A DNA stretch of 64,000 nucleotides from Oscillospiraceae bacterium (GTDB taxonomy: Bacteria > Bacillota > Clostridia > Oscillospirales > Ruminococcaceae). The notes beneath the pieces were generated by a model, which was not told the origin of the DNA, did no database searches, and saw nothing but the letters and a program-made list of their open reading frames with translations. Positions 1 to 64,000 of the stretch are shown here, piece by piece (position 1 is the first letter of the stretch; every line of letters begins with the position of its first letter). The stretch spans positions 1 to 64,000 of the forward strand of contig JAFXGY010000032.1 in NCBI GenBank assembly GCA_017536625.1. The letters are read 5' to 3'. A program made the position numbers and the translations under genes.

Positions 1-451
1 CATAGCATTTATCGGAAACAAGGCTTACAAATTCGTGCTTTACGTTGCGAAGGCGGTAGGAAAGAAGTTTGCCGGCACCGGCAGCGGCTTTGCGAAGGTC
101 GCGGTATGCGTTTGCAACCGCGGCGCCGTCTTCGACTGTAAAAACTCCGCCGGCGGTCATGGCGGTAATTTCTCCGGCGCTGTAACCGATGAAAGCTTCC
201 GCTTCCGGAAGAATTTCCTTCGCCGCTTCATAAAGAGCAAGCTGCTGAACAAACTGGAGCTGGAAGGAAACTTCCTCATCGGTAACTTCCGCGGCTTTGC
301 CTTTGCAGGCAAGGTTCATTGCATCGAAGCCGAAAACTTCGGAAGCCTTTTCAAAAATCTCTTTGGTATTTTCGGAATATTCGCAGATTCCTTTGCCCAT
401 TCCCGCATGGGAACAGCCGAATCCGGGGAAAATGAAAGCTGTTTTTTTCAA
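1..451 (-). CDS. fabD: Malonyl-CoA:ACP transacylase-like acyltransferase, C-terminal part outside window
   Basis: Only the N-terminal 150 residues are visible. They open with FIFPGFG and carry GYSAGE with the presumed nucleophile Ser91, the GxSxG elbow of acyltransferases that load malonyl groups onto acyl carrier protein for fatty acid synthesis. FabD normally has GQGSQ near the N terminus and GHSLGE at the elbow; here these read GFGCS and GYSAGE, so this is either a divergent FabD or another acyltransferase of the same fold. The TTG at 449-451 is taken as start because GGAGGG sits 8 bases upstream and no in-frame ATG competes. It diverges from acpP, which encodes the expected acceptor protein. 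Confidence 0.72.
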   Translation of the reverse strand, partial: MKKTAFIFPGFGCSHAGMGKGICEYSENTKEIFEKASEVFGFDAMNLACKGKAAEVTDEEVSFQLQFVQQLALYEAAKEILPEAEAFIGYSAGEITAMTAGGVFTVEDGAAVANAYRDLRKAAAGAGKLLSYRLRNVKHEFVSLVSDKCY

Positions 452-496
452 AATAAAAACCCTCCGTAAACAATAATACAGAATAACACAAATACT

Positions 497-524
497 AATA
501 TACCACAATTTCCCGCAATTTCAA
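497..524 (-). promoter_or_regulatory. Promoter for fabD-like gene
   Basis: On the minus strand TTGAAA (519-524) and TATATT (497-502) are separated by 16 bases, about 45 bases before the TTG start. The match is reasonable but not consensus. Confidence 0.45.
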
Positions 525-565
525 GATTAATCACCAAACATTGAAATAAATTTGCGCAAAAAACA

Positions 566-594
566 TTGACAACTTAAACTCTTTTATATATGAT
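566..594 (+). promoter_or_regulatory. Promoter for acpP
   Basis: TTGACA (566-571) and TATGAT (589-594) are separated by 17 bases, a near-consensus vegetative sigma-factor promoter 62 bases before the acpP start. Confidence 0.8.
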
Positions 595-656
595 AATGAA
601 AGTAAAAAAAACAAAGGCTTAAAAAAGCCGGTTTTAATTATAGGAGGTAATTTTCA

Positions 657-884
657 ATGGTATTTGAAAAAGTAAGAGAAATTCTTTGCGATCAGCTTGA
701 TATCGATCCCGAAGAAGTTACCCTTGATACCAACATTATCGATGATCTCGGTGCAGATTCCCTCGATCTCGTTGATTTCGTAATGTCCCTTGAGGACGAA
801 TTCGATCAGGAGATTCCCGACGAAGATATCGAAAGCATCAGAACCATCGGCGATATCGTTTCTTACATCGAGAATTCCCTTTAA
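657..884 (+). CDS. acpP: Acyl carrier protein
   Basis: A 75-residue acidic four-helix protein that carries growing acyl chains in fatty acid synthesis. The GADSLD motif places the phosphopantetheine-bearing serine at residue 35, the usual position, and total length is normal for AcpP. AGGAGG lies 9 bases before the ATG. It is transcribed away from the fabD-like gene and followed after 94 bases by proS, with a weak hairpin between them, so some read-through into proS is possible. Recognition is secure; the only alternative would be a specialised carrier protein, for which there is no neighbouring biosynthetic cluster. Confidence 0.95.
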
Positions 885-921
885 TCGTGCGTTTTTTAAA
901 GAATAATGCATAAAGAAGATC

Positions 922-951
922 GCGGAACGGCTCGTTCCGCTATTTTCGTTT
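922..951 (+). terminator. Weak hairpin between acpP and proS
   Basis: GCGGAAC (922-928) pairs with GTTCCGC (934-940) around a five-base loop and is followed by a broken T stretch. It may attenuate rather than stop transcription from the acpP promoter. Confidence 0.45.
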
Positions 952-978
952 ATGCAAAAAAGAGGAGTTAATATTAAA

Positions 979-2415
979 ATGGCAGACCAGAAAAAAATGG
1001 TAGAGGCGATAACCTCCATGGAGGACGACTTCGCCCAATGGTACACCGACGTTGTTAAAAAAGCAGAACTTATAGACTATTCCAGCGTTCGCGGATGCAT
1101 GGTTCTTCGCCCTTATGGCTACGCTATCTGGGAAAATATCCAGAAGCTTTTTGATGCACGCTTCAAAGCAACCGGACACGAAAACGTCTATATGCCCATG
1201 TTCATTCCCGAAAGCCTTCTTCAGAAGGAAAAAGATCATATCGAAGGATTCGCTCCCGAAGTTGCATGGATCACCATGGGCGGCGGCGAACAGCTCCAGG
1301 AAAGAATGTGCGTTCGCCCCACTTCCGAAACCCTTTTCTGCGACCACTATGCACATGTAATCAAATCCTACCGCGACCTTCCGAAACTTTATAACCAGTG
1401 GTGCTCCGTAGTCCGCTGGGAAAAAACCACCCGTCCCTTCCTTCGTTCCATGGAATTCCTTTGGCAGGAAGGCCACACCATGCACGAAACCGCGGAAGAA
1501 GCCATTGCGGAAACCGAACAGATGCTCAACATCTATGCTGACGTCTGCGAAAAGAACTTCGCAATCCCGATGATCAAAGGCCAGAAAACCGAAAAAGAAA
1601 AATTTGCAGGCGCAGAAGCGACCTATACCATCGAAGCAATGATGCACGACGGCAAGGCTCTTCAGTCCGGCACTTCCCATTTCTTCGGCGACGGCTTTGC
1701 AAAAGCATTCGACGTCCAGTTCACCGGACGCGATAACCAGCTCCACACCCCGTTCGAAACTTCCTGGGGCGTTTCCACTCGTCTTATCGGTGCAATCATC
1801 ATGACCCACGGCGATAACAACGGTCTTGTTCTTCCTCCGGACGTTGCTCCGATTCAGGTCGTAATCGTTCCCGCTCAGCAGCACAAAGAAGGCGTTCTTG
1901 ACGCCGCAAGAGCAGTTAAAGACCGCCTTGCAAAATTCTGCAGAGTAAAACTTGACGACAGCGAACAGACCCCTGGCTGGAAATTCGCTGAATATGAAAT
2001 GAAAGGCGTTCCGGTACGTCTCGAAATCGGACCCCGCGATATTGCAAACAACCAGTGCGTTCTTGTTCGCCGCGATAACCGCGAAAAATATTTCGTATCC
2101 CTCGATGAACTCGAAACCAAGATTCCCGAAATCCTCGGACTTGTTCGCGACGGTCTTTATCAGAGAGCGCTTGAAAACCGCGAAAACCGCACCTTCACCG
2201 CCCATGACCTTGACGAATTCATCAAACTTGCCAACAGCGGCAACTGCTTCATCAAATCCATGTGGTGCGGCGACCGTGAATGTGAAGATAAACTTAAAGA
2301 GGTTGCAGGCGTTTCTTCCCGCTGCATGCCTTTTGAGCAGGAACACATCAGCGATGTTTGCCCCGTTTGCGGAAAACCCGCAACCAAAATGGTATATTGG
2401 GGAAAAGCATATTAA
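979..2415 (+). CDS. proS: Prolyl-tRNA synthetase, archaeal/eukaryal type
   Basis: A 478-residue class II aminoacyl-tRNA synthetase that charges tRNA-Pro with proline in the cytoplasm. Visible are the motif 2 region with [20 protein letters not shown], the [12 protein letters not shown] segment of motif 3, the anticodon-binding domain after about residue 280, and a C-terminal zinc-type domain with several cysteines (CGDREC, CPVCG) ending in tyrosine. It has none of the long editing insertion of the common bacterial ProRS, which fits the shorter ProRS type shared by archaea, eukaryotes and many Firmicutes. The ATG at 979 follows GAGGAG by 11 bases; an in-frame ATG at 952 lacks a binding site and was not used. 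Confidence 0.95.
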
Positions 2416-2431
2416 TTTTTCCACACAGAAC

Positions 2432-2466
2432 AAAAATCCCGTTCATCCGAACGGGATTTTTTTGTT
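2432..2466 (+). terminator. Intrinsic terminator after proS
   Basis: A 13-bp perfect stem (AAAAATCCCGTTC with its complement at 2449-2461) around a four-base loop, running into a T tract. Confidence 0.9.
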
Positions 2467-2562
2467 TAGCCTTCCAGAGATTAAAATGGCTAGATTTTTC
2501 ATGATGGACGAGGAACTAACTTCTCTAACAAATAAACCGTCTTTGCAGACGACTGGGGGAAT

Positions 2563-2787
2563 TTATCTAAAATCGAACAAATCTTTTGGACTAATCTCAA
2601 GAACTTCACATAATTTAAATATGACATCAAAAGAAACGCCAACATTCCCCAATTCTATCGCACTTATGTGACTTCTGTCTATATCAACAAGTTCCGCAAG
2701 CTGAAGCTGTGTAAGTTTTTTTCTTTTTCTATAATAAACCACATTAAGTCCGAATTTTTCATAAAATTCTTTATATTCTGATTTCAT
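2563..2787 (-). CDS. Small XRE-family helix-turn-helix regulator
   Basis: A 74-residue protein that is almost entirely one Cro/CI-type HTH domain: YYRKRKKLTQLQLAELVDID and RSHISAIELGN are the first helices and the recognition helix, followed by a second helix pair (FKLCEVLEISPKDLF). Such proteins bind operator DNA and repress, often their own gene. The ATG at 2787 is used because AGGTGA sits 5 to 6 bases upstream; the GTG three codons earlier overlaps that site. It diverges from a small lipoprotein gene, and an inverted repeat lies over its own ribosome binding site. Codon use is more AT-rich than in the flanking housekeeping genes, so it may be acquired. Confidence 0.85.
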   Translation of the reverse strand: MKSEYKEFYEKFGLNVVYYRKRKKLTQLQLAELVDIDRSHISAIELGNVGVSFDVIFKLCEVLEISPKDLFDFR

Positions 2788-2823
2788 AAAAATCACCTCA
2801 ATTTATAATTTTAGGTGATTTTT
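2788..2823. promoter_or_regulatory. Inverted repeat over the XRE gene leader, candidate operator
   Basis: AAAAATCACCT (2788-2798) is repeated perfectly inverted at 2813-2823 with a 14-base AT-rich gap. The left arm contains the ribosome binding site of the XRE gene, so it could be an autorepression operator or a hairpin that hides the site in mRNA. Confidence 0.5.
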
Positions 2824-2859
2824 ACAATTCATAAACCTTGTTATAATATCGTAGCGCTA

Positions 2860-2888
2860 TTGACACAAGTCATTTTATGTTGTAGAAT
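2860..2888 (+). promoter_or_regulatory. Promoter for small lipoprotein gene
   Basis: TTGACA (2860-2865), 17-base spacer, TAGAAT (2883-2888); 38 bases before the start codon of the lipoprotein at 2927. Confidence 0.75.
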
Positions 2889-2926
2889 AAAAATTACAAA
2901 ATTTCTTTTGAAAAGAGGAATAAAAA

Positions 2927-3223
2927 ATGAAAAAACTTATCCCATTGCTTCTGGTCTTAATTATTATTCTTTCACTTTGTGCATGCGGTTCACCTGAAAG
3001 AAAAGTTGTTGGAACGTGGCTCAATCCCAATGGTACGGTTTTTTGTGAGCTGATGAAAGACGGAACAGGTATAGATTCAAACGGTCGTTTTTTTACTTGG
3101 AAACTGAGCGATAACACCCTGATTCGTATCTATCCACATAATGGCAATGTTCAGCAATCAACATATGATGAAGAAACAGACACCATAAAACTTCCCGGTG
3201 GCACCCTTACAAGACAAAAATAA
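2927..3223 (+). CDS. Small lipoprotein with lipocalin-like GTW region
   Basis: A 98-residue predicted lipoprotein. Residues 1-19 form a lysine-led signal peptide with an isoleucine/leucine-rich core and the lipobox LCAC, making Cys20 the lipid anchor on the outer face of the membrane. The mature part has VVGTWLNPNG and DGTG followed by short alternating strands, as in small beta-barrel lipocalin-like or DUF5640-like domains of Firmicutes, but the match is only by eye. AAGAGGAA precedes the ATG and a strong promoter lies upstream. The ligand or role is unknown. It stands alone with an orphan downstream gene. Confidence 0.8.
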   Translation: MKKLIPLLLVLIIILSLCACGSPERKVVGTWLNPNGTVFCELMKDGTGIDSNGRFFTWKLSDNTLIRIYPHNGNVQQSTYDEETDTIKLPGGTLTRQK

Positions 3224-3240
3224 GTATAATAACGTATTTT

Positions 3241-3537
3241 ATGCTTACAATTCCTAAAAAATATTTAGAATCACTCAAACGTATTCTTGAATGGCACAAA
3301 CGGAATTATTCAGAAATTGATTTTATTATCTATATCGAACACCTTATTTCTGCTTTTGATTTTGCTAACAAAAGTACCGATGAAATTTCAATAAATCTTG
3401 ACGGTAAAACATATTGGTACTACATAAGAGAATCCGTTTATGATGCTAAAATGAATATCCCACTAGACGGTATCGAAACCAAAGATATTGTCGAAATACA
3501 CGAATGGGCAAACGAAAATTATCTGCATAGCAAATGA
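3241..3537 (+). CDS. Hypothetical protein, AT-rich
   Basis: A 98-residue soluble, charged protein I do not recognise. It has no signal peptide or membrane segment; aromatic-rich stretches such as GKTYWYYIRES suggest a small folded domain. No ribosome binding site is visible before the ATG at 3241, which lies 17 bases after the lipoprotein stop, so expression would depend on coupling to that gene. Its base composition resembles the two preceding genes rather than the rest of the window. It could be a degraded or recently arrived gene. Confidence 0.55.
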   Translation: MLTIPKKYLESLKRILEWHKRNYSEIDFIIYIEHLISAFDFANKSTDEISINLDGKTYWYYIRESVYDAKMNIPLDGIETKDIVEIHEWANENYLHSK

Positions 3538-3544
3538 TTTTAAA

Positions 3545-3601
3545 AGCCTTCCGTCATTTTCCTTAAAAACGTCACCTCCCCTTTCTGGGGAGGATTTTTT
3601 T
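3545..3601 (+). terminator. Terminator hairpin derived from an R1 repeat fragment
   Basis: CCTCCCC (3575-3581) pairs with GGGGAGG (3587-3593) and runs into seven Ts. The 57 bases also contain CCTTCCGTCATTTT and CACCTCCCCTTT, blocks of the R1 element family found at 23208 and 33186, so this looks like an internally deleted R1 copy now serving as terminator. Confidence 0.6.
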
Positions 3602-3661
3602 GTTTTTTCATAACCTCTTTTTTCTTCGCATAGATTTTAACCAAAAAGGAGGTTTTATAAA

Positions 3662-4933
3662 ACGGAAAATTTTGCTTTTTCTCTCGATTACGTTTCAAAA
3701 ATCGTCTGGGGACCCGCTCTTTTGATTCTTCTTCTGGCGGTGGGGATCTTCCTTACTTTATTTTCCGGCTTTTTCCCTTTTCGCAAGGCCGGATTCATCA
3801 TAAAATCCACCTTCGGCGGAATTTCCGGGAACAAAAAAGCTTTTTCCGCGGCTGCAACCGCCCTTGGGGCAACGGTTGGCACCGGGAACATAATCGGTGT
3901 TTCCGCCGCGATTTCCATCGGCGGTGCCGGAGCGGTCTTTTGGATGTGGGTGGGGGCGTTCTTTGGAATGATGCTTAAATTTGCCGAAGCCGCTCTTGCG
4001 GTCAAATATAAAGGCGGCGCGAATATTTATATTGAAAAGGCCTTCGGCGGAAGAACCTTTTCAGTCCTTTGGTGCATCTGCTGTGTGCTTGCTTCGTTCG
4101 GCGGCGGAAATATGATCCAGAGCAACGCCGCCGGGGATATCTTCGAAAAAGCTTTGGGCATATCCCCTTTGATCATCGGCGCGGCGATCTGCGCAGTAAC
4201 AGCATTCGTTCTTTTCCGCGGCGCGGATTTTATCACGAAGGCTTCATCATTCCTTGTGCCGCTGATGGCGGTTATTTATATTTTGGGCTGTTTTGCGGTT
4301 CTTTTCATCTTCCGGGAAAATATTATCCCCGCTTTTTCCGAAATTTTCTCTTCCGCTTTCGAACCTCTTTCCGCCGGCGGAGGAATCGCCGGAATTCTTC
4401 TTTCCGAATCCCTTCGTGCGGGGCTTTCCAAGGGCAGTTTTACCCACGAAGCGGGAATGGGCTCCGCTTCCCTTGCCCATGCCGAAAGCGGCGAAAAAAG
4501 CCCTTTGCGCCAGGGCTGCTGGGGTATTGCAGAGGTTTTTATTGATACCGTTCTTGTCTGTTCTCTCACAGCGCTTGTTATTCTTTCCGTTCCCGGAGCA
4601 GGTTCCGCCGAGGAGGCTTTTCATTCCGTTTTCGGGTTATACGGTGATATTTTTCTTTGCGTATCAATGTTCCTTTTTGCTTTGGCGGCGGTTTTCGGCT
4701 GGGCTTTTTATGGAGAAAAAGCCCTTTTGCATATTACAAAAAGCAAAAAAGCAGCTTTTTTCTATCGAACAATTTTTTGTTTTGCCGCAATTTTCGGTAC
4801 GGCAATCGAAATTCCGGTTATTTGGAGCATAACGGATATTTTCAACGGACTTATGATTTTCCCGAACCTTGCGGCAATAATGGTTCTTACGCCAAAAGTT
4901 TTTGAAATTGCAAAAGAAAATCCCGCTTCCTGA
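3662..4933 (+). CDS. Alanine/glycine:cation symporter (AGCS family), ACG at the start position
   Basis: A multi-pass sodium- or proton-coupled amino-acid importer of the inner membrane, 423 residues. The N-terminal ENFAFSLDYVSKIVWGPALL leads into the first membrane helix, and ATALGATVGTGNIIGVSAAI is the family signature; GAFFGMMLKFAEAALAVKY and MGSASLAHAES are other hallmarks. The codon where Met is expected, 9 bases after a perfect AAGGAGG, reads ACG (3662-3664). There is no in-frame ATG, GTG or TTG between there and the TTG at 3722, which falls inside helix 1 and would cut it. Either ACG is used, or the gene lost its start by one base change, or this base is misread. The coding sequence otherwise looks intact. 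Confidence 0.8.
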   Translation, partial: TENFAFSLDYVSKIVWGPALLILLLAVGIFLTLFSGFFPFRKAGFIIKSTFGGISGNKKAFSAAATALGATVGTGNIIGVSAAISIGGAGAVFWMWVGAFFGMMLKFAEAALAVKYKGGANIYIEKAFGGRTFSVLWCICCVLASFGGGNMIQSNAAGDIFEKALGISPLIIGAAICAVTAFVLFRGADFITKASSFLVPLMAVIYILGCFAVLFIFRENIIPAFSEIFSSAFEPLSAGGGIAGILLSESLRAGLSKGSFTHEAGMGSASLAHAESGEKSPLRQGCWGIAEVFIDTVLVCSLTALVILSVPGAGSAEEAFHSVFGLYGDIFLCVSMFLFALAAVFGWAFYGEKALLHITKSKKAAFFYRTIFCFAAIFGTAIEIPVIWSITDIFNGLMIFPNLAAIMVLTPKVFEIAKENPAS

Positions 4934-4946
4934 GCGGGATTTTTTC
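4917..4946. terminator. Bidirectional terminator overlapping the symporter stop
   Basis: AAAATCCCGCT (4917-4927) pairs with AGCGGGATTTT; the TGA stop lies in and beside the loop. T runs on both strands let it serve the symporter and the converging lipoprotein operon. Confidence 0.88.
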
Positions 4947-4949
4947 TAT

Positions 4950-6068
4950 TCACGGTTCAAAAGCGTAATCATAAAAATCAATTACTTTTTCCGTTCCGTC
5001 TTTATATATTGCTGTAAGGGTGGTTTCTTCCGGAATTATTCCGCCTTTGCGGAAAATAAAGCCTTCTTTTTCATCAATGAACGTTTCGCTGAGTTCGTTT
5101 CCGTCCTTATCAATAAAGCGATAGCCGCCTTCCATGACTTTTCCGTTTTCATCACGGCAAACGGTCGCAAGCTGGCTCATTTCTCCGGCGCACCAGGCTA
5201 TTCCGATAAATCTTCCGTCCGGAAGTTCATCGAAATCTATAAGGTGATATTTATCGCAGATTATCTTTCCGCTTCCGTCAAGTATTCTTGCTGTTCCGCC
5301 GAAAAGTCCGCCTTCGCTTCTTCCGGCAACGATTCTTCCTTCAAATGGGGAATAAATATAGCTGTAAATTGCCGGAACGACTTCGTTTCCTTCTGTGTCA
5401 ACAAGGCCAAGACCTATTTCCATATCCGTAGGACCGTAATAATATTGAACTTTTTCGAACCCGCAGACATAGTCATTATAAATATCCCCGGGTTTCCCTG
5501 CAGGAACATATCCTTCTTCGATGATTTCTCCTTCTTTATTGAATTTATAAGAATAGTGACTTCCTTCAAGGGAGATATAAAGCCAGAATGTTGTTCCGGG
5601 CTGATATCCTTTGTTTCTTTCAAAAGCATAGCTGTCCGCAGGAATCGAAAGCAAAAGCGTTCCGTCATCGAAGAAGAATTCATAAAGGATTCTTTCTCTT
5701 TCACCGATTCCGCTTACTCTTGCATCTTCATCATAAGTGATTGCGGGCATGGTTCCTTCCTTTTTTCCAAGGGCATAAAGAGTTTTTTCGCCGATTTCGC
5801 CCACTTTTCTGTAAACGTCATATTCCGGAGCGAAAATGATTTTTCCGTCCTTCTGAACGCCGTATTTTTCATCGGCGGTTTTGAAGGTGCAGTTTTCGAT
5901 AATTTTCATCTCTTCTTCCGGTTCCTTTTCAGGTTCTTTTTCCGGAACTTCCGGTTCGCTATGCTGTTCTTCCGGCTGTGATGATTCCGGATTTTCTTCG
6001 GGCACGGAATTTGAGCACCCGCAGAAAATCATCATGAGCATCAGTAAAAAAGCAATTATTCTTTTCAT
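4950..6068 (-). CDS. Lipoprotein, one WFIDKDG-type module
   Basis: A 372-residue surface lipoprotein: signal peptide with lipobox FCGC (Cys18), a Glu/Pro-rich linker to about residue 55, then one full copy of a module of about 310 residues. The module starts DEKYGVQKDGKIIFAPEYD, which resembles WG/KWG-repeat proteins, passes LVDTEGNEVVPAIYSYI and GKIICDKYHLIDFD, and ends with YRFIDKDGNELSE. The same landmarks appear in order in the genes at 10979, 15880 and 36054. Function is unknown; the beta-rich repeats suggest binding rather than catalysis. ATG at 6068 follows GGGAGGTG; the ATG-like codon three upstream is too close to it. Last gene of an operon read from the promoter at 8190. Confidence 0.85.
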   Translation of the reverse strand: MKRIIAFLLMLMMIFCGCSNSVPEENPESSQPEEQHSEPEVPEKEPEKEPEEEMKIIENCTFKTADEKYGVQKDGKIIFAPEYDVYRKVGEIGEKTLYALGKKEGTMPAITYDEDARVSGIGERERILYEFFFDDGTLLLSIPADSYAFERNKGYQPGTTFWLYISLEGSHYSYKFNKEGEIIEEGYVPAGKPGDIYNDYVCGFEKVQYYYGPTDMEIGLGLVDTEGNEVVPAIYSYIYSPFEGRIVAGRSEGGLFGGTARILDGSGKIICDKYHLIDFDELPDGRFIGIAWCAGEMSQLATVCRDENGKVMEGGYRFIDKDGNELSETFIDEKEGFIFRKGGIIPEETTLTAIYKDGTEKVIDFYDYAFEP

Positions 6069-6089
6069 CAAAAGCACCTCCCAAAAAAA

Positions 6090-6422
6090 TTATTTATTAA
6101 AATATCCTTTTATATCCGCATTTCCCCAGATTTCTTCGATGCGTTCTTCCGAACCGTAGGCTGCGATAAAATCTTCGTAATCAAGACCGTAATATTCAAT
6201 ATAATGATAGATATTCATAAGGCATTCTTCCTCTTCCGAATAAAGCGTTTTGGTGTATTCATCGAAAGTAAGAAAAGCCTTTAAATTGGATTTTTGATAT
6301 TCCGCACGGAATTCATCGGAATTTATATAATCTATAATCCCAATCTCGATATAATGAGAATCGCTTGGGTGGGAACAGTTATTTATAGGGTGGCCGAGTT
6401 CGCTTCCCTTTTCATAAATCAC
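6090..6422 (-). CDS. Hypothetical acidic protein inside lipoprotein operon
   Basis: A 110-residue soluble acidic protein without signal peptide or known domain. Its GTG start overlaps the TGA stop of the preceding lipoprotein gene by four bases (GTGA), which indicates translational coupling; AAAAAAGG is the only upstream binding-site candidate. The C-terminal half is helical and tyrosine-rich (YHYIEYYGLDYEDFIAAYG). It is the only member of this operon not made as a lipoprotein. The GTG is the sole plausible start, so the exact N terminus is less certain than the frame. Confidence 0.65.
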   Translation of the reverse strand: MIYEKGSELGHPINNCSHPSDSHYIEIGIIDYINSDEFRAEYQKSNLKAFLTFDEYTKTLYSEEEECLMNIYHYIEYYGLDYEDFIAAYGSEERIEEIWGNADIKGYFNK

Positions 6423-8137
6423 CTTTTTTCCGCCGGATTCAAAATAAACCGTGATGCGGTTATCATATATTTTGATTTCCCAAATCGGAAACTCCTTGAT
6501 TTTTCCGGTACATTCGGTAAAAATCCATCCGTTTTCTTCCGAAAATGCAATTTATAAACCGTCCACATGGTTCTGAATTCGGTGATATAAAAAACATCTT
6601 CCTTGTTTTCCGGAAAACCTTTTGCAAAGGCAAGAAAATTTTCGTACCCAAAAGCCTTTTCCGTACCATAGCAGGTGTATCCTTCGTTTACTATATCATC
6701 AACATAGCTTTCGGAAGTGCGGTGGATTTTCATAAGTTTTTCCAGGACTTTATCGGAATATTTTTCTTCTTCCGGTTCTTCCGAAAGGCTTTTTTCCGGC
6801 TTCGAAGGCGTTTCATCTTCCGGAATCTTCGGCATTTCAATGGGGTACAAAGGTTCTTCAAGATAGAAAAATTCTTCTGTTCTTCCGAAATCCGGATATC
6901 TTATTATGATTTTATTTTCCTCTTCTTCAAGACGGATTGAATAGGTTTTCTGCGGGGGCGTTCCGGTATCGATATAATTTATCACAGAAAGGCTGCTGTA
7001 ATCGAGCACCGCGATTTCTATGGGCGGCGCATAGGGGTTAAAATCCTCCCTTACATAAGCGATTATTATATTATTGTTTCCGTCCATAAAAGCGGCAAGA
7101 ACTTCGTGCTTTTTGTCATATTTCGTGGGAAGCTCTGTTACCGTACGGATATGTTCCTTCGCGAAATCATATATTATGATTCCGCCTTCCGTCACAAAAA
7201 GTCCCACGGGAAAATCGCTCATATAAAAATAATTGCTGAGGGGCCCATATATCACAAGTTTTAAAACTTCGCTGCCTTTCGTGATTCTGAATTCTTCCCT
7301 GCCGGCATATTCATATTCCGCAAGTCCTGCGGTGAAACTGAAATCATTGTTATACCATGAAGGAAAATCCGCAGAACTGATTTTTTTGTTGGAAACATAT
7401 TTCCAGCCATTTTCTTCGATTTTAATTTCCAGAATCCCGCTGTAATATACAAAAAGATATTCCATTTCCGGGAATTCCGAATCCAGCGGACCGTTATAAT
7501 AGGAAGAATAATTTATATAGAGCATATCGCCCTTAAAGCTGTAATCCGTGACATAATGATAGCTTGGTCCGCCGCCGCAGGCAGCCAGAAAATACATATC
7601 TTTTTCGGCGTCATACGGAAAATAATCACGGTAATCTTCCGGTTCCCAGCCGAACCAGCGCCTTATTGTTTCCTCGGCGTATCTCCCCCCTACCCAAATG
7701 CTTTCGCCTTCGGTGCCTTCCTTTCGGTAATCCCTGTTTATGCCAAGAACCTTTTTATCAAGGCTTTTACATTGATTAAAAATATAGGTATATATTACTT
7801 CCGGCGCGGAATCTTCCGAAAATTCGGTATGCAGAGGCATCGGGTTCCCTATGGGTGCTACATATTTATCATAAATTTCCTGTCTCTCCTTCGGCATGAT
7901 TACCTCTTCCGGTTTTATTAGGAGCGGAGAAAAAACTTCGTCTGTTTTTTCAAGATAAGCCTTTTCCGTGCTTTCATCCGTGACAATGCTTGTGAAAATT
8001 ATTTCTTCCTGTTCTTCTTTCTGCGGTTCTTCATTCTTTTCCGGTGCGCTTTCGGGATTTTCAAAAGCAGGTTCTTCCGATACACCGCAGGAACAGAGCA
8101 TCATCATTGCCATAACCAGCGCAAGCAGTTTTTTCAT
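6419..8137 (-). CDS. Large lipoprotein of unknown function
   Basis: A 572-residue predicted lipoprotein, first gene of a three-gene operon. The leader ends in LCSC, giving Cys17 as lipid anchor, followed by a Glu/Pro-rich tether to about residue 45. The globular part has aromatic-rich beta segments, including a YKYVSNKK-like region near 250, and a second Glu/Pro linker near 460 (EDETPSKPEKSLSEEPEEE) before a C-terminal domain of about 100 residues. I see no copy of the WFIDKDG module. AAAGGAGA lies 7 bases before the ATG. The role may be binding at the cell surface, but nothing in the sequence identifies a ligand. Confidence 0.82.
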   Translation of the reverse strand: MKKLLALVMAMMMLCSCGVSEEPAFENPESAPEKNEEPQKEEQEEIIFTSIVTDESTEKAYLEKTDEVFSPLLIKPEEVIMPKERQEIYDKYVAPIGNPMPLHTEFSEDSAPEVIYTYIFNQCKSLDKKVLGINRDYRKEGTEGESIWVGGRYAEETIRRWFGWEPEDYRDYFPYDAEKDMYFLAACGGGPSYHYVTDYSFKGDMLYINYSSYYNGPLDSEFPEMEYLFVYYSGILEIKIEENGWKYVSNKKISSADFPSWYNNDFSFTAGLAEYEYAGREEFRITKGSEVLKLVIYGPLSNYFYMSDFPVGLFVTEGGIIIYDFAKEHIRTVTELPTKYDKKHEVLAAFMDGNNNIIIAYVREDFNPYAPPIEIAVLDYSSLSVINYIDTGTPPQKTYSIRLEEEENKIIIRYPDFGRTEEFFYLEEPLYPIEMPKIPEDETPSKPEKSLSEEPEEEKYSDKVLEKLMKIHRTSESYVDDIVNEGYTCYGTEKAFGYENFLAFAKGFPENKEDVFYITEFRTMWTVYKLHFRKKTDGFLPNVPEKSRSFRFGKSKYMITASRFILNPAEKR

Positions 8138-8189
8138 AAAGTTTCTCTCCTTTCGCCCAGTCGTTTTATATATGTCTAACTACAATCAT

Positions 8190-8218
8190 ATTGTACAACA
8201 GTAAAACATATTTGTCAA
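8190..8218 (-). promoter_or_regulatory. Promoter of lipoprotein operon 1
   Basis: On the minus strand TTGACA (8213-8218), 17 bases, TACAAT (8190-8195). The 29-base block matches the promoter of lipoprotein operon 2 (18033-18061) at 22 positions, including TTTTAC within the spacer and TGTACAAT. Confidence 0.8.
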
Positions 8219-8251
8219 TATAATCCTTTGTATTTTTTAAAAAAAGCCGAT

Positions 8252-8286
8252 AAAAAAATCGCTTCCGAAAAACGGAAGCGATTTTT
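8252..8286 (-). terminator. Terminator of the YczE-like gene
   Basis: CGCTTCCG and CGGAAGCG pair around a short loop between A and T runs; on the minus strand the T tract follows the stem just after the stop at 8290. Confidence 0.88.
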
Positions 8287-8289
8287 CTT

Positions 8290-8976
8290 TCAATAATTTT
8301 CGAAGTATTTTTCCGCCTTCGGCAAAGCGGCTTTGAATTCAAAATGCTTTTCGAGCAGCCTTGTGAACGCGCCGATAAGAGGACCGTTCGCAAAAGCAGC
8401 AATTATCGTTCCGATGCCGATTCCAACAAATCCGCCGAAAAGAACAAGGTTCAGCACAACGCTCAGAAGGCAGAAAGCCATATCATAAACGGTTTTCACT
8501 TTTCCCATATCCTTCCCGAAATGAAGAGAAAATTCCTTCACAAAAAGTTCATGTCCCGCCGGAGGAAAATACGCATGGAAAACAAGCGCTACCCCGAATG
8601 CGCAGGTAAGAATGCTTGCAATAAATATTATTGTCCTTGCAAAAAAGCTTTCCGCAGGAATAAGTTCAACCAAAAGCACAAAAAGATCGATAGCCATTCC
8701 GGTAAAAACAGCTGTCATAAAGCTGAAAAGATAGGAACCGCGGAATTTTTTTGTGACTATTCCGGTAAGAAGTATCACAATTCCATGGAAGAGGTAATCA
8801 ACGGTTCCAAGGCTCAGAATATCTGTAAACTGCGAAAGCCAAAGATGGAAAGTATATGTAACCCCTGCAATCATCGAAACGCCGAAACCCGCCTTTGCCG
8901 CAAGGGCAACCCCAAGACCGATGAAAAGAAGTGCCAGGATATAAGCTATTTCGCTGTAAAAAAATTTTTTCTTCAT
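8290..8976 (-). CDS. YczE/YitT-like integral membrane protein (DUF6198 type)
   Basis: A 228-residue membrane protein with five to six hydrophobic helices. The pattern near the N terminus, FIGLGVALAAKAGFGVSMIAG, and the later GFVGIGIGTIIAAFANGPLIG are typical of the YczE/DUF6198 group in Firmicutes, whose transport or signalling role is not established. The ATG at 8976 is taken because AAAGGTGA sits just upstream; the GTG nine bases earlier lies in that site. It diverges from the marR-mate operon and shares its control region, with the two -35 boxes facing each other across seven bases, so the same regulator may control both. Confidence 0.8.
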   Translation of the reverse strand: MKKKFFYSEIAYILALLFIGLGVALAAKAGFGVSMIAGVTYTFHLWLSQFTDILSLGTVDYLFHGIVILLTGIVTKKFRGSYLFSFMTAVFTGMAIDLFVLLVELIPAESFFARTIIFIASILTCAFGVALVFHAYFPPAGHELFVKEFSLHFGKDMGKVKTVYDMAFCLLSVVLNLVLFGGFVGIGIGTIIAAFANGPLIGAFTRLLEKHFEFKAALPKAEKYFENY

Positions 8977-9049
8977 AAATATCACCTTTTAATCAGACAA
9001 AAAACGCTTCCGGTCGTTTGATACAGAAACGCCGAAAGCTTATATTGGA

Positions 9050-9078
9050 AATATATCACAGCACGGAATAAATGTCAA
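9050..9078 (-). promoter_or_regulatory. Promoter of the YczE-like gene
   Basis: Minus-strand TTGACA (9073-9078), 17 bases, TATATT (9050-9055). Its -35 box is separated by only seven bases from the oppositely directed -35 box of the marR promoter. Confidence 0.7.
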
Positions 9079-9085
9079 CAAACCG

Positions 9086-9114
9086 TTGACAACAGTCCGA
9101 AATCGTACTATAAT
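9086..9114 (+). promoter_or_regulatory. Consensus promoter of the marR-mate operon
   Basis: TTGACA (9086-9091), 17 bases, TATAAT (9109-9114): both boxes are perfect consensus, expected to be strong unless repressed by the operator that covers the -10 region. Confidence 0.9.
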
Positions 9115-9135
9115 ACAGCAGTATGATTTCGGACT
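9094..9135. promoter_or_regulatory. Large inverted repeat over the marR promoter, candidate MarR operator
   Basis: AGTCCGAAATCGTACT (9094-9109) and AGTATGATTTCGGACT (9120-9135) are inverted copies matching at 15 of 16 positions, separated by 10 bases. The left arm fills the spacer and enters the -10 box and the right arm covers the transcription start, so binding would block the operon. Position directly before a MarR gene supports autorepression. Confidence 0.75.
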
Positions 9136-9161
9136 ATGTGGCTGAAAGGAGAGTTTTTTTG

Positions 9162-9605
9162 ATGGATAAATATGAACAGTATCAGTCCATAAGAAGAAAA
9201 ACCGACGATGAATGGGACTGCTTGCTCAACCATTTCGGAAAAGCAAAGGGACAGATGATGATAATCTGGACCCTTTGGGATTTTGGAAGACCATGCACCC
9301 AGAAAGAGATTTGCGACGATTGGTACGAAAACAAACAGACCGTCAATTCCGCCGCCAAAAAGCTTATTGACGAAGGATATATCGATATTGCCCCTTCCCC
9401 GGAAAACTTCCGTGAAAAACTTCTTATTCTTACCGAAAAAGGAAAATTCTTTGCAATGCGCACAGTCGGAAAGATGCTTGAAGCGGAAAAAAGGGCTTTT
9501 GCTTCCCTTTCGGAAGAAGAACAAAACGAACTTCTGCGCATTCACAACAAGCATTACGAACTTCTTAAAAAGGAATTTGATAAAATCAAAGGAGAAACAA
9601 GATGA
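9162..9605 (+). CDS. MarR-family transcriptional regulator
   Basis: A 147-residue winged-helix regulator of the MarR family. Residues around 45-90 hold the DNA-binding unit: CTQKEICDDWYENKQTVNSA is the recognition helix region and ENFREKLLILTEKGK the wing. Helices at both ends would form the dimer interface. MarR proteins usually repress drug-efflux genes until a ligand binds. ATG at 9162 follows AAAGGAGA by nine bases. The stop overlaps the start of the MATE transporter (ATGA), so the two proteins are made together, and the 42-base inverted repeat in the promoter is the likely binding site. Confidence 0.92.
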   Translation: MDKYEQYQSIRRKTDDEWDCLLNHFGKAKGQMMIIWTLWDFGRPCTQKEICDDWYENKQTVNSAAKKLIDEGYIDIAPSPENFREKLLILTEKGKFFAMRTVGKMLEAEKRAFASLSEEEQNELLRIHNKHYELLKKEFDKIKGETR

Positions 9606-10939
9606 GGATTCAGCTTTGCGAACATTTTGATTATAAAAAACTTCTGCGGTTCGTTTTTCCATCCATCGCAATGATGGTTTTCGGTTCCATTTACGGAATC
9701 GTTGACGGGCTTTTTGTTTCAAACATAGTTGGCAAAACCCCTTTTGCCGCGCTTAATCTTATTTATCCTTTCATTGCGGTTTTAAGCGCCCTCGGCTTTA
9801 TGATCGGCGCCGGCGGAAATGCCATTGTTTCAAAAACCCTTGGCGAAGGTGAAAAAGAAAAGGCAAATCAATATTTTTCCATGCTCATTTATGTTTCCGT
9901 CGTGCTCGGAATCGCCATCGCCGTGCTCGGAATCGCAACGGTCCGCCCGGTTTCGATTCTTCTTGGTGCGGAAGGCGAAGAGATGATTGAAAACTGCGTG
10001 ATTTACGGTTCAATAATTTTTGCCGGAATCCCCTTTTTCATGCTCCAGAACGCCTTCCAGATTTTCTTCATCACCGCCGAAAGACCCCAATACGGTTTTT
10101 ATACGACCATAGCCGCCGGATGCGGAAACATGGTGCTCGACTGGCTTTTTATGGCGGTGTTCCGTTGGGGAATTGCCGGCGCGGCTTTGGCGACCATCGC
10201 AAGCCAGTTTATCGGAGCGATCATCCCGATTATATATTTCCTTCGTCCGCATAATTCGAGCCTTCTGCGGCTTGGAAAAGGGCCTTTTGTCTGGAAAGTT
10301 TTCTGGAAAACCTGCACAAACGGCTCTTCGGAATTTGTTTCCAACGTTTCGGGAAACCTTGTGGCGATTCTTTATAACTTCCAGCTTATGCGCTTTGCCG
10401 GAGAGGACGGCGTTGCGGCATACGGCGTGCTCATGTATGCGAACTGGATTTTCGTGGCGATTCTTTTCGGATACGTAACCGGCGCCGCGCCCATAATCGG
10501 CTATCATTTCGGCGCGCAAAACCACGACGAACTGAAAAATCTTTTCAAAAAAAGCATGGTGCTCATGGGCATTTCGGGAATTTCGCTCTGCGTGCTCACT
10601 GCGGTTCTTGCAGATGCTCTTTCAGGTATTTTCGTCGGATACGACCCTGTTCTTTTTGAAATGACGAAAAGAGCCGTGCTCATAAATGCGGTTGCCTTCC
10701 TTTTCATCGGGTTCAACATCTTCGGTTCGGGATTTTTCACCGCACTTAACAACGGGCTTATTTCCGCCGTTGTTGCTTTTTTAAGAACCGTTGTTTTCCA
10801 GGTTGCGGCGGTAATCATTCTTCCTGTTTTCTGGGAGATAGACGGAATCTGGTGGTCGATGGTTGCTTCGGAAGTTCTTTCCTTTGCTGTCACAATGTTC
10901 TGCCTTGTGAAATACAGAAAAAGATATCAATATATATAA
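9602..10939 (+). CDS. MATE-family multidrug efflux transporter
   Basis: A 445-residue, 12-helix exporter of the MATE family, closest by eye to the MepA/DinF-type branch of Firmicutes. Two similar halves of six helices are visible; GSIYGIVDGLFVSNIVG near residue 35 and ALNLIYPF are family hallmarks, as is the corresponding FGAQNHDELKNLFKKS segment in the second half. It would pump cationic drugs or other toxic compounds out using sodium or proton gradients. Four-base overlap with marR indicates co-translation and control by that repressor. Confidence 0.93.
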   Translation: MRIQLCEHFDYKKLLRFVFPSIAMMVFGSIYGIVDGLFVSNIVGKTPFAALNLIYPFIAVLSALGFMIGAGGNAIVSKTLGEGEKEKANQYFSMLIYVSVVLGIAIAVLGIATVRPVSILLGAEGEEMIENCVIYGSIIFAGIPFFMLQNAFQIFFITAERPQYGFYTTIAAGCGNMVLDWLFMAVFRWGIAGAALATIASQFIGAIIPIIYFLRPHNSSLLRLGKGPFVWKVFWKTCTNGSSEFVSNVSGNLVAILYNFQLMRFAGEDGVAAYGVLMYANWIFVAILFGYVTGAAPIIGYHFGAQNHDELKNLFKKSMVLMGISGISLCVLTAVLADALSGIFVGYDPVLFEMTKRAVLINAVAFLFIGFNIFGSGFFTALNNGLISAVVAFLRTVVFQVAAVIILPVFWEIDGIWWSMVASEVLSFAVTMFCLVKYRKRYQYI

Positions 10940-10944
10940 TTGAA

Positions 10945-10976
10945 AAGGGAGCCTTCAAGGCTCCCTTGTTTTTTTA
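10945..10976. terminator. Terminator between converging MATE gene and lipoprotein operon 2
   Basis: GGGAGCC and GGCTCCC pair around TTCAA, with a T run on the plus strand and a shorter one on the minus strand. Confidence 0.85.
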
Positions 10977-10978
10977 TA

Positions 10979-13030
10979 TTATGGGAAGAAAGCATAATCT
11001 TCCAAAGTAAGCTTTATCTCTTCACCTTTTTCGTTGATAGCGGTTATCACGTCATAGGGTGATTTCATTTCCGGAATATCGGTGTTGTGATTTTCGTCAT
11101 AGGGAAAATCCAGCTTTTCGCTGAGGATGTTTCCGTCCTTATCGATGAACCAGATGCCTTCCGGCATTGGGTCGCCGTTTTCATCAAAAACCGGATCTTC
11201 CGCATTGGGTCCGCAAGCAATTCCAAGACCCACATAGGTGTGGTCGCTGAGCTTATAATACTGCACCCGGTTGAATTTTTCGCAGAGGACGTTTTTTTCA
11301 AGGTCGATTATCCTGCATCTTCCGCAGTCCCAGCCCTGCATATATGAACCATACCAGATTATAACTCTGTCATCGAAAGGCACGCTTATTCCGCTGTGGA
11401 TGGGTTCGAGGAACACTTTGCCGTTTCGTTCAAGTCCGTGTTTGAAATATCCGCCGTAAAAGCTGATGCAATAACTTGTGTGGGTAAAGCCGCATTCGCA
11501 TTCCATTTTTTCCGGTTCGATTTTTTCTTTGAGGACGAATTTTTCGCCTTCTTTTGCATATTCATATCTGCTTCCGTTATAAACCCCGCAGATATAATCC
11601 GTTTCTTCCATGCTGTAATCCGTATAATTTTCGAAGGGAATATCAATTATTGGTTCGCCGTTTTCGGCAAGAAGATAATATCTTTCCATGGGAACCTGCG
11701 CGGCGGAAGGTTCGCCTTTTTCGTCATATTCAATGCCGAACATGGTTCCTTCCGTAAGCTTTCCCCTATAGCTGAAAAACTGTTTTTCCCAATCCCCTGC
11801 GGGTTCGATTTCATTATACTCAAAGCCGATTTTCCTGCCGTCCCTTCCGAAAACGCTGAGTTTTTCCGTGCCGTCCTTTGCGATGGTTTTGAGGACAACA
11901 AAATTCGGATATACTTCGAACATATCGTATTTTGCTTCGACTACGATTTTTCCTTCCGGGTTTTTAAGCCCGATTTTTCCGTTTTCTCCACGGAAAACCG
12001 GAAGTTCCACCGCAATCTGGTCGATTGCCCGGACTGTTTTTTCTTCACCGTTTTCGGTTCTTACCTTTATTTCTTCCTCCATATAGATGGTTTTTCCGCC
12101 GATGAAACCGGAAGTATCGATGAATTCAAACCGTTCGCTGATTTTCTTTCCGTCCTTATCGATGAACCAATAACCCGCTTCCTTCACCTTTCCGTATTCA
12201 TCAAAAATTTTTGTACTTGCCATTTCCCCATAGCAGATTCCGACGCCGATATAATATCCGTTTTTGAAATCTTCGAAAACTACCTCGTTATATTCGTTTT
12301 CGCAGAGGATATTGCCTTTTGAATCGGCAATTATCGCCCGGACTTCCGTACCGCTTTGATTAGAAATTCCTTCATAAAGAACGATCCTGTTTTGGAAGGG
12401 TGCTTCGATTTGCTGATAGACCATATCGAAAACAAGGTTTTTCTGTATATCGCCATAGCCCCAGCCGTGGTTCATATCAACTCCCCAATGATAGCAGAAC
12501 TTTCGCATATTTCCTATATTCTGCTTCTGGTTTTCCGCTTTTTCGAGGAGAGTAAAGCCTTCTTCCGTATATTCATAGGTATATCTGTTTCCTTCGAAGG
12601 TGAAAGTGATTACTTCTTTTTCACCATGCCCGTTTTCGTGCATAACATAATCATCTGCCGGAAGAGGAAGAAGTTCCTTTCCGTCCGCACCGATGAAATA
12701 AAAGAGCTTATTCGGGATTTCATCTATATATGGGCGGTTTTCCTCATCGAAAAAGCGCATTTTTCTTGTTCCTTTGGTAAGTTCGCCGATAAAAACTTCC
12801 GTTTCCACGAAGGAGGTTTCATAATAAAGTGCATCGAAAGTTCCGGAAAGAAGGATTTCGCCTTCTTCGCTTTTAATGCCGTATTTTCCGTTTTCATCGG
12901 CAAAAATCGCCGTTTTTGTTTCTTCCTCCTCCGCTTCGGAAGAGGATTCTTCCGGAAAAGCGGCGCTGCAGGCGCTGAAAAGGAGCATGACTTCCAGCGC
13001 AAGAAAAACGAATGCCATCATTTTGTTCAT
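10979..13030 (-). CDS. Lipoprotein with two tandem WFIDKDG-type modules
   Basis: A 683-residue lipoprotein, last gene of a seven-frame operon. The leader ends FSAC (Cys21). The mature protein is an internal duplication: module 1 from about residue 40 (ENGKYGIKSEEGEILLSG) to 320 (GYWFIDKDGKKISERF), module 2 from about 345 (ENGKIGLKNPEGKIVVEAKYD) to 683 (GIWFIDKDGNILSEKLDF). Each half also shows the KG T, VPY-type aromatic and GNIL/NVLCE landmarks in the same order. Both copies are complete, so the two-module form is probably functional. The ATG is preceded by AGGGGG. No catalytic residues stand out; a carbohydrate- or protein-binding surface role is a guess. Confidence 0.85.
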   Translation of the reverse strand: MNKMMAFVFLALEVMLLFSACSAAFPEESSSEAEEEETKTAIFADENGKYGIKSEEGEILLSGTFDALYYETSFVETEVFIGELTKGTRKMRFFDEENRPYIDEIPNKLFYFIGADGKELLPLPADDYVMHENGHGEKEVITFTFEGNRYTYEYTEEGFTLLEKAENQKQNIGNMRKFCYHWGVDMNHGWGYGDIQKNLVFDMVYQQIEAPFQNRIVLYEGISNQSGTEVRAIIADSKGNILCENEYNEVVFEDFKNGYYIGVGICYGEMASTKIFDEYGKVKEAGYWFIDKDGKKISERFEFIDTSGFIGGKTIYMEEEIKVRTENGEEKTVRAIDQIAVELPVFRGENGKIGLKNPEGKIVVEAKYDMFEVYPNFVVLKTIAKDGTEKLSVFGRDGRKIGFEYNEIEPAGDWEKQFFSYRGKLTEGTMFGIEYDEKGEPSAAQVPMERYYLLAENGEPIIDIPFENYTDYSMEETDYICGVYNGSRYEYAKEGEKFVLKEKIEPEKMECECGFTHTSYCISFYGGYFKHGLERNGKVFLEPIHSGISVPFDDRVIIWYGSYMQGWDCGRCRIIDLEKNVLCEKFNRVQYYKLSDHTYVGLGIACGPNAEDPVFDENGDPMPEGIWFIDKDGNILSEKLDFPYDENHNTDIPEMKSPYDVITAINEKGEEIKLTLEDYAFFP

Positions 13031-13055
13031 AAAGGAACGCCCCCTTTTTTCTGTT

Positions 13056-14105
13056 TTATCCCCGGATATATTCTTTCACGGGTATTTCTGTTTTTTCTCC
13101 GTTTCTGTTTATTTCCGCCTTTTCGCAAAATCTTTGACCCTTTTCGTCATATTCAAAAATAAGATCTATGCTGTCGCAGCTTTCGCTGAGCTTGTTTCCG
13201 TTTTCATCAATGAAATATTGGTTATATTTCCAATCTTCCGTTCTTTCGTAACCGACGATAAGGCATTTTCCTTCAAAATAATATGCGCTTATCAGGACGA
13301 AATCATCATTGATAAGATTCCATTCGCTGTCATAAATTTTTGCCCGGAGGCAGGAATCCATATCGAGATTTCCGTCCGCTTCCCTAAGGAGAAAGTTTCC
13401 GTTAAGGTATTCCGCCCTTTCATAATTTATCGGCTCCGCAATGATATTCCCTTTTTTATCCGCGATGCCGTACCGCAAAAGGTACGGATTCCAGTAATAC
13501 CGGATATCGTCATATTCATCGCCGGCATATACCGTTCCGGCGGATTCTTTACTGTGAAGTTCCCAGCCTTTTTCGGTGGGGATATATTCATAAAGGCTGC
13601 CTTCATTGGTTCCGGCAAGTTTCCAGCTGTCAAGGCCGTTTCCCCAGCTGTGGGGTTCTTCAAAATAAACAGTCTGGAGCGGGACTTCATTTATGATAAC
13701 GCCTTTTTCGCTGTCATAAAGGGTATAAAAGCTGTTCTGCACCTCATCGAAGAAAACACCTTCCATATCTGTGTTATAAGCCTTCCGCGTTCCTTTTGTA
13801 ACTATTCCGGCATAGATATCAAAGCCTCCGTTTTCCTTAAGCCCCCAGGCCTGGACTTCATCGTCTTTAATTTCCGTCACCGGAAGAATTTCTTCAAAAA
13901 CCGCTTCGGTCACAGCGTTTTTTCCTTTATGAAAACCGAATTTTCCGTTTTTGCCTTTATAAGCGGCGCTGTTCACAATCACCATTTTTTCTGCGCTTTC
14001 CGGAACATTCGGTTCGCTCTGCGGCTTTTCGGTGATGGCTTCTTCCCGCGCTCCGCAGGAACAGAGCAAAAGCAATGCTAAAATCAGCGCAAAAAGTTTT
14101 TTCAT
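13056..14105 (-). CDS. Lipoprotein, divergent member of the WFIDKDG family
   Basis: A 349-residue lipoprotein with leader ending LLCSC (Cys17) and short Glu/Pro linker. The globular part starts KNGKFGFHKGKNAVTEAVFE, the same opening as the paralogues, has GIADKKGNIIAEPINYE in the middle, and ends QYFIDENGNKLSESCDS, a weakened form of the signature. Start at the internal ATG 14105, which follows AAAGGCGG with suitable spacing; the frame extends 11 codons upstream without a binding site. The first 25 residues of the leader are nearly the same as in the genes at 14135 and 15880, pointing to recent tandem duplication of the leader end. Confidence 0.83.
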   Translation of the reverse strand: MKKLFALILALLLLCSCGAREEAITEKPQSEPNVPESAEKMVIVNSAAYKGKNGKFGFHKGKNAVTEAVFEEILPVTEIKDDEVQAWGLKENGGFDIYAGIVTKGTRKAYNTDMEGVFFDEVQNSFYTLYDSEKGVIINEVPLQTVYFEEPHSWGNGLDSWKLAGTNEGSLYEYIPTEKGWELHSKESAGTVYAGDEYDDIRYYWNPYLLRYGIADKKGNIIAEPINYERAEYLNGNFLLREADGNLDMDSCLRAKIYDSEWNLINDDFVLISAYYFEGKCLIVGYERTEDWKYNQYFIDENGNKLSESCDSIDLIFEYDEKGQRFCEKAEINRNGEKTEIPVKEYIRG

Positions 14106-14134
14106 AAAGTTCACCGCCTTTCTTTTTTCGGTTT

Positions 14135-15844
14135 TCACCGCTGATAGGAATAAATTTTATAGCTTCCGTCCGAATGCTTTTTCAAAGCAAGGGTTCTTCC
14201 GTATTCGCCATAAAGAATAACGGTTCCATCGGAATATTCTTCGCCGGATTCACAGATAAAGCCTGCTCCGTGGGCATCGCTTGCGGTGGAATAGAAGCAA
14301 TCATATTTTTCCATATAATAAATTCCGTTTTCCGCTAATGTATACATATCGGAATATCTGAGTTCCTCAAACGCAATACCCAGATATTTTTCTGCGGCTT
14401 CATCCACCATTTCTTTGGGAATCTTATGGAGCGGAACGGGATGATCTTCGATTTTTGTGCCTTCCCTCACTCCTCTTCCGTAAGAATCCCAGACTTTTTT
14501 AAGGTCTTCGAATTCCGCTTCATCGGTAATCAAAAGCCCGCTTGGGAAATAATAGAGGAAAGAAACGGCATTGATTTCTTCGGGTCTTTCAAAAGGATCC
14601 TGAAGGAAATTTGCCGGCAGATTCGGATATCCGATTCCGCCTTCGATACGGAAAGGTTCAAAGGCTTTTGAAACCTTTTTGACTTCATCATTTGAAACAG
14701 GTTTTCCTTTTTCCGCAAGACCAAGCCCGGCAATAACTTTTATTCCGGAATAGGAGCCGTCGTAAGTATCTTTTATCCAGTCATAAACGCTTTCATATCC
14801 CCATTCTTCCGAATCCAGATATCCGGTATTGCCAAAGCCATAGGCTGTTCCCCAATCGCCGACGAATTCCGCCGGTTCAAGAATTATCGCGTGGGTTTTA
14901 TCGATAGAAACGATGTAATCCAAATCGCCGTCGTGGATTATTCTTCCGGAATCAACAGTTTTTCTCCAGGCGAGAGCAACGCATTCTTCGGCTGCGGATT
15001 CAGCTTTTGCAAGGGAAGGAAAATCATCCGGATATGCGGAATGGTGATTTTCCACTGGTTCAAAGGTTCCGTCACGATAGGAAGCGATCCTTTCGTTTAT
15101 ATCTTTGATATATTCTTCGTGTTTTTCGGAATCGTAAATTTCCTTTGCCTGTTTCTCCTCAAAATCGCTTATGTTTCCAAAAAAAGTGATAATCCAGTTT
15201 CCGTTTTGTTTTTCAAAGATTATTTCTGTTGTTTCTTCTTTTTGAGCCATGCTTTCAACAAAAACCTCTGCGGAAACGACCATTTTATCTTCTGTCTGAG
15301 AGATTATTTTACAGTTCCCGTAAGTGACGCCGATATTTCCGATATTCCCGACGGCGCAATAAAGCTTTCCGTCAAGCTCGACAAAATTATCGAGGTAATA
15401 ATCATGTTCAAAAATATCCTTTGCAAGGTATCTTCCGATATAGTCATAAACATCCTGTTTTGAAGAATAGTTCGTCACAAGCTGAACCGTGCGCTCGAAC
15501 GGATCGAGGTAGTATCCGCCGAAAGTCGTTTTTTCTTCCGGGCCATAAGTAACTTTTTCAAAAGTAACGGAATCCGGAATTTCGCCGGTGTTTTCCGGAA
15601 ATTCTGTAAAAAGGAAAGTTCCGTGTTTATCCTCTTCGAATTCGGCGCCGTAATCTCCAAGGCTGAAATGATTGAGGGCGGCGATATGTTCCGCGATTAT
15701 TTCCGGTTCTTCGCTTTGCTTTTCGGCTTCGGTGCTTTCCGGAATATTCTGTTCAGCCTGCGGTTCATCGAAAACCGGTTCTTCCCGCGCTCCGCAGGAA
15801 CAAAGCAAAAGCAATGCTAAAATCAGCGCAAAAAGTTTTTTCAT
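14135..15844 (-). CDS. Large lipoprotein of unknown function
   Basis: A 569-residue lipoprotein whose first 30 residues almost equal those of its two neighbours (MKKLFALILALLLLCSCGA) while the mature domain is unrelated to the WFIDKDG module. Visible segments include GNWIITFFGNISDF near residue 210, as in small NTF2-like or SnoaL-like accessory folds, and a C-terminal region with LHKIPKEMVDEAAEKYLG. This looks like an exchange of the secreted part behind a conserved leader. The ATG at 15844 follows AAAGGAAGGTG and is preferred to the frame opening seven codons earlier. Confidence 0.8.
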   Translation of the reverse strand: MKKLFALILALLLLCSCGAREEPVFDEPQAEQNIPESTEAEKQSEEPEIIAEHIAALNHFSLGDYGAEFEEDKHGTFLFTEFPENTGEIPDSVTFEKVTYGPEEKTTFGGYYLDPFERTVQLVTNYSSKQDVYDYIGRYLAKDIFEHDYYLDNFVELDGKLYCAVGNIGNIGVTYGNCKIISQTEDKMVVSAEVFVESMAQKEETTEIIFEKQNGNWIITFFGNISDFEEKQAKEIYDSEKHEEYIKDINERIASYRDGTFEPVENHHSAYPDDFPSLAKAESAAEECVALAWRKTVDSGRIIHDGDLDYIVSIDKTHAIILEPAEFVGDWGTAYGFGNTGYLDSEEWGYESVYDWIKDTYDGSYSGIKVIAGLGLAEKGKPVSNDEVKKVSKAFEPFRIEGGIGYPNLPANFLQDPFERPEEINAVSFLYYFPSGLLITDEAEFEDLKKVWDSYGRGVREGTKIEDHPVPLHKIPKEMVDEAAEKYLGIAFEELRYSDMYTLAENGIYYMEKYDCFYSTASDAHGAGFICESGEEYSDGTVILYGEYGRTLALKKHSDGSYKIYSYQR

Positions 15845-15879
15845 AGGAAAGCACCTTCCTTTCAAAAAGCAATCTATAA

Positions 15880-16905
15880 TTATTTTAAAATATATCCATC
15901 ATAGGAGATTTCAGTCACAATTTCATTTCCGTCGTCGTCATAGCTGTAAACTGTAAGCATATCCTCGCCGAAAGTGTAATATCCCATAAGGACTTCCGTA
16001 TCAAAAACGCTTTCGCCAAGCATTTTTCCGTTCTTATCGATGAACCAGATTCCTCCGGACATTTGCTCTCCGTTTTCATCAAAGGTAGGTTCTTCCGCCC
16101 AGCTTCCGGCTGTATAGGCAATTCCCACATAGGAACCGTCTTCAAATGTTTTGAACTCAATTCTGTTGAATTTATCGGTGATGATGTTTCCTTCCCCATC
16201 AAGCAGAAGGCATCTTCCGCAAATTACGGATTGCCAGGTTGGACCATAATAGATAACGATTCTGTCTTCGAATGGAATTTCAATTTTGTCCGCTACGTTT
16301 TCGATAATCGTTTCTTCACCGAGTTTTAATCCGCTTTTCGAATGGTTCAGGTTATAAGAGTAATTTGTGATTACATAGCCAAAATCCGCTTCGCGTTCGT
16401 TTTTTCCGGATTTTTCCGCCAGAACGGGTTTACCCCCATCAATCTCATAACGGTAATAGATTCCTTCGGAAGTTCCGCAGAAATAATAAGGAACGAGCTT
16501 TTCGTTTTCGTCAAGCAGGAATGAAAACTCAATTTCCTCAAAAGCGATATCTACTATCGGTTTTCCATCTGCATCAAGAAGGTAAAAACGTTCTGCCGGC
16601 TTTTCGGAAATGTTATAAAAATGCCTTCCGCCTTCTTCAAGGAAAAGAACCGTTCCGCCGGAAACAAAGGCTTTGTAGCTGTAAAAATATATGTCATCGC
16701 CCTTTGCAGGTTCTATGGAATCATAAATCGGCTCCGCAAGGATTTCTTCGCCTTTGATAAGACCGAACTTTCCTTCTTCGGATTCAAAAACAACCGTTTT
16801 GCTTTCCTTCGGTTCGCTCTGCGACTCTTCGGTGATGGGTTCTTCCTGCACTCCGCAGGAACAGAACAAAAGCAATGCCAAAATCAATGCAAAAAGTTTT
16901 TTCAC
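15880..16905 (-). CDS. Lipoprotein, one WFIDKDG-type module
   Basis: A 341-residue lipoprotein starting at a GTG (16903-16905) 7 bases after AGGAGGTG. The leader carries the lipobox FCSC (Cys17). The module is complete: EEGKFGLIKGEEILAEPIYD, then KPIVDIAFEEIEF, IEIPFEDRIVIYYGPTW, VICGRCLLLDGEGNIITDK, and GIWFIDKNGKMLGES. It matches module 2 of the gene at 10979 most closely by eye, including the ICGRC cysteine pair. Its ligand is unknown. Confidence 0.84.
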   Translation of the reverse strand: MKKLFALILALLLFCSCGVQEEPITEESQSEPKESKTVVFESEEGKFGLIKGEEILAEPIYDSIEPAKGDDIYFYSYKAFVSGGTVLFLEEGGRHFYNISEKPAERFYLLDADGKPIVDIAFEEIEFSFLLDENEKLVPYYFCGTSEGIYYRYEIDGGKPVLAEKSGKNEREADFGYVITNYSYNLNHSKSGLKLGEETIIENVADKIEIPFEDRIVIYYGPTWQSVICGRCLLLDGEGNIITDKFNRIEFKTFEDGSYVGIAYTAGSWAEEPTFDENGEQMSGGIWFIDKNGKMLGESVFDTEVLMGYYTFGEDMLTVYSYDDDGNEIVTEISYDGYILK

Positions 16906-16963
16906 AGGAAAGCACCTCCTATAATATAAGTGTTAAAAAAAACGTTTTTTTACTGCGGATATT

Positions 16964-17044
16964 TCAGATTTCTTCAGGCATTTCTTCGATTCCGCAGGAA
17001 CAGAAAAGAATAAAGGCGAAAATAACTTCTCCAAGCTTTTTCAT
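16964..17044 (-). pseudogene. 26-residue lipoprotein-leader micro-ORF
   Basis: The frame encodes MKKLGEVIFAFILFCSCGIE plus six residues and stops. It has a full leader with the FCSC lipobox like its neighbours, and GGAGATG lies 7 bases before the ATG, yet almost no mature protein. It may be the stub left after deletion of a paralogue, or a genuine secreted lipopeptide. It lies between two intact genes of the same operon and was too short for ordinary gene calling. Confidence 0.5.
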
Positions 17045-17063
17045 AAAAAATCCATCTCCTTTA

Positions 17064-17984
17064 TTATTCAAACCCCGCTTCCGAAAGGGTGATATTATCT
17101 TTTTCAAGTCCGTAATATAAAGGTCCGTCACCTTCGGCAACAAGGGTATAAATTCCGTCGTTATTTATCCGCACCCGGATGCGCAGATTCCCGAATTCGG
17201 ATTTTTCGGAAGAATAGCGGTAATGGACGAAAAATTCGTTTTCGCCGCCAAAGACTTCTATCATTTTGATTTTCGCCGCTTTTTGTTCATCCGGTTCTTT
17301 TTCCATCATAATTCCGAAGATTTCGCCTATGACCTTCGGATAAACGTTCTTCGTATCGAAAATTTCCAGCGGCGCAAGGCCTTCGAGCCATTCGTTCATG
17401 GCGGTTTCATAATCCTTTTCTTTTTCCTGCCAGACTTCCCCAAAGGTCAGGCTGCTTTCTTCAAGCCCCTGTGCCAAAGGTCCGCCGCCCCGGGCAACAA
17501 GAGCATATTTTCCGTCCTCGGTTCTGCGGATTCTTACGGCGATGGAGGCTTCCGTATCAATTCCGCGGTTTTCCCCGGTTTCACCGATAAATGAATAATT
17601 TACGAAAAATTCCTTTTCATCGCCGCAAACGGAGATATTTTTTATAAAAGCGTCGGTGTAATATTCGTCTTTTTCAATAAGGATTTCGAAAATTTCCTTT
17701 ATCACAAAGGGATATTCCGTTTTAGTATCAAAAATTTCGATAGGTTCGAGGCTTTCTGCCCAGGCATCGAGGAAAGCTTCGTCATATTCTTCCGGCGAAT
17801 CAAAATCGGAAGGTTCAAAATCCGCGGTCCAGCCGTTTATGGCGGGCAGATCCTCTTTTTCGGCGGAATCTTCCTTTTCGGCAGAAGATTCATTGTTTTC
17901 CGCTTCGGGCAAAAGCTCTTTTTGGCAGGAAGCCAAACCCAAAACCAAAAAAGCCGCCAGAATCATCAAAAATATTTTCTTCAT
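17064..17984 (-). CDS. Lipoprotein with internal duplication
   Basis: A 306-residue lipoprotein, promoter-proximal in its operon. Leader ends LASC (Cys20) and is followed by an acidic linker with a repeated AEKED. Two similar domains of about 110 residues follow: the first has PIEIFDTKTEYPFVIKEIFE and EKEFFVNYSFIG, the second PLEIFDTKNVYPKVIGEIFG and ENEFFVHYRYSS. Each ends with a strand reading ALVARGGGPL or TLVAEGDGPL. It does not contain the WFIDKDG module. The repeat is new to me and I give no function. Confidence 0.83.
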   Translation of the reverse strand: MKKIFLMILAAFLVLGLASCQKELLPEAENNESSAEKEDSAEKEDLPAINGWTADFEPSDFDSPEEYDEAFLDAWAESLEPIEIFDTKTEYPFVIKEIFEILIEKDEYYTDAFIKNISVCGDEKEFFVNYSFIGETGENRGIDTEASIAVRIRRTEDGKYALVARGGGPLAQGLEESSLTFGEVWQEKEKDYETAMNEWLEGLAPLEIFDTKNVYPKVIGEIFGIMMEKEPDEQKAAKIKMIEVFGGENEFFVHYRYSSEKSEFGNLRIRVRINNDGIYTLVAEGDGPLYYGLEKDNITLSEAGFE

Positions 17985-18032
17985 TGCGCTTTCCTCCTTT
18001 TCCTGTTTTACGCTCGTCTAATCTTTGATTTC

Positions 18033-18061
18033 ATTGTACACTCGTAAAATCAGTTTGTCAA
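18033..18061 (-). promoter_or_regulatory. Promoter of lipoprotein operon 2
   Basis: Minus-strand TTGACA (18056-18061), 17 bases, TACAAT (18033-18038). No other promoter is seen before 10979, so this probably drives all six lipoprotein genes and the micro-ORF. Confidence 0.8.
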
Positions 18062-18110
18062 TAGTCAAATGTAAAATTCAGATATCTATTTTAAAAAAAT
18101 ACATAAAAAA

Positions 18111-18136
18111 ATCCCGCTCTTTCGGGCGGGCTTTTT
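18111..18136 (-). terminator. Terminator after the M18 aminopeptidase
   Basis: On the minus strand CCCGC pairs with GCGGG around an A-rich loop and is followed by seven Ts. Confidence 0.8.
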
Positions 18137-18149
18137 CGTTATTATCAAA

Positions 18150-19556
18150 TTATTTTGCGTTATAGAAAGCTTCGGAAGCTTTGTGCATCATATAAATATC
18201 GATTTTTGCGGCAACTTCCATGGGTGCGTGCATGGAAAGAAGCGGAACGCCCACATCGATGGTATCAACTTCGAGGCGGGAGATATATTTTGCAACGGTA
18301 CCGCCGCCGCCTTCGTTTACTTTGCCAAGTTCGCCGGTCTGCCATACAACTTTTGCGCCGTCAAGGATATCGCGGACTTCTGCGCAGAATTCTGCGGGGC
18401 AGTCATTGGTGGAATATTTACCGCCGGAACCGGTATATTTGGTGACTACAATGCCGTAATTGAGGTATGCGGCGTTGTTTTTCTCATGAACCTGGGGGAA
18501 GGTGGGATCCACAGCAGCGTTTACGTCTGCAGAAATGCATTTGCTCTTTTCAAGGATTACGTGACCGGGAACACCATAGGGACGGCCAAGGTCTTCGGCA
18601 AAATAGGAAAGCATTTTGCTGTTCATGCCGGTGGGGCCATCGGAGCCGGTTTCTTCTTTATCCGCAAAGCAGGCAACCGCGGTATATTCCGGGTCGGAAG
18701 CAAGGATTCCGGTAAGTTCGCCGTAAGCACAGACTCTGTCATCGTGACCATAAGCACCGATAAGACCGCGGTCAAAACCGATATCGCGGGCTTTGCCTGC
18801 GGGAACCATGGTAAGTTCAGCGGACTGGAAATCTTCTTCAACAATACCGTATTTTTCAAAGAGGATGGAAGCGATATTGAGTTTTACTTTTTCGCTGACT
18901 TCGTCATCGCGGAAGGGCATGGAACCCACAAGGATATTGAGTTCTTCACCTTTGATTCCGTCGCCGAGGGTTCTTGCGCTCTGCTCTTTTGCAAGATGAG
19001 GAAGAAGGTCAGAAACGCAGAAGATGGGTTCATCATCGGCTTCGCCGACGGTTACGGTAACGGAAGTGCCGTCTTTTCTGATGATTACGCCATGGAGAGC
19101 AAGAGGCATTGCAGTCCACTGATATCTTTTGATTCCGCCGTAATAATGGGTTTTGAAGAGTGCCAATTCCTGATCTTCATAAAGAGGATTGGGTTTGAGA
19201 TCGAGGCGGGGAGAATCGATGTGAGCGGCGGCGATATGCATTCCCTCTTCGATGGGCTTTCTGCCGATTTTTGCGAACATGAAAGCTTTATTGCGGTTGT
19301 TGATATAAACCTTATCGCCCGCAACATATTTTTTGCCCGGTTCAAAGGGAACGAATCCTTCTTTTTCGAGAACCGGAATTACCCAGTCGATGAATTCACG
19401 CTCGGTTTTGCAGGTGCTGATGAATTCTTTGTAAGGTTCGCAGTAATCAAACGCGGCTTTAAGTTCTTCTTCGGAAAGGGTGCTGCCTGCGTTTTTTGGG
19501 CTGCGAAGAAGTTTTTCTTTAAGAAGCTGACCTGCGGATTTTTCTTTTTCGCTCAT
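18150..19556 (-). CDS. M18-family aminopeptidase
   Basis: A 468-residue cytoplasmic dizinc aminopeptidase of family M18, removing N-terminal (often acidic) residues from peptides. The metal-binding and catalytic sites can be read in order: AAHIDSPRLDLK (His), GAYGHDDRVCAYG (Asp), DKEETGSDGPTGM (the Glu pair), ISADVNAAVDP (Asp) and LLSMHAPMEVAA (final His). Length is typical. AAAGGAG is 8 bases before the ATG. It is the last gene of the run DUF951-prfA-sua5-coaE-lytic transglycosylase, 46 bases after the transglycosylase, so it is probably co-transcribed. Confidence 0.94.
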   Translation of the reverse strand: MSEKEKSAGQLLKEKLLRSPKNAGSTLSEEELKAAFDYCEPYKEFISTCKTEREFIDWVIPVLEKEGFVPFEPGKKYVAGDKVYINNRNKAFMFAKIGRKPIEEGMHIAAAHIDSPRLDLKPNPLYEDQELALFKTHYYGGIKRYQWTAMPLALHGVIIRKDGTSVTVTVGEADDEPIFCVSDLLPHLAKEQSARTLGDGIKGEELNILVGSMPFRDDEVSEKVKLNIASILFEKYGIVEEDFQSAELTMVPAGKARDIGFDRGLIGAYGHDDRVCAYGELTGILASDPEYTAVACFADKEETGSDGPTGMNSKMLSYFAEDLGRPYGVPGHVILEKSKCISADVNAAVDPTFPQVHEKNNAAYLNYGIVVTKYTGSGGKYSTNDCPAEFCAEVRDILDGAKVVWQTGELGKVNEGGGGTVAKYISRLEVDTIDVGVPLLSMHAPMEVAAKIDIYMMHKASEAFYNAK

Positions 19557-19602
19557 GTTATTTCTCCTTTTCTATTTTAAAATATTATTTTCTATTCAAA
19601 AA

Positions 19603-20175
19603 TCAGTCGAAGCCATAGGCTTTCTGATAGCCTTCACGGTATGCGCTGACTTTTTGGACATATTTTGAGGTTTCCTCATAAGGAATACTATAAAGGGTTT
19701 CGCCATCGGAAGAATATTCCGGATTTTCGAGCCATTTTGCAACGGCATTCGGACCGGCATTATATGCGGCAAAAGCGGTTTCCCAATTTCCGAATTTTTC
19801 GTAATGATAGCTGAGAAGCCAGACCCCATAATCAATGTTGATTTCCGGGTCATAGATTTCTTCCCATGTTCCGGTGCTTTCGCCGCGGTAATAATCTATC
19901 CAGTCGTGAGCATCCTTTGTTATCTGCATAAGTCCCCTTGCACCGACCCAGCTTTCCGCATTCGGGTCAAAACCGCTTTCGGTGCGTATTACGGCATATA
20001 TTACCGAAAGGGGCACGGAATATTCCCCGGATTTCTGTTCAACAATTTCGTTATATTCGGTTGGATACGCCCAATGCTCCAGAAGCTTTGATGATTTATT
20101 CATCATAACCCCGGCAAATATCAGAAACGCCGCCACAAGAACACCTATGACCGCATTTTTTATAACTTTAGACAA
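19603..20175 (-). CDS. SLT-type lytic transglycosylase, membrane-anchored
   Basis: A 190-residue peptidoglycan hydrolase. Residues 8-25 form an uncleaved N-terminal membrane anchor (no lipobox), and the rest is the Slt/GEWL lysozyme fold: YAVIRTESGFDPNAESWVGA with catalytic Glu, RGLMQIT, and AFAAYNAGPNAVAKWL. It would cleave glycan strands in the cell wall to 1,6-anhydro products. Start is a TTG at 20175, since GGAGGG lies 7 bases upstream and the only alternative ATG falls inside the anchor; it begins 3 bases after the coaE stop. Confidence 0.92.
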   Translation of the reverse strand: MSKVIKNAVIGVLVAAFLIFAGVMMNKSSKLLEHWAYPTEYNEIVEQKSGEYSVPLSVIYAVIRTESGFDPNAESWVGARGLMQITKDAHDWIDYYRGESTGTWEEIYDPEINIDYGVWLLSYHYEKFGNWETAFAAYNAGPNAVAKWLENPEYSSDGETLYSIPYEETSKYVQKVSAYREGYQKAYGFD

Positions 20176-20178
20176 TAA

Positions 20179-20802
20179 TCAGCCCTCCGCGGCAATTTTC
20201 TCTTTGAGTGCCTCAAAGTTTTTGAGCACAGTGCTTACTCTGCTTTCAAGGCTTTCGATGGATTCGCTGTTTTCAATCACGACGTCGGAATTTTCGGTAT
20301 AAAATTCTTCCGGCTTTTGGGCAGCGACTCTTCTTTCTGCGTCTTCACGGGTTATGTTATCCCTTCGGATGATCCTTCTTGTTCTTATGGCTTCATCCGC
20401 CGTTATGGAAATGAGCACATCGCAAAGCTTTCCGCAGCCGCTTTCGATTATTGTAGCGCCGTCGATCACGATGTTTTCAGCGCCTTCCGCAGATTCTTCG
20501 GCAATGCGGTGCTCGATTTCCTCAAGGATATAGGGGAAAATTATCTTGTTGAGCATCGCCAGTTCCTTTTTATCGGAAAACACGATTTTTCCGAGGGCTT
20601 TGCGGTTTATGGTTCCGTTTTCATTGAGCACCATGCAGGAAAAGTGGCTTACGATATCATAAATGCATTCGGTATTCTTTTCCGTAATATCATGGGCAAC
20701 GGAATCCGCATCAATAACGGCCGCTCCTCTTTCTCTGAATATATGCCTTACGGTGCTTTTTCCGGCGCCGGTCTGACCGGTAAGCCCGATTATGTTCGCC
20801 AT
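20179..20802 (-). CDS. coaE: Dephospho-CoA kinase
   Basis: A 207-residue P-loop kinase catalysing the last step of coenzyme A synthesis, phosphorylation of the ribose 3' hydroxyl of dephospho-CoA. The Walker A motif GQTGAGKST is at residues 9-17, followed by AAVIDADSVAHDI, and RRIIRRDNITREDAERRVAAQ is the lid region. The usual GLTGGIGSGKS reads GLTGQTGAGKS, a modest variation. AAAGGAGAG precedes the ATG. It lies 27 bases downstream of sua5. Confidence 0.94.
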   Translation of the reverse strand: MANIIGLTGQTGAGKSTVRHIFRERGAAVIDADSVAHDITEKNTECIYDIVSHFSCMVLNENGTINRKALGKIVFSDKKELAMLNKIIFPYILEEIEHRIAEESAEGAENIVIDGATIIESGCGKLCDVLISITADEAIRTRRIIRRDNITREDAERRVAAQKPEEFYTENSDVVIENSESIESLESRVSTVLKNFEALKEKIAAEG

Positions 20803-20829
20803 AAAGTTCTCTCCTTTATTCTGTCGTGC

Positions 20830-21849
20830 TCAAATTTCAATAACGTCGAATCCCGCCGCTCTTATAAGGCGGTTATAAACCGCAAGCCCGATTCCGCTTG
20901 CCTTCGGCGAATGGGCAAAAACCTTTTCCGCACCGCTTTCGTCAATTTTCCGGAGTGCTTCAAAGATATGCTCTGCCTGCTGAGCATCGGAAAATTTCGA
21001 ACCGTAAGTTACGGTGCTCACGACGAGCATCTTTGCCTCTTCATCAAAACAAAGGGCAAAAACGCCTTTTCCGGCGTGCTCGTTCACAAATTTTATATAA
21101 TCCTCCGAAGAGGCTTTTATCAGCGTTACCTGCGCTTTCGGCGCATAGTGCTTATATTTCATACCCGGAGAAAGGACTTTTTCGCCCTCTTCAAGTTTTT
21201 CGAGCACCGCGTGGGAAACTTCCACTTCCCCAAGCACCTCGCAAAGCTGTTCAAGGGTGATATATCCGGGGCGAAGGAGCACCGGTTTTTCTCCCGCAAA
21301 GGAAATAATGGTGGATTCCACCCCGACGGAGCAGCTTCCGCCGTCGATGATTGCATCCACCCTTCCCATAAGGTCATGGGTGCAATGTTCAAATGTTGTG
21401 GGGCTGGGGCTTCCGGAAAGGTTTGCGGAAGGTGCCGCAAGAGGAATCCCCGCTTTTTCAATTATTTCCCTTGCCACCGGGTGCGCAGGAAAGCGTACCG
21501 CTACGGAAGGAAGTCCCGCGCTTGTAACATCCGGAATCTTTTCGCTTTTTTTCATTATCATTGTGAGAGGTCCGGGCCAATATTTTTCTGCAAGGCGCTT
21601 TGCTCCTTCCGGAAATTCGGAAACGATTTCCGAAAGCATTGCGGTATCGCATATATGAACGATAAGCGGGTTATCCCCGGGGCGGCCTTTTGCCCTGAAA
21701 ATATTCGCGCAGGCTTCTGCATCAAAGGCATTTGCCGCAAGGCCATAAACCGTTTCTGTCGGAATTGCCGCAAGGCCGCCGTTCTTCAGAATATTTGCGA
21801 CGGCTTCAACCGAGCCTTCGTTTTTTGCGTCAAAAAGCAAAGTTTCCAT
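20830..21849 (-). CDS. tsaC: Threonylcarbamoyl-AMP synthase, two-domain Sua5 type
   Basis: A 339-residue enzyme that makes threonylcarbamoyl-AMP from threonine, bicarbonate and ATP for the t6A37 modification of ANN-decoding tRNAs. The YrdC domain (about 1-205) shows GGLAAIPTETVYGLAANA, KGRPGDNPLIVHI, and SANLSGSPSPTT, and the linker SPGMKYKHYAP leads into the C-terminal Sua5 domain. It starts 11 bases after prfA. The longer two-domain form is normal in Firmicutes (YwlC type). Confidence 0.94.
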   Translation of the reverse strand: METLLFDAKNEGSVEAVANILKNGGLAAIPTETVYGLAANAFDAEACANIFRAKGRPGDNPLIVHICDTAMLSEIVSEFPEGAKRLAEKYWPGPLTMIMKKSEKIPDVTSAGLPSVAVRFPAHPVAREIIEKAGIPLAAPSANLSGSPSPTTFEHCTHDLMGRVDAIIDGGSCSVGVESTIISFAGEKPVLLRPGYITLEQLCEVLGEVEVSHAVLEKLEEGEKVLSPGMKYKHYAPKAQVTLIKASSEDYIKFVNEHAGKGVFALCFDEEAKMLVVSTVTYGSKFSDAQQAEHIFEALRKIDESGAEKVFAHSPKASGIGLAVYNRLIRAAGFDVIEI

Positions 21850-21860
21850 TCTTACCTCTT

Positions 21861-22931
21861 TTATTCCTCTTCCCCGCGAAGTTTTTCTGCCTGGTCATGG
21901 GCTCTCAGCGGGTCGATAAGTTCATCGAGTCCGCCGTTCATGACGGAATCGATTTTATATAAAGTCAGCCCTATTCGGTGGTCGGTAACTCTTCCCTGGG
22001 GGAAGTTATAAGTTCTTATTCGCTCGCTTCTGTCGCCGCTTCCGACCTGGGCTTTTCTGTCCGCGGCGCGGCTTTCATCCGCCGCACGCTGTTTTTGTTC
22101 ATAAAGGCGGCTGCGGAGCACCTTCATGGCTTTATCTTTGTTTTTATACTGGCTTCGTTCGTCCTGGCATTCAACCACCATTCCGGTGGGAAGATGGGTT
22201 ATGCGGATAGCGGAGCTTGTTTTGTTGATATGCTGTCCGCCGGCGCCGCTGGAACGGAAAGTATCGATTTTAAGGTCATTGGGGTCGATTTCCACTTCGA
22301 CGTTTTCCGCTTCCGGAAGGACCGCAACGGTTACCGCGGAAGTCTGGATCTTTCCCTGGGAATCCGTCACCGGGACACGCTGGACCCTGTGGGTTCCGCT
22401 TTCGAAGCGGAATCTTCCAAAGACGCCTTCACCTTCAACGGAATAGGAAATTTCCTTATACCCGCCGAGTTCGGTGGCATTTGCATAGATAATTTCGGTT
22501 TTCCAGCCTTTGGAATCCGCATACATGGAATACATACGGTAAAGATCCGCCGCAAAAAGCGCAGCTTCTTCGCCGCCGGTTCCGCTTCGGATTTCCATAA
22601 TTACGGAGCGGTCCTCGTTCGGGTCCTTCGGAAGAAGAAGGATTTTAAGCTCATCAAAGCAGGATTCCATCAGGTTTTTACTCTCTTCAAGCTGTTCCTT
22701 CGCCATATCGCGAAGTTCCCTATCCGTTTCTTCCGCAAGAATAGCTTCCGCTTCTTCAAAATGGGCTTTTGCGGATTTATATTCACCGTATTTTTCCGCT
22801 ATTGGGGTAAGTTCCCGATGGTCTTTCAGCAAACGGGTATAAAGTTCGTTATCATTTATGACTTCCGGTTCATAAAGCCGAAGTCCTGCCTGGCGCCAGC
22901 GTCTTTCGATATCATCGAGTTTATCAAACAT
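21861..22931 (-). CDS. prfA: Peptide chain release factor 1
   Basis: A 356-residue class I release factor terminating translation at UAA and UAG. The tripeptide anticodon PVT at residues 187-189 marks RF1 rather than RF2, and GGQ at 231-233 ([15 protein letters not shown]) is the catalytic loop that triggers peptide release. The C-terminal [20 protein letters not shown] is also diagnostic. The start overlaps the end of the DUF951 gene by 8 bases. Confidence 0.97.
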
Positions 22932-23118
22932 CGGAAGGTACCTCCCGGATTATCTGTTTGATGTTTTTTTCTGCCTTGCTGCGGGGAACTTCCACTTCGT
23001 GGCCGCATTTTTCGCACCGGAGCTTGAAATCCATTCCGGAGCGCAGAACAAGGAACCTTGCGGAACCGCAGGGGTGGTTCTTCTTCATAAGAAGTATATC
23101 GCCGATTTTAACATCCAT
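22924..23118 (-). CDS. DUF951 family protein
   Basis: A 64-residue protein with the DUF951 pattern: [20 protein letters not shown], then [18 protein letters not shown]. The CxxC pair with the earlier cysteine suggests metal binding. Family members are small, conserved in Firmicutes and without an assigned role. AAAGGAG precedes the ATG. As first gene of the prfA operon with 8-base overlap it may have a translation-related job, but that is guilt by association only. Confidence 0.88.
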
Positions 23119-23159
23119 AAAAAAACGCTCCTTTCCGGATAATAATTTCCTAATATATT

Positions 23160-23188
23160 AATATAACATAAATAATGTATTTTTGCAA
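23160..23188 (-). promoter_or_regulatory. Promoter of the DUF951-prfA operon
   Basis: Minus-strand TTGCAA (23183-23188), 17 bases, TATATT (23160-23165), 42 bases before the DUF951 start. Confidence 0.65.
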
Positions 23189-23207
23189 CCGACCGGGAAG
23201 GAGATAT

Positions 23208-23384
23208 AAATTATTGTTTAGCTTACTTGCCTCCCCTGAAAGGGGAGGTGGATTTTCGGTCGCAGACCGAAAAGACGGAAGGGTTTTAAACACTTGATAA
23301 ATCATGATAAGCGCTCCGCGTTACCTGTTAATCCCTCATCCGTCATTTGCTTCGCAAATGCCACCTTCCTCTCTGGGAAGGCTT
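23208..23384 (+). repeat. R1 element copy A (MITE-like), right end degraded
   Basis: Starts with the shared terminus AAATTATTGTTTA (23208-23220). Four hairpins follow: CCTCCCC/GGGGAGG, TTTTCGGTC/GACCGAAAA, CATTTGC/GCAAATG and CCTTCC/GGGAAGG, with a less structured middle of about 60 bases between the second and third. It is nearly identical, inverted, to the copy at 33186-33375, but its right terminus is no longer recognisable. Together with the prfA-operon promoter and the 23391 terminator it explains the 358-base gap; no gene is seen. Confidence 0.85.
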
Positions 23385-23390
23385 ATGAAT

Positions 23391-23437
23391 AAAAAGCGAT
23401 AAAGCTCCGATACTTCAAAGGCATCGGAGCTTTATCG
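23391..23437 (-). terminator. Terminator after the pseudo-ATPase gene
   Basis: CGATAAAGCTCCGAT (23397-23411) and its complement (23423-23437) form a perfect 15-bp stem; on the minus strand it is followed by CTTTTT. Confidence 0.88.
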
Positions 23438-23476
23438 TTTTGGAAAGGAAAAAGATATGAAAGATTAAAGATAGTA

Positions 23477-26059
23477 TCAGATTTTTTTGCGCAGAAGAAT
23501 GATTACGCTTACTGCCGCAAGCCAGAACATCTGGAAGCCGAGAAGAATATACATATCAAGGCTTCTGATATTGCCGGTGAAAAGGAAGATGGTCACAAGA
23601 ATGAATCCGAGGACTATTCCTATCATTTCAATAAGTGCCGCCGCAAAAGAGGACTGTCTTATAATTCCGCAGCAGTTGAGAAGATCGGAAAGTGCGAAAA
23701 GGCTTCCGTCATAAACGGCAGCTGCAGGCGCGGTTTCTCTTTCTTCCGTAAGTTCGGCGCATTTCTGCTGATATTTGGAAGAAAGAAGGTTGAGCTGATT
23801 TTCCGGATATCCGAAAAGTTCGCTGAGCTTCTTCGTGGTGATGTTGGGGTCGCTGCAGTTGATTACAAGGCGGACTCCTCTTTCTGCCATAATTCCGAGG
23901 GAGCGGTAAACTTCTTTATCCGCATGATAGCTGAGAACAAACATGGCGGTAAGTTCGCCGCTGTTGGCAAGATAAAGGATATCCTTTCCGCTGCCGACAT
24001 ATTTATTTTCATAATCATGGGAAGGAATATCGATTCCGTGATTTATCATAAGCTCGCGGTTACCGATGAGGACTCTTTTTCCTCCGACCCATGCGGAAAG
24101 TCCCATTCCGTCCTCATAAATAATGGTATCCACCGGTTTGAGGAGTTTTTTATCGCCCTGAACAACATTGACAAAAATGCTTCCGAGGGTGCTTCTTGTG
24201 CTGCAGATAACGGATGCGGCATCAAGAATCGCTTCGTCGATTCTTCCCCTTGCGAAAGTTTTGATTCCGTGAAGGATAATGCTTCCTTCGGGGAAAAGCT
24301 GTTCGATATCAAGGAGCACGGAATCCGTTTCCGCAAAGGTTTCGGCGGTATAACCGCCTGCCATCATTCCGCCTTCTTCATTAAGAGCGGAGCAGGAGCG
24401 GAAAACAGGAAGCGCACCGGCGATGGTTGCGGAAAAAGGAGAAGCAACGCAAAGAATTGCCGCAAAGCCGGTTATGGCGTCGGAAATTCTTCCTGTAAGA
24501 AGGAATGCTATTCCGCCGACGAGAATGGAGCAGAGGAAAACAATGGGGGCTACGATTCTTGCAATACTTTCGGTGGCGTCGTCGCGATAGGAAAGTTCGA
24601 GGAATCTTGTGAAGAACTTCGCTTTTGCGCTTGTGCAAAAGCGCGGAGTTTCATCACGCTGGCCTGTAAGTTCCCTTGCAAGTTCTTTGTTGCGTACGGG
24701 AAGAAGAGCGGCTTTATCTCTTCCGTCGGTAAGGACTTCGAAGTTGTTTTTGATTCTTGCGGCGGAAAGGATTTTTCCGACTGTATTGAAGAAAAGTCCG
24801 AGAATGACAATGGGGAAGAAAAGATTTTCGCCGCCGGGGGAAATCGCGGAAGGATCCGCAATGAACGCAACGCCAAGGGCTGCGGCACCGATTACCGAGC
24901 AGGTTGCGAAGCTGTCGTTCCCTGCGCGGAAGCGCATCAGGGAAATAAGTCCGCCGCCCACCGCCACATGGCAGGTAAGCGCCGCGATGCAGACTATCGC
25001 AAGGTTGATTATCGGATAAACTATGCCGGATTTTTCAAAAGAAAACGCATCCGGAAGAGGATATCCCAGCATCGGAGAAAGGCAGAGGAAGAGGCTTCCG
25101 AGGAAGAGGATAAAAATAATCACACTTCTGATCACAAGACCCGCAAACTGGGAAGAAAGGTTTTTTTCCACCGCTTCCTTCTGGGAAATGTTCTCGTAAT
25201 CGTCCGGGTCGTCATCTTCCGGTTCGTGCATATCCTGCATAAGCTTTACAGCGATATCCTCGTTGCTCTGGTTGGAAAATCTGTTTTTCGTGGGCTGGGG
25301 AGCCGGTATTTCAGGAATATGTATTTCCTGGTCGGTGGGCTCCGCCACGTTCTTCATAAATTCCGCAACTTTATCGTTGCGTTTATCTATAAATTCCTTA
25401 TAAAGGTCGTGATTTCCGGAACTTGTGAGATCGCTTTTTTCTTTTACGGTTTTTGCGCTTCCGAATCCGTTCACCACGGCGCCATCGGAAAATTTAGTTT
25501 CCCTGGTTTTTTCTTCCGTAGGTTTTTTCGGTTCGGAAGGTTTTTCTTCCGGTTTAATTTCCTGAACCTTTTTTTCTTCCGCCGCAAGGGGTTTCTTTTC
25601 CTCATCGGCGGCTTTTTTTATGAATCCGCTGATCGGTTCGTTATCATGAATCGTAAAATCCTTCGGAACATATTCAGCGATTTTTTCTTTTTTCGTTTCG
25701 GCTTTGTTTTCGTGCGCCGGAACGGTTGTTACTTTTGAATAAGGACTTTCATCCTTCTGCTTTTTTGATTTTTTGTCGTTCTTCCAGGTGGAAGCGCCAA
25801 AATACTGCGAAAGGGTATCATCCACCTGAATAACACGGGTTGTAATGGGTTCATCCCTGAATTTTTTGGTATATGTGGGAGCTTCGGGCTCCTTCGGTTC
25901 TTCCGGCTGGGTGTTTTTTTGCCGCATCTCAAAAAAATCGCCCTTTGGTTCGGAAGAATTCTTCATGCTTTCAGATTCGGTTGTTTTTGGGGCGCCGCCT
26001 TCTTTTTTGCGCCTGATTTCCTCAAGGATATCGTCAACCGAATATCCGTTTCCTGCCAT
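23477..26059 (-). CDS. P-type-ATPase-like membrane protein lacking catalytic motifs
   Basis: An 860-residue protein with a heavy-metal (P1B) P-type ATPase layout that cannot be an ordinary pump. Residues 1-300 are a charged, low-complexity Lys/Glu/Pro region opening YSVDDILEEIRRKKE. Membrane helices follow at about 305-330, 347-370, 385-430 and 502-550. The ion-site CPC is replaced by CVASP (537-541). The phosphorylation motif DKTGT reads DIEQL: Asp584 remains, Lys and Thr do not. The nucleotide domain keeps AWVGGKRVLIGNRELM (656-671); TGD reads NCSDPN (735-739) and GDGxND is only DGSLFALSD (784-792). Two C-terminal helices finish it. Starts at ATG 26059 rather than the TTG six codons upstream. 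Third gene after PadR and rlmB. Probably a sensor, scaffold or shape-changing pseudoenzyme (inference). Confidence 0.72.
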   Translation of the reverse strand: MAGNGYSVDDILEEIRRKKEGGAPKTTESESMKNSSEPKGDFFEMRQKNTQPEEPKEPEAPTYTKKFRDEPITTRVIQVDDTLSQYFGASTWKNDKKSKKQKDESPYSKVTTVPAHENKAETKKEKIAEYVPKDFTIHDNEPISGFIKKAADEEKKPLAAEEKKVQEIKPEEKPSEPKKPTEEKTRETKFSDGAVVNGFGSAKTVKEKSDLTSSGNHDLYKEFIDKRNDKVAEFMKNVAEPTDQEIHIPEIPAPQPTKNRFSNQSNEDIAVKLMQDMHEPEDDDPDDYENISQKEAVEKNLSSQFAGLVIRSVIIFILFLGSLFLCLSPMLGYPLPDAFSFEKSGIVYPIINLAIVCIAALTCHVAVGGGLISLMRFRAGNDSFATCSVIGAAALGVAFIADPSAISPGGENLFFPIVILGLFFNTVGKILSAARIKNNFEVLTDGRDKAALLPVRNKELARELTGQRDETPRFCTSAKAKFFTRFLELSYRDDATESIARIVAPIVFLCSILVGGIAFLLTGRISDAITGFAAILCVASPFSATIAGALPVFRSCSALNEEGGMMAGGYTAETFAETDSVLLDIEQLFPEGSIILHGIKTFARGRIDEAILDAASVICSTRSTLGSIFVNVVQGDKKLLKPVDTIIYEDGMGLSAWVGGKRVLIGNRELMINHGIDIPSHDYENKYVGSGKDILYLANSGELTAMFVLSYHADKEVYRSLGIMAERGVRLVINCSDPNITTKKLSELFGYPENQLNLLSSKYQQKCAELTEERETAPAAAVYDGSLFALSDLLNCCGIIRQSSFAAALIEMIGIVLGFILVTIFLFTGNIRSLDMYILLGFQMFWLAAVSVIILLRKKI

Positions 26060-26095
26060 TTTTCCCCTTCCCTTCAATTTATATTATCCTAACGG

Positions 26096-26884
26096 TCATC
26101 TTGCTTTTATGCCAAGCCTTTGTCTTGCGACTTCATACATCATTACAGAAGCCGCAACGGAGGCATTGAGAGATTCGATTTTTCCTCTCATCGGAAGCGA
26201 AACGACAAAATCGCATTTTTCTTTCACAAGGCGGCTTACTCCTTCGCCTTCAGCGCCGACCACAAGGCCTATTGCACCGGAAAGATCCGCGGACCAAAGG
26301 GCTTCGCCATCCATATCCGCGCCGAAGATCCAAACTCCGCGTTCCTTGAGTTCATCGATGGTTCTTGCAATATTTGTGACCCTTGCGACGGGAACATATT
26401 CCACCGCGCCGACAGAGGTTTTTGCGACAACGTAATTGAGTCCGACGCTTCTGCGCTTCGGAATAATAACGCCGTGGGCACCGCAGCATTCTGCGGTACG
26501 GATTACCGCGCCGAGGTTGTGTCCGTCCTCAAGCCCATCCGCAATGATTATGAAAGGGGGTTCTCCTCTTTCTTCCGCAAGGGCGAAGATTTCATCAACG
26601 GTGGCATATTTATGCGCCGCTGCCATTGCAAGAACACCCTGGGCATTGGCGCCGGCTGCAAGTTCTTCAATTTTTACCGGGGCAACTTCCTTGACCGGAA
26701 TTCCCGCATCCTTTGCCATGGCATAAAGCTTCCCGAGATTTGTTGCGCCTTTTGCAACCATAATCCGGTCGATTTCCCTTCCGGATTTTATTGCTTCAAT
26801 AACGGCGTTTCTTCCGCAGATTTTATCTTTATCCGCTTCGTTTTCGCGGATTTCTTCTTTTTCTCTCTCTTTATATTTATCCAT
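26096..26884 (-). CDS. rlmB: 23S rRNA 2'-O-methyltransferase, SpoU/TrmH family (RlmB-like)
   Basis: A 262-residue SPOUT-fold methyltransferase that transfers a methyl group from S-adenosylmethionine to a ribose 2'-OH, in RlmB at G2251 of 23S rRNA. Residues 1-20 are charged; the substrate-binding domain contains CGRNAVIEAIKSGREIDRI. SPOUT motif 1 is ADGLEDGHNLGAVIRTAE, motif 2 GLVVGAEGEGVSRL, motif 3 LPMRGKIESLNASVAASVM. It begins one base after the PadR stop. RlmB is the best fit for an extended-N-terminus SpoU protein, but a related tRNA methylase cannot be excluded. Confidence 0.9.
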   Translation of the reverse strand: MDKYKEREKEEIRENEADKDKICGRNAVIEAIKSGREIDRIMVAKGATNLGKLYAMAKDAGIPVKEVAPVKIEELAAGANAQGVLAMAAAHKYATVDEIFALAEERGEPPFIIIADGLEDGHNLGAVIRTAECCGAHGVIIPKRRSVGLNYVVAKTSVGAVEYVPVARVTNIARTIDELKERGVWIFGADMDGEALWSADLSGAIGLVVGAEGEGVSRLVKEKCDFVVSLPMRGKIESLNASVAASVMMYEVARQRLGIKAR

Positions 26885-26885
26885 A

Positions 26886-27221
26886 TTATTCTTCCTTCAT
26901 CAAAGTGGAGATATTCACAACTGTTTCGATCCAGTAATCGCGCAGTTGTTCGTTGATTTTTGTGCCTTTGGCGGTGCGGATATAGTATTTTCGCGGTTTT
27001 CCTTCGCTCATATCCCACTCGCTTTTGAGAAGTCCCTGGCTTTCAAGCCTCCGCAAAAGGGGATAGAGCGTGTTCCCATCCACAGGAACGCCTTTTTCGG
27101 TAAGTTCCTGACCGAGAGAATAGCCGTATTTCGGCGAGGAAAGCTGATTTAATACGCCCAGAACCACAGTTCCGCGGCGAAGTTCCGAAACAAAACCGGA
27201 AATGATTTCGTCATCGCTCAA
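26886..27221 (-). CDS. PadR-family transcriptional regulator
   Basis: A 111-residue winged-helix regulator. The pattern RRGTVVLGVLNQLSSPKYGY, then GNTLYPLLRRLESQGLLKSEW and PRKYYIRTAKG, is the PadR domain with its recognition helix and wing. PadR proteins repress stress or transporter genes in response to small molecules or damage. A TTG at 27219-27221 is the only start that fits, 9 bases after GGAGG. It is directly followed by rlmB and then the pseudo-ATPase, so the regulated target may be its own operon. Confidence 0.9.
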   Translation of the reverse strand: MSDDEIISGFVSELRRGTVVLGVLNQLSSPKYGYSLGQELTEKGVPVDGNTLYPLLRRLESQGLLKSEWDMSEGKPRKYYIRTAKGTKINEQLRDYWIETVVNISTLMKEE

Positions 27222-27253
27222 TTTTCCCCACCTCCCGATAAAATGCTGTTTTT

Positions 27254-27269
27254 TGGCTTAATTAAGCCA
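27254..27269. promoter_or_regulatory. 16-bp perfect palindrome in PadR leader
   Basis: TGGCTTAATTAAGCCA is fully palindromic and lies 32 bases before the padR start. It is a candidate operator or short RNA hairpin; GTTTTTTGGCTTA beside it recurs at 27647-27659. Confidence 0.45.
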
Positions 27270-27395
27270 TTTTTCGATATAGAAAATTTTGAAAAATGCC
27301 GTTTTTTTCTGTTTTTTATTCCGTAAAATATTGTTTTTTCGGCAATTTTTCCGGATAAAAATTCCTGCATTTTCAGAATTTTCTACCTAATTCGG

Positions 27396-27425
27396 ATTAT
27401 ACAGTATTATATACATTGTTGTCAA
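27396..27425 (-). promoter_or_regulatory. Promoter of the PadR-rlmB-pseudo-ATPase operon
   Basis: Minus-strand TTGACA (27420-27425), 18 bases, TATAAT (27396-27401), preceded by TG. It leaves a leader of about 165 bases before padR. Confidence 0.7.
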
Positions 27426-27552
27426 GTATATATTAAAATTTTTCAAAATTAATTTTATTTCATTTTATCGTAAATTAAAATTGTTTATATTTTACTTTGA
27501 TTTTTATTTTAATTATTTTTAATTAAAAATACTGTGTGCCACACGAATATAC

Positions 27553-27598
27553 GCAAAAACGGGCAGAATAGGGGTTTCCCCTACCCTGCCCGTTTTTT
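27553..27598 (-). terminator. Terminator after the YgfK-like gene
   Basis: CGGGCAG and TAGGGG pair with CCCCTA and CTGCCCG around AAA with a small internal mismatch; T runs flank both sides. Confidence 0.88.
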
Positions 27599-27669
27599 GG
27601 CGGAAAATTATTTGTTTTTCAAGGATTCTTGCACGGATAAAACTCCGTTTTTTGGCTTATTTATGCGGT

Positions 27670-30600
27670 TTACCAGACTTTCAGCAGACGCGGAAAACGC
27701 TTCATAATAATGCCGCAAAGTTCCCTTATTTCATCCGGAATCGTGCCCATCGGACCGTTTATCGGGTCATATTTGAACATTTTTCCTTCATATCTGAAGC
27801 GGCAGTTGTTTGCTTCGCCGGTAACATAAAATCCGTCGTTTTCGCTTTTTTTGAAGTCCTCCTCATCAAGGAAAAGAGTGAACTTTTCTTTATAAGGCGC
27901 TCCGTTATAGGGACAGCTGGAAGCGCAGGCTCCGCATTCATCGCAGAAATCGTTGATGTGGATAATCTGGCGGCTACCGTCGGAAAGTTTTATTACCCAG
28001 TTTGCTCTGTTGGGGCAAACTTCCGCGCAGAATCCGCAGAAAGTATCACATTCAAGGCAGCGTTCTCCTTCGGCGCATTTTTTGCAGTCCGCGCAGAGTT
28101 TTCCGCGTTTTTCCATAAAGGAAAAATCTTCGGTTTCGTTATCCGGAACATATTTATCAAAATGGCTGTGGGCAATTTTTTTGCAGAGTTTCTGGGAATC
28201 TGCGATAACTTTCGCAATATCCTCGGTCTTTCCGAAGTTTGCATTGCCCACAAGATAGGTTGCGCTGTCCATTTCGTCAAAGAGGGCATCGTCGACTTCT
28301 TCGCCGACAGCATTTATGGCGATATCCGCCGGAACTTTATCCTTGGCGCCGGTATCAATAACAGGTCTTATTCCGGTTTTTTCATCCGGTTCACCAAGAG
28401 CGGAAACATGGCAGAGAAGCTGTCCGCCGCGGACTCCGCTTGGAATAAGATTCGGCATAATGAAGATGCCTTCCTTCTTCATGGCGGCAATTTCGTCCGC
28501 GGAAGCGGTCATTTCGCTTTCCGGTCTATCGAAAACAAGCGTTACCCTATCGACGGAGCTGAGCTTTTTGGCGCATCTTGCCGCCGCAACGGCGGAATGT
28601 CCGCCGCCGATTACAACGACATTGCCCATGATGGCTTCTTCCGTTTCTTCGGGTTTGCTTTTGTAATCCGCAAGGAAATCAAGAGCGGAGATGCTTTTTC
28701 CGAAGGCGAATTTAAGGTGTTTCTGTTTTCCCGCTCCGATGGCAAGGATTATTTTTTCGAATCCCTGTTCACGCAGTTCACGAAGGGAAGTTACCTCGAC
28801 CCCAAGCTCCATTTCGATTCCGAGAGCCTGGATAAGGGTTGCGTCCCATTCGATATCCGCATCGTCAATGCGGAATTTCGGGATATATTTGGTAACAGAA
28901 CCGCCCGGGCGATATTCTTTATCGAAGATGGTCACTTTTGCGCCCTGGCGTGCAAGGAAGCAGGCTGTGGAAAGTCCTGCAGGTCCGCAGCCGATTACCG
29001 CAGCTTTCACTCCCGCTCTGGATTTAAGTTCTGTTTCGTCAAGAAGATCAAAGCAGGCGTTTTTTGCAGCCTGATAATTTTCCTTCGGGATGCTGAGAGG
29101 GCATTCATAAAATCTTCTGGAACAGCTATCCATGCAGGGGTGGCTGCAAAGGCTTTCGACGGTGAAAGGCATCGGATTGCGTTCAAAAATAACACGGAGC
29201 GCTTCGAAGCTTCTGCCTTTTTTGATAAGGCGCATGATAAGAGGAATATCTGCACCAAGGGGGCAAACTGCGCGGCACTGGGCCTTTGTGCAGTTTATAT
29301 GGGGAATCGGGCCTTCTGCCTTTTTCGGCTCGGCGCAATCTTTGTTTTTATATCTTCCGCTGGAATAAACGTCCTTTTCGATATCCGGAAGGTCGGAAGT
29401 GAGGATTCCGGAAAACTGGGCATAGTCACATTTCGAAACATCATCCGCAAGCTGGCGGAATCTTGCAAGTCCGCCGGGACGAAGCATATCGGAAACAACG
29501 GTCACCGGCCAGATTCCCGCATTGAAAAGCTTTGATGCGGTGTAATAATCCGCACCGCCCGCAAAACAGATGCGAAGTCCGCCGCCGAAATCATTCGCGA
29601 TTTTTTCGGCAAGAGAAAACGCGATTGGGAAAAGCGCCCTTCCGGTAAGTCTTCCGTTTTTGATCGGCATTGATTTTGCGCTTTCGATCCGGAGCCCGTC
29701 GCAGACTTTTACTCCGAATTCAAGGCGGTTCATATCCGCTTTGTTCTGAAGGCGAAGGAAAGCAGGCTTGAGATCATCATAAAGCGCGCCTTTTTCCATG
29801 CGTTCCTTGCTTATTTCAATATCATCATAACCGTTTATATCAAGGATTCCGCGGATGCTGTAATATCCAAGAAGATCCGGGCTGAGCCTTACGAAGGTGT
29901 GAAGGCCTTTTTCTTCGATAAGATACGCGGCGGCTTCTTCGATTTCAGCGGCGGAAAGCCCTTCATCCGGAACAAACACCGCAGAAGAGCAAACTCTCGG
30001 GCTGATATCGGAAAGATAAGTATTATCAATGCCGTCAAGTTCATCCATATGCGCCCTTGCCCAGTTTTCGCATTCGCGCCACACGGGGGTATATTCTGCG
30101 GATTTCAGGCCTTCGATAAAGGAATTCATTTTATCGGATTTGAGGTCATCAAGACTTCCGCCCACGGACATATTGAAAACAAAGCCTTCCGGAACGCCGA
30201 GTTCGAAAGCCGTGCTGATAAGCTTTATTGCATACCATGCTTTTACATATTCACCAAAGGCTTCGCCTATGGAAAGTTCGGATGCGTTTTCGGAATAATA
30301 AGTTCTGTCGCCGATATCGGTGCTGGGTTTTGCCGCTTTTGCGGTTTCCGGGCGAACGGTTTTCAGTTCAAAAAACCTTGCACCGGAAAGATATGCGGCG
30401 ATGATTCCCTGTGCCATCTGGGTTTGGGGGCCTGCACCGGGTCCGACCGGATTTTCGATCCTCATTCCGAAAATCGGAAGTCTTGCTCTTCCGGCCTTAT
30501 AAAAATCCTTTACGCCAAAAATACTGCCGGTGGAATTATGTTCTTCAATAAGAAGTCCCATCAGCTTTTCAAAGGAAAGGGGTCTTAAATTATCCGCCAT
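27670..30600 (-). CDS. ygfK: YgfK-type iron-sulfur flavoprotein oxidoreductase
   Basis: A 976-residue soluble redox enzyme of the YgfK group (annotated in E. coli as putative selenate reductase subunit; true substrate unsettled, often linked to purine or hydantoin degradation). Residues 1-430 form a dihydropyrimidine-dehydrogenase-like barrel (NPVGPGAGPQTQMAQGI). A [4Fe-4S]-type cysteine set follows near 445 (CTKAQCRAVCPLG), then a glutamate-synthase-small-subunit-like unit with FAD site AVIGCGPAGLSTACFLARQG near 540 and NAD(P) site VVVIGGGHSAVAAARCAKK near 665, and ferredoxin-type clusters near 845 (CADCKKC..CLECDTFCGFC) and 890 (CDECGACASSCP). ATG at 30600 follows GGAGG. No selenium, molybdenum or purine gene is nearby, unlike typical ygfK loci. 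Confidence 0.88.
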   Translation of the reverse strand: MADNLRPLSFEKLMGLLIEEHNSTGSIFGVKDFYKAGRARLPIFGMRIENPVGPGAGPQTQMAQGIIAAYLSGARFFELKTVRPETAKAAKPSTDIGDRTYYSENASELSIGEAFGEYVKAWYAIKLISTAFELGVPEGFVFNMSVGGSLDDLKSDKMNSFIEGLKSAEYTPVWRECENWARAHMDELDGIDNTYLSDISPRVCSSAVFVPDEGLSAAEIEEAAAYLIEEKGLHTFVRLSPDLLGYYSIRGILDINGYDDIEISKERMEKGALYDDLKPAFLRLQNKADMNRLEFGVKVCDGLRIESAKSMPIKNGRLTGRALFPIAFSLAEKIANDFGGGLRICFAGGADYYTASKLFNAGIWPVTVVSDMLRPGGLARFRQLADDVSKCDYAQFSGILTSDLPDIEKDVYSSGRYKNKDCAEPKKAEGPIPHINCTKAQCRAVCPLGADIPLIMRLIKKGRSFEALRVIFERNPMPFTVESLCSHPCMDSCSRRFYECPLSIPKENYQAAKNACFDLLDETELKSRAGVKAAVIGCGPAGLSTACFLARQGAKVTIFDKEYRPGGSVTKYIPKFRIDDADIEWDATLIQALGIEMELGVEVTSLRELREQGFEKIILAIGAGKQKHLKFAFGKSISALDFLADYKSKPEETEEAIMGNVVVIGGGHSAVAAARCAKKLSSVDRVTLVFDRPESEMTASADEIAAMKKEGIFIMPNLIPSGVRGGQLLCHVSALGEPDEKTGIRPVIDTGAKDKVPADIAINAVGEEVDDALFDEMDSATYLVGNANFGKTEDIAKVIADSQKLCKKIAHSHFDKYVPDNETEDFSFMEKRGKLCADCKKCAEGERCLECDTFCGFCAEVCPNRANWVIKLSDGSRQIIHINDFCDECGACASSCPYNGAPYKEKFTLFLDEEDFKKSENDGFYVTGEANNCRFRYEGKMFKYDPINGPMGTIPDEIRELCGIIMKRFPRLLKVW

Positions 30601-30647
30601 AGAGCATTGCCTCCAGTAAAAATAAGAAGTCATAAAAATACATATTA

Positions 30648-30676
30648 ATTTTAACATTTTTCGGCATGGATTACAA
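30648..30676 (-). promoter_or_regulatory. Promoter of the YgfK-like gene
   Basis: Minus-strand TTGTAA (30671-30676), 17 bases, TAAAAT (30648-30653), 47 bases before the start codon. Confidence 0.6.
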
Positions 30677-30703
30677 GGCAATTTTCCTTCTTTTCGGAAA
30701 GGG

Positions 30704-30895
30704 AAATTATTGTTTATGTCATAAGGCCCCCTTGTTAAAGGGGGCTGGATTTTTTAACCGCTTGCGGTTAAAAAAGACTGGGGGATTCTTTCTTTAATCA
30801 CAAATATCTTTATTATGAATCCCTCCACCATCGCCAAAAAAGGCGATGGTCCCCCTCCCTTTGACAAGGGAGGTTCTTTTGCTAAACAATAATTT
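30704..30895 (+). repeat. R2 element copy A (MITE-like)
   Basis: A 192-bp unit bounded by AAATTATTGTTTA (30704-30716) and its inverted copy (30883-30895). Inside are hairpins GCCCCCTT/AAGGGGGC, TTTTTTAACCGC/GCGGTTAAAAAA, ACCATCGCC/GGCGATGGT and CCTCCCTT/AAGGGAGG. No protein is encoded. It is almost identical to the copy at 40754 and, inverted, to 32046. Confidence 0.9.
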
Positions 30896-30900
30896 AAACC

Positions 30901-30926
30901 AAAAAGCCTCCCATTCGGGAGGCTTT
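30901..30926 (-). terminator. Terminator after lipoprotein 30934
   Basis: GCCTCCC and GGGAGGC pair around ATTC; five Ts follow on the minus strand, abutting the R2 element. Confidence 0.85.
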
Positions 30927-30933
30927 CGGCTTT

Positions 30934-31344
30934 TTATTCGGCTTCTGCAAAAAGTTTTTTGATATCGTAATAATAATCATTTCCGGTAAGGCAGAAATAA
31001 TTTCCCCCATCAAGGAACGAAACCGCAAAGGTGTTCTCATAATCAATATAAATAAAATATGATTTCCCTTCGCTTTCAAATTTGATATCAAATCTCGGAA
31101 CGTTCATGGGCTTCGAAGTGCTCTTCCCGGTTTCAATCATATGTTTTGCTATGGAAGAAAGGATTTCTCCTTTTTCATCACCGAGAGAAACGGTTTTTCC
31201 TTCACGCTGCTCATATTCTTCAAAGTTTTCATAATAAGTAATCTCTATTTTTGAAATATCTTCCGGCGGGGTGTTTTTTCCGCAGGAGCAAAGCGAAAAA
31301 ATCAAAACAAAAGCAAGAACAAAAACAAAAATCCTCTTCATCAT
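30934..31344 (-). CDS. Small lipoprotein, equivalent to the C-terminal half of the 32280 gene product
   Basis: A 136-residue lipoprotein with lipobox LCSC (Cys21). Its mature part runs KIEITYYENFEEYEQREGKT to YFIYIDYENTFAVSFLDGGN and matches, landmark by landmark, the C-terminal half of the lipoprotein at 32280 (EITYYDKPAE, HRIFIDINNTFSSTLLDEKN). It thus looks like a split-off domain that gained its own leader. It has its own promoter at 31377, so it is not dependent on the gene upstream. AAAGG lies 10 bases before the first of two adjacent ATGs. Confidence 0.8.
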   Translation of the reverse strand: MMKRIFVFVLAFVLIFSLCSCGKNTPPEDISKIEITYYENFEEYEQREGKTVSLGDEKGEILSSIAKHMIETGKSTSKPMNVPRFDIKFESEGKSYFIYIDYENTFAVSFLDGGNYFCLTGNDYYYDIKKLFAEAE

Positions 31345-31376
31345 TTTATCACGGCCTTTCAGATATTATTTATTAC

Positions 31377-31404
31377 ATTATAAAATACTTTTGAATTATG
31401 TCAA
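31377..31404 (-). promoter_or_regulatory. Promoter for lipoprotein 30934
   Basis: Minus-strand TTGACA (31399-31404), 16 bases, TATAAT (31377-31382), 33 bases before the start. Confidence 0.75.
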
Positions 31405-31415
31405 CAGGGGCATTT

Positions 31416-31958
31416 TCAGCCCACGTCATCCCAGCCTTCAAAAGGAGAAAGATTATAGCTTCCGTCCGGCCAAAGGAAATAGATATTCTGGATGAAGCCA
31501 TCCCTGAAATATTCAACCTTTGTGTTCGGTTTTATCCTGCAGGTTTCTTCGATGGTCGGGTCGAAATACCAGATATGGGAATATTCTTCCTTTGCGGCGT
31601 CCTCTTCGGTAATTGTGCCACCTTCGGTAATTTCCGGAATGCCGTTTTCATCATAAATTATGACGGAATAGGGCTGCATCCAAAGGGGGTAATAGCCGAG
31701 CGCCGTGATTTCCTCGAAGGAAGCATATTCATAAATATCAACGCCTTCCAGCGGATTCTGCTCTTTCGGTGCTTCTTCCGGAATATCCTGCTCTTCCTGA
31801 ACATTGGAACCTTCCTGCTTTAGAATTTCTTCCGGTTCTTTTGTTTCAAAAGGTTCTTCCGGAAGGTCATTGGGATTTTTTATTTCAACCGTGCAGCCGA
31901 CAAGCGAAAAAACAAGAACGGCAGCCGCAAAAATAATCATCAGATTTTTCAGTTTCAT
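31416..31958 (-). CDS. Lipoprotein, equivalent to the N-terminal half of the 32280 gene product
   Basis: A 180-residue lipoprotein with lipobox LVGC (Cys22) and acidic linker. YASFEEITALGYYPLWMQPY, ENGIPEITEGG and GFIQNIYFLWPDGSYNLSP correspond to YMTLEEITAAGYYPSWMQPG, GGVPAITEGG and GFIQNIYYLWPDGSYNLSP of the product at 32280. It ends where that protein continues into its second domain, so this gene and 30934 together equal the longer gene. Role unknown. Confidence 0.83.
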   Translation of the reverse strand: MKLKNLMIIFAAAVLVFSLVGCTVEIKNPNDLPEEPFETKEPEEILKQEGSNVQEEQDIPEEAPKEQNPLEGVDIYEYASFEEITALGYYPLWMQPYSVIIYDENGIPEITEGGTITEEDAAKEEYSHIWYFDPTIEETCRIKPNTKVEYFRDGFIQNIYFLWPDGSYNLSPFEGWDDVG

Positions 31959-32045
31959 TTAATTCACAGCCTTTCGACAAATATCTACACAAATATATTA
32001 TACATCTGCCGAAATAAAAGTCAATAAAAAATCCCGAAACGGAAT
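31959..32045. repeat. Duplicated leader/promoter segment, copy A
   Basis: About 87 bases upstream of the 31416 gene, including CTTTCGACAAATATCTA and CCGAAACGGAATAA, recur at 33099-33185 upstream of the 32280 gene. Both end exactly where a MITE-like element starts, R2 here and R1 there. Confidence 0.8.
31997..32024 (-). promoter_or_regulatory. Promoter for lipoprotein 31416
   Basis: Minus-strand TTGACT (32019-32024), 16 bases ending in TG, TATAAT (31997-32002). Confidence 0.72.
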
Positions 32046-32235
32046 AAATTATTGTTTAGCAAAATAACCTCCCTTGTCAAAGGGAGGGGGACCATCGCCT
32101 TTTTGGCGATGGTGGAGGGATTCATAATAAAAATATCTGTGATTAAAGAAGGAATCCCCCAGTCTTTTTTAACCGCGAACGGTTAAAAAATCCAGCCCCC
32201 TTTAACAAGGGGGCTAACAAACCAAACAACAATTT
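32046..32235 (-). repeat. R2 element copy B, inverted
   Basis: Inverted relative to copies A and C. One terminus is AAATTATTGTTTA (32046-32058), the other is worn to CAAACAACAATTT (32223-32235). Loop bases of the second hairpin differ (CGAACG against CTTGCG) while the stem is kept. Confidence 0.9.
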
Positions 32236-32242
32236 GCTACAC

Positions 32243-32275
32243 AAAAAGCACCTTCCGAAAAAAGGAAGGTGCTTT
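32243..32275 (-). terminator. Terminator after lipoprotein 32280
   Basis: AAAGCACCTTCC pairs with GGAAGGTGCTTT around an A-rich loop; a T run follows on the minus strand. Confidence 0.85.
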
Positions 32276-32279
32276 GTTT

Positions 32280-33098
32280 TTACTGAGCAGTATTGAAAAT
32301 TTCCTTTGCCTCGAGGAAATAATCTCTATTAAGAAGATTCACATAATTTTTCTCGTCCAAAAGGGTGGAAGAAAAAGTGTTGTTTATGTCGATGAAAATC
32401 CTGTGTTCGGTTCCTTCATTGATGAATTTGATTTCATAACAAGGGAAATCGAGGGAAACTTCGCTTTCCTCTTTCGTGATTTTCATTTTTTCCGCAAGCA
32501 TATAAATATCAAAATACTGAACTTCGTTCAGAACGACCGTTTGACCGCCGTTATTTTCAAGCTCCGCAGGCTTATCATAATAAGTGATTTCGGCATATTC
32601 CAGATTATGAAAAGGAGGAGAAAGATTATAGCTTCCGTCCGGCCAAAGATAATAAATATTCTGTATAAAGCCGTGGAGGTCATATTCGGCTTTTGTGTTC
32701 GGGAATATTTCCATAAATGGGTCATCGCTTCCTATGGAAGTGAAAGGCATTACTTCGAATTCCGGTCTTCCCAAAAGATCTTCGGGAAGAAGTTCGCCGC
32801 CTTCCGTAATTGCGGGAACACCGCCGTTATCATAAACGATATAACTTCCCGGCTGCATCCAGCTGGGGTAATATCCGGCGGCGGTTATTTCTTCAAGGGT
32901 CATGTAACCTGCCTTTTCCGCAATTTCCTCGGCAGTTTTTTCCGCATCGTCCTCTTTGGGCAAATCGGACTCTGAAGATTCGGATTCCGATAAATCTTCA
33001 CTGAAGTTTTCGTTTTTTTCCGGTTCCGGAGTACATCCGCAAAGCACCGAAAGAAGCAGCAAAACGGCAAGAATTAAGGAGAGTTTTCTGGCGATCAA
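32280..33098 (-). CDS. Two-domain lipoprotein, unsplit relative of genes 31416 and 30934
   Basis: A 272-residue lipoprotein with leader ending LCGC and a Ser/Glu-rich linker to about residue 60. Domain 1 (about 60-160) matches the product of 31416, domain 2 (about 165-272) that of 30934. I place the start at TTG 33098, 11 bases after AAAGG, because this aligns exactly with the ATG of 31416 in the duplicated leader; a GTG nine bases earlier lies too near the binding site. The unsplit form probably resembles the ancestor, although fusion of the two short genes is equally possible. Confidence 0.8.
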   Translation of the reverse strand: MIARKLSLILAVLLLLSVLCGCTPEPEKNENFSEDLSESESSESDLPKEDDAEKTAEEIAEKAGYMTLEEITAAGYYPSWMQPGSYIVYDNGGVPAITEGGELLPEDLLGRPEFEVMPFTSIGSDDPFMEIFPNTKAEYDLHGFIQNIYYLWPDGSYNLSPPFHNLEYAEITYYDKPAELENNGGQTVVLNEVQYFDIYMLAEKMKITKEESEVSLDFPCYEIKFINEGTEHRIFIDINNTFSSTLLDEKNYVNLLNRDYFLEAKEIFNTAQ

Positions 33099-33185
33099 AA
33101 CAATCACAACCTTTCGACAAATATCTATGTAAGTATATTATACAAAAGTCGAAATTAAAGTCAACAAAAAATTCCGAAACGGAAT
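33099..33185. repeat. Duplicated leader/promoter segment, copy B
   Basis: Counterpart of 31959-32045, with the same spacing from gene start to promoter to element end. The duplication therefore included the control region. Confidence 0.8.
33137..33164 (-). promoter_or_regulatory. Promoter for lipoprotein 32280
   Basis: Minus-strand TTGACT (33159-33164), 16 bases ending in TG, TATAAT (33137-33142). Confidence 0.72.
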
Positions 33186-33375
33186 AAATTATTGTTTAAA
33201 AACCTTCCCAAAGGGGAAGGTGGCATTTGCGAAGCAAATGACGGAAGAGGGATTAACAGGTAACGCGGAGCGCTTATCATGATTTATTAAGTGTTTAAAA
33301 CCCTTCCGTCTTTTCGGTCTGCGACCGAAAATCCACCTCCCCTTTCAGGGGAGGCAAGTAGGATAAACAATAATT
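33186..33375 (-). repeat. R1 element copy B, complete
   Basis: A 190-bp unit with both termini: AAATTATTGTTTA (33186-33198) and TAAACAATAATT (33364-33375). Interior nearly identical to copy A at 23208 in the opposite orientation, with the same four hairpins. No coding capacity. Confidence 0.9.
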
Positions 33376-33613
33376 CAACAAACGGTAATATATTAAATAA
33401 TTTATACCAATAGTGAAATAACGCTTGTTTTTTGGGCATTTTTGCGGGAAAATGGGCGATTTTTGGCATATTATATATTTTAAAGTATCATAATTTTGAT
33501 TTTATTTAATTGTTTTTGGCGTTGGAAACCTTAAATTTTCACATAATAATTGAAAAATTCATAAATTTATAATAGAATAAAATCAGAAAAACACAAATGA
33601 ACGGAGGCTTTTT
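33376..33613. other. AT-rich intergenic stretch before patatin gene
   Basis: Apart from the patatin promoter at 33550, I see no gene or fold here. Together with the R1 element and duplicated leader it makes up a 515-base gene-free region. Confidence 0.5.
33550..33578 (+). promoter_or_regulatory. Promoter for patatin-TAXI pair
   Basis: TTGAAA (33550-33555), 17 bases, TAGAAT (33573-33578), 35 bases before the start codon. Confidence 0.6.
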
Positions 33614-34930
33614 ATGAAAAGAGCAATAGTTCTTGCCGGCGGCGGAGCAAAAGGCTCCTATCAATTCGGCTTCTGGAAAGCCATAAGGGAACTTGGCATC
33701 GACTTTCAGATAGTAACCGGTTCTTCCGTCGGTGCGCTGAACGGCGCGCTTATGGCAAGCGGGCTTTATGAAAGCGGACTTTCCATGTGGCATACCATCA
33801 CGACCCCAGATATAATCGAAACTTCCCCGAGCACCCTTTCGCAGATGATCGATACAGAAGGAATCGTTTCTTCGCTTAAAAGCTTCCTCGGCGATCTTTC
33901 CGAAAACGCCGTGAACGTAAAAATGAACCCATTCCCACTTGGGGAACTCATCGCAAAATATCTTGATGAAAAACTTCTTCGGGAAAGTGAAATCGAATTC
34001 GGAATCATGGTTTCCGAATATCCCAATATGAAATCCCATCCGGTAACTCTTCCGGAAATTCCTTACGGAATGCTTGAGGATTATCTTCTGGCTTCCTCGA
34101 CCGTTTATCCTTCCATGGAACCCAAGAACATTGCGGGAAAAAGATATGTTGACGGCGGTTACAGCGATAACTTCCCGATAAATCTTGCCCTTGATATGGG
34201 TGCGGAAGATATCATCGGGGTGAACCTTCGCGCCAGCGGAATTGAAGCCAAATATGAAACGGATTATCCCGTAAGGGTAATTCGCCCTTGGTTCGATCTT
34301 GGCCCGGTGATGGATTTTGTTCCGGAAATCGCGGAGCGCAACATCTCCCTTGGATATAACGATACCATGAGGAGCTTTGGAAAATTTGACGGAAGCTGCT
34401 ATACCTTCGAAAAAGGTGAAGGTGAAAAGATGCAGGCGGAATTTGAAAAATACTGCGTTGATATGCTGGTCAAATGCGGTGCCGTTCCGCTGAGCGAAAA
34501 AAGCGAATATTTCCGTTCCCTTGCTGTAAAAGGACTTGCAGAAAAGCGAAAACACCGCATCGGACTTATGAAGAAAGACCTTGCGGTGATCTGCGCGGAA
34601 ACCGCGGCAGAAACTTTCTTCGTGGATCCCACCGAAGTTTATACTTCCGAAAGCATGCGGAAAGCGATTCTTGATGCGTTCCTTCCTTTTGAAGAAAAAG
34701 ACGAAAACCCCATGGCTGTGATTTTTTCTTCCGCGAAGCCGCTTAATTATAAGCTCGGTCAGCTTGGAAATCTTGATAAAAAAGATATAATCGCATATCT
34801 TGTTATCCTTTGGCAGAATCTTGCCCATACCGAAAACCCGAACCGCGACCTTCGCACCCTTTGCCGCTATCTTCCCACTGAATTTTTCACCTCGCTTTAT
34901 ATCAGCTTCCTTAAAAACAAAGGAGAATAA
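33614..34930 (+). CDS. Patatin-like phospholipase
   Basis: A 438-residue serine lipase/acyl hydrolase of the patatin family, acting on membrane lipids with a Ser-Asp dyad. The oxyanion loop GGGAKG is at residues 9-14, the nucleophile elbow GSSVG at 36-40 (Ser38), and the catalytic aspartate Asp180 in VDGGYSDNFP. No signal peptide, so it is cytoplasmic or exported by other means. The C-terminal 150 residues are helical and not part of the core fold. CGGAGG is 6 bases before the ATG. A TAXI lipoprotein gene follows after two bases. Confidence 0.93.
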   Translation: MKRAIVLAGGGAKGSYQFGFWKAIRELGIDFQIVTGSSVGALNGALMASGLYESGLSMWHTITTPDIIETSPSTLSQMIDTEGIVSSLKSFLGDLSENAVNVKMNPFPLGELIAKYLDEKLLRESEIEFGIMVSEYPNMKSHPVTLPEIPYGMLEDYLLASSTVYPSMEPKNIAGKRYVDGGYSDNFPINLALDMGAEDIIGVNLRASGIEAKYETDYPVRVIRPWFDLGPVMDFVPEIAERNISLGYNDTMRSFGKFDGSCYTFEKGEGEKMQAEFEKYCVDMLVKCGAVPLSEKSEYFRSLAVKGLAEKRKHRIGLMKKDLAVICAETAAETFFVDPTEVYTSESMRKAILDAFLPFEEKDENPMAVIFSSAKPLNYKLGQLGNLDKKDIIAYLVILWQNLAHTENPNRDLRTLCRYLPTEFFTSLYISFLKNKGE

Positions 34931-34932
34931 AA

Positions 34933-35922
34933 ATGAAAAAGATAAAAATCCTTTCGGTGCTTATGGCTCTTTTGCTGATGTGTTCCTGTTCCGGAAAAGA
35001 TGAAGGCACCACCGGCGGAAGTTATATGCTTGCTACCGGAAAAGCCGGCGGAACTTATTATTCCCTTGGAACCTGCCTTGCTTCCGTCTGGGATAAATAT
35101 TCCCAAAGCACCACCAATATCACAACAACGGAAGGTTCCGTCAATAATATCGAAATGCTCCAGAAGGAAAACGCGGATTTTGCCTTTGTTCAAAGCGATA
35201 TTCTCCATTATGCCATTGCCGGGGAAGAGATGTATTTTGAGGATAAGCAAAAAGGTGTTTCCGTTGTGGGAACTCTTTATTCCGAATATGCCCAATTTGT
35301 TGTGAACGCTTCCACAGAGATAAAGACCATTCCCGACCTTAACGGAAAAACCGTCGCGGTCGGAAAATACGGAACGGCAACGGAAGCTGCCGCAAGAAAA
35401 ATCCTCGAAGCTTACGGCATCACCTATGATATGATAACCGTAAAATATCAGACCTTTTCCGAAGCTATGAACGGACTCAATTCCGGAAGCATTGACGCCG
35501 CCTTTGCGGTTTCTTCCCTTCCAAGCGCGAATATACTCGAATATTCCCAGACCCACGAGATAAGGTTTCTTCCCATTTCTCTCACCCAATCCAACGCCTT
35601 CAAAAGGAGCTGTCCTTTTTTCAGCGACGGAATGATTCCGAGCGAGGCTTACGGAACGGAAAATTCCTGTTCCACCGTCTGCATTGACGTTCTGCTCGTT
35701 TGCAGAACGAACCTTCCCGCAGCAAACGTCCTTGGTGTTACAAAAGCGCTTTTTGATAATACTGATGAAGTCGCTTCCGCCCATGCAAAAGGTGCGGATA
35801 TAAATTCCGTCACCGCAAGCGAAACCAGAATCGGAACCATGCATCCGGGCGCAAGCCAATATTATAACAGCCTTGGTGAAGAAGCCCCGAAGGAAAATTC
35901 CGAAAAGGAAGAAACAGAATGA
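34933..35922 (+). CDS. TAXI-family solute-binding lipoprotein
   Basis: A 329-residue binding protein of the TAXI type, the substrate receptor of some TRAP transporters. Lipobox MCSC gives Cys19 as anchor. YMLATGKAGGTYYSLGTCLA is the family N-terminal motif, followed by VQSDILHYAIAGEEMY, LNGKTVAVGKYGTATEAAAR and SIDAAFAVSSLPSA. It has its own AAAGGAGA site inside the end of the patatin gene. No TRAP permease is in the window, so it either pairs with a permease elsewhere or acts as a receptor. Its coupling to a phospholipase is unusual. Confidence 0.9.
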   Translation: MKKIKILSVLMALLLMCSCSGKDEGTTGGSYMLATGKAGGTYYSLGTCLASVWDKYSQSTTNITTTEGSVNNIEMLQKENADFAFVQSDILHYAIAGEEMYFEDKQKGVSVVGTLYSEYAQFVVNASTEIKTIPDLNGKTVAVGKYGTATEAAARKILEAYGITYDMITVKYQTFSEAMNGLNSGSIDAAFAVSSLPSANILEYSQTHEIRFLPISLTQSNAFKRSCPFFSDGMIPSEAYGTENSCSTVCIDVLLVCRTNLPAANVLGVTKALFDNTDEVASAHAKGADINSVTASETRIGTMHPGASQYYNSLGEEAPKENSEKEETE

Positions 35923-35931
35923 AGAAATAAC

Positions 35932-35970
35932 AAAGCCGGGCGGATTTTTCGCCCGGCTTTTCTTGTTTTT
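35932..35970 (+). terminator. Terminator after TAXI gene
   Basis: AAAGCCGGGCG pairs with CGCCCGGCTTT (35950-35960), followed by TTCTTGTTTTT. Confidence 0.88.
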
Positions 35971-36053
35971 AGCATAAAAAGGCATATTTTAATGCAACAT
36001 TTTCCTCTTTTTTCTACACTTATATAACAGAAGGAAACGGAGGTGCCATTTTT

Positions 36054-37802
36054 ATGAAAAAATCCATTGCAATAATCTTTTTTGTTCTGCTTGCAATCAT
36101 CTTCTGCGGATGTTCGCCGGAAGTTGATTTGAATCCAAAATCCGAGCCGCAAAAGGAAGAATTTATCTCCGAAAATCCTTCGGAAGAACCGGAAGAATGG
36201 GAAATTGTTTCCGGTGAATTTTCGGAAGAACTTACCGAATGGATCTATTATTGCTTCCCAAAAGAAAGAGCTGAAGAAATAATTGAAAAACCGACAGAAA
36301 ACCAAAGCGCCTCTTATCACAGAACCTTCGGCGGCGGAAAATATATTTTTACCGAAGCCCAGTTTTATCACGATAAAGGCGGCGACCCTGTTCATTTTTC
36401 CTATATTGAAAATAATGCCGGAGATATAAAAATCATTCCGGAACTTCTGCATTGGTATCTCGGCTTTGGGGTGCTTTCTGACGATACTCTCTATTTCCAG
36501 CATTCCGACGGGGTTGCTTTATATAAAGTAAAAGATTTTGAAATGGCAAAAACCGAATGGAAACCGGAAAAAGCGGATATCAGCCAGGTTTTTCATATTG
36601 GAACAAAAAAATCTCTGGCGGTTTTCTGGGCAAAGGGAGAGGGCGAAAATCTTTTTGTAACCCTTCTTGATGAAAACGCAAAGGAAATTTATACGGAAGA
36701 TACGGGCATAAAAGCGGTTTACCTTAAGGGCGATATTGCGGAGCTTGGAATTATAAGCGAAAGTTATGCGGATTTCGGCGTGCTGCGCTTTCTTAACCCC
36801 TTTGATGATTTCCATCCCTATGACCTTGAAGTGGATACCGGAAAAATCATCGACCTTGAAGGCGTTTTCGGTGCAAACGACCCGCCGACCCATAAAGAAG
36901 GTCCGCACCTTGTGATTTTTGAAGGCGAAGGCGGAAAATTCGGGCTCAAAGACGGTGAAAAAATAATTGTTGAAGCGATTTATGATTCCATGGAGCTTCG
37001 CCAGCCGAACCGATATTACGGCGAACCGCCCTTCACCCATTTTTATGAAGGCTATATCATTGACGGAACAAAGGAAAGCCTTGAGTTCATAGGCGAAAAG
37101 CAGATTCCGACCATCGTCACGGAAGAGCGAAAAATTTATACCCTTTTTGACCCTAACGGAAAGCAGATGAACGATATCCTTTTCGAAGATTACGAAGTTT
37201 CCGACGGCATGAACGGCTATGCCGATGAAACCGCTTATTATTATGAATATGACGGTGAAAAATTCATCTGCATCCATGAAGAAAAGCCTGATAAGGCTGA
37301 AACGGGATTTGGATATTACATCACCGCAAAGCCCTGGGGCCCTTCCGGAATTCTTTATTTCGGAATTTCCGACAAAAACGGAAACACAATTCTTGAACCA
37401 ATCTATTCAAAGCTCGAAATGCCATTTGCTGACAGGATCTGCCGCTTCAACGGTTCTTCCGCAAGGCAGGGCTGGGAAGAGAGCCAGTGCGAAATAACCG
37501 ATATCGAAGGCAACATCATCTGCGATAAGTTCAATACAGTAAGCTATACCGTTTTTGATGATGGTTCCTATATCGGCTGGGCCATTGCAGGAAATTCGTA
37601 TATCAAAACTTTTGATGAAAACAAAAATCCCATGCCGCAGGGCTTCTGGTTCGTGGATAAAGACGGAAAAATCATCAGCGAACATTTCACCGAATTTGAT
37701 TTCACCTCCGAAAAGCTTGGCAAAGATACTGAAATCGAAGTGACCCTTGCAGACGGCACACAGAAAACGATAAACACAAACGATTATATTTTGAAGGGGT
37801 GA
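36054..37802 (+). CDS. Lipoprotein with unique N-domain plus WFIDKDG-type module
   Basis: A 582-residue lipoprotein, first of a three-gene plus-strand operon. Lipobox FCGC (Cys20), acidic linker, then a domain of about 220 residues with alternating strands (possibly beta-propeller-like) that I do not recognise, ending near 290. The C-terminal half is a full WFIDKDG module: EGGKFGLKDGEKIIVEAIYD, YYYEYDGEKFICIHEE, SQCEITDIEGNIICDKF, GFWFVDKDGKIISEHF. The shared half marks it as a paralogue of genes in the 4.9-17 kb region, over 20 kb away. GGAGGTG precedes the ATG. Confidence 0.85.
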   Translation: MKKSIAIIFFVLLAIIFCGCSPEVDLNPKSEPQKEEFISENPSEEPEEWEIVSGEFSEELTEWIYYCFPKERAEEIIEKPTENQSASYHRTFGGGKYIFTEAQFYHDKGGDPVHFSYIENNAGDIKIIPELLHWYLGFGVLSDDTLYFQHSDGVALYKVKDFEMAKTEWKPEKADISQVFHIGTKKSLAVFWAKGEGENLFVTLLDENAKEIYTEDTGIKAVYLKGDIAELGIISESYADFGVLRFLNPFDDFHPYDLEVDTGKIIDLEGVFGANDPPTHKEGPHLVIFEGEGGKFGLKDGEKIIVEAIYDSMELRQPNRYYGEPPFTHFYEGYIIDGTKESLEFIGEKQIPTIVTEERKIYTLFDPNGKQMNDILFEDYEVSDGMNGYADETAYYYEYDGEKFICIHEEKPDKAETGFGYYITAKPWGPSGILYFGISDKNGNTILEPIYSKLEMPFADRICRFNGSSARQGWEESQCEITDIEGNIICDKFNTVSYTVFDDGSYIGWAIAGNSYIKTFDENKNPMPQGFWFVDKDGKIISEHFTEFDFTSEKLGKDTEIEVTLADGTQKTINTNDYILKG

Positions 37803-37806
37803 AATT

Positions 37807-39057
37807 ATGAAAAAACTCGTGCTCATAAGCGTGCTCGCGGCGCTTATGCTGGTTTTCGGCGGGTGCTCAAACGAAGAACCGGTGCTCATCGAAAACGAAA
37901 ACAACCTTTCTTCTCTGGAAGTTGCCGATGAACCGGAAGAAACCCCGGAAGATTTTCCTTCCGAAAGCGAAGAACCCAAGCCTGAAGAACAGGAAAAACC
38001 CGAAGAAGAGCATGAATTAGCATCCATCGAAAATTTTGATTTTTCCCGCATATCCGGAAAATCCGTAAAGAGCGGCGAAATCTGCTTTGAAACGGATAAC
38101 ATCCCTTTGGAATACGCATTTGATGAAACCGGTCATTTTTCCCGCTGGGAAAAAGACCTTTTTTCGCCGGAAATTGCCGAAATAAAAGCCGCTGACGGGC
38201 ACGATATCGCAAGGTTCGGCGAACTTTCCGCAAAGGATATCAAAGGCATCTTTGCGTTCCTCGATGGCTTTGAAGCGGGATTTTTCGACGAAAAAAGCGA
38301 ACTTAATCCCCATACCGGCGGTGCCCTTTATTTTGGAGCATACGATAAAGACGGAAAAGAACTTTGGACCGCAACTTTTAACGGCGGCTGGCTGATAATC
38401 CATCTTGCGGGCGATGCGGAAAGAATAATTTATGACGTCGATAATCAGAATGTTCCGTGGCCCTCCTTCGAATTCCTTGAACCGGAACCCATTGCGGAAA
38501 ACACCGATTCCGATTTCAATAAGCTCCGTGATATCTATTATTCAGATCCCAAAAAAATCTCCTTCGATTTCGGAAGCTATACCGGTAATGTTGATATCGG
38601 AATGTTCACGCCCATCTATCAGACGGTTTATGATTATTCGGACGGAGCGGGCTTTCAGATGTTCAAGGCGGATATAAAAAACGGCAGAACCTTTTTGGAA
38701 CTTAGCGAACCCACCGAAAGATTTTATATTGCTTATTATGAAGAAAACGAAAAAAGCACCATGGAACTTTACCTCGAGGACGGAATTTATAAATTCGGTA
38801 TGAAATTCACCGATGATAAATATGATCATTTCGCAATGCCGAAAAATGAGGATCTGGTTTCCATCGCAAGAAAGCTGGATCTTTCCAAAACCGAATGCAG
38901 ATACCTTCGCATAATCGGTTATGCGGACGGAATCTTTTTCGGCGACGGCGCAAACGAATATTTTTATGTCATAGGCACCGGCATAGATGCCATGGATGAT
39001 TTTTCCGCAGGGGAACTTGTTTCTGCCGAAAAACTTGCAGAAGCAATGTTCGGATAA
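37807..39057 (+). CDS. Lipoprotein of unknown function
   Basis: A 416-residue lipoprotein, lipobox FGGC (Cys20), with a long Glu/Pro tether to about residue 70. The mature part has two regions: one with GGALYFGAYDKDGKELWTAT, a PQQ- or propeller-like strand pair, and a later one with DGIYKFGMKFTDDKYDHFAM. It does not carry the WFIDKDG module. It starts four bases after the preceding stop and ends 12 bases before the next gene, so the operon is tight. Confidence 0.8.
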   Translation: MKKLVLISVLAALMLVFGGCSNEEPVLIENENNLSSLEVADEPEETPEDFPSESEEPKPEEQEKPEEEHELASIENFDFSRISGKSVKSGEICFETDNIPLEYAFDETGHFSRWEKDLFSPEIAEIKAADGHDIARFGELSAKDIKGIFAFLDGFEAGFFDEKSELNPHTGGALYFGAYDKDGKELWTATFNGGWLIIHLAGDAERIIYDVDNQNVPWPSFEFLEPEPIAENTDSDFNKLRDIYYSDPKKISFDFGSYTGNVDIGMFTPIYQTVYDYSDGAGFQMFKADIKNGRTFLELSEPTERFYIAYYEENEKSTMELYLEDGIYKFGMKFTDDKYDHFAMPKNEDLVSIARKLDLSKTECRYLRIIGYADGIFFGDGANEYFYVIGTGIDAMDDFSAGELVSAEKLAEAMFG

Positions 39058-39069
39058 AGAGGTGAAAAT

Positions 39070-39831
39070 ATGAAAAAACTTACGCTTATAGCCTTGCTCT
39101 CTTTTGCGCTTTTGCTTTTCTGTTCCTGTTCTAATGAACCACCCGAAGAAATCCTTCCGGAAGAAAATGAAAGTTCCGTTTTTTCCTCCGAAGAAGAAGC
39201 GGCAGAAACGGAAGAACCATCAAAGATTTTTCTTCCGCTTATAAATTTTTTTGAAACGGAAAAAGAATTCATTGATTCCGCCGAAGGAATCGAAATTACC
39301 GGAAAAAGAAGCGATATTCCCTTTGCAGTTCCGGAAGGAATTGACGAAAACAACCATTCCGCCATAAAAATCGAAATCCCGCCGGAACTTGAAGAAGCGA
39401 TAAAAGAGGATTACCCTTCTTTTGATAAAGAAAACTGGGAAACGATTCTTTCTTATCATACCTCGGTTTTTTCCGCCGGAATAATAAAGGCGGTTTACGT
39501 CATCGAAGGAAAAATAAGCACAAACAAAGCCATAGTCTGTACCATTGAAAACGGAAAAATTATTCGCATCAATTATACCAATATGGATATGGAAATTGAT
39601 AAATCCTATGAAGCGGAACTTCTTCGGAAAGTGGAAAATTTTGAAAACACCACCACCCAGACCAAAAAGATTTTTGAGGATGGTGAAGAATTCCTAAGCG
39701 AGGAAGTACATTATAATTATTATTACAACATTGATAAGCTTGTTTATGTCTATCAGCTGTATTTTTATGTCGGAACCGGTTCCGAAAAGGTTGTGAACAA
39801 CGATTACGGCTGCGAATATATCATCGAATAA
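39070..39831 (+). CDS. Lipoprotein of unknown function
   Basis: A 253-residue lipoprotein with leader ending FCSC (Cys20), acidic linker to about residue 55, and a single alpha/beta domain. YVIEGKISTNKAIVCTIENG and YVYQLYFYVGTGSEKVVNND are its clearest strands. No relative is evident among the other lipoproteins here. AAGAGGTG precedes the ATG. Confidence 0.8.
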   Translation: MKKLTLIALLSFALLLFCSCSNEPPEEILPEENESSVFSSEEEAAETEEPSKIFLPLINFFETEKEFIDSAEGIEITGKRSDIPFAVPEGIDENNHSAIKIEIPPELEEAIKEDYPSFDKENWETILSYHTSVFSAGIIKAVYVIEGKISTNKAIVCTIENGKIIRINYTNMDMEIDKSYEAELLRKVENFENTTTQTKKIFEDGEEFLSEEVHYNYYYNIDKLVYVYQLYFYVGTGSEKVVNNDYGCEYIIE

Positions 39832-39834
39832 GCA

Positions 39835-39885
39835 AAAACAACCTGCGGTTTATCGAAAAACAACGGCAGGTTGTTTTATTTTTAT
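39835..39885 (+). terminator. Terminator after lipoprotein operon 3
   Basis: AAAACAACCTGC (39835-39846) pairs with GCAGGTTGTTTT (39866-39877), then a T-rich stretch. Confidence 0.85.
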
Positions 39886-39983
39886 AATAATCAACCTTCA
39901 ATCACTTCTTTTTCAGCTTTTTCTGTGATAAAATTCAGTCATGATCCGGAGAAAACAAAAGACAAAACGAAAGGAGTTTCAAT

Positions 39984-40487
39984 ATGGAAACCATCGGAAA
40001 AAGAATTGCAGAAAAAAGAAAATCAAAAAATATAAAACAGGACGAACTTGCGGAAAAACTTTGCGTTTCGCCCCAGGCCGTAAGTAAATGGGAAAATGAT
40101 ATTTCCTGCCCGGATATTTCTCTTTTGCCGGAACTTGCCAAAATCCTTGGCATAACAGTTGATGAACTGCTTTCGGGAAAGCCGGAAAACACAGTTACTT
40201 TTGTTCCCGAAAGTGAAAGAAAAAATATAGATGATATGATGTTTCGCATTGTTGTGGATTCCGCCGACGGCGATAAAGTGCGCGTGAACCTTCCCTGCGC
40301 GCTTGTAAAAATTGTTCTTGAATGCGGAACAGAGCTTCCGCAGATTTCAGGGAATGATTCCCTTAACAGCGCAGTAAAAAACATTGATTTCCATAAAATT
40401 TTTGAATTGGTCGAAAAAGGAGCCATGGGCAACCTTATTGAGGTAGAAAGCGCCGATGGCGATATAATCAGCATTTTTGTGGAGTGA
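39984..40487 (+). CDS. XRE-family regulator with C-terminal SHOCT-like domain
   Basis: A 167-residue protein. Residues 1-65 are a Cro/CI-type HTH (IAEKRKSKNIKQDELAEKLC, VSPQAVSKWENDISCPDISL). Residues 85-167 form a second domain, FRIVVDSADGDKVRVNLPCA to GNLIEVESADGDIISIFVE, which resembles the small DUF2089/SHOCT-like domain found with bacterial envelope-stress regulators; this name is by eye. The next gene encodes the same domain alone. AAAGGAG precedes the ATG. The pair probably forms a regulator and partner. Confidence 0.82.
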   Translation: METIGKRIAEKRKSKNIKQDELAEKLCVSPQAVSKWENDISCPDISLLPELAKILGITVDELLSGKPENTVTFVPESERKNIDDMMFRIVVDSADGDKVRVNLPCALVKIVLECGTELPQISGNDSLNSAVKNIDFHKIFELVEKGAMGNLIEVESADGDIISIFVE

Positions 40488-40491
40488 GCTT

Positions 40492-40755
40492 ATGAAAATC
40501 AAAGTTCTTGATACGGAAGAAAACAAGCGTTTTTCGCTTTGGATTCCGACCCACCTTATTTTCAACAGCTTTTTCGCTTCTCTCGTTCCCTTTCTTGCCG
40601 CAAAGGAACTTAAAAAATACCGGATAAAACTTAATGGAAAAACCTGTCGCAAATTTGTTAAGGCGCTTTATAAATCCAGAAGGCACTTCGGCGGCAAAAT
40701 CGAACTTGTTGAAGTACATTCAAAAGAAGGCGACCATGTTAAAATCGTGCTTTAA
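40492..40755 (+). CDS. Stand-alone SHOCT-like domain protein, partner of the XRE regulator
   Basis: An 87-residue protein with the layout of the C-terminal domain of the preceding regulator: IKVLDTEENKRFSLWIPTHL at the start and KIELVEVHSKEGDHVKIVL at the end. It starts four bases after the regulator stop, with GGAG in the overlap region. The TAA stop at 40753-40755 includes the first two bases of an R2 element, so insertion may have set its C terminus. Confidence 0.75.
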   Translation: MKIKVLDTEENKRFSLWIPTHLIFNSFFASLVPFLAAKELKKYRIKLNGKTCRKFVKALYKSRRHFGGKIELVEVHSKEGDHVKIVL

Positions 40756-40945
40756 ATTATTGTTTATCCCATTAAGCCCCCTTGTTAAAGGGGGCTGGTT
40801 TTTTTAACCGCTTGCGGTTAAAAAAGACTGGGGGATTCTTTCTTTAACTACAGATATCTTTATTATGAATCCCTCCACCATCGCCAAAAAAGGCGATGGT
40901 CCCCCTCCCTTTGACAAGGGAGGTTATTTTGCTAAACAATAATTT
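40754..40945 (+). repeat. R2 element copy C
   Basis: A 192-bp copy with both termini intact (40754-40766 and 40933-40945), differing from copy A at only a few positions. Confidence 0.9.
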
Positions 40946-41091
40946 ATCTTTACACACCCAAAATTTTATGATAATATCAAAACAAGAGCAGAACAGGATT
41001 TTATCCCGCGACCAAAAAAGTTAATACTGAATCTGAAAAGGCCATAAAAACATGGCTTTATTAAGTTTACTGTTTTTTAATGGAGAAAATC
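40756..41091. other. Gene-free gap with R2 and GNAT promoter
   Basis: Beyond the R2 element and the promoter at 40949, a small hairpin GCCAT/ATGGC lies at 41042-41055. Nothing else is seen. Confidence 0.5.
40949..40977 (+). promoter_or_regulatory. Promoter for GNAT-zinc ribbon pair
   Basis: TTTACA (40949-40954), 17 bases, TAATAT (40972-40977), starting three bases after the R2 element. Confidence 0.5.
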
Positions 41092-41697
41092 ATGGAAATA
41101 AAATATAAAAATATTGTTCTGCGCGATATGAAAGAAAGCGACATCGACGACGAAATTCGCTGGTATACGGTCGAAACGGACTGGACCCATTGGGATGCTC
41201 CCTGGGAAATGGAGCAGGAGGTTCTGAATTTCGACCCGGAAAAACACCGTGAAAAAGAGCTGAAAAAACTTTCCGAACCCCTTGAAAAAGTAAGATGGGG
41301 ATTCGAAATCGATACTTCCGACGGGGTACACATAGGTTCCGTAAGTTCCTATATGATAAATGGGGATTTCGAATGGACTCCACTTTCGAAAGCAAAACCC
41401 GGCGAAAAACTTTTCCGCACTGTCGGAATCGGCATCTGTGAATCCTCTTTCTGCGAAAAGGGTCTTGGAACAGAAGCTCTTGCCGCATTCATAAAATATT
41501 TGCTCGATTGCGGGGAAAGCGAAATTTATTGCCAGACCTGGAGCGGAAATTTGCGTATGGTGCGATGCGCCGAAAAACTTGGTTTTTCGGTTTGCCGCAG
41601 AAAAGAAAATCTTCGGCACGTTCGCGGAAAAGATTATGACGGGCTGACTTTTCGGCTCGATTGCGAAAACTTCCGCAATTTTTTAAGCAAGGAGTGA
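41092..41697 (+). CDS. GNAT-family acetyltransferase
   Basis: A 201-residue N-acetyltransferase of the RimJ/RimL-like branch. The N-terminal IVLRDMKESDIDDEIRWY is typical; GIGICESSFCEKGLGTEALA is the acetyl-CoA-binding motif A, and YCQTWSGNLRMVRCAEKLGF the motif B region. Substrate unknown. The ATG at 41092 has GGAG six bases upstream; the ATG at 41080 contains that site. Four bases separate it from the zinc-ribbon gene. Confidence 0.9.
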   Translation: MEIKYKNIVLRDMKESDIDDEIRWYTVETDWTHWDAPWEMEQEVLNFDPEKHREKELKKLSEPLEKVRWGFEIDTSDGVHIGSVSSYMINGDFEWTPLSKAKPGEKLFRTVGIGICESSFCEKGLGTEALAAFIKYLLDCGESEIYCQTWSGNLRMVRCAEKLGFSVCRRKENLRHVRGKDYDGLTFRLDCENFRNFLSKE

Positions 41698-41701
41698 TAT
41701 C

Positions 41702-41995
41702 ATGTATAAAAATGTGAAATGCCAAAGCTGCGGCGTATCCCTTGAATTTGTAAAACAGGAACATCTTCAGCTTGGCAAGGATTCATATTTCGGAAAGCTT
41801 GAACATTGGGCTTCCGGTGCTTTATTCTGTGATATCTATGTTTGTCCCGAATGCGGCGAAATACATTTTTTCAAAGCCGATGACGATACGAAAAATCCGG
41901 AAGCCGAACTTCGCAAATGCGGTTTCTGCATTAAGAAATACGATAAAAACTATCCCCATTGCCCGCATTGCGGAAGAAAACCCGGTGAATTCTGA
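41702..41995 (+). CDS. Small zinc-ribbon protein
   Basis: A 97-residue protein with four CxxC pairs: CQSC, CPEC, CGFC and CPHC, enough for two zinc ribbons. No membrane segment. Such proteins bind nucleic acid or other proteins; nothing points to one role. It is co-transcribed with the acetyltransferase. Confidence 0.82.
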   Translation: MYKNVKCQSCGVSLEFVKQEHLQLGKDSYFGKLEHWASGALFCDIYVCPECGEIHFFKADDDTKNPEAELRKCGFCIKKYDKNYPHCPHCGRKPGEF

Positions 41996-41999
41996 TTCA

Positions 42000-42035
42000 A
42001 AAAAAGATGCCTGCCGAAACGGCAGGCATCTTTTT
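42000..42035. terminator. Bidirectional terminator
   Basis: AAAAGATGCCTGCC pairs with GGCAGGCATCTTTT around GAAAC, serving the zinc-ribbon gene and the converging ABC operon. Confidence 0.9.
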
Positions 42036-42036
42036 C

Positions 42037-42687
42037 TTATATAATTTTCTTTAAAAAATCGGAAAGCTCCGCTTCGCAGGAAAAATCGGATTTTTTTCTG
42101 TCCGCAAGAATTTCCAGCGGATTTTTTCCCGCAACAATGATTCTATCCGAAAGGAAAAAGGCTTCTGCGGGGCTGTGGGTAACCATCAGCACCGTTTTTC
42201 CGGAAAGCTCGGTTCTTATAAGCTCAATAATCTCCGCAGAGGTTTTTATATCAAGCCCCCGAAGCGGTTCATCAAGGAAGAATATCTCTCCGCCAAAGGC
42301 AAGAGATCTTGCTATGGCAAGTCTTCTTTGCATTCCGCCGGAAAGTTCATCAGGATATTTTTCCGCATCCGCTGCCAGGCCAACTTTTTCAAGATACTCC
42401 ATCGCAGCGTCCTTTTTTATGTTTACGGCCATCATATTTTCGATGGCCGTTGCCCATGGTAGCAGCCTGTCTTCCTGGAAAACAAAAGAGGCTTTTTTTG
42501 AGCACGGAAGGCTTATTTTTCCGCTCTGTGGTTTAAGGAACCTTGCCGCAAGTTCAAGAACGGTTGTTTTTCCAAAGCCGGAAGGTCCGAGAATTGCGGT
42601 TGTTTTGCCTTCCTCGATGCTGAAAGTAAAATTTTCGAGCACCGTTTTCTTATCGTACGAGAAGCAGACATTTTCAAAATCAAGCAT
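42037..42687 (-). CDS. ABC transporter ATPase, SsuB/TauB-like
   Basis: A 216-residue ATPase of the nitrate/sulfonate/taurine-type importer family. Walker A GPSGFGKTT at residues 34-42, Q-loop FVFQEDRLLPW, signature LSGGMQRRLAIARSLA, Walker B EIFFLDEPLRGLD and the switch histidine in MVTHSPAEAF are intact. FQEDRLLPW is characteristic of this family. It overlaps the permease gene by 8 bases. Confidence 0.93.
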   Translation of the reverse strand: MLDFENVCFSYDKKTVLENFTFSIEEGKTTAILGPSGFGKTTVLELAARFLKPQSGKISLPCSKKASFVFQEDRLLPWATAIENMMAVNIKKDAAMEYLEKVGLAADAEKYPDELSGGMQRRLAIARSLAFGGEIFFLDEPLRGLDIKTSAEIIELIRTELSGKTVLMVTHSPAEAFFLSDRIIVAGKNPLEILADRKKSDFSCEAELSDFLKKII

Positions 42688-43420
42688 TTTTTCTGCCTCC
42701 CCCCGAAGTAATTCCGATTATAAGCTTTTCGAGCACGATGCTGAGCACAACAACAGCCGCAGTCCAGGCAAAGGTATCCACCGTTTCAAAAGTTATCTTC
42801 GATTCATGAAGCGCGGAACCTATGGAATCCCTATAAGGACAGATAACTTCCGCCGCAATGCCTGCCTTCCATGCCATTCCGACCGCACTGTTGAGGGCTG
42901 CGACGAAATAGGGCTTTACGGAAGGAAGTTTTATTCTCATGAAAACTTCCGCTCTGCTCAGCCCAAAGGCCTTCCCCATTTGGATAAGGTCCTTATCGAC
43001 GGAAAGTATGCCTTTTTCGGTATTTGCCCAGACAGTCGGCAAAACTATGAGCACGGCTGTGAATATCGGCACGTTTTCCACGCTGAGCCAGAGTATTGCA
43101 AGTATGATAAATGAAGCAATCGGGGTTGCTTTTATGATATGTAATGCGGGTGCGAAGAGCATTTTGAGAAACCGCGAACCGGATGTGAGCACCGCGAGCA
43201 CCGCTCCGAGCAGAGTTCCGATCAAAAGACCCGAAAGCACCCTTAAAAGCGAAGTTGCAATCGAAAGCCAGAAGCTTTTTTCGGTGCAGAATTCAAAAAG
43301 CCTTTCAAAAACTGCTAATGGCGACGGAACAAGAATGCTTTGCCCGACGGATAAATAAACAATTTGCCAGACGAGAAGCCAGAAAAGGGTGATTACCAAA
43401 GTCAGACCTGCTTTTTTCAA
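42680..43420 (-). CDS. ABC transporter permease, SsuC/TauC-like
   Basis: A 246-residue membrane protein with six helices. The coupling loop reads EVFMRIKLPSVKPYFVAALN with GLSR before it, the EAA motif of binding-protein-dependent permeases. VPSPLAVFERLFE is the usual N-terminal periplasmic segment of this family. Start is TTG 43420, preceded by AAAGGAGG at 11 bases. Confidence 0.9.
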   Translation of the reverse strand: MKKAGLTLVITLFWLLVWQIVYLSVGQSILVPSPLAVFERLFEFCTEKSFWLSIATSLLRVLSGLLIGTLLGAVLAVLTSGSRFLKMLFAPALHIIKATPIASFIILAILWLSVENVPIFTAVLIVLPTVWANTEKGILSVDKDLIQMGKAFGLSRAEVFMRIKLPSVKPYFVAALNSAVGMAWKAGIAAEVICPYRDSIGSALHESKITFETVDTFAWTAAVVVLSIVLEKLIIGITSGGGRKNA

Positions 43421-43460
43421 TTTTTCCGCCGCCTCCTTTCATCAAAATCCTAAAAACAAA

Positions 43461-44492
43461 TCAGTTATAAAAATCTTCCGCGGGCATTTTTCCGCCGATG
43501 GAAGCGGGGTTTGCTTCACTGAGCACGGCGAGGAAGTTTTCGAGCACGGATTTATATTCATCGCCGGTAAGCCAGACTATATTACAGCGGGGAATAGCAT
43601 TTTCTGCAACCGCTGCGGCGGCAATGCCGTATTTTTCGATAAGAGCACCCGCAGATGCAGGTTCGGAATTGGTGAATTCGATGCTCATGCCGTAATCTTT
43701 GACAAATTCGGCAACAGCTTCGGGGTTTTCGTCAAGGAATTCTTTGCGAACAGCGATTCCGCCCATGGTAAGAACTCCGCCGGTAAGGTTTTCCCACTCA
43801 TTTGCAAGGTTAAGGGCAACGCGCAAATCGGCATTTTTGCCCATTACGTTGGTAACAAAAGGCTCCGGAAGCATGACTATATCATATTCTCCGGTTATCG
43901 CAAGGGTTGCGGCTTCGGTATGTTCGCTCGCCCAATAGATTTCTGCGGTTACACCGTTTTCTGCAAGAAGATGATTGAGCACAGCTTCCGCTGTGCTTCC
44001 CTTTCCGGAAGCGAGAATGGTCTTTCCTTCAAGGTCGGCGATGCTCGCAATACTCTCTCCGTTTTCAAGAATATAAAGAACGCCGAGAGTATTTACGCCA
44101 AGGGTAACGATTTTTCCTTCGGTTTTGTTATAAAGTGCTGAAATTGCGTTGGTGGGGAGCGCGGCGATATCAAGATCGCCCTGGATAAGTCTTCCGGTAA
44201 GTTCATCCGCGGCGCCAGCAACGGTGAATTCATATGTATTGAGGGTTGCGCCCTGCTCGTTCTGTTCCATAAGCCATGCAGCGCCCATTCCGGTCGGACC
44301 TTTGAGCACTCCTACGCTTATTTCCGCACCTTCGAATGCAGGTTCTGCGGGTTCTTCCGGTAATTCTTCCGGTTCGGATTCGGAAACAGTGGGGTTTACA
44401 TCTTCCGGTTCAGAAACAGGTTCTTCGTTTGAGCACGCAGCCATGCTCATTACCATAATAATTGCAAGGATAAGGGAAAACAGTTTTTTCAT
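43461..44492 (-). CDS. ABC substrate-binding lipoprotein, SsuA/NMT1-like
   Basis: A 343-residue lipoprotein with lipobox MAAC (Cys20) and acidic linker. ISVGVLKGPTGMGAAWLMEQ, AADELTGRLIQGDLDIAALP and LEGKTILASGKGSTAEAVLN are typical of two-lobed NMT1/SsuA-like receptors in Clostridia. The ligand is not evident; no sulfonate- or thiamine-processing enzyme is near. ATG at 44492 follows GGAGGAAATC; the frame runs 53 codons further upstream into the crp gene end and those codons were rejected. Confidence 0.9.
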   Translation of the reverse strand: MKKLFSLILAIIMVMSMAACSNEEPVSEPEDVNPTVSESEPEELPEEPAEPAFEGAEISVGVLKGPTGMGAAWLMEQNEQGATLNTYEFTVAGAADELTGRLIQGDLDIAALPTNAISALYNKTEGKIVTLGVNTLGVLYILENGESIASIADLEGKTILASGKGSTAEAVLNHLLAENGVTAEIYWASEHTEAATLAITGEYDIVMLPEPFVTNVMGKNADLRVALNLANEWENLTGGVLTMGGIAVRKEFLDENPEAVAEFVKDYGMSIEFTNSEPASAGALIEKYGIAAAAVAENAIPRCNIVWLTGDEYKSVLENFLAVLSEANPASIGGKMPAEDFYN

Positions 44493-44521
44493 AAGATTTC
44501 CTCCATATAAAACCGCCTTTT

Positions 44522-45157
44522 TCAAGGCTTTAATATAACAATTTTTTTGCCTTCCTTCTTTATTTTGCCCTCTTCCGAAAGCTGATCGAAGGCGCGATAG
44601 ACCGAAGCTCTTCCGATTCCCACCATGGAGGCGAGCTTTGAAATTGAACACGGAAGTTCGAATTCTTCTCTTCCGTCGGCCATGCTCAAAATCCAGCGCA
44701 GAAGTTTTTCGTGGCTTTCGCCTTCGGAAAAGGCCGAAAGTTTTTCGTTAAGGAAGTGGATTTTCTTCGAAAGGAGCACCGCATAGGCTTTTGCAAATTC
44801 GGGATATTTTTCAAACGCTTCCTCGATTATCTCCTTTGAAAAAATTGCAATGCGCATGGGGGATTCCGCGGTTATTTCGGAAGGATATTCCGTTTCTTCA
44901 TAAAAAAGAGTGGCCATTCCGAAAACATCGCCTTCATCAAGGCGGTTTATCACCGTTTTATGACCATCAAGGCAAATTTTCGAAACCGTTGCGGAACCTT
45001 TTATTATAAGAAAAAGGCTTCGGCGAAAGCTTTTTTTGGTAAGGAGCTTTTCCCCCTTTTTAAAATTGAGAAAATCCGTACCTTCTTTGATAAAATCCAT
45101 ATCGATTTTTGAAATAAGTTCATTTCTTAAAAGAGCTTCTCTGTCGTTCGCTGTCAT
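44522..45157 (-). CDS. Crp/Fnr-family transcriptional regulator
   Basis: A 211-residue regulator: cyclic-nucleotide-binding-like domain (about 20-120, GEKLLTKKSFRRSLFLIIKG, EGDVFGMATLFYEE) and winged-helix domain whose recognition helix is SISKLASMVGIGRASVYRAF. It lacks the N-terminal cysteines of FNR, so the effector is not oxygen through an iron-sulfur cluster; it may be a metabolite. First gene of the operon with the ABC transporter, 29 bases before the binding protein. A palindrome in its promoter suggests autoregulation. Start at ATG 45157 after GAGGG. Confidence 0.9.
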   Translation of the reverse strand: MTANDREALLRNELISKIDMDFIKEGTDFLNFKKGEKLLTKKSFRRSLFLIIKGSATVSKICLDGHKTVINRLDEGDVFGMATLFYEETEYPSEITAESPMRIAIFSKEIIEEAFEKYPEFAKAYAVLLSKKIHFLNEKLSAFSEGESHEKLLRWILSMADGREEFELPCSISKLASMVGIGRASVYRAFDQLSEEGKIKKEGKKIVILKP

Positions 45158-45172
45158 AATATCCCTCGTTTC

Positions 45173-45188
45173 TGTATCAAATGATACA
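45173..45188. promoter_or_regulatory. Perfect palindrome at crp promoter, candidate Crp-family operator
   Basis: TGTATCAAATGATACA has 7-bp arms around two bases and contains the -10 box. Size and symmetry fit a Crp/Fnr dimer site, and the location predicts repression. Confidence 0.6.
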
Positions 45189-45209
45189 ACATTTTGGCGC
45201 ATTTGTCAA
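45181..45209 (-). promoter_or_regulatory. Promoter of the crp-ABC operon
   Basis: Minus-strand TTGACA (45204-45209), 17 bases, TATCAT (45181-45186). Confidence 0.78.
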
Positions 45210-45231
45210 TATATTAACAGTAATGAAATAA

Positions 45232-45261
45232 AAAAACAGGGCGGAAGTTTTTTTCCGCCCC
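45232..45261 (-). terminator. Terminator after GNAT gene 45271
   Basis: GGGCGGAA and TTCCGCCC pair; on the minus strand TGTTTTTTT follows. It stands only 23 bases from the crp promoter. Confidence 0.85.
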
Positions 45262-45270
45262 GATGATGAT

Positions 45271-46020
45271 TTATCTTGTTTCGTGCATTCCGAGGAATTC
45301 GTCGTCCCTGGGTCTTGATTGGATCTGGCTCCAGCAGGGGAAAAATCCTGCATTGGAACCGGTATTCGGAGAAATATTCCTCGAAAAAACTCCGCCGTAA
45401 TAAGGAATTTTTCCTTTTTCAAGAACCGCATCTTTGATAAGCCCAAGGATATTTTCCGCGGCGCATCCGAATCTTTCTTCCGGTGCGACGCCGATACTTA
45501 CCTTCCAAAGGTCTTCGCTTTCTTCAAATGCCGCTGCCATTGCGACGGTTTTTCCGTTCTTTTTTGCGGCAATTACGATTTTTATGGGGCCGTGGCTTTC
45601 AAGGTCGAAAACATCTTTTGCAACAGCTTCATTTTTGAAGCGGTCGAACCCAGATTCGATGGTTTCGGTTTCGAATTTCGGTTCGGTTTTTGCCCTCGAA
45701 ACATCCGGTACAAAATATTCATGGATGTTATCGACGTTGTGACCGTGAAGATAGAGAATCTCGCTGAGCATGATGAGAGAATTGGTTTCGAAAATCCATT
45801 CCGGGTCTTTCCCCTCAAAAATTCTGCGAAGGTCGGAAACCAAACCGGGCTCTGCGCAAAAAATTCCCGCTCCGCCGAAGAAAACCGCCCTCATAGCTCT
45901 TTTATCGTTTGCTTTTCCTTCGGTAACAAGAAGATTTCCGTAATCGAAGTCGCTTTCTTTGCAGTTATAATCCTTTGCAAGCTGTTTTCTTACAATTTTT
46001 GTAACGTCGTATGCATCCAT
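45271..46020 (-). CDS. GNAT-fold acetyltransferase-like protein
   Basis: A 249-residue protein. The C-terminal half has IKIVIAAKKNGKTVAMAAAF and VSIGVAPEERFGCAAENILG, the strand-turn and acetyl-CoA loop of GNAT enzymes, although the usual Q/RxxGxG/A reads RFGCAA. The N-terminal 110 residues are a separate domain with FFGGAGIFCAEPGL. The likely substrate is unknown. GGGAGGCC precedes the ATG. Confidence 0.8.
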   Translation of the reverse strand: MDAYDVTKIVRKQLAKDYNCKESDFDYGNLLVTEGKANDKRAMRAVFFGGAGIFCAEPGLVSDLRRIFEGKDPEWIFETNSLIMLSEILYLHGHNVDNIHEYFVPDVSRAKTEPKFETETIESGFDRFKNEAVAKDVFDLESHGPIKIVIAAKKNGKTVAMAAAFEESEDLWKVSIGVAPEERFGCAAENILGLIKDAVLEKGKIPYYGGVFSRNISPNTGSNAGFFPCWSQIQSRPRDDEFLGMHETR

Positions 46021-46066
46021 AAAAAAGGCCTCCCTGGTTTACATAATGTATATTTTCGGCATAATA

Positions 46067-47218
46067 TTACATATTATCAATAAATTCCGCTATTTTTTCT
46101 TCGCTTCCGGTGCAGCTTCCCTGAACCAGTTCGGGTTTGCCGCCTCCCCTTCCGCTGAATTCTGCGTTTATTTCCTTTGCTATTGCGGAACAATTTTCGG
46201 TTTTTGAAGCGACGGCATATTTGAAATTTTCGCCTTCGCCGTTAAAAACCGCGGCAATTTTGAAATTTTCCGCAAGAACAAGGCAGTATCTTCTAAGCTC
46301 ATCCGGGGAAAGTTCTTTTTCGAAAACGCAGATTTTTTCGCCTTTGCCGAGCTTTTCCGCCTTCAGGGCGAAAAGTTCCTTTTTAAGCGAGGATTCATAG
46401 ATTTTATGTTCGGTTATCTCGTTTTCAAGACGCTTTACCGCGGCACAGATTTCATCCGGCTTTACGGAAAGGCTGTTTGTTACCGAAAGAACATTTCTGT
46501 TCTTCCGCTGATAATCCGCAAAAGCCCGTTTTCCGCAAAGCATAAAAAGGCGCGTTCCGCCTTTATAATTTTGGAACGAGGTTATCTTTATTATACCGAT
46601 TTCTCCGGTTTTTTCAACATGTGTTCCGCAGCAGGCGCAGATATCGTATCCCGGGACGGTTACTATGCGGACTTTTCCTTCAAGCTTTTTTTTGCTTCGG
46701 TAAGGAAGAACTTCAAGTTCCTCTTTTGAAGGGTAGGTTATTTCTATCGGAAGATTTTTATAAACCGCTTCGTTCGCTTCGTTTTCAATTTCGGCGACCT
46801 GTTCTTCGTTCAGCTGAACATCAAGGTCGATGCTTGTTTCTTCTGTTCCGAGATGGAAGCCGACGTTAGTTGCGCCGAATTTTGAATGGGCGATTCCGGA
46901 AAAAATATGTTCTCCGCTGTGCTGCTGCATAAAATCGAACCTGCGGAGCCAATCTATTTTTCCCTTCACCGTTTCGCCCTCGGGCAGAGCTTTTGAAAGG
47001 AAGTGATGGATCATTCCCTCTTTATCTTCCTGAACATCAAAAACCTCTGCGGTTCCAAGGGTTCCTTTATCCGGGAACTGCCCGCCGCCTTCCGGAAAAA
47101 AGGCGGTGGAATCGAGAACGGTATCGAAGCCTTTTTCCGTTTCTTTGCAGGAAAGAACCTTTGCTTCGAATTCTGTGAGATAAGCATTTTCGTCAAAAAG
47201 GCGTTTTGTTGGAAGCAT
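46067..47218 (-). CDS. Alanyl-tRNA editing protein AlaX, long form
   Basis: A 383-residue stand-alone editing enzyme that hydrolyses mischarged Ser- or Gly-tRNA-Ala. FFPEGGGQFPDKGTL is the AlaRS-type second-half N motif; zinc ligands are in MQQHSGEHIFSGIA (HxxxH) and CACCGTHV (CxxxH). A coiled region around 265-290 leads to a DHHA1-like C-terminal domain ending GRGGGKPELVQGSC, which marks the long AlaX type. AAGGAAGG precedes the ATG. Divergent from the SDR gene with abutting -35 boxes. Confidence 0.93.
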   Translation of the reverse strand: MLPTKRLFDENAYLTEFEAKVLSCKETEKGFDTVLDSTAFFPEGGGQFPDKGTLGTAEVFDVQEDKEGMIHHFLSKALPEGETVKGKIDWLRRFDFMQQHSGEHIFSGIAHSKFGATNVGFHLGTEETSIDLDVQLNEEQVAEIENEANEAVYKNLPIEITYPSKEELEVLPYRSKKKLEGKVRIVTVPGYDICACCGTHVEKTGEIGIIKITSFQNYKGGTRLFMLCGKRAFADYQRKNRNVLSVTNSLSVKPDEICAAVKRLENEITEHKIYESSLKKELFALKAEKLGKGEKICVFEKELSPDELRRYCLVLAENFKIAAVFNGEGENFKYAVASKTENCSAIAKEINAEFSGRGGGKPELVQGSCTGSEEKIAEFIDNM

Positions 47219-47249
47219 ATAAAAAACCTTCCTTTCTCTTTATAAAAAG

Positions 47250-47278
47250 AGTATAGCATTATTTTGCAAAAATAACAA
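47250..47278 (-). promoter_or_regulatory. Promoter for AlaX
   Basis: Minus-strand TTGTTA (47273-47278), 17 bases, TATACT (47250-47255). Confidence 0.65.
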
Positions 47279-47307
47279 TTGTAAAAAACTTATTGCTGTG
47301 TTATTAT
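47279..47307 (+). promoter_or_regulatory. Promoter for SDR gene
   Basis: TTGTAA (47279-47284), 17 bases, TATTAT (47302-47307). Its -35 box directly abuts that of the AlaX promoter. Confidence 0.6.
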
Positions 47308-47339
47308 ATATATCAGTATTATGGCGAGGAGGCGTTTTT

Positions 47340-48059
47340 TTGCGGAAGGTTGTTCTTGTGACCGGCGGAAGCCGCGGCATTGGGAAAGCGATTTGCGAAA
47401 AATTCGCCGCGGAAGGCTATTCCGTCGCCGTAAACTTTGAAAAAAGCGAAGAGAAAGCCAAAGCCCTTGCTGAAAAAATCGGCGGAAAGGCTTTTTGCGC
47501 GGATGTTTCGGATTACGGTGCCGTTTGCGCCATGTTCGATGAAATCGAAAAGGAACTTGGCGAAGTTTCCGTCCTTATCAACAACGCGGCCATTTCCACC
47601 TTCGGGCTTTTCCAGGATTGCAGTGACGAGGAGTGGGAACGCATCTTCGGGGTGAACGTCAAAGGCGTTTTCAACTGTTCAAAGCGCGCTCTTCCCAATA
47701 TGCTGAAAATCCAAAGCGGCTCCATAGTCAATATTTCGTCCATCTGGGGCATTACCGGCGGAAGCTGTGAAACACATTATTCCGCAACAAAAGCCGCTGT
47801 AATCGGCTATACAAAGGCTATGGCAAAGGAATTCGGGCCTTCCGGCATAAGGGTGAACTGCATTGCCCCCGGCGCAGTTGATACGGAAATGAATTCCCGG
47901 TTCAGCAAGGAAGATATGGAAGCTGTTGCGGAAGAATCCGCCCTTGGATATATCGGAAAACCGGAAGAAATTGCCGAAGCGGTCTTCTTCGCCGCAAGCG
48001 AAAAAGCTTCTTATATGACCGGTGCCGTCATAAACGTGAACGGCGGTTCTGTCATTTAA
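47340..48059 (+). CDS. Short-chain dehydrogenase/reductase, FabG-like
   Basis: A 239-residue NAD(P)H oxidoreductase. The cofactor motif TGGSRGIGKA is at residues 8-17, NNAA near 84, and the catalytic Ser-Tyr-Lys set in NISSIWG and HYSATKAAV. The C-terminal YMTGAVINVNGG is typical of FabG-type 3-oxoacyl-ACP reductases, but many SDRs with other substrates share it. TTG at 47340 is chosen because GAGGAGG lies 8 bases upstream and the SDR fold begins at once; the ATG further up adds a non-homologous stretch. It leads an operon with a BlaI-like regulator and a FakA-C-like protein. Confidence 0.9.
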   Translation: MRKVVLVTGGSRGIGKAICEKFAAEGYSVAVNFEKSEEKAKALAEKIGGKAFCADVSDYGAVCAMFDEIEKELGEVSVLINNAAISTFGLFQDCSDEEWERIFGVNVKGVFNCSKRALPNMLKIQSGSIVNISSIWGITGGSCETHYSATKAAVIGYTKAMAKEFGPSGIRVNCIAPGAVDTEMNSRFSKEDMEAVAEESALGYIGKPEEIAEAVFFAASEKASYMTGAVINVNGGSVI

Positions 48060-48090
48060 AACAACAAATTACTTTACGGAGGAATTATAT

Positions 48091-48582
48091 ATGATCAAAC
48101 TTACCGGAACTCAGCGTGAGCTGATGGAAATTCTTTGGGAAAACGGTTCCATGACACTTCATGCGCTGACCAGAGCTGCCATTGGCAACCAGGTAACTCC
48201 CGCAAAAATCGAATCCGTTCGCCAGGTTCTTCTTCAGATGGTAACCAAAAAGGCCGTCAGCGAGGATAACAGCGTTTCTCCCAAGCTTTATTCTCCCCTT
48301 GTTGGAAGAGATGAAGTCGGTTTTGAATCCGGTTTTCTTGACGCTGCAAGATCTGAAGGCGGAGCTATCCTTAATGCTTTCGCTTCCGGAATGGGTACCA
48401 TCGGAATAGGTTCTTCCGACGAAAACGAAAGCGATTCCAAACCCCATTTCCGTCCCACCCTTACCGATGAGGAACACAAAGAGGCTATCAAGGAAGTTAT
48501 GGCACAGATTTGCCGTGAGCGTGATGAATATGAAGCACAGAAAGCTGCCGCAAAAGCAGCAGAAGAAAATAAGGAGGACTGA
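48091..48582 (+). CDS. BlaI/MecI-like winged-helix protein
   Basis: A 163-residue protein whose first 75 residues resemble BlaI/MecI/CopY regulators: LTGTQRELMEILWENGSMTL, a helix with VRQVLLQMVTKKAVSE, and the strand KLYSPLVGRDEV. The second half is unusual: Gly/Ser-rich middle and a charged Ala/Glu helix at the C terminus (RERDEYEAQKAAAKAAEENK) in place of the normal dimer helices. Function as repressor is likely but not certain. Confidence 0.72.
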   Translation: MIKLTGTQRELMEILWENGSMTLHALTRAAIGNQVTPAKIESVRQVLLQMVTKKAVSEDNSVSPKLYSPLVGRDEVGFESGFLDAARSEGGAILNAFASGMGTIGIGSSDENESDSKPHFRPTLTDEEHKEAIKEVMAQICRERDEYEAQKAAAKAAEENKED

Positions 48583-48585
48583 TCC

Positions 48586-48843
48586 ATGGAAGAAACCGAA
48601 TACAGATATGACACCCAGCTTCTTATCGAAGGCATCGACCTTGATGAGGACGAAATCCACGATTATCTTATGAACGAAATTCCCGGCGACTGCCTTATTG
48701 TTGTGGGCGACGAAGAACTTATCAAACTTCATTACCACACCAACACCCCCTGGAAGGTTCTTGAATATTGCAGAACCAAGGGCGAAATCTTCGATATCGT
48801 AGTCGAGGATATGGACCGCCAGTCCAGAGGTCTTCAGGGCTGA
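48586..48843 (+). CDS. Stand-alone domain like the C terminus of fatty-acid kinase FakA
   Basis: An 85-residue protein with YDTQLLIEGIDLDEDEIHDY, GDCLIVVGDEELIKLHYHTN and TPWKVLEYCRTKGEIFDIVV. These are the landmarks of the C-terminal domain of FakA/YloV-type DAK2 kinases, where GDSLVVVGDDDLVKVHVHTN-like text recurs. The kinase and middle domains are missing. It follows the BlaI-like gene by three bases. It could bind a FakB-like acyl carrier or regulate the kinase, by inference only. Confidence 0.78.
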   Translation: MEETEYRYDTQLLIEGIDLDEDEIHDYLMNEIPGDCLIVVGDEELIKLHYHTNTPWKVLEYCRTKGEIFDIVVEDMDRQSRGLQG

Positions 48844-48865
48844 TTAATAATATGCAAAAAATTAT

Positions 48866-48894
48866 ACCCGCTCGAAAAGAGCGGGTGTTTTTTT
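48866..48894 (+). terminator. Terminator of the SDR operon
   Basis: ACCCGCTC pairs with GAGCGGGT around GAAAA, followed by eight Ts. Confidence 0.9.
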
Positions 48895-48923
48895 GTTTAA
48901 TCTACCTTTAAGATAATCTGTTT

Positions 48924-48957
48924 ACGGCGGGAGCAAGCCCCCGCCCTACAGTAAAAC
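48924..48957 (+). repeat. R3 repeat copy A
   Basis: CGGCGGGAGCAAGCCCCCGC followed by CCTACAGTAAAAC; the GGCGGG/CCCGCC arms pair. An identical 33-base copy is at 50403-50435. Confidence 0.8.
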
Positions 48958-48968
48958 AGCACAAAACA

Positions 48969-49760
48969 TTAAATTACAATTACCAAGACGCTGAAGGAGT
49001 TGTCATAAAGGTCGTTGGTAAGGGTGATGGTTGCGATGCCGTAATCCTTCGGGGTGATATAAATCTGGGTTTCCTTTTCGGTCCATTCCTTATCGGACCA
49101 TTTGACGTCGATAACGCTGTCATTGGAAACTTCGAAAGTAAAGGTTGCGTAATAGGTTGAGAAAATACGGAGTTCCTGCTTTCCGCTCATGCGGTCGATT
49201 ACCATTATGCCTTTATCCGCGTGGAAGTTTTCTGTGCAATAGCCCCAGCTGTCCTCCGTTTTCATGAAATCGAGCAGTTCAAAAAAGATTTCAGAAGCAT
49301 CCTCGTATAAATCCCTGTCCTCGATAGCGAGAGCAAGTTCTTCGTTCACAAGGGCAAGTTCTTCTTCCAAATCCTCAAGCTCGCTGTCTTTCGCGTCCGC
49401 TTCCCTTTCAAGCTGGGCAAGCCTTATCTGATTGTTCTCTATTTCCCGGCGATATTCGCTGTTCGAGTTCTGAAGAGTCATGGCATAGATGAAAGCAACA
49501 ACGCTTGCGATAAGCGCCACCCCAAGGAGCACCCACGGGACGATTTGGGAAGCTTTCTTTTCCTGCTTGGGAGAAACCGGAGGATTCGGATAGGCATAAT
49601 ACTGCGGCACAGGAGCCTGCTCCGGCGGGTTCTGATAATACTGCTGTGCCGGAGCTTCCGCCTTTGGTTCTGTTTTTTCGAACTGCGCAAGACTGCAGCC
49701 GCAGGCGGTGCAGAAGATGCTGTCTTCCGGAAGGTTTTTTCCGCAATTAGGGCAAATCAT
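48969..49760 (-). CDS. Zinc-ribbon membrane protein with coiled coil
   Basis: A 263-residue protein. An N-terminal zinc ribbon (CPNCGKNL, CTACGCS) is followed by a Pro/Gln/Tyr-rich linker, one membrane helix at about 74-95, a coiled coil of about 55 residues (REIENNQIRLAQLEREADAK onward) and a C-terminal beta domain ending ATITLTNDLYDNSFSVLVIV, perhaps an Ig-like fold. The orientation implies a cytoplasmic ribbon and outside sensor or stalk. It starts one base after the stop of the next gene upstream, which also has a zinc ribbon. Confidence 0.8.
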   Translation of the reverse strand: MICPNCGKNLPEDSIFCTACGCSLAQFEKTEPKAEAPAQQYYQNPPEQAPVPQYYAYPNPPVSPKQEKKASQIVPWVLLGVALIASVVAFIYAMTLQNSNSEYRREIENNQIRLAQLEREADAKDSELEDLEEELALVNEELALAIEDRDLYEDASEIFFELLDFMKTEDSWGYCTENFHADKGIMVIDRMSGKQELRIFSTYYATFTFEVSNDSVIDVKWSDKEWTEKETQIYITPKDYGIATITLTNDLYDNSFSVLVIVI

Positions 49761-49761
49761 T

Positions 49762-50331
49762 TTATATCTCCTCCATTTCTATAACTTCTGTTCCGCATTT
49801 TGGGCAGAACTTATCTTCAATCAAAAGTTTTTCTCCGCATTTGCGGCAGAATTTATATTTCGGCTGTTCAGAAGTATAATCCGGGCAAACCGGCACCGGG
49901 GATTCTGTTTTTTTGCCCCAAAAGCTGCATTTGTTCACAAAGATATGGGCACGGTTTTTATAATAAAAACGGTTTACAAAATACCAGAAAAAATTGACTG
50001 CCGCAGACCACAAATTCTCCCCAACCTCTTCCGGCGCAACAGAAAAAGCCAGAAAAACATTTATAAGAGCTATTACCCCGAATATCAGATGCTGATAAGT
50101 AATAATAGTGCCCGCTTTATCCGAATAATTTTCCAGATGTCTGTGAACTATAAAGAAAAATGCAAAATAGGCAAAAAATATTGCGGAAACGAGGAAAAGA
50201 TAAATATCCATTTCCGGAAGGGCGATTATGAAAAAGAGCCCCGCCAAAAGCAAAAACGGAATTCTTCCGAATCCGTATGTAAAATATCGCTGGAATTCAT
50301 ACCAGCCCATGCCGAGCTTTTTTTCTTCCAT
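49762..50331 (-). CDS. Membrane protein with C-terminal zinc ribbon
   Basis: A 189-residue protein with four hydrophobic helices between about 20 and 120 and a C-terminal zinc ribbon (CRKCGEKL, CPKCGTEV). It carries no motif of a known transporter. Paired ribbons in this and the downstream gene suggest the two proteins interact at the inner face of the membrane (inference). Confidence 0.78.
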   Translation of the reverse strand: MEEKKLGMGWYEFQRYFTYGFGRIPFLLLAGLFFIIALPEMDIYLFLVSAIFFAYFAFFFIVHRHLENYSDKAGTIITYQHLIFGVIALINVFLAFSVAPEEVGENLWSAAVNFFWYFVNRFYYKNRAHIFVNKCSFWGKKTESPVPVCPDYTSEQPKYKFCRKCGEKLLIEDKFCPKCGTEVIEMEEI

Positions 50332-50362
50332 AAAATCACCCTTTTAGCCGTTTTATGGCTTT

Positions 50363-50391
50363 ATTTTAGCACCGATTTTCGTATATTGCAA
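50363..50391 (-). promoter_or_regulatory. Promoter of zinc-ribbon pair
   Basis: Minus-strand TTGCAA (50386-50391), 17 bases, TAAAAT (50363-50368). Confidence 0.65.
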
Positions 50392-50402
50392 CAATGCTTT
50401 TT

Positions 50403-50518
50403 CGGCGGGAGCAAGCCCCCGCCCTACAGTAAAACGGGCGGATAATATCCGCACCTACATTATCCCTCATCCGTCATTTTTCTTCGAAAAATGCCACCTT
50501 CCCCTCTGGGAAGGCTAA
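50403..50518 (+). repeat. Composite repeat: R3 copy B followed by right half of R1
   Basis: 50403-50435 is identical to the R3 copy at 48924. A small hairpin GCGGATAATATCCGC follows, then 50460-50518 matches the right half of R1 (CCCTCATCCGTCATTT..., CCACCTTCC.CTCTGGGAAGG). The R1 stem reads CATTTTTC/GAAAAATG here against CATTTGC/GCAAATG in full copies, so both arms changed together. No gene is seen in the 330-base gap. Confidence 0.8.
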
Positions 50519-50524
50519 CAAAAA

Positions 50525-50548
50525 AAGACCCGCACTGCGGGTCTTTTT
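50525..50548. terminator. Terminator hairpin, remnant yebC side
   Basis: AAGACCCGC and GCGGGTCTT pair with a T run; it corresponds in position to the functional terminator at 51064 in the duplicated segment. Confidence 0.75.
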
Positions 50549-50550
50549 TT

Positions 50551-50620
50551 ATCTCGATTAAAATTAATCTTCTTCGTCCTCTTCGGGCATTTCCCAGGAA
50601 TGCCAGACGTTGTTGATATT
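50551..50620. repeat. Duplicated yebC 3' end, remnant copy
   Basis: Matches 51091-51160 at an offset of exactly 540 bases with about four mismatches in 70. Read on the minus strand it would encode the yebC C terminus (NVWHSWEMPEED...) but has no upstream gene body. Confidence 0.92.
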
Positions 50621-50641
50621 GTTTTATCTTTGTGATAAAAT
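50613..50641 (+). promoter_or_regulatory. Promoter for gene 50662, with -35 inside the yebC remnant
   Basis: TTGATA (50613-50618), 17 bases, TAAAAT (50636-50641). The -35 box lies in duplicated yebC sequence; the intact copy reads TTGACA there on the same strand. Confidence 0.65.
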
Positions 50642-50661
50642 CAAATTAAGGAGATGTTTTT

Positions 50662-51060
50662 ATGGTTTTCTTTTTAATTTTAGGTATCGCCTGTATTTCA
50701 GCAGGTTTGTTTAATATAATGCTTGCGGTGATGAGTATGAACCCAAAAAATCTTATCACTGTTCCCGGAAAACTGGTTAAGAAAAAAGGATTCAAAGATT
50801 ATCCCAAAGGTCGAAACAGTCATGTTCCAAATGCAACGGAATATACCTACGCTTATGAAGTCAATAACAAAACCTATAAACTTAATTATGTGGCATATAC
50901 GCATTCCAGAAATGTAAGAAACAGTGCTCCGATTGTTTATTTGCGCGGCTTTCCCTGGATTGCCTGTGAAAGAAAGTTTTATGCTGACAGATACTGGTTT
51001 TTTGGAATTGTGCTTATTCTTTGCAGTGCTTTTTTCTTTTGGATTTGTTCTATTGTATAA
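50662..51060 (+). CDS. Two-helix membrane protein, DUF3592-like
   Basis: A 132-residue protein with a membrane helix at each end (about 3-24 and 113-130) and a beta-rich outside domain between, VPGKLVKKKGFKDYP to YTYAYEVNNKTYKLNYVAYT and GFPWIACERKFYA, as in DUF3592 proteins. AAGGAG precedes the ATG. It is bounded by the two copies of the yebC end, and its composition is more AT-rich than yebC, which fits an insertion. The role is unknown. Confidence 0.78.
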   Translation: MVFFLILGIACISAGLFNIMLAVMSMNPKNLITVPGKLVKKKGFKDYPKGRNSHVPNATEYTYAYEVNNKTYKLNYVAYTHSRNVRNSAPIVYLRGFPWIACERKFYADRYWFFGIVLILCSAFFFWICSIV

Positions 51061-51063
51061 AAA

Positions 51064-51090
51064 TACCCGCTCATTCGAGCGGGTCTTTTT
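51064..51090. terminator. Bidirectional terminator between gene 50662 and yebC
   Basis: ACCCGCTC pairs with GAGCGGGT around ATTC; T runs on both sides. Confidence 0.85.
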
Positions 51091-51160
51091 ATCTCGATTA
51101 AAATTAATCTTCGTCGTCCTCTTCGGGCATTTCCCAGGAATGCCAAACGTTGTTGACATC
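51091..51160. repeat. yebC 3' end, intact copy of the 70-bp duplication
   Basis: Includes the stop codon at 51104 and the last 19 codons of yebC. See 50551-50620. Confidence 0.92.
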
Positions 51161-51847
51161 GTCATTATCTTCAAGTGCAGCAAGAAGTTTCTGCATTTTT
51201 ACGATGGTATCCGGGTCGGTGATTGCAGTGGTGGTCTGGGGGATGTAAGCGACGTCTGCGCTTTCGAAACGGTAGCCCATTTCATAAAGAGCATCACGAA
51301 CGCCGGGGAAATCGTTGGGGGCAGTATAAATTTCGGCAACGCCGTCTTCATATTTGAAGTCCTCGCCGCCTGCTTCCATAACGTCTTCCATAAGTTTGTC
51401 CTCGTCAAGGTCCTCGTCTGCAATTACGATAAGGCCTTTGCGGTCGAACATGAAGGAAACGGAACCGGTCTGGCCAAGGTTGCCGCCGTATTTGGAAAAA
51501 TAGCTGCGGACGTCGCCGGCGGTTCTGTTGCGGTTATCGGTGAGGGTTTCAACAATAACTGCTACGCCGCAGGGACCATAGCCTTCGTAAGTGATTTCTT
51601 CGAAAGTGGTTTTATCGCCGAGGCCTGCTGCCTTTTTGATGGATCTTTCGATGTTATCGTTAGGAACGTTGTTTGCTTTTGCTTTAAGGATAAGTGCCTG
51701 GAGTTTGCTGTTGTTTGCGGGATCGGGGCCGCCTTCACGAACTGCTACGGTGATTTCTTTACCGATTTTGGTAAAAACTTTGCCGCGGGCTGCGTCGATG
51801 CCTTCTTTTTTACGTTTGATGGTACTCCATTTGGAATGTCCGGACAT
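51104..51847 (-). CDS. yebC: YebC/PmpR/TACO1-family protein
   Basis: A 247-residue member of the YebC family, long annotated as DNA-binding regulator and now known in several bacteria to help ribosomes through difficult proline motifs. MSGHSKWSTIKRKKEGIDAA is the hallmark N terminus, followed by KANNVPNDNIERSIKKAAG and GGNLGQTGSVSFMFDRKG. Three-domain length is normal. The extreme C terminus is acidic and lies in the duplicated segment. GGAGAG precedes the ATG. Confidence 0.96.
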   Translation of the reverse strand: MSGHSKWSTIKRKKEGIDAARGKVFTKIGKEITVAVREGGPDPANNSKLQALILKAKANNVPNDNIERSIKKAAGLGDKTTFEEITYEGYGPCGVAVIVETLTDNRNRTAGDVRSYFSKYGGNLGQTGSVSFMFDRKGLIVIADEDLDEDKLMEDVMEAGGEDFKYEDGVAEIYTAPNDFPGVRDALYEMGYRFESADVAYIPQTTTAITDPDTIVKMQKLLAALEDNDDVNNVWHSWEMPEEDDED

Positions 51848-51886
51848 TATATATCTCTCCTTGGTGGGAAAATTAGTTTACAGATT

Positions 51887-51915
51887 ATTTTAACATATAT
51901 ATTTGGCTTTTGCAA
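51887..51915 (-). promoter_or_regulatory. Promoter for yebC
   Basis: Minus-strand TTGCAA (51910-51915), 17 bases, TAAAAT (51887-51892). Confidence 0.65.
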
Positions 51916-51928
51916 GCCGTTTTTCAAT

Positions 51929-51963
51929 AAAAAAGGCTCCCTTTGCGCAAGGGAGCTTTTTTT
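51929..51963 (-). terminator. Terminator after the ArsP-like gene
   Basis: GGCTCCCTT and AAGGGAGC pair around TGCGC; the T run on the minus strand overlaps nothing but the stop codon side. Confidence 0.88.
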
Positions 51964-52813
51964 AAATGATAAACTGTAAAACAATTCCCGTAAGGACGGA
52001 AACGGCAAAAACAAAGCCCACAAGGCGCAGACATTCGATTTTATCAACATCGGCGCGGAAAAGAACAAGAATACCAGTTCCCGCTCCGACGGAAAGTCCC
52101 GCAACCGCAGAACCGAAGGAAAGAGCGCCTTCCGCATAAAGCTGGGCTATGATGATGGAAGAAGCGCAGTTCGGGATAAGTCCGACCATTCCCGCAACAA
52201 AGGGCTGCAAAATGCTTTCGGACATCATGAATTTCGCAAAGGAATCTTCGCCGATGGCATGGATGCATACTTCGAAAGCGAGCATCACGACGAGAATAAA
52301 AGCGAAAGTTTTTGCGGTATGGGCAAGAGTACTTTTAAGAAGGCCGTTGTGACCCTCTGTGTGGCAATGGGAATGTTCCTCTTCCACAGCCTCTATTTCT
52401 TCTTTGGTGGTGTTGAAAAGGCCGAAACGGTCCACCATAAGCCCTGCGGCTATGGCAAGAACAAGCTTTGCGCCGATAAGGGGAAGAATCTTCCCTGCAC
52501 TTTCAGGGTTTGATATAAGAACCGGAATGGCTTCATCGCTGGTGGAAATGAAAACGGCAATAAGTGTTCCGGAGGTGATTATTCTGTTGGAATAAAGATT
52601 TGCCGCCACAACAGAAAAGCCGCATTGGGGAACAATTCCGAGAATTGCGCCGACTGCGGAACCCGCCTTCCCGAATTTTGCAAGCCACGCGGCAAATTTT
52701 TCCGCATGGCGGTGCTCAATGAATTCTATGAGCAGATATGCGCCGAAAAGGAAGGGTAAAGAAGTCGCCGCGTGCTCGAGGGTGTGCAAAAAAATGTGTA
52801 GAAATTCGTGCAT
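51962..52813 (-). CDS. ArsP_2-like putative heavy-metal/arsenic exporter
   Basis: A 283-residue membrane protein with about eight to ten helices of the ArsP_2 (DUF2899) type. The two half-repeats each carry a Pro-x-Cys motif, ILGIVPQCGFSVVAANLYS and VGLIPNCASSIIIAQLYAEG, and the middle loop is histidine-rich (EEEHSHCHTEGH), consistent with metal or metalloid binding. No ars regulator or reductase is nearby, so the substrate is uncertain. Confidence 0.82.
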   Translation of the reverse strand: MHEFLHIFLHTLEHAATSLPFLFGAYLLIEFIEHRHAEKFAAWLAKFGKAGSAVGAILGIVPQCGFSVVAANLYSNRIITSGTLIAVFISTSDEAIPVLISNPESAGKILPLIGAKLVLAIAAGLMVDRFGLFNTTKEEIEAVEEEHSHCHTEGHNGLLKSTLAHTAKTFAFILVVMLAFEVCIHAIGEDSFAKFMMSESILQPFVAGMVGLIPNCASSIIIAQLYAEGALSFGSAVAGLSVGAGTGILVLFRADVDKIECLRLVGFVFAVSVLTGIVLQFII

Positions 52814-52861
52814 TATAATACCTCTTCAAGGTTTTTATTACTAAAAGTTTTACGATTTTAT

Positions 52862-52891
52862 ATTATAATTTAAAAATAAAGGCTCAGTCAA
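52862..52891 (-). promoter_or_regulatory. Promoter for the ArsP-like gene
   Basis: Minus-strand TTGACT (52886-52891), 18 bases, TATAAT (52862-52867). Confidence 0.65.
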
Positions 52892-52968
52892 GAATTTTTT
52901 AATATTTTTTGCAATTTTTTCATGCGAATGCTCCTGAGCACCGTTTTTTCGAATAAGAAAACTCCGTG

Positions 52969-52990
52969 CTCAAAACGAGCACGGAGCAAT
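52969..52990 (-). terminator. Terminator after eutP
   Basis: CTCCGTGCTC pairs with GAGCACGGAG around AAAAC; a short T run follows on the minus strand. Confidence 0.75.
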
Positions 52991-52996
52991 TACTAA

Positions 52997-53515
52997 TCAC
53001 ACTTTAACTCCGGGAAGATTCGGGTCATCCCATTCATTAAGACCGCGCCACTGCATATCTCTGGCTTCCTGCCAGGTAAGTTTCCGCGGGTCTTCCGCAA
53101 GATAATCCATAAGTTCCTGAACGCCTTCCCTGGTTATGTTGCTGATTTCAAAAATCCTTTCGCATCCGGAATTGACCATCCAGTTGCGCACCATGGGGAC
53201 GTTTGCATAGGGTGAATCTATCTTTGTGATAATTCCGATAAGCGGGCGGTTGGTGAAGCACTGGCAGTCCGCTTCGAAAACCGGAAAAGGTTCATCCGCC
53301 GCCATAAGAAGCGCAAGAACATCCGCTTCGAATGAAAAACAGGCAAGACCGAGTCCGCATCTTTTTGTTTCTGCATATTCACCGGGGGAATCAATTATCA
53401 AATCCCCGCTGTAGGTATATTGGGTTTTATGATAATGGATTTCCTCACCTTTCAGAACCTGGGTCAGTGTGGTTTTTCCTGCTTCGGTTCTGCCCATAAG
53501 AAATAATCTTTTCAT
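52997..53515 (-). CDS. eutP: EutP/PduV-family GTPase-like microcompartment protein
   Basis: A 172-residue P-loop protein of the EutP/PduV family. The phosphate loop GRTEAGKT is at residues 8-15, DSPGEY is in the switch region, and TKID the base-recognition motif. In Salmonella PduV associates with microcompartments and EutP has acetate-kinase activity; which applies here is open. It is the last of three genes; both upstream genes encode shell proteins. AGAGGAAA precedes the ATG. Confidence 0.92.
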   Translation of the reverse strand: MKRLFLMGRTEAGKTTLTQVLKGEEIHYHKTQYTYSGDLIIDSPGEYAETKRCGLGLACFSFEADVLALLMAADEPFPVFEADCQCFTNRPLIGIITKIDSPYANVPMVRNWMVNSGCERIFEISNITREGVQELMDYLAEDPRKLTWQEARDMQWRGLNEWDDPNLPGVKV

Positions 53516-53524
53516 TTTTCCTCT

Positions 53525-53956
53525 TTAAACCTCCGTCACTTCGCAGACGGTAAATTTAAGCTTATATTCAAAAAATTCAACAACACCTTCAAGGGCGCTA
53601 CGCACGTTGGAATGATCCCCGAGGATTACAACGGAACCGCTGAACCTGTCCAGAGTTCCGATTTCGACATTGCCGCTTTTCATCGCCACATCCGCAACGA
53701 TGATTGCCGCTTCTTCCGGCGTTACATGAACAAGACCGATGGATTCGCCGGTATGGTCTTCGCCGAAGTGGGTTCCGATATGGAGAGCAAGGTTCTGATA
53801 AATCCTTGTTTCAGAAGAACCGATAAGCTGGGCAAGAGAAATTTCCTTGCCTTTTACTTTCACACGGACGACGCGGAGTTCGTCCATTTTCAGTTCATCG
53901 TATTTTTTCCGGAAAACCTTTTCGAGGAATTCCTCTCTGGTCATGCGTACACTCAT
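53525..53956 (-). CDS. Bacterial microcompartment shell protein, EutS/PduU type, second copy
   Basis: A 143-residue permuted BMC-domain protein that would form hexamers in the shell. LIGSSETRIYQNLALHIGTH, TPEEAAIIVADVAMKSGNVE and SVVILGDHSNVRSALEGVVE follow the EutS/PduU pattern. It has a 28-residue charged N-terminal extension (TREEFLEKVFRKKYDELKMD) absent from its neighbour; this may be a targeting or contact helix. Nine bases separate it from eutP. Confidence 0.93.
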   Translation of the reverse strand: MSVRMTREEFLEKVFRKKYDELKMDELRVVRVKVKGKEISLAQLIGSSETRIYQNLALHIGTHFGEDHTGESIGLVHVTPEEAAIIVADVAMKSGNVEIGTLDRFSGSVVILGDHSNVRSALEGVVEFFEYKLKFTVCEVTEV

Positions 53957-53968
53957 AGCCGCACTTCC

Positions 53969-54331
53969 TTATCTCTTGGTAACTTCGCAGACTACGTATT
54001 TCATCACATCGCGGAAATACTGGCAAACCTCGTTAAGGGCGGCGGTAACATCGGCAATATCCCCTGTTACGATCATTGTGCCGGTGAAGCGGTCCGCAAA
54101 GCCGAGATATACGTTGCCGCTTTTTACGGCAATATCGGAAGCGATTACCGCGGATTCCGGAGGGGTCATATTCATAATGCCGATGGCGGTGGAACCGTAA
54201 TCTATGGACGGGTTAAGACCCAATTTCTGATATATGATAGGTGCAGGACCGCCGATTACGTGGGCAAAGGTGATTTCTTTACCCGCAACGGTTTCCTGAA
54301 CTATTCTGATCTGTTCATGGGTGTCGTTCAT
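53969..54331 (-). CDS. eutS: Bacterial microcompartment shell protein, EutS/PduU type, first copy
   Basis: A 120-residue shell protein of normal EutS length: AHVIGGPAPIIYQKLGLNPS, TPPESAVIASDIAVKSGNVY, GFADRFTGTMIVTGDIADVT. The N-terminal strands that form the central beta barrel of EutS/PduU are present (IRIVQETVAGKEITFAH). It precedes the second copy by 12 bases and heads the operon. AGGAGG lies 11 bases before the ATG. Confidence 0.94.
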   Translation of the reverse strand: MNDTHEQIRIVQETVAGKEITFAHVIGGPAPIIYQKLGLNPSIDYGSTAIGIMNMTPPESAVIASDIAVKSGNVYLGFADRFTGTMIVTGDIADVTAALNEVCQYFRDVMKYVVCEVTKR

Positions 54332-54387
54332 AAAGTCTTTTTCCTCCTGATTTATCGTCTTTTCAGAACCAAAACCAATCTATGCCA

Positions 54388-54408
54388 AAGCAAAGCAGAC
54401 CTTTGCTT
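54388..54408 (-). other. Hairpin in the microcompartment operon leader
   Basis: AAGCAAAG pairs with CTTTGCTT around a five-base loop, about 60 bases before the eutS-like start. It lacks the AxxxxxG hexaloop pair recognised by EutV-type ANTAR antiterminators and has no T run. Confidence 0.4.
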
Positions 54409-54430
54409 ATACATAATTTTAATTAATTGT

Positions 54431-54459
54431 ATTTTACCACAAACTATTAAAAAGGTCAA
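54431..54459 (-). promoter_or_regulatory. Promoter of the microcompartment operon
   Basis: Minus-strand TTGACC (54454-54459), 17 bases, TAAAAT (54431-54436), giving a leader of about 95 bases. Confidence 0.7.
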
Positions 54460-54479
54460 CCGAAAAGAAAATTTACCGC

Positions 54480-54515
54480 AAAAAAAGAGCTTCCGGAAAT
54501 CCGGAAGCTCTTTTT
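54480..54515 (-). terminator. Terminator after the giant subtilase
   Basis: GAGCTTCCGG pairs with CCGGAAGCTC around AAAT; a T run follows on the minus strand. Confidence 0.9.
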
Positions 54516-54536
54516 GATGTAAGTTATCTGAATTTA

Positions 54537-57500
54537 TTATGCTTCTTCAACAGGGAAAACGCTGATGAATTTTGCAGCATATCTTCTGATAAGGTTTGCA
54601 TCCATTACGTTGACTTCGCCGTCGCCGTTGACATCGCCCGCATAAAGCTGTCTTCCGGTGAAGGTATCCAGTTTAGCGGTGTATCTTCTTACGAGGTATG
54701 CATCAACGATATTTACTTTTCCGTCATCGTTTACGTCGCCGAAGACAACGCCGGGACGGTATGCGTTGATCTTGTAAACACGAACGTCGCCGTTTTCAGC
54801 AGTTACGGTGATGGTAACAACGGTGGTTGCACCGGGAACAAGTTCGGGGTTATCAATTTCAACGGTTGCGTTGGAATCGTTTGCTTCTGCGATGATGCTG
54901 AGCTTCTTGACTGCTTCTGCAGCAAGTACGTTATATTCGGTGACGTTGGGATCAAATTCAGGAGTGAGAACCGCATTTTCTACGGTAAGGCTCTTGAGTT
55001 TGTTATCTCTGGACTTGTTGTTTACGTTGATTACGTCTTTTTCGTCGGTGATGACTTCGGAGCCGCGTTCAACGGTTTCAACAGTGACGTCGGAATCGAT
55101 TTTTTCAACGCTGCTGGTGAAGGTTACGGAAGCAAGGATGTTGCCCGCAGGAATTGCGGAAGCGGAAGCAAAGGCAAATACGATTTTTCCGTTTTCAGCA
55201 TCGGAAGTGTTTGCGGAATAATATGCCGCACCGCTTGCGATGGATTCGAAGGTGAGAACGGAAGGATCGAAGGTGAGAACGAACTTGCCGTTGGTTGCGG
55301 TTTCGGTATCGGAAAGATACATAACAACTTTTCCGTCTTTATAAGCAACCTGGCCGGGTTCGTAACCATCGGTACCGTTACCTTCGCCGGAAATAACAAC
55401 GGACATGGTGGAACCGTTTACTTCTTCGGTTTCGGAAACGGGTGCTTCGGAAGGAACTTCAAGAGCGATTTCGGTTCCTGCATAAGCAAGGCTTGCTTCA
55501 GCTGCTGCAGGTGCCATATAAAGGCCGATGAGAGAACCGAAGTCTTCGATATAGCCGAGTTCTTCAACAGCACCGGTGCTGATGGTGTATTTATAGAATG
55601 TTACGCCATCCGCGCTGTTTGCGGTTACATAAACTTCATCTTCGGAAGCGGCGGTGATGGAAACGCCTTTTACAACGTTAAAGCCAAGTTCGCCTGCTGC
55701 GCTTACGCTTGCGCTGTAAGTGCTGCCGTTGGTGGTAATATTAGCATTATAAAGTTTACCATCCTGGGTTACAAGAAGGAAGTAGTCATTATAGGTACCG
55801 TCGGAACCTGCTTCGGTCTTGAGGAATGCAACACCTGCAAGTTTGTTTTCGAAGGTCTTGGAGCTTACATAAATATCAACAGCATTATTGTTGTTCTTCC
55901 AGTCGGTTACAGCATAGAGTTTCGGGCTGGTGGAAGAATACTTACCGTCGGAAACCTGGAGGAAGTATCTGCCGTCGGAAGTTGCTGCGATACCTGCGGG
56001 GTTATAAGTGCCGCTGCCGGATGCAGGAGCGCCGGTGGTTGCAGCAAAGCCGTTTGCAGGATCGATCTGAGCATAAGTATAAGTTACGTTGCCGTATTTA
56101 TTTACGCCGGTGATTGCATAAACTTTGCCTTCGTATTCGGCTGCGCCGTAATACTGGGTGGTGCTTGCATCGGTAAGTTCTTTATAATCGAGGTTTTCGC
56201 TGTCGATTTCTACCCAGAGATATCCGTCTGCGGTTTCGACATATCCGAAGAGTTTTTCTGCGGAAGGATCGGAAGGAACATCGGGATCGGGGTCATCGGG
56301 AACAACAGGCTGTTCGGGTTCTTCGCCGGAACCTGCTTTAACAAGGTGGAGAGCCGCAAGGCTGGTTGCGCCTTCGATGACGCCGACTTCGGTGAGAACG
56401 CCGGTGCTGATTACATAGCTGTAAACTTTAACACCGCTGTCGCCGTTGACGGTGATCATCATTTCGTCTTCGGAAACTCTGGTCATGGAAGCACCTTTGG
56501 AGGTGTCGATTCCGAGATCTGCAACGGGTTCCATGTTATCGCTGGTGGTAAGTTCTTCTTTATATACACGCCATTTGGTGCTTGCTTTATAAAGTTTGCC
56601 GAGATCATCGATTACAAGGAAGTATTCATAATAGTTTCCGTCATCGGGGTTAGTTTCTGCATTGAGGAATTCGATAGCTACCGCAACACCATCATAATAC
56701 ATGTCTTTTGCTTTCATGTTGTTGGTGGTGGTGTAATCAAACAGCTTCATCATATAGGAGATCTTGAATCCGCCGAGATCTTCGCCGCAAATATAAGGAA
56801 TATATCCGCCGACGGTGAAATCAAGACCGGAGATAGTAACATCTGCAACAGGGGTGGTAGTTGCATCGTTGATCGGATAGCTATAGTATACTGCCGCACC
56901 CTTAGTTGCGGAATATCCGTCTTCGGGATCGATTTCGTAATAGTTGGTTTCATCGGATACATAAATCTTGCCGTTGAATTCGGTACCGCCGGTATATTTA
57001 GTGGTGCCTGCTTCGGTAAGTGCGGTGTATTCGAGAGTTTCGGAATCGATTTCCGCCCAGAGATAGCCCTCTGCGGTATTGATATAACCATAGAGTTTGG
57101 TTTCATAAGAAGCTTCGGGTTCTTCGGGAAGTTCAACGCCAACATCGGAAAGAAGGCTGAGGCCTACAAGGTCGGTTGCTTCTTCGATGGTGCCCATCTT
57201 TTCAAGCTGTCTGTTTTCAAGGTCATAGCTGTAGAATTCAGCGCCGTTTTCGGTTACGTTGGAAACTACGATTCCGGTGAAGTTATCGTTGGAAATATAG
57301 ACCATAGAAACATCTTCGCCGTCATCAAAAGTAAGGCCGGTGTTGATGTTATCGTTTTCCCAGCCGCCTGCGAGCATGATTCTGCCATTGGCAACGCCGG
57401 AATAGATGGAATAATGTTCAAGAAGGCCGTCATAGCCAAGAACATAATAGAAGTCGAACCAATATCCTGCGATTTCTTCGGAATAGTGATATGCGATTGC

Positions 57501-60500
57501 TGCCGGGTTATAAGTATATTCAATCGGAGCAAGATCGAAGCTGCCGGTTTCGAAGTTTTCGAGGAGAGTGAGATAATGATAGCCGTTGCCGTCATATCCG
57601 CTCATATAAACGGGATATCCGCCGAGTTCAACATCTTCCACGATTTCGCCGGTGGAAAGGTCGGTAAAGTCATAAGTGATTGCAGGTGCGGAGGTTGCAT
57701 CGAGCATATAGAGGCATTTTGCGCCTTCTGCATCGGTGAAGTTATCGCCCTGGACGGTTGCGTAATCGTTTTTCGGGTCAATTTCGTAATAATATTTGTT
57801 ATCGGTTGCGTAAATCTTGCCTTCGCTTACGCCTGCGCCGGTATAGGAAGCATCGGATTCGCCGGTTACGGTGACGGTCATGTCATTGCCGTCGATTGCA
57901 ACCCATTTGCCGCCTTCTTCGGTTTCGATATAAGCGTGGAACATTTCGTCGATAGCATAAAGAGGTTTAACGGTGATAACAGCTTCTGCGGTTGCGTGTT
58001 CGCCGTTATCATTGGTTGCAACGGAAGTTGCGGTAATGGTAGCGGTGCCTTCCGCAACAGCGGTTACAATGCCGTTTTCATCAACAGTTGCAACGGAATC
58101 ATCGCTGCTGCTCCAATTTACGAGTTTGCTGTAAGATTCGGGATAAACGGAAGCTTTAAGCTCAACTTCATCGCCTGCATATACAGTTTCTTCATAAGTA
58201 TTGAGTTTTACGGTGAGTTCGCTGATTCTGCTATAGGAATAAAGAGCAGATACGGGCCATACGTCATTGCCGAAGGTGCCGATCTTTACGGGAGCACAGG
58301 TTTCGGGCTGGAATACGTAAAGGTTTGCTTCTTCACCGCCCTGATATGCTGCAACAACAAGGTAATTGTTTTCTGCATCATAGTACATGGAACCTGCGCG
58401 TTCGCCGGTCGGGCTTCCTGCACCGGTAAGACGAAGACCGGTATCGCCTACATAGGTTGTTTCATAGTCATAGAGAAGTGCTTCCGCATCAGTATCGGTA
58501 ACTCCCCAGATTATATCCTTATAAAGTTTACCGTCTTCCATAAGGATGTAATATTCGTATGCATGATAAGAACCATATTCATCGGTATGGCTTACTTCGC
58601 CTGCAAGTGCGATGAATGCCATCGGAACTTTGTTGGTGAGTGCATAGTGAGTAATCTCATAACCCATACCGGTGGGGATGTTCATAACGCCGATAGCACG
58701 TCCGTTGTTGATGATACCGACGATTCTTCCGAAGTGACCGTCTGCATTTCTGGGTGCAGGGGCTGCATCGGACCACTGCCAGGTAGGATCAACATAACCG
58801 TAATCGGTTACTTCAAAGGTATCGGCATTTACGCCATACATGCGTTCGCCGTCGTGGGTATAGATGGTATCTTCAAGGAAGCCGCCTGCGAGGAAGTTAT
58901 AATCTTCTTCAACATAAACGCCTTCCCAGTTTTCCGAATCATTGGTATTGAAGTCGATCCATTCGGGTTTGGAATCTTCGTTCCATGCAAGACCGGAAAG
59001 TTCAATATCTTTGATTTCCTCAACGGTGACTTTGCAGTTTTTGGTAAGGTGCGGTTTTGCAACGGTGGTGGCGGTGATATATGCAATACCTTCGCCCACA
59101 GCGGTTACAACACCGGTTTCGCTTACGGTTGCAATGTTTTCATCGGAAGTGCTCCAGGTTACGCTCTTGTTGGTGAGGTTCCAAGGGGTTACTTCACAGC
59201 TGAGACCGTATTCAGCGCCGATGAGAAGGGTGACAGCATCGTTGCTGATGAAGATTTCCTGTGCGATTTCGGTTTCTTCAAGGGTTCCTTTTTCGGAAGG
59301 AACGATATAAAGACCTGCTACGTTTGCACAGAGCATACCTTTCTGATAATCGGCAACGCCCGGTTCGGTTACGCCGGAACCGGTTGCGGTTGCTTTACCG
59401 GTTTCAACGTCAATGGTATAAAGTATGTTATAGGGGCTTACGTTTATAATTGCTGCGGCATAATAAAGCACGTCTTTATCGTGATCCCATGCCATGGACT
59501 GGGTGGTTTCGATGCCATTGGTGCCGATGTCGCTGTTATAAACATATTCGCCGAGATAGCCGTCTGCGGTATTGTTTACGGGAGAAAGTGCGGAAACTTT
59601 TCCGTCAACAATATCTTCTGCGGACCATTTGAAGAGATATACGCTCTTATAATTGGTTTTGCCGTTGTTTACTGCATAGAAGTTGCCTTCGTCGTCAATT
59701 GCGAATGCAAGAAGTTCTTCGCTTGCGATGTCAACAGTTTTCGGGAAAGCAAGATCCACGGTGAATGCTTTTTCAAGGGCACCGGTGTAAACATCAAGGG
59801 TATAAACCACGTTATCTCTGCCAAGAGCATAGAGTTTTTCATCTGCGGTGTTATACGCAAGATCTCTGATCTTAGCATAGTTTCTGTTTTCGGTTGCAAG
59901 ATTGTAATAATCCCATTCGCCCTGGTTTGCAACAACAAGTCTGTTGTCGGCGGTAATCATGAATACATGGCCGTTTACATATTCAGCTGCTCTGACTTCG
60001 CAGTCCATAACAGCCATATCATTGGTACCGCCCATAGTTACATCCATGCTGCCGCTTGTGTCAAGTTCGCCGGCTCTGTAATAAAGAGTATCGGGGTTGA
60101 CTTCCATCCAGCTGTTGATGGTGCCGCGGGTTGCGGTGTTGGTGAATGCATACATTTTGCCGTCGAAATCATCAATACCGTCATTATATTTGAACTGGTA
60201 ATAAGTTTCGTTGCCGGCATAGTCACATACTGCGATAAGGCAGTTGCGGTTTACGGTTACGCCGTCCATATCAAGGAATGCGGTAACTTCGGTGCCGGGA
60301 GCATCCTGTTCAACGCCGGTGATGTTGAGCATGGTACCGCCGGTTGCGGAAAGAACAGCAACAGCTGCGATATACTGGTTATCTTTTGCAGTAATTATAA
60401 GGTCGCCGTCTTCGGTTTTTTCAATGCCGGTTGCTTCAGGAGCAGTTCCGTCAACGGTGAATTTATATTCGTGATATGCGCCTTCGCCGATTTTGCCGGA

Positions 60501-63500
60501 ATTTTTGAGTTCGAGCATATCTTCGGTGGTAAGAGCGCCATCTTTTTCGTAATATTCGGGAACGGACATGAAGCCAAGGGTTACCTCGTCGCCGTCAACG
60601 AATCCGCCGAGCTGGCCGGGAGTTGCCCAGATGGAAAGACCGACGTTATTTACGTTTACCCAGGTCTGGCCGTTTACATAATAGAATGCGGACTGGAGCT
60701 GGGGTGCGCTTTCGGCAACGACGGTGTTGCCTTCGCCGTCATCAACATAGAACATGAAGCTGCCTGCGTTACGGATAAGGGTTACAACCATATCGCCGAA
60801 TTCGGTATCGGGGCTGATTGCAGCTTTGTGTGCGGGGAAGGTTTCCTCGATTACATAGGGGTTACCTACATAATAGCTTTCGTTGTTGTGGGAATCCCAG
60901 AAAGTGAGATAATGAAGACCGCCGGAATAGGGGAATTTGATATCGCCTATACCGTACTGATAATAAACATAATCTTCATATCTGAGGTGGTCATACATGC
61001 TTGCATCGGACCAGTTGCCATAGAAGCCGAGTACGGGGATGGAATGTGCAGGTTCCTGTGCGCCGTCTTCGGTTACAAGGGGTTCAACATAAACGAAGCC
61101 CTGAACATAAGTACCGTTTTCGAATGCCATATCAAGGAATTCTTTGGTATCGTCGGTAAGAGCTACGTTTACGGTAACATCAACGCTTTCGCCGGGAGCT
61201 ACTACGAAATAGCCGGAACCGATGGAAGCGAGAAGGAGGTGTGCGTCATAAGTGGTGATTTTTCCGTCAGCGCTTACGTCTGCTTTTTCTGCAATTTCGG
61301 AAACTTTGCCGGAAGCATAGTCAAGAATGACCTGTGCGTCTTTTTCGTCGGTGAGGTTATCTCCGTTGAGGTCGCAGTCGAAATCTTCACTTGCGTTGAC
61401 ATAGCCGCCTTCAACGTCATAGCTTACTGCAGCATTGATTGCGGAAGTTTCGGTATCGGCAAAGATAGAGCCGTCATACATAAATGCGCCCTGGGTGAAG
61501 AAATCACTTCTGAGGCTGTAAAGAGCGGTTTCGTCAGAAATGCTGTTTACGCTGAAGCTGAAGCTGTAAGAACCGGTTCTTTCGGGGTCATCGCCAAGTT
61601 CGACTTTGACTTTGCCGTCGCTTGCGCCGGAGGTTGCGCCTTCAGCCATTTTGATATAAGCGCCTGCATTGATTGCGGCACCTACGTTTGCAAGGCCGGA
61701 ACCCTGCTGGAGAACGGGAGCATATCTTTCGTTGTTGGTGATGGGAGCTGCAGTTCCCATAAGAAGGGAAGTTGCAAGCTGTCTTGCGGTAAGACCGGTT
61801 TTTTCGTCAAGTCCGTTTTCGCGTACATACTGCATAACAAGTGCAGCCATACCTGCGATTTGAGGAGATGCCATGGAAGTACCGGAGTTATTCATATAAG
61901 CTTTTCCGCTGGGATCTTCACCGTTTACAGAATAGATATTGCCGCCGGGAGCGGTGATTTCGGGTTTCATTTCGAGGGAAGTAGGAACACCCCAGGAGCT
62001 GAAATCGCTCATGACATAATTGCCGTTACCCACAAAGCTTTCAACAGTATCGGAGATGTAAAGGGTGCCTTTATAATAAAGAACATTGCCTTCTGCATCG
62101 GTTACTGCTTCTGCGTTGTTTGCAAGTTTGATACCGTCGAGCATGGAGATGGAAACACAGGGATTATTGTATCCATAACCAGCGAGGTTCATATAGAAGA
62201 TACCATCGGTGTTGTTATAAACGATGGTTGCTGCAAATCCGCCTTCAACGGAGTTTACTGCTTTTTCTGCAAAAGCAATAACGCCCCTTGCGCAAACGAA
62301 GATGGTGTTTTCGGCAATGGTGCCTTCATTTGCAACAATGGCAGCAATTTCTTCTTTGGTGCCGATGCCGGCAGAAACAATATAGTTTACGTTGCCTGCA
62401 AGAGTGGTAAGGCTCTTGGTGGGAACGTCGCTGCTGGTTCCTGCATCATAGAAGATGATGTCTTCGCCGGATTTGATATAATAGTTGGTTGCGCCGGTGT
62501 TTTCAACAGATGCAACGGAAAGAGAATCTGTTGCGGTGGCGGGCTGTGCAACCATGGAGAAGTCAACGTCTTCAGCATAAAGGTAAGGAATGCCGGTTGC
62601 GGAGTTTTCTCCTGCGAAGTAACCGGAGTTACCTGCTGCGATTGCTACTACGGTATCGCTGGCGGAAAGTTTATCGAGAATGTGCTGATAGTTTGCACTT
62701 CTGGAGAAACCTTTATCGCCGCCGAGAGAAAGGTTGACAACGTCGCATCCGAGAAGGATTGCGTCTTCGATTGCGACAATATAGTCGGAATCATAAGCGC
62801 CGCCGGTTTTTCCGAATACTTTCATAATGATGAGCTGTGCATCCGGAGCAACGCCCTGGGTTTTTGCGGTTTCAAGTGCGTTTGCATATCCGCCTTTGCC
62901 GTCAGGGATATAGCTGTTTGCTGCGGCAATACCTGCAACGTGGGAACCATGTCCGCCCTGAACGTCGTTATCATGGGTATAGTCAAAGTCTCTGTCAACA
63001 TAGTTGATTGCGAAAGGAACTTTTTCGTTTGCATAATAACTGCCGTTTGCGGTGCCTGCAACATATTCAATATAAGGATAAATATTAAGGTTTGCAAGCT
63101 TTTCGGCTGCTTCGGCTTTATCAAGAAGATCGAGGCTTGCGATATATTCTTCTGCGCTCATTCCCTTTGCTTCGGCGTTTTTGCCAAGGGAATAAAGGAA
63201 TGCGCCGGAATCGAAGCTCTGATGGTCGATATCAAGACCGGTATCGATAACTGCGATACGGGTGCCTGCGCCGGTATAGCCGGAAGCCCATGCATTGCCG
63301 GAACCGATCATATCGGAAGAAGTTGCCATGAGGGGATCCACACCGTTATTGGAAGCGATCATGGTATCATACTGTTCTTCGATAATTACGGATTCTACGC
63401 CTTTGACCTTTTCGATTTCATCAATATATCCATACTGGACATTTGCGGAAATCACGTTGGCCGCAAGGGTAAGGTTCCATACAACGTCAAGGGTACGTCC

Positions 63501-63893
63501 GCCGAGAACATATCTTTCAATGCTCTTGGTTACGTTGAGCTGTTTGCTCTGGAGTTCTTCACGGTATGCCATTGCGGCAGCATTATCCGCAATGTTTTTG
63601 GTGGAGAATTTGTCCAGAGTTGCTTTATCCTTGAGGAAGATAGAAACACGGACTACGTCGGTATCGGCGTGTTCGGGTTCCATAAGGTCTTCCAGAAGAT
63701 CTTCATCGTCAATATCAAGACGAAGATCAGCTTTTACACCCTCTACTTTTTCAAGAGAGAGATTTTCCGCAGTAAGAGCATCGGAATCACTTCCTGCTGC
63801 TTCTGCTGCGTACGCCATTGGGCTTGCACCGATCACCATCATCAGTGCAAGGATGACAGACAAAAGTCTTGCCATCAAACTTTTTCCTTTCAT
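54537..63893 (-). CDS. Giant secreted subtilisin-family (S8) protease with dockerin and cohesin-like domains
   Basis: A 3118-residue secreted protein. Signal peptide to about residue 30 (AYA-A), I9-like propeptide to about 185, then an S8 domain with Asp217 (AVIDTGLD), His315 (GGHGSHVAG), oxyanion Asn422 and Ser673 (SGTSMASP), and a PA-type insert at about 470-620, as in C5a-peptidase/lactocepin enzymes. A dockerin-like EF-hand pair sits at about 838-892 inside the following beta region. Further on come bacterial Ig-like domains near 1546-1620 and 1891-1975, three repeats of about 280 residues from about 1977, a cohesin-like domain (about 2804-2937, FDPSVLTFESI, GKIVFAFASA), a cadherin-like beta domain, and a terminal dockerin (3049-3118, GDVNDDGKVN, GDVNGDGEVN). 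ATG at 63893 follows AGGAGG. No sorting signal is present, so attachment would be through dockerin. Confidence 0.92.
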   Translation of the reverse strand: MKGKSLMARLLSVILALMMVIGASPMAYAAEAAGSDSDALTAENLSLEKVEGVKADLRLDIDDEDLLEDLMEPEHADTDVVRVSIFLKDKATLDKFSTKNIADNAAAMAYREELQSKQLNVTKSIERYVLGGRTLDVVWNLTLAANVISANVQYGYIDEIEKVKGVESVIIEEQYDTMIASNNGVDPLMATSSDMIGSGNAWASGYTGAGTRIAVIDTGLDIDHQSFDSGAFLYSLGKNAEAKGMSAEEYIASLDLLDKAEAAEKLANLNIYPYIEYVAGTANGSYYANEKVPFAINYVDRDFDYTHDNDVQGGHGSHVAGIAAANSYIPDGKGGYANALETAKTQGVAPDAQLIIMKVFGKTGGAYDSDYIVAIEDAILLGCDVVNLSLGGDKGFSRSANYQHILDKLSASDTVVAIAAGNSGYFAGENSATGIPYLYAEDVDFSMVAQPATATDSLSVASVENTGATNYYIKSGEDIIFYDAGTSSDVPTKSLTTLAGNVNYIVSAGIGTKEEIAAIVANEGTIAENTIFVCARGVIAFAEKAVNSVEGGFAATIVYNNTDGIFYMNLAGYGYNNPCVSISMLDGIKLANNAEAVTDAEGNVLYYKGTLYISDTVESFVGNGNYVMSDFSSWGVPTSLEMKPEITAPGGNIYSVNGEDPSGKAYMNNSGTSMASPQIAGMAALVMQYVRENGLDEKTGLTARQLATSLLMGTAAPITNNERYAPVLQQGSGLANVGAAINAGAYIKMAEGATSGASDGKVKVELGDDPERTGSYSFSFSVNSISDETALYSLRSDFFTQGAFMYDGSIFADTETSAINAAVSYDVEGGYVNASEDFDCDLNGDNLTDEKDAQVILDYASGKVSEIAEKADVSADGKITTYDAHLLLASIGSGYFVVAPGESVDVTVNVALTDDTKEFLDMAFENGTYVQGFVYVEPLVTEDGAQEPAHSIPVLGFYGNWSDASMYDHLRYEDYVYYQYGIGDIKFPYSGGLHYLTFWDSHNNESYYVGNPYVIEETFPAHKAAISPDTEFGDMVVTLIRNAGSFMFYVDDGEGNTVVAESAPQLQSAFYYVNGQTWVNVNNVGLSIWATPGQLGGFVDGDEVTLGFMSVPEYYEKDGALTTEDMLELKNSGKIGEGAYHEYKFTVDGTAPEATGIEKTEDGDLIITAKDNQYIAAVAVLSATGGTMLNITGVEQDAPGTEVTAFLDMDGVTVNRNCLIAVCDYAGNETYYQFKYNDGIDDFDGKMYAFTNTATRGTINSWMEVNPDTLYYRAGELDTSGSMDVTMGGTNDMAVMDCEVRAAEYVNGHVFMITADNRLVVANQGEWDYYNLATENRNYAKIRDLAYNTADEKLYALGRDNVVYTLDVYTGALEKAFTVDLAFPKTVDIASEELLAFAIDDEGNFYAVNNGKTNYKSVYLFKWSAEDIVDGKVSALSPVNNTADGYLGEYVYNSDIGTNGIETTQSMAWDHDKDVLYYAAAIINVSPYNILYTIDVETGKATATGSGVTEPGVADYQKGMLCANVAGLYIVPSEKGTLEETEIAQEIFISNDAVTLLIGAEYGLSCEVTPWNLTNKSVTWSTSDENIATVSETGVVTAVGEGIAYITATTVAKPHLTKNCKVTVEEIKDIELSGLAWNEDSKPEWIDFNTNDSENWEGVYVEEDYNFLAGGFLEDTIYTHDGERMYGVNADTFEVTDYGYVDPTWQWSDAAPAPRNADGHFGRIVGIINNGRAIGVMNIPTGMGYEITHYALTNKVPMAFIALAGEVSHTDEYGSYHAYEYYILMEDGKLYKDIIWGVTDTDAEALLYDYETTYVGDTGLRLTGAGSPTGERAGSMYYDAENNYLVVAAYQGGEEANLYVFQPETCAPVKIGTFGNDVWPVSALYSYSRISELTVKLNTYEETVYAGDEVELKASVYPESYSKLVNWSSSDDSVATVDENGIVTAVAEGTATITATSVATNDNGEHATAEAVITVKPLYAIDEMFHAYIETEEGGKWVAIDGNDMTVTVTGESDASYTGAGVSEGKIYATDNKYYYEIDPKNDYATVQGDNFTDAEGAKCLYMLDATSAPAITYDFTDLSTGEIVEDVELGGYPVYMSGYDGNGYHYLTLLENFETGSFDLAPIEYTYNPAAIAYHYSEEIAGYWFDFYYVLGYDGLLEHYSIYSGVANGRIMLAGGWENDNINTGLTFDDGEDVSMVYISNDNFTGIVVSNVTENGAEFYSYDLENRQLEKMGTIEEATDLVGLSLLSDVGVELPEEPEASYETKLYGYINTAEGYLWAEIDSETLEYTALTEAGTTKYTGGTEFNGKIYVSDETNYYEIDPEDGYSATKGAAVYYSYPINDATTTPVADVTISGLDFTVGGYIPYICGEDLGGFKISYMMKLFDYTTTNNMKAKDMYYDGVAVAIEFLNAETNPDDGNYYEYFLVIDDLGKLYKASTKWRVYKEELTTSDNMEPVADLGIDTSKGASMTRVSEDEMMITVNGDSGVKVYSYVISTGVLTEVGVIEGATSLAALHLVKAGSGEEPEQPVVPDDPDPDVPSDPSAEKLFGYVETADGYLWVEIDSENLDYKELTDASTTQYYGAAEYEGKVYAITGVNKYGNVTYTYAQIDPANGFAATTGAPASGSGTYNPAGIAATSDGRYFLQVSDGKYSSTSPKLYAVTDWKNNNNAVDIYVSSKTFENKLAGVAFLKTEAGSDGTYNDYFLLVTQDGKLYNANITTNGSTYSASVSAAGELGFNVVKGVSITAASEDEVYVTANSADGVTFYKYTISTGAVEELGYIEDFGSLIGLYMAPAAAEASLAYAGTEIALEVPSEAPVSETEEVNGSTMSVVISGEGNGTDGYEPGQVAYKDGKVVMYLSDTETATNGKFVLTFDPSVLTFESIASGAAYYSANTSDAENGKIVFAFASASAIPAGNILASVTFTSSVEKIDSDVTVETVERGSEVITDEKDVINVNNKSRDNKLKSLTVENAVLTPEFDPNVTEYNVLAAEAVKKLSIIAEANDSNATVEIDNPELVPGATTVVTITVTAENGDVRVYKINAYRPGVVFGDVNDDGKVNIVDAYLVRRYTAKLDTFTGRQLYAGDVNGDGEVNVMDANLIRRYAAKFISVFPVEEA

Positions 63894-63943
63894 AAATTTA
63901 CCTCCTGAATTTTTGGAATTGTTACCAAAATATGAACGTACGC

Positions 63944-63955
63944 GTAACATGTTAC
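63944..63955. promoter_or_regulatory. Palindrome at the subtilase promoter
   Basis: GTAACATGTTAC is a perfect 12-bp palindrome over the -10 box. TTACCA also recurs at 63922, 63952 and 63960, so several half-sites for a regulator may be present. Confidence 0.5.
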
Positions 63956-63977
63956 CATATTACCACAATAAAGTCAA
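63949..63977 (-). promoter_or_regulatory. Promoter for the giant subtilase
   Basis: Minus-strand TTGACT (63972-63977), 17 bases, TAACAT (63949-63954), about 55 bases before the start codon. Confidence 0.6.
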
Positions 63978-64000
63978 AACAAATTTTATAAGTTTGTATA

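Follow-up and report, generated by a model that had tools for sequence, protein, structure and literature searches.

P1B-type ATPases, which move heavy metals across membranes, are the closest described relatives of the protein analyzed here, and the copper exporter CopA (P1B-1; Legionella CopA, structure 3rfu) serves as the reference here. The P-type mechanism requires phosphoenzyme chemistry at its conserved catalytic motifs, and the N terminus of CopA carries metal-binding domains. The window, a stretch of 64,000 nucleotides, encodes an 860-residue protein that a preliminary description had read as a heavy-metal P-type ATPase fold with all of its catalytic motifs replaced. The features of the gene and its neighbors are collected in Table 1. 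An alternative upstream TTG start would add six residues to the protein.

Table 1. Features of the pseudo-pump locus, in window coordinates (residue numbers refer to the 860-residue protein).
Feature	Coordinates	Strand	Remarks
Pseudo-P-type-ATPase gene, 860 aa	23477..26059	-	Uninterrupted ORF, ATG at 26059
N-terminal charged tail, about residues 1-305	25145..26059	-	Judged disordered by composition; residues 271-285 pLDDT <50 in core model
N-terminal motif YSVDDILEEI, residues 6-15	26015..26044	-	
Shortened actuator-domain loop, residues 438-499, without TGE	24563..24748	-	
Place of CPC, residues 540-542, reads SPF	24434..24442	-	Alignments to 3rfu and pump profile
Place of DKTGT, residues 584-588, reads DIEQL	24296..24310	-	Alignments to 3rfu and pump profile
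Most conserved N-domain block, residues 648-684 (YEDGMGLSAWVGGKRVLIGNRELM...DYE)	24008..24118	-	109 members
Place of TGD, residues 735-737, reads CSD	23849..23857	-	Asp kept in 105/109
rlmB, 23S rRNA G2251 2'-O-methyltransferase	26096..26884	-	TIGR00186 234 bits vs cut-off 160; Pfam SpoU_methylase; directly upstream of pseudo-pump gene
PadR-like regulator	26886..27221	-	Pfam PadR

No Pfam family covers the window protein, and all of its Pfam matches have E values of 0.06 or worse, with E1-E2_ATPase at E 3 only. The NCBIfam model ATPase-IB_hvy matches residues 497-774 at E 1.7e-14 with 53.6 bits, far short of its cut-off of 346, and the copper pump structure 3rfu matches at E 6.1e-6. Among 58 members of the family, weak matches at E 0.1 or better are found to a HAD hydrolase model in 25 and to the E1-E2 model in 3; the CopA model of NCBIfam reaches E 0.001 or better with each of the 58, and the window protein scores far below the CopA cut-off. 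The family profile compared with a profile of 16 DKTGT pumps gives an hhalign value of 99.8% and E 4.7e-29 over 464 columns. In a tree made by a quick method, which gives little support to the pumps' own grouping, the family forms one clade beside the P1B pumps (SH-aLRT 100) on a stem of 1.9 changes per column. The core model predicts the overall P-type ATPase fold for the window protein, with a well-predicted membrane part. These computations show that the family shares its descent and fold with P1B-ATPases. A chance resemblance to P-type ATPases was considered and rejected on the profile-profile match and the fold comparison. The relation to heavy-metal P-type ATPases proposed in the preliminary description is thus borne out by profile search, and the domain order it gave (membrane helices, P and N domains, final helices) is retained.

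We next examined the distribution of the family. Of the order's 297 sampled genomes, 289 contain a match to a 47-member profile at E 1e-45 or better, with one match per genome apart from one genome with two. The family gene is present in 292 of the 297 sampled genomes once three others are added: G633 and G614 carry diverged, lower-scoring copies next to rlmB, and the G087 contig breaks off about 420 bases past the rlmB match, inside a frame with FSVEDILAEF close to its beginning. The other five genomes (G400, G421, G432, G455, and G550) show no full-length family match and no close rlmB orthologue, only RlmB relatives that are 23 to 31% identical. As the two genes are neighbors, a gap in the assembly or a single deletion may account for each double absence. 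The family gene is present in further genomes from the genera to which G421, G432, and G550 belong. In the genus of G400, rlmB is found in three of six genomes, all three with the family gene after rlmB at E 1e-116 or better (G925 was left out of this family-gene search). In a class sample of 291 genomes, the full-length matches among those listed belong to 12 genomes of the order, and the remaining matches in the list are confined to profile positions 219-527, a region common to real pumps. In a phylum sample of 299 genomes, the matches listed at E 1e-45 come from 3 genomes, each belonging to the order. The tally of a first 100-genome search (99/100) includes true pumps and hence is not used, and five genomes (G030, G064, G085, G087, and G092) with only a pump-like, an unlisted, or no match were left out of the first locus set. 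The named relatives (Anaerotruncus colihominis, Merdimmobilis hominis, Negativibacillus massiliensis, and Acetanaerobacterium elongatum) suggest that the order is Oscillospirales. The copy in A. colihominis DSM 17241, a culturable commensal whose genome is complete, is locus L172. The results reveal a real order-wide family for which we found no existing name, a P1B-derived pseudo-pump. Motif counts given below refer to 109 of its 163 members, which share <80% identity and include one truncated frame (L075).

Some members have irregular frames. The family gene of G082 (locus L029) contains one in-frame TGA, and the frames seen in L029 and L164 are partial; a sequencing error, a break, or recoding could lie behind these irregularities. 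In L075 (G071, contig C45), two consecutive frames, 569 and 227 residues long, make up the gene.

Among the neighbors of the family gene, none recurs as rlmB does. With adjacency allowing an overlap of up to 500 bases or a gap of up to 250 between the reading frames, rlmB lies directly upstream on the same strand in 86 of the 95 first-set loci, and three further loci (L020, L025, and L028) are also adjacent. L064 and L065, at contig edges, were not counted as adjacent; L018 and L093 have the two genes on different contigs; and L029 and L033 keep rlmB on the same strand at distances of 1095 and 631 bases because the frame is broken or partial. Among 80 named loci, some of which repeat first-set species, 68 are adjacent to rlmB, and L113 and L132 also have both genes. 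All six upstream genes tested against TIGR00186, the window's included, score above the RlmB cut-off. In the window, the PadR, rlmB, and pseudo-pump genes lie on one strand, separated by 1 and 36 bases, with prfA downstream of the pseudo-pump gene. The preliminary description had placed the gene in an operon with rlmB and PadR; strand and spacing agree with this, but PadR beside rlmB (cluster C4) is seen in 10 of 89 loci, all from the host's genus, the flanks of many other loci being too short to tell. The rlmB linkage, which that description had handled as incidental, is order-wide and is the stronger functional clue.

Two other neighbors were noted. An EF-G paralogue (NCBIfam NF009381 in both of the two tested) directly follows the family gene on the same strand in 14 loci, with its cluster C3 found for example in L034, L037, L069, and L077; it is a second translation gene beside the family gene. 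At window positions 27670-30681 (minus strand), a protein of about 1000 residues resembles the putative selenate reductase subunit YgfK, its 815.5 bits falling just under the curated cut-off of 835.3.

Because rlmB is the one neighbor that recurs throughout, a partner of the pseudo-pump would likely belong to translation or ribosome maturation. The linkage could also be a matter of operon history, with the protein being a scaffold or sensor unrelated to ribosomes. We give this explanation close to an even chance; it concerns the partner only, and its probability is not to be added to those of the other alternatives. It agrees with rlmB being a housekeeping gene, with G015 and G061, the two first-set genomes that carry the two genes on different contigs, and with G023 and G038 (75% and 86% complete), the two of that set in which a family fragment lies at a contig edge and no rlmB is found at E 1e-20. 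Against it, the other neighbors are largely reshuffled, and the next most shared cluster, that of the EF-G paralogue, reaches 16 of 89 loci, about 30 of which have short flanks.

The tail of the window protein opens MAGNGYSVDDILEEIRRKK. The preliminary description had noted a charged, disordered N terminus opening YSVDDILEEI; the charge and the motif are present, and the disorder is a judgement from composition only. Across 162 frames the tail ranges from about 86 to 637 residues (median 272), and the motif mostly stays near the start. A looser motif (hydrophobic-acidic-acidic-I/L-I/L/M) occurs in the tails of 82 of the 109 members, compared with 3.1 in shuffles. When 61 genomes are scanned at the DNA level for [FY]SxDDILxE and close variants of it, 24 genomes yield a total of 24 sites, and by position comparison all 24 fall inside family genes; the strict pattern has no match in the other 37 genomes and none outside family genes in the 61, and a reversed control pattern gives one match. 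The motif is thus neither general in the hosts nor universal in the family at that strictness. Its place near the start of a tail of variable length would fit a docking motif on a tether. We considered whether the motif is common to other host proteins and rejected this, as the other three matches in the host are internal or unlike it. As for other order-wide tail motifs, three further patterns occur in 3, 13, and 16 of the 109 members, above shuffles and not general. In a few loci (L035, L036, L038, L045, L046, L051, and L057), a VDDIL-type motif is present two or three times within the tail.

Behind the tail lie eight hydrophobic segments, counted with three adjoining pieces merged, in the order four, a short loop, two, the P and N domains, and two. 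The preliminary description had CPC replaced by CVASP; the alignments instead place CPC at SPF, so the proline of CPC remains in the window protein. Family-wide, this helix-4 proline is kept in 86 of the 109 members, Cys is found at 540 in 6 and at 542 in none, and the sole TPC string (L170) lies out of place near residue 504. In 13 same-genus pairs, the P and N domains have a median pN/pS of 0.05, close to the 0.04 of rlmB; the first membrane part gives 0.15, the last one 0.18, and the tail 0.24. These values are rough because synonymous change is near saturation. The pseudo-pump is under strong purifying selection, and this, together with the presence of a single copy in almost all genomes sampled from the order, strongly supports the claim of a maintained pseudo-pump. 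The well-predicted membrane part with its eight segments and frequent proline would also suit a passive pore or exchanger whose helices still move a solute without ATP. We regard such a function as unlikely, for conservation is weaker in the membrane parts than in the P and N domains, and Cys never occupies both CPC positions in one member.

The N domain contains the strongest conservation. Among the 109 members, G653 is kept in 108, G666 in 109, P679 in 97, R662 in 86, W657 in 84, N667 in 58, and G651 in 57. W657, R662, and P679 fall where 16 compared pumps have no consensus residue, and the His of SEHPL does not appear as a frequent residue at the corresponding alignment positions. In a correspondence drawn here, G653 and G666 align with G1101 and G1149 of ATP7B, and PMC3203118 reports signals that place these glycines near ATP and an H1069Q variant that still binds ATP with an affinity like that of the wild type. 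The similar affinity of this variant leaves ATP binding by the N domain possible. Nucleotide binding is uncertain, since the family lacks the SEHPL His and little more than half of the members retain N667. The retained N domain and platform glycine G370 could alternatively mean that the protein regulates a catalytic P-type ATPase as its partner, for instance in a heterodimer with CopA. The host encodes four P-type ATPases with DKTGT, including two P1B pumps with both CPC and DKTGT, and thus is not short of real pumps. Such a partnership seems quite improbable to us, as the recurrent neighbor is rlmB and no pump or metal regulator is found among the named neighbors.

The catalytic motifs are lost throughout the family. 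At the place of DKTGT, D584 is kept in 34 of the 109 members, K585 and G587 in none, and a new signature (D/E-L-F-P followed by LxGIK) appears instead; DKTGT itself is in place in none, one DKSG string (L039) lying out of place at about residue 672. GDGxxND is absent from all 109. TGE is in place in none, a single TGEP string (L041) at about residue 467 inside the shortened actuator loop being judged out of place, and this loop has a median of 62 residues (range 49-79) compared with about 127 in 3rfu, the alignment block before the loop being weak. The replacement of DKTGT by DIEQL, that of TGD, and the lack of GDGxxND in the window protein were correctly described, and the loss of these motifs extends to its orthologues rather than being the decay of a single copy. 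The accompanying statement that nothing is left except the phosphorylated Asp and the WVGGKRVLIGN region fails in its first half, as the Asp kept family-wide is D737 of the TGD place and not D584. From these losses and the established P-type mechanism, we conclude that phosphoenzyme chemistry has probably disappeared from the family. An enzyme that is still active with a moved nucleophile (D585 or D/E at 587) is very improbable: Asp at 585 in 32 members, Asp or Glu at 587 in 94, and D737 in 105 would allow it, but no member has K585, G587, GDGxxND, or an in-place TGE, the actuator loop is shortened, and 46 members have neither D584 nor D585. Local decay of a pump gene would account for the lost motifs and the few members with a stop or split frame, but we reject it as having next to no chance, given the order-wide presence, the open frames in most listed loci, and the strong purifying selection.

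The explanation that we consider fairly likely is an order-wide family of P1B-ATPase descendants that has lost its catalytic and metal-site motifs and is kept as non-pumping membrane proteins, with a partner for the tail, a ligand or partner for the N domain, and a link to translation. The pseudo-pump is probably kept for a non-pumping job. The eight-helix body would anchor the protein in the membrane, and the long cytosolic tail would recruit a partner, most likely one in translation or ribosome maturation, through the YSVDDILxEI motif. The constrained N domain, with its ATP-pocket glycines and conserved W, R, and P, may bind a ligand or partner and thereby set the engagement of the scaffold. 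A sensing or scaffolding role, as first proposed, is plausible; non-transport scaffolding or sensing is the most likely function, and a role in ribosome maturation is possible. In a more specific and rather doubtful version, a single recruitment event at the root of the order turned a dead pump into a nucleotide- or ligand-responsive scaffold whose tail holds RlmB or the maturing 50S subunit at the membrane, a clade-defining ribosome-biogenesis factor with no counterpart elsewhere.

Among the listed titles and abstracts of the open-licence literature, we found no P-type ATPase pseudoenzyme family, and no such protein, described, and the word "inactive" does not occur in the available part of PMC10654040. 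With a pump fold that persists in 292 of the 297 sampled genomes although its engine is gone, the proteins would constitute a P-type ATPase pseudoenzyme family. The family offers a ready test of whether a P-type fold can act as a scaffold or sensor, and it draws attention to an unannotated gene that is nearly universal in the order and has a specific candidate for its partner.

Compared with known systems, RlmB, the upstream same-strand neighbor of the family gene across the order, is by its domains a soluble rRNA methyltransferase and no relative of the pseudo-pump, and adjacency is what points to a functional link between the two. In contrast to CopA, the family has no CPC, DKTGT, GDGxxND, TGE, or SEHPL, its actuator loop is about half as long, and its N terminus is a tail of about 300 residues.
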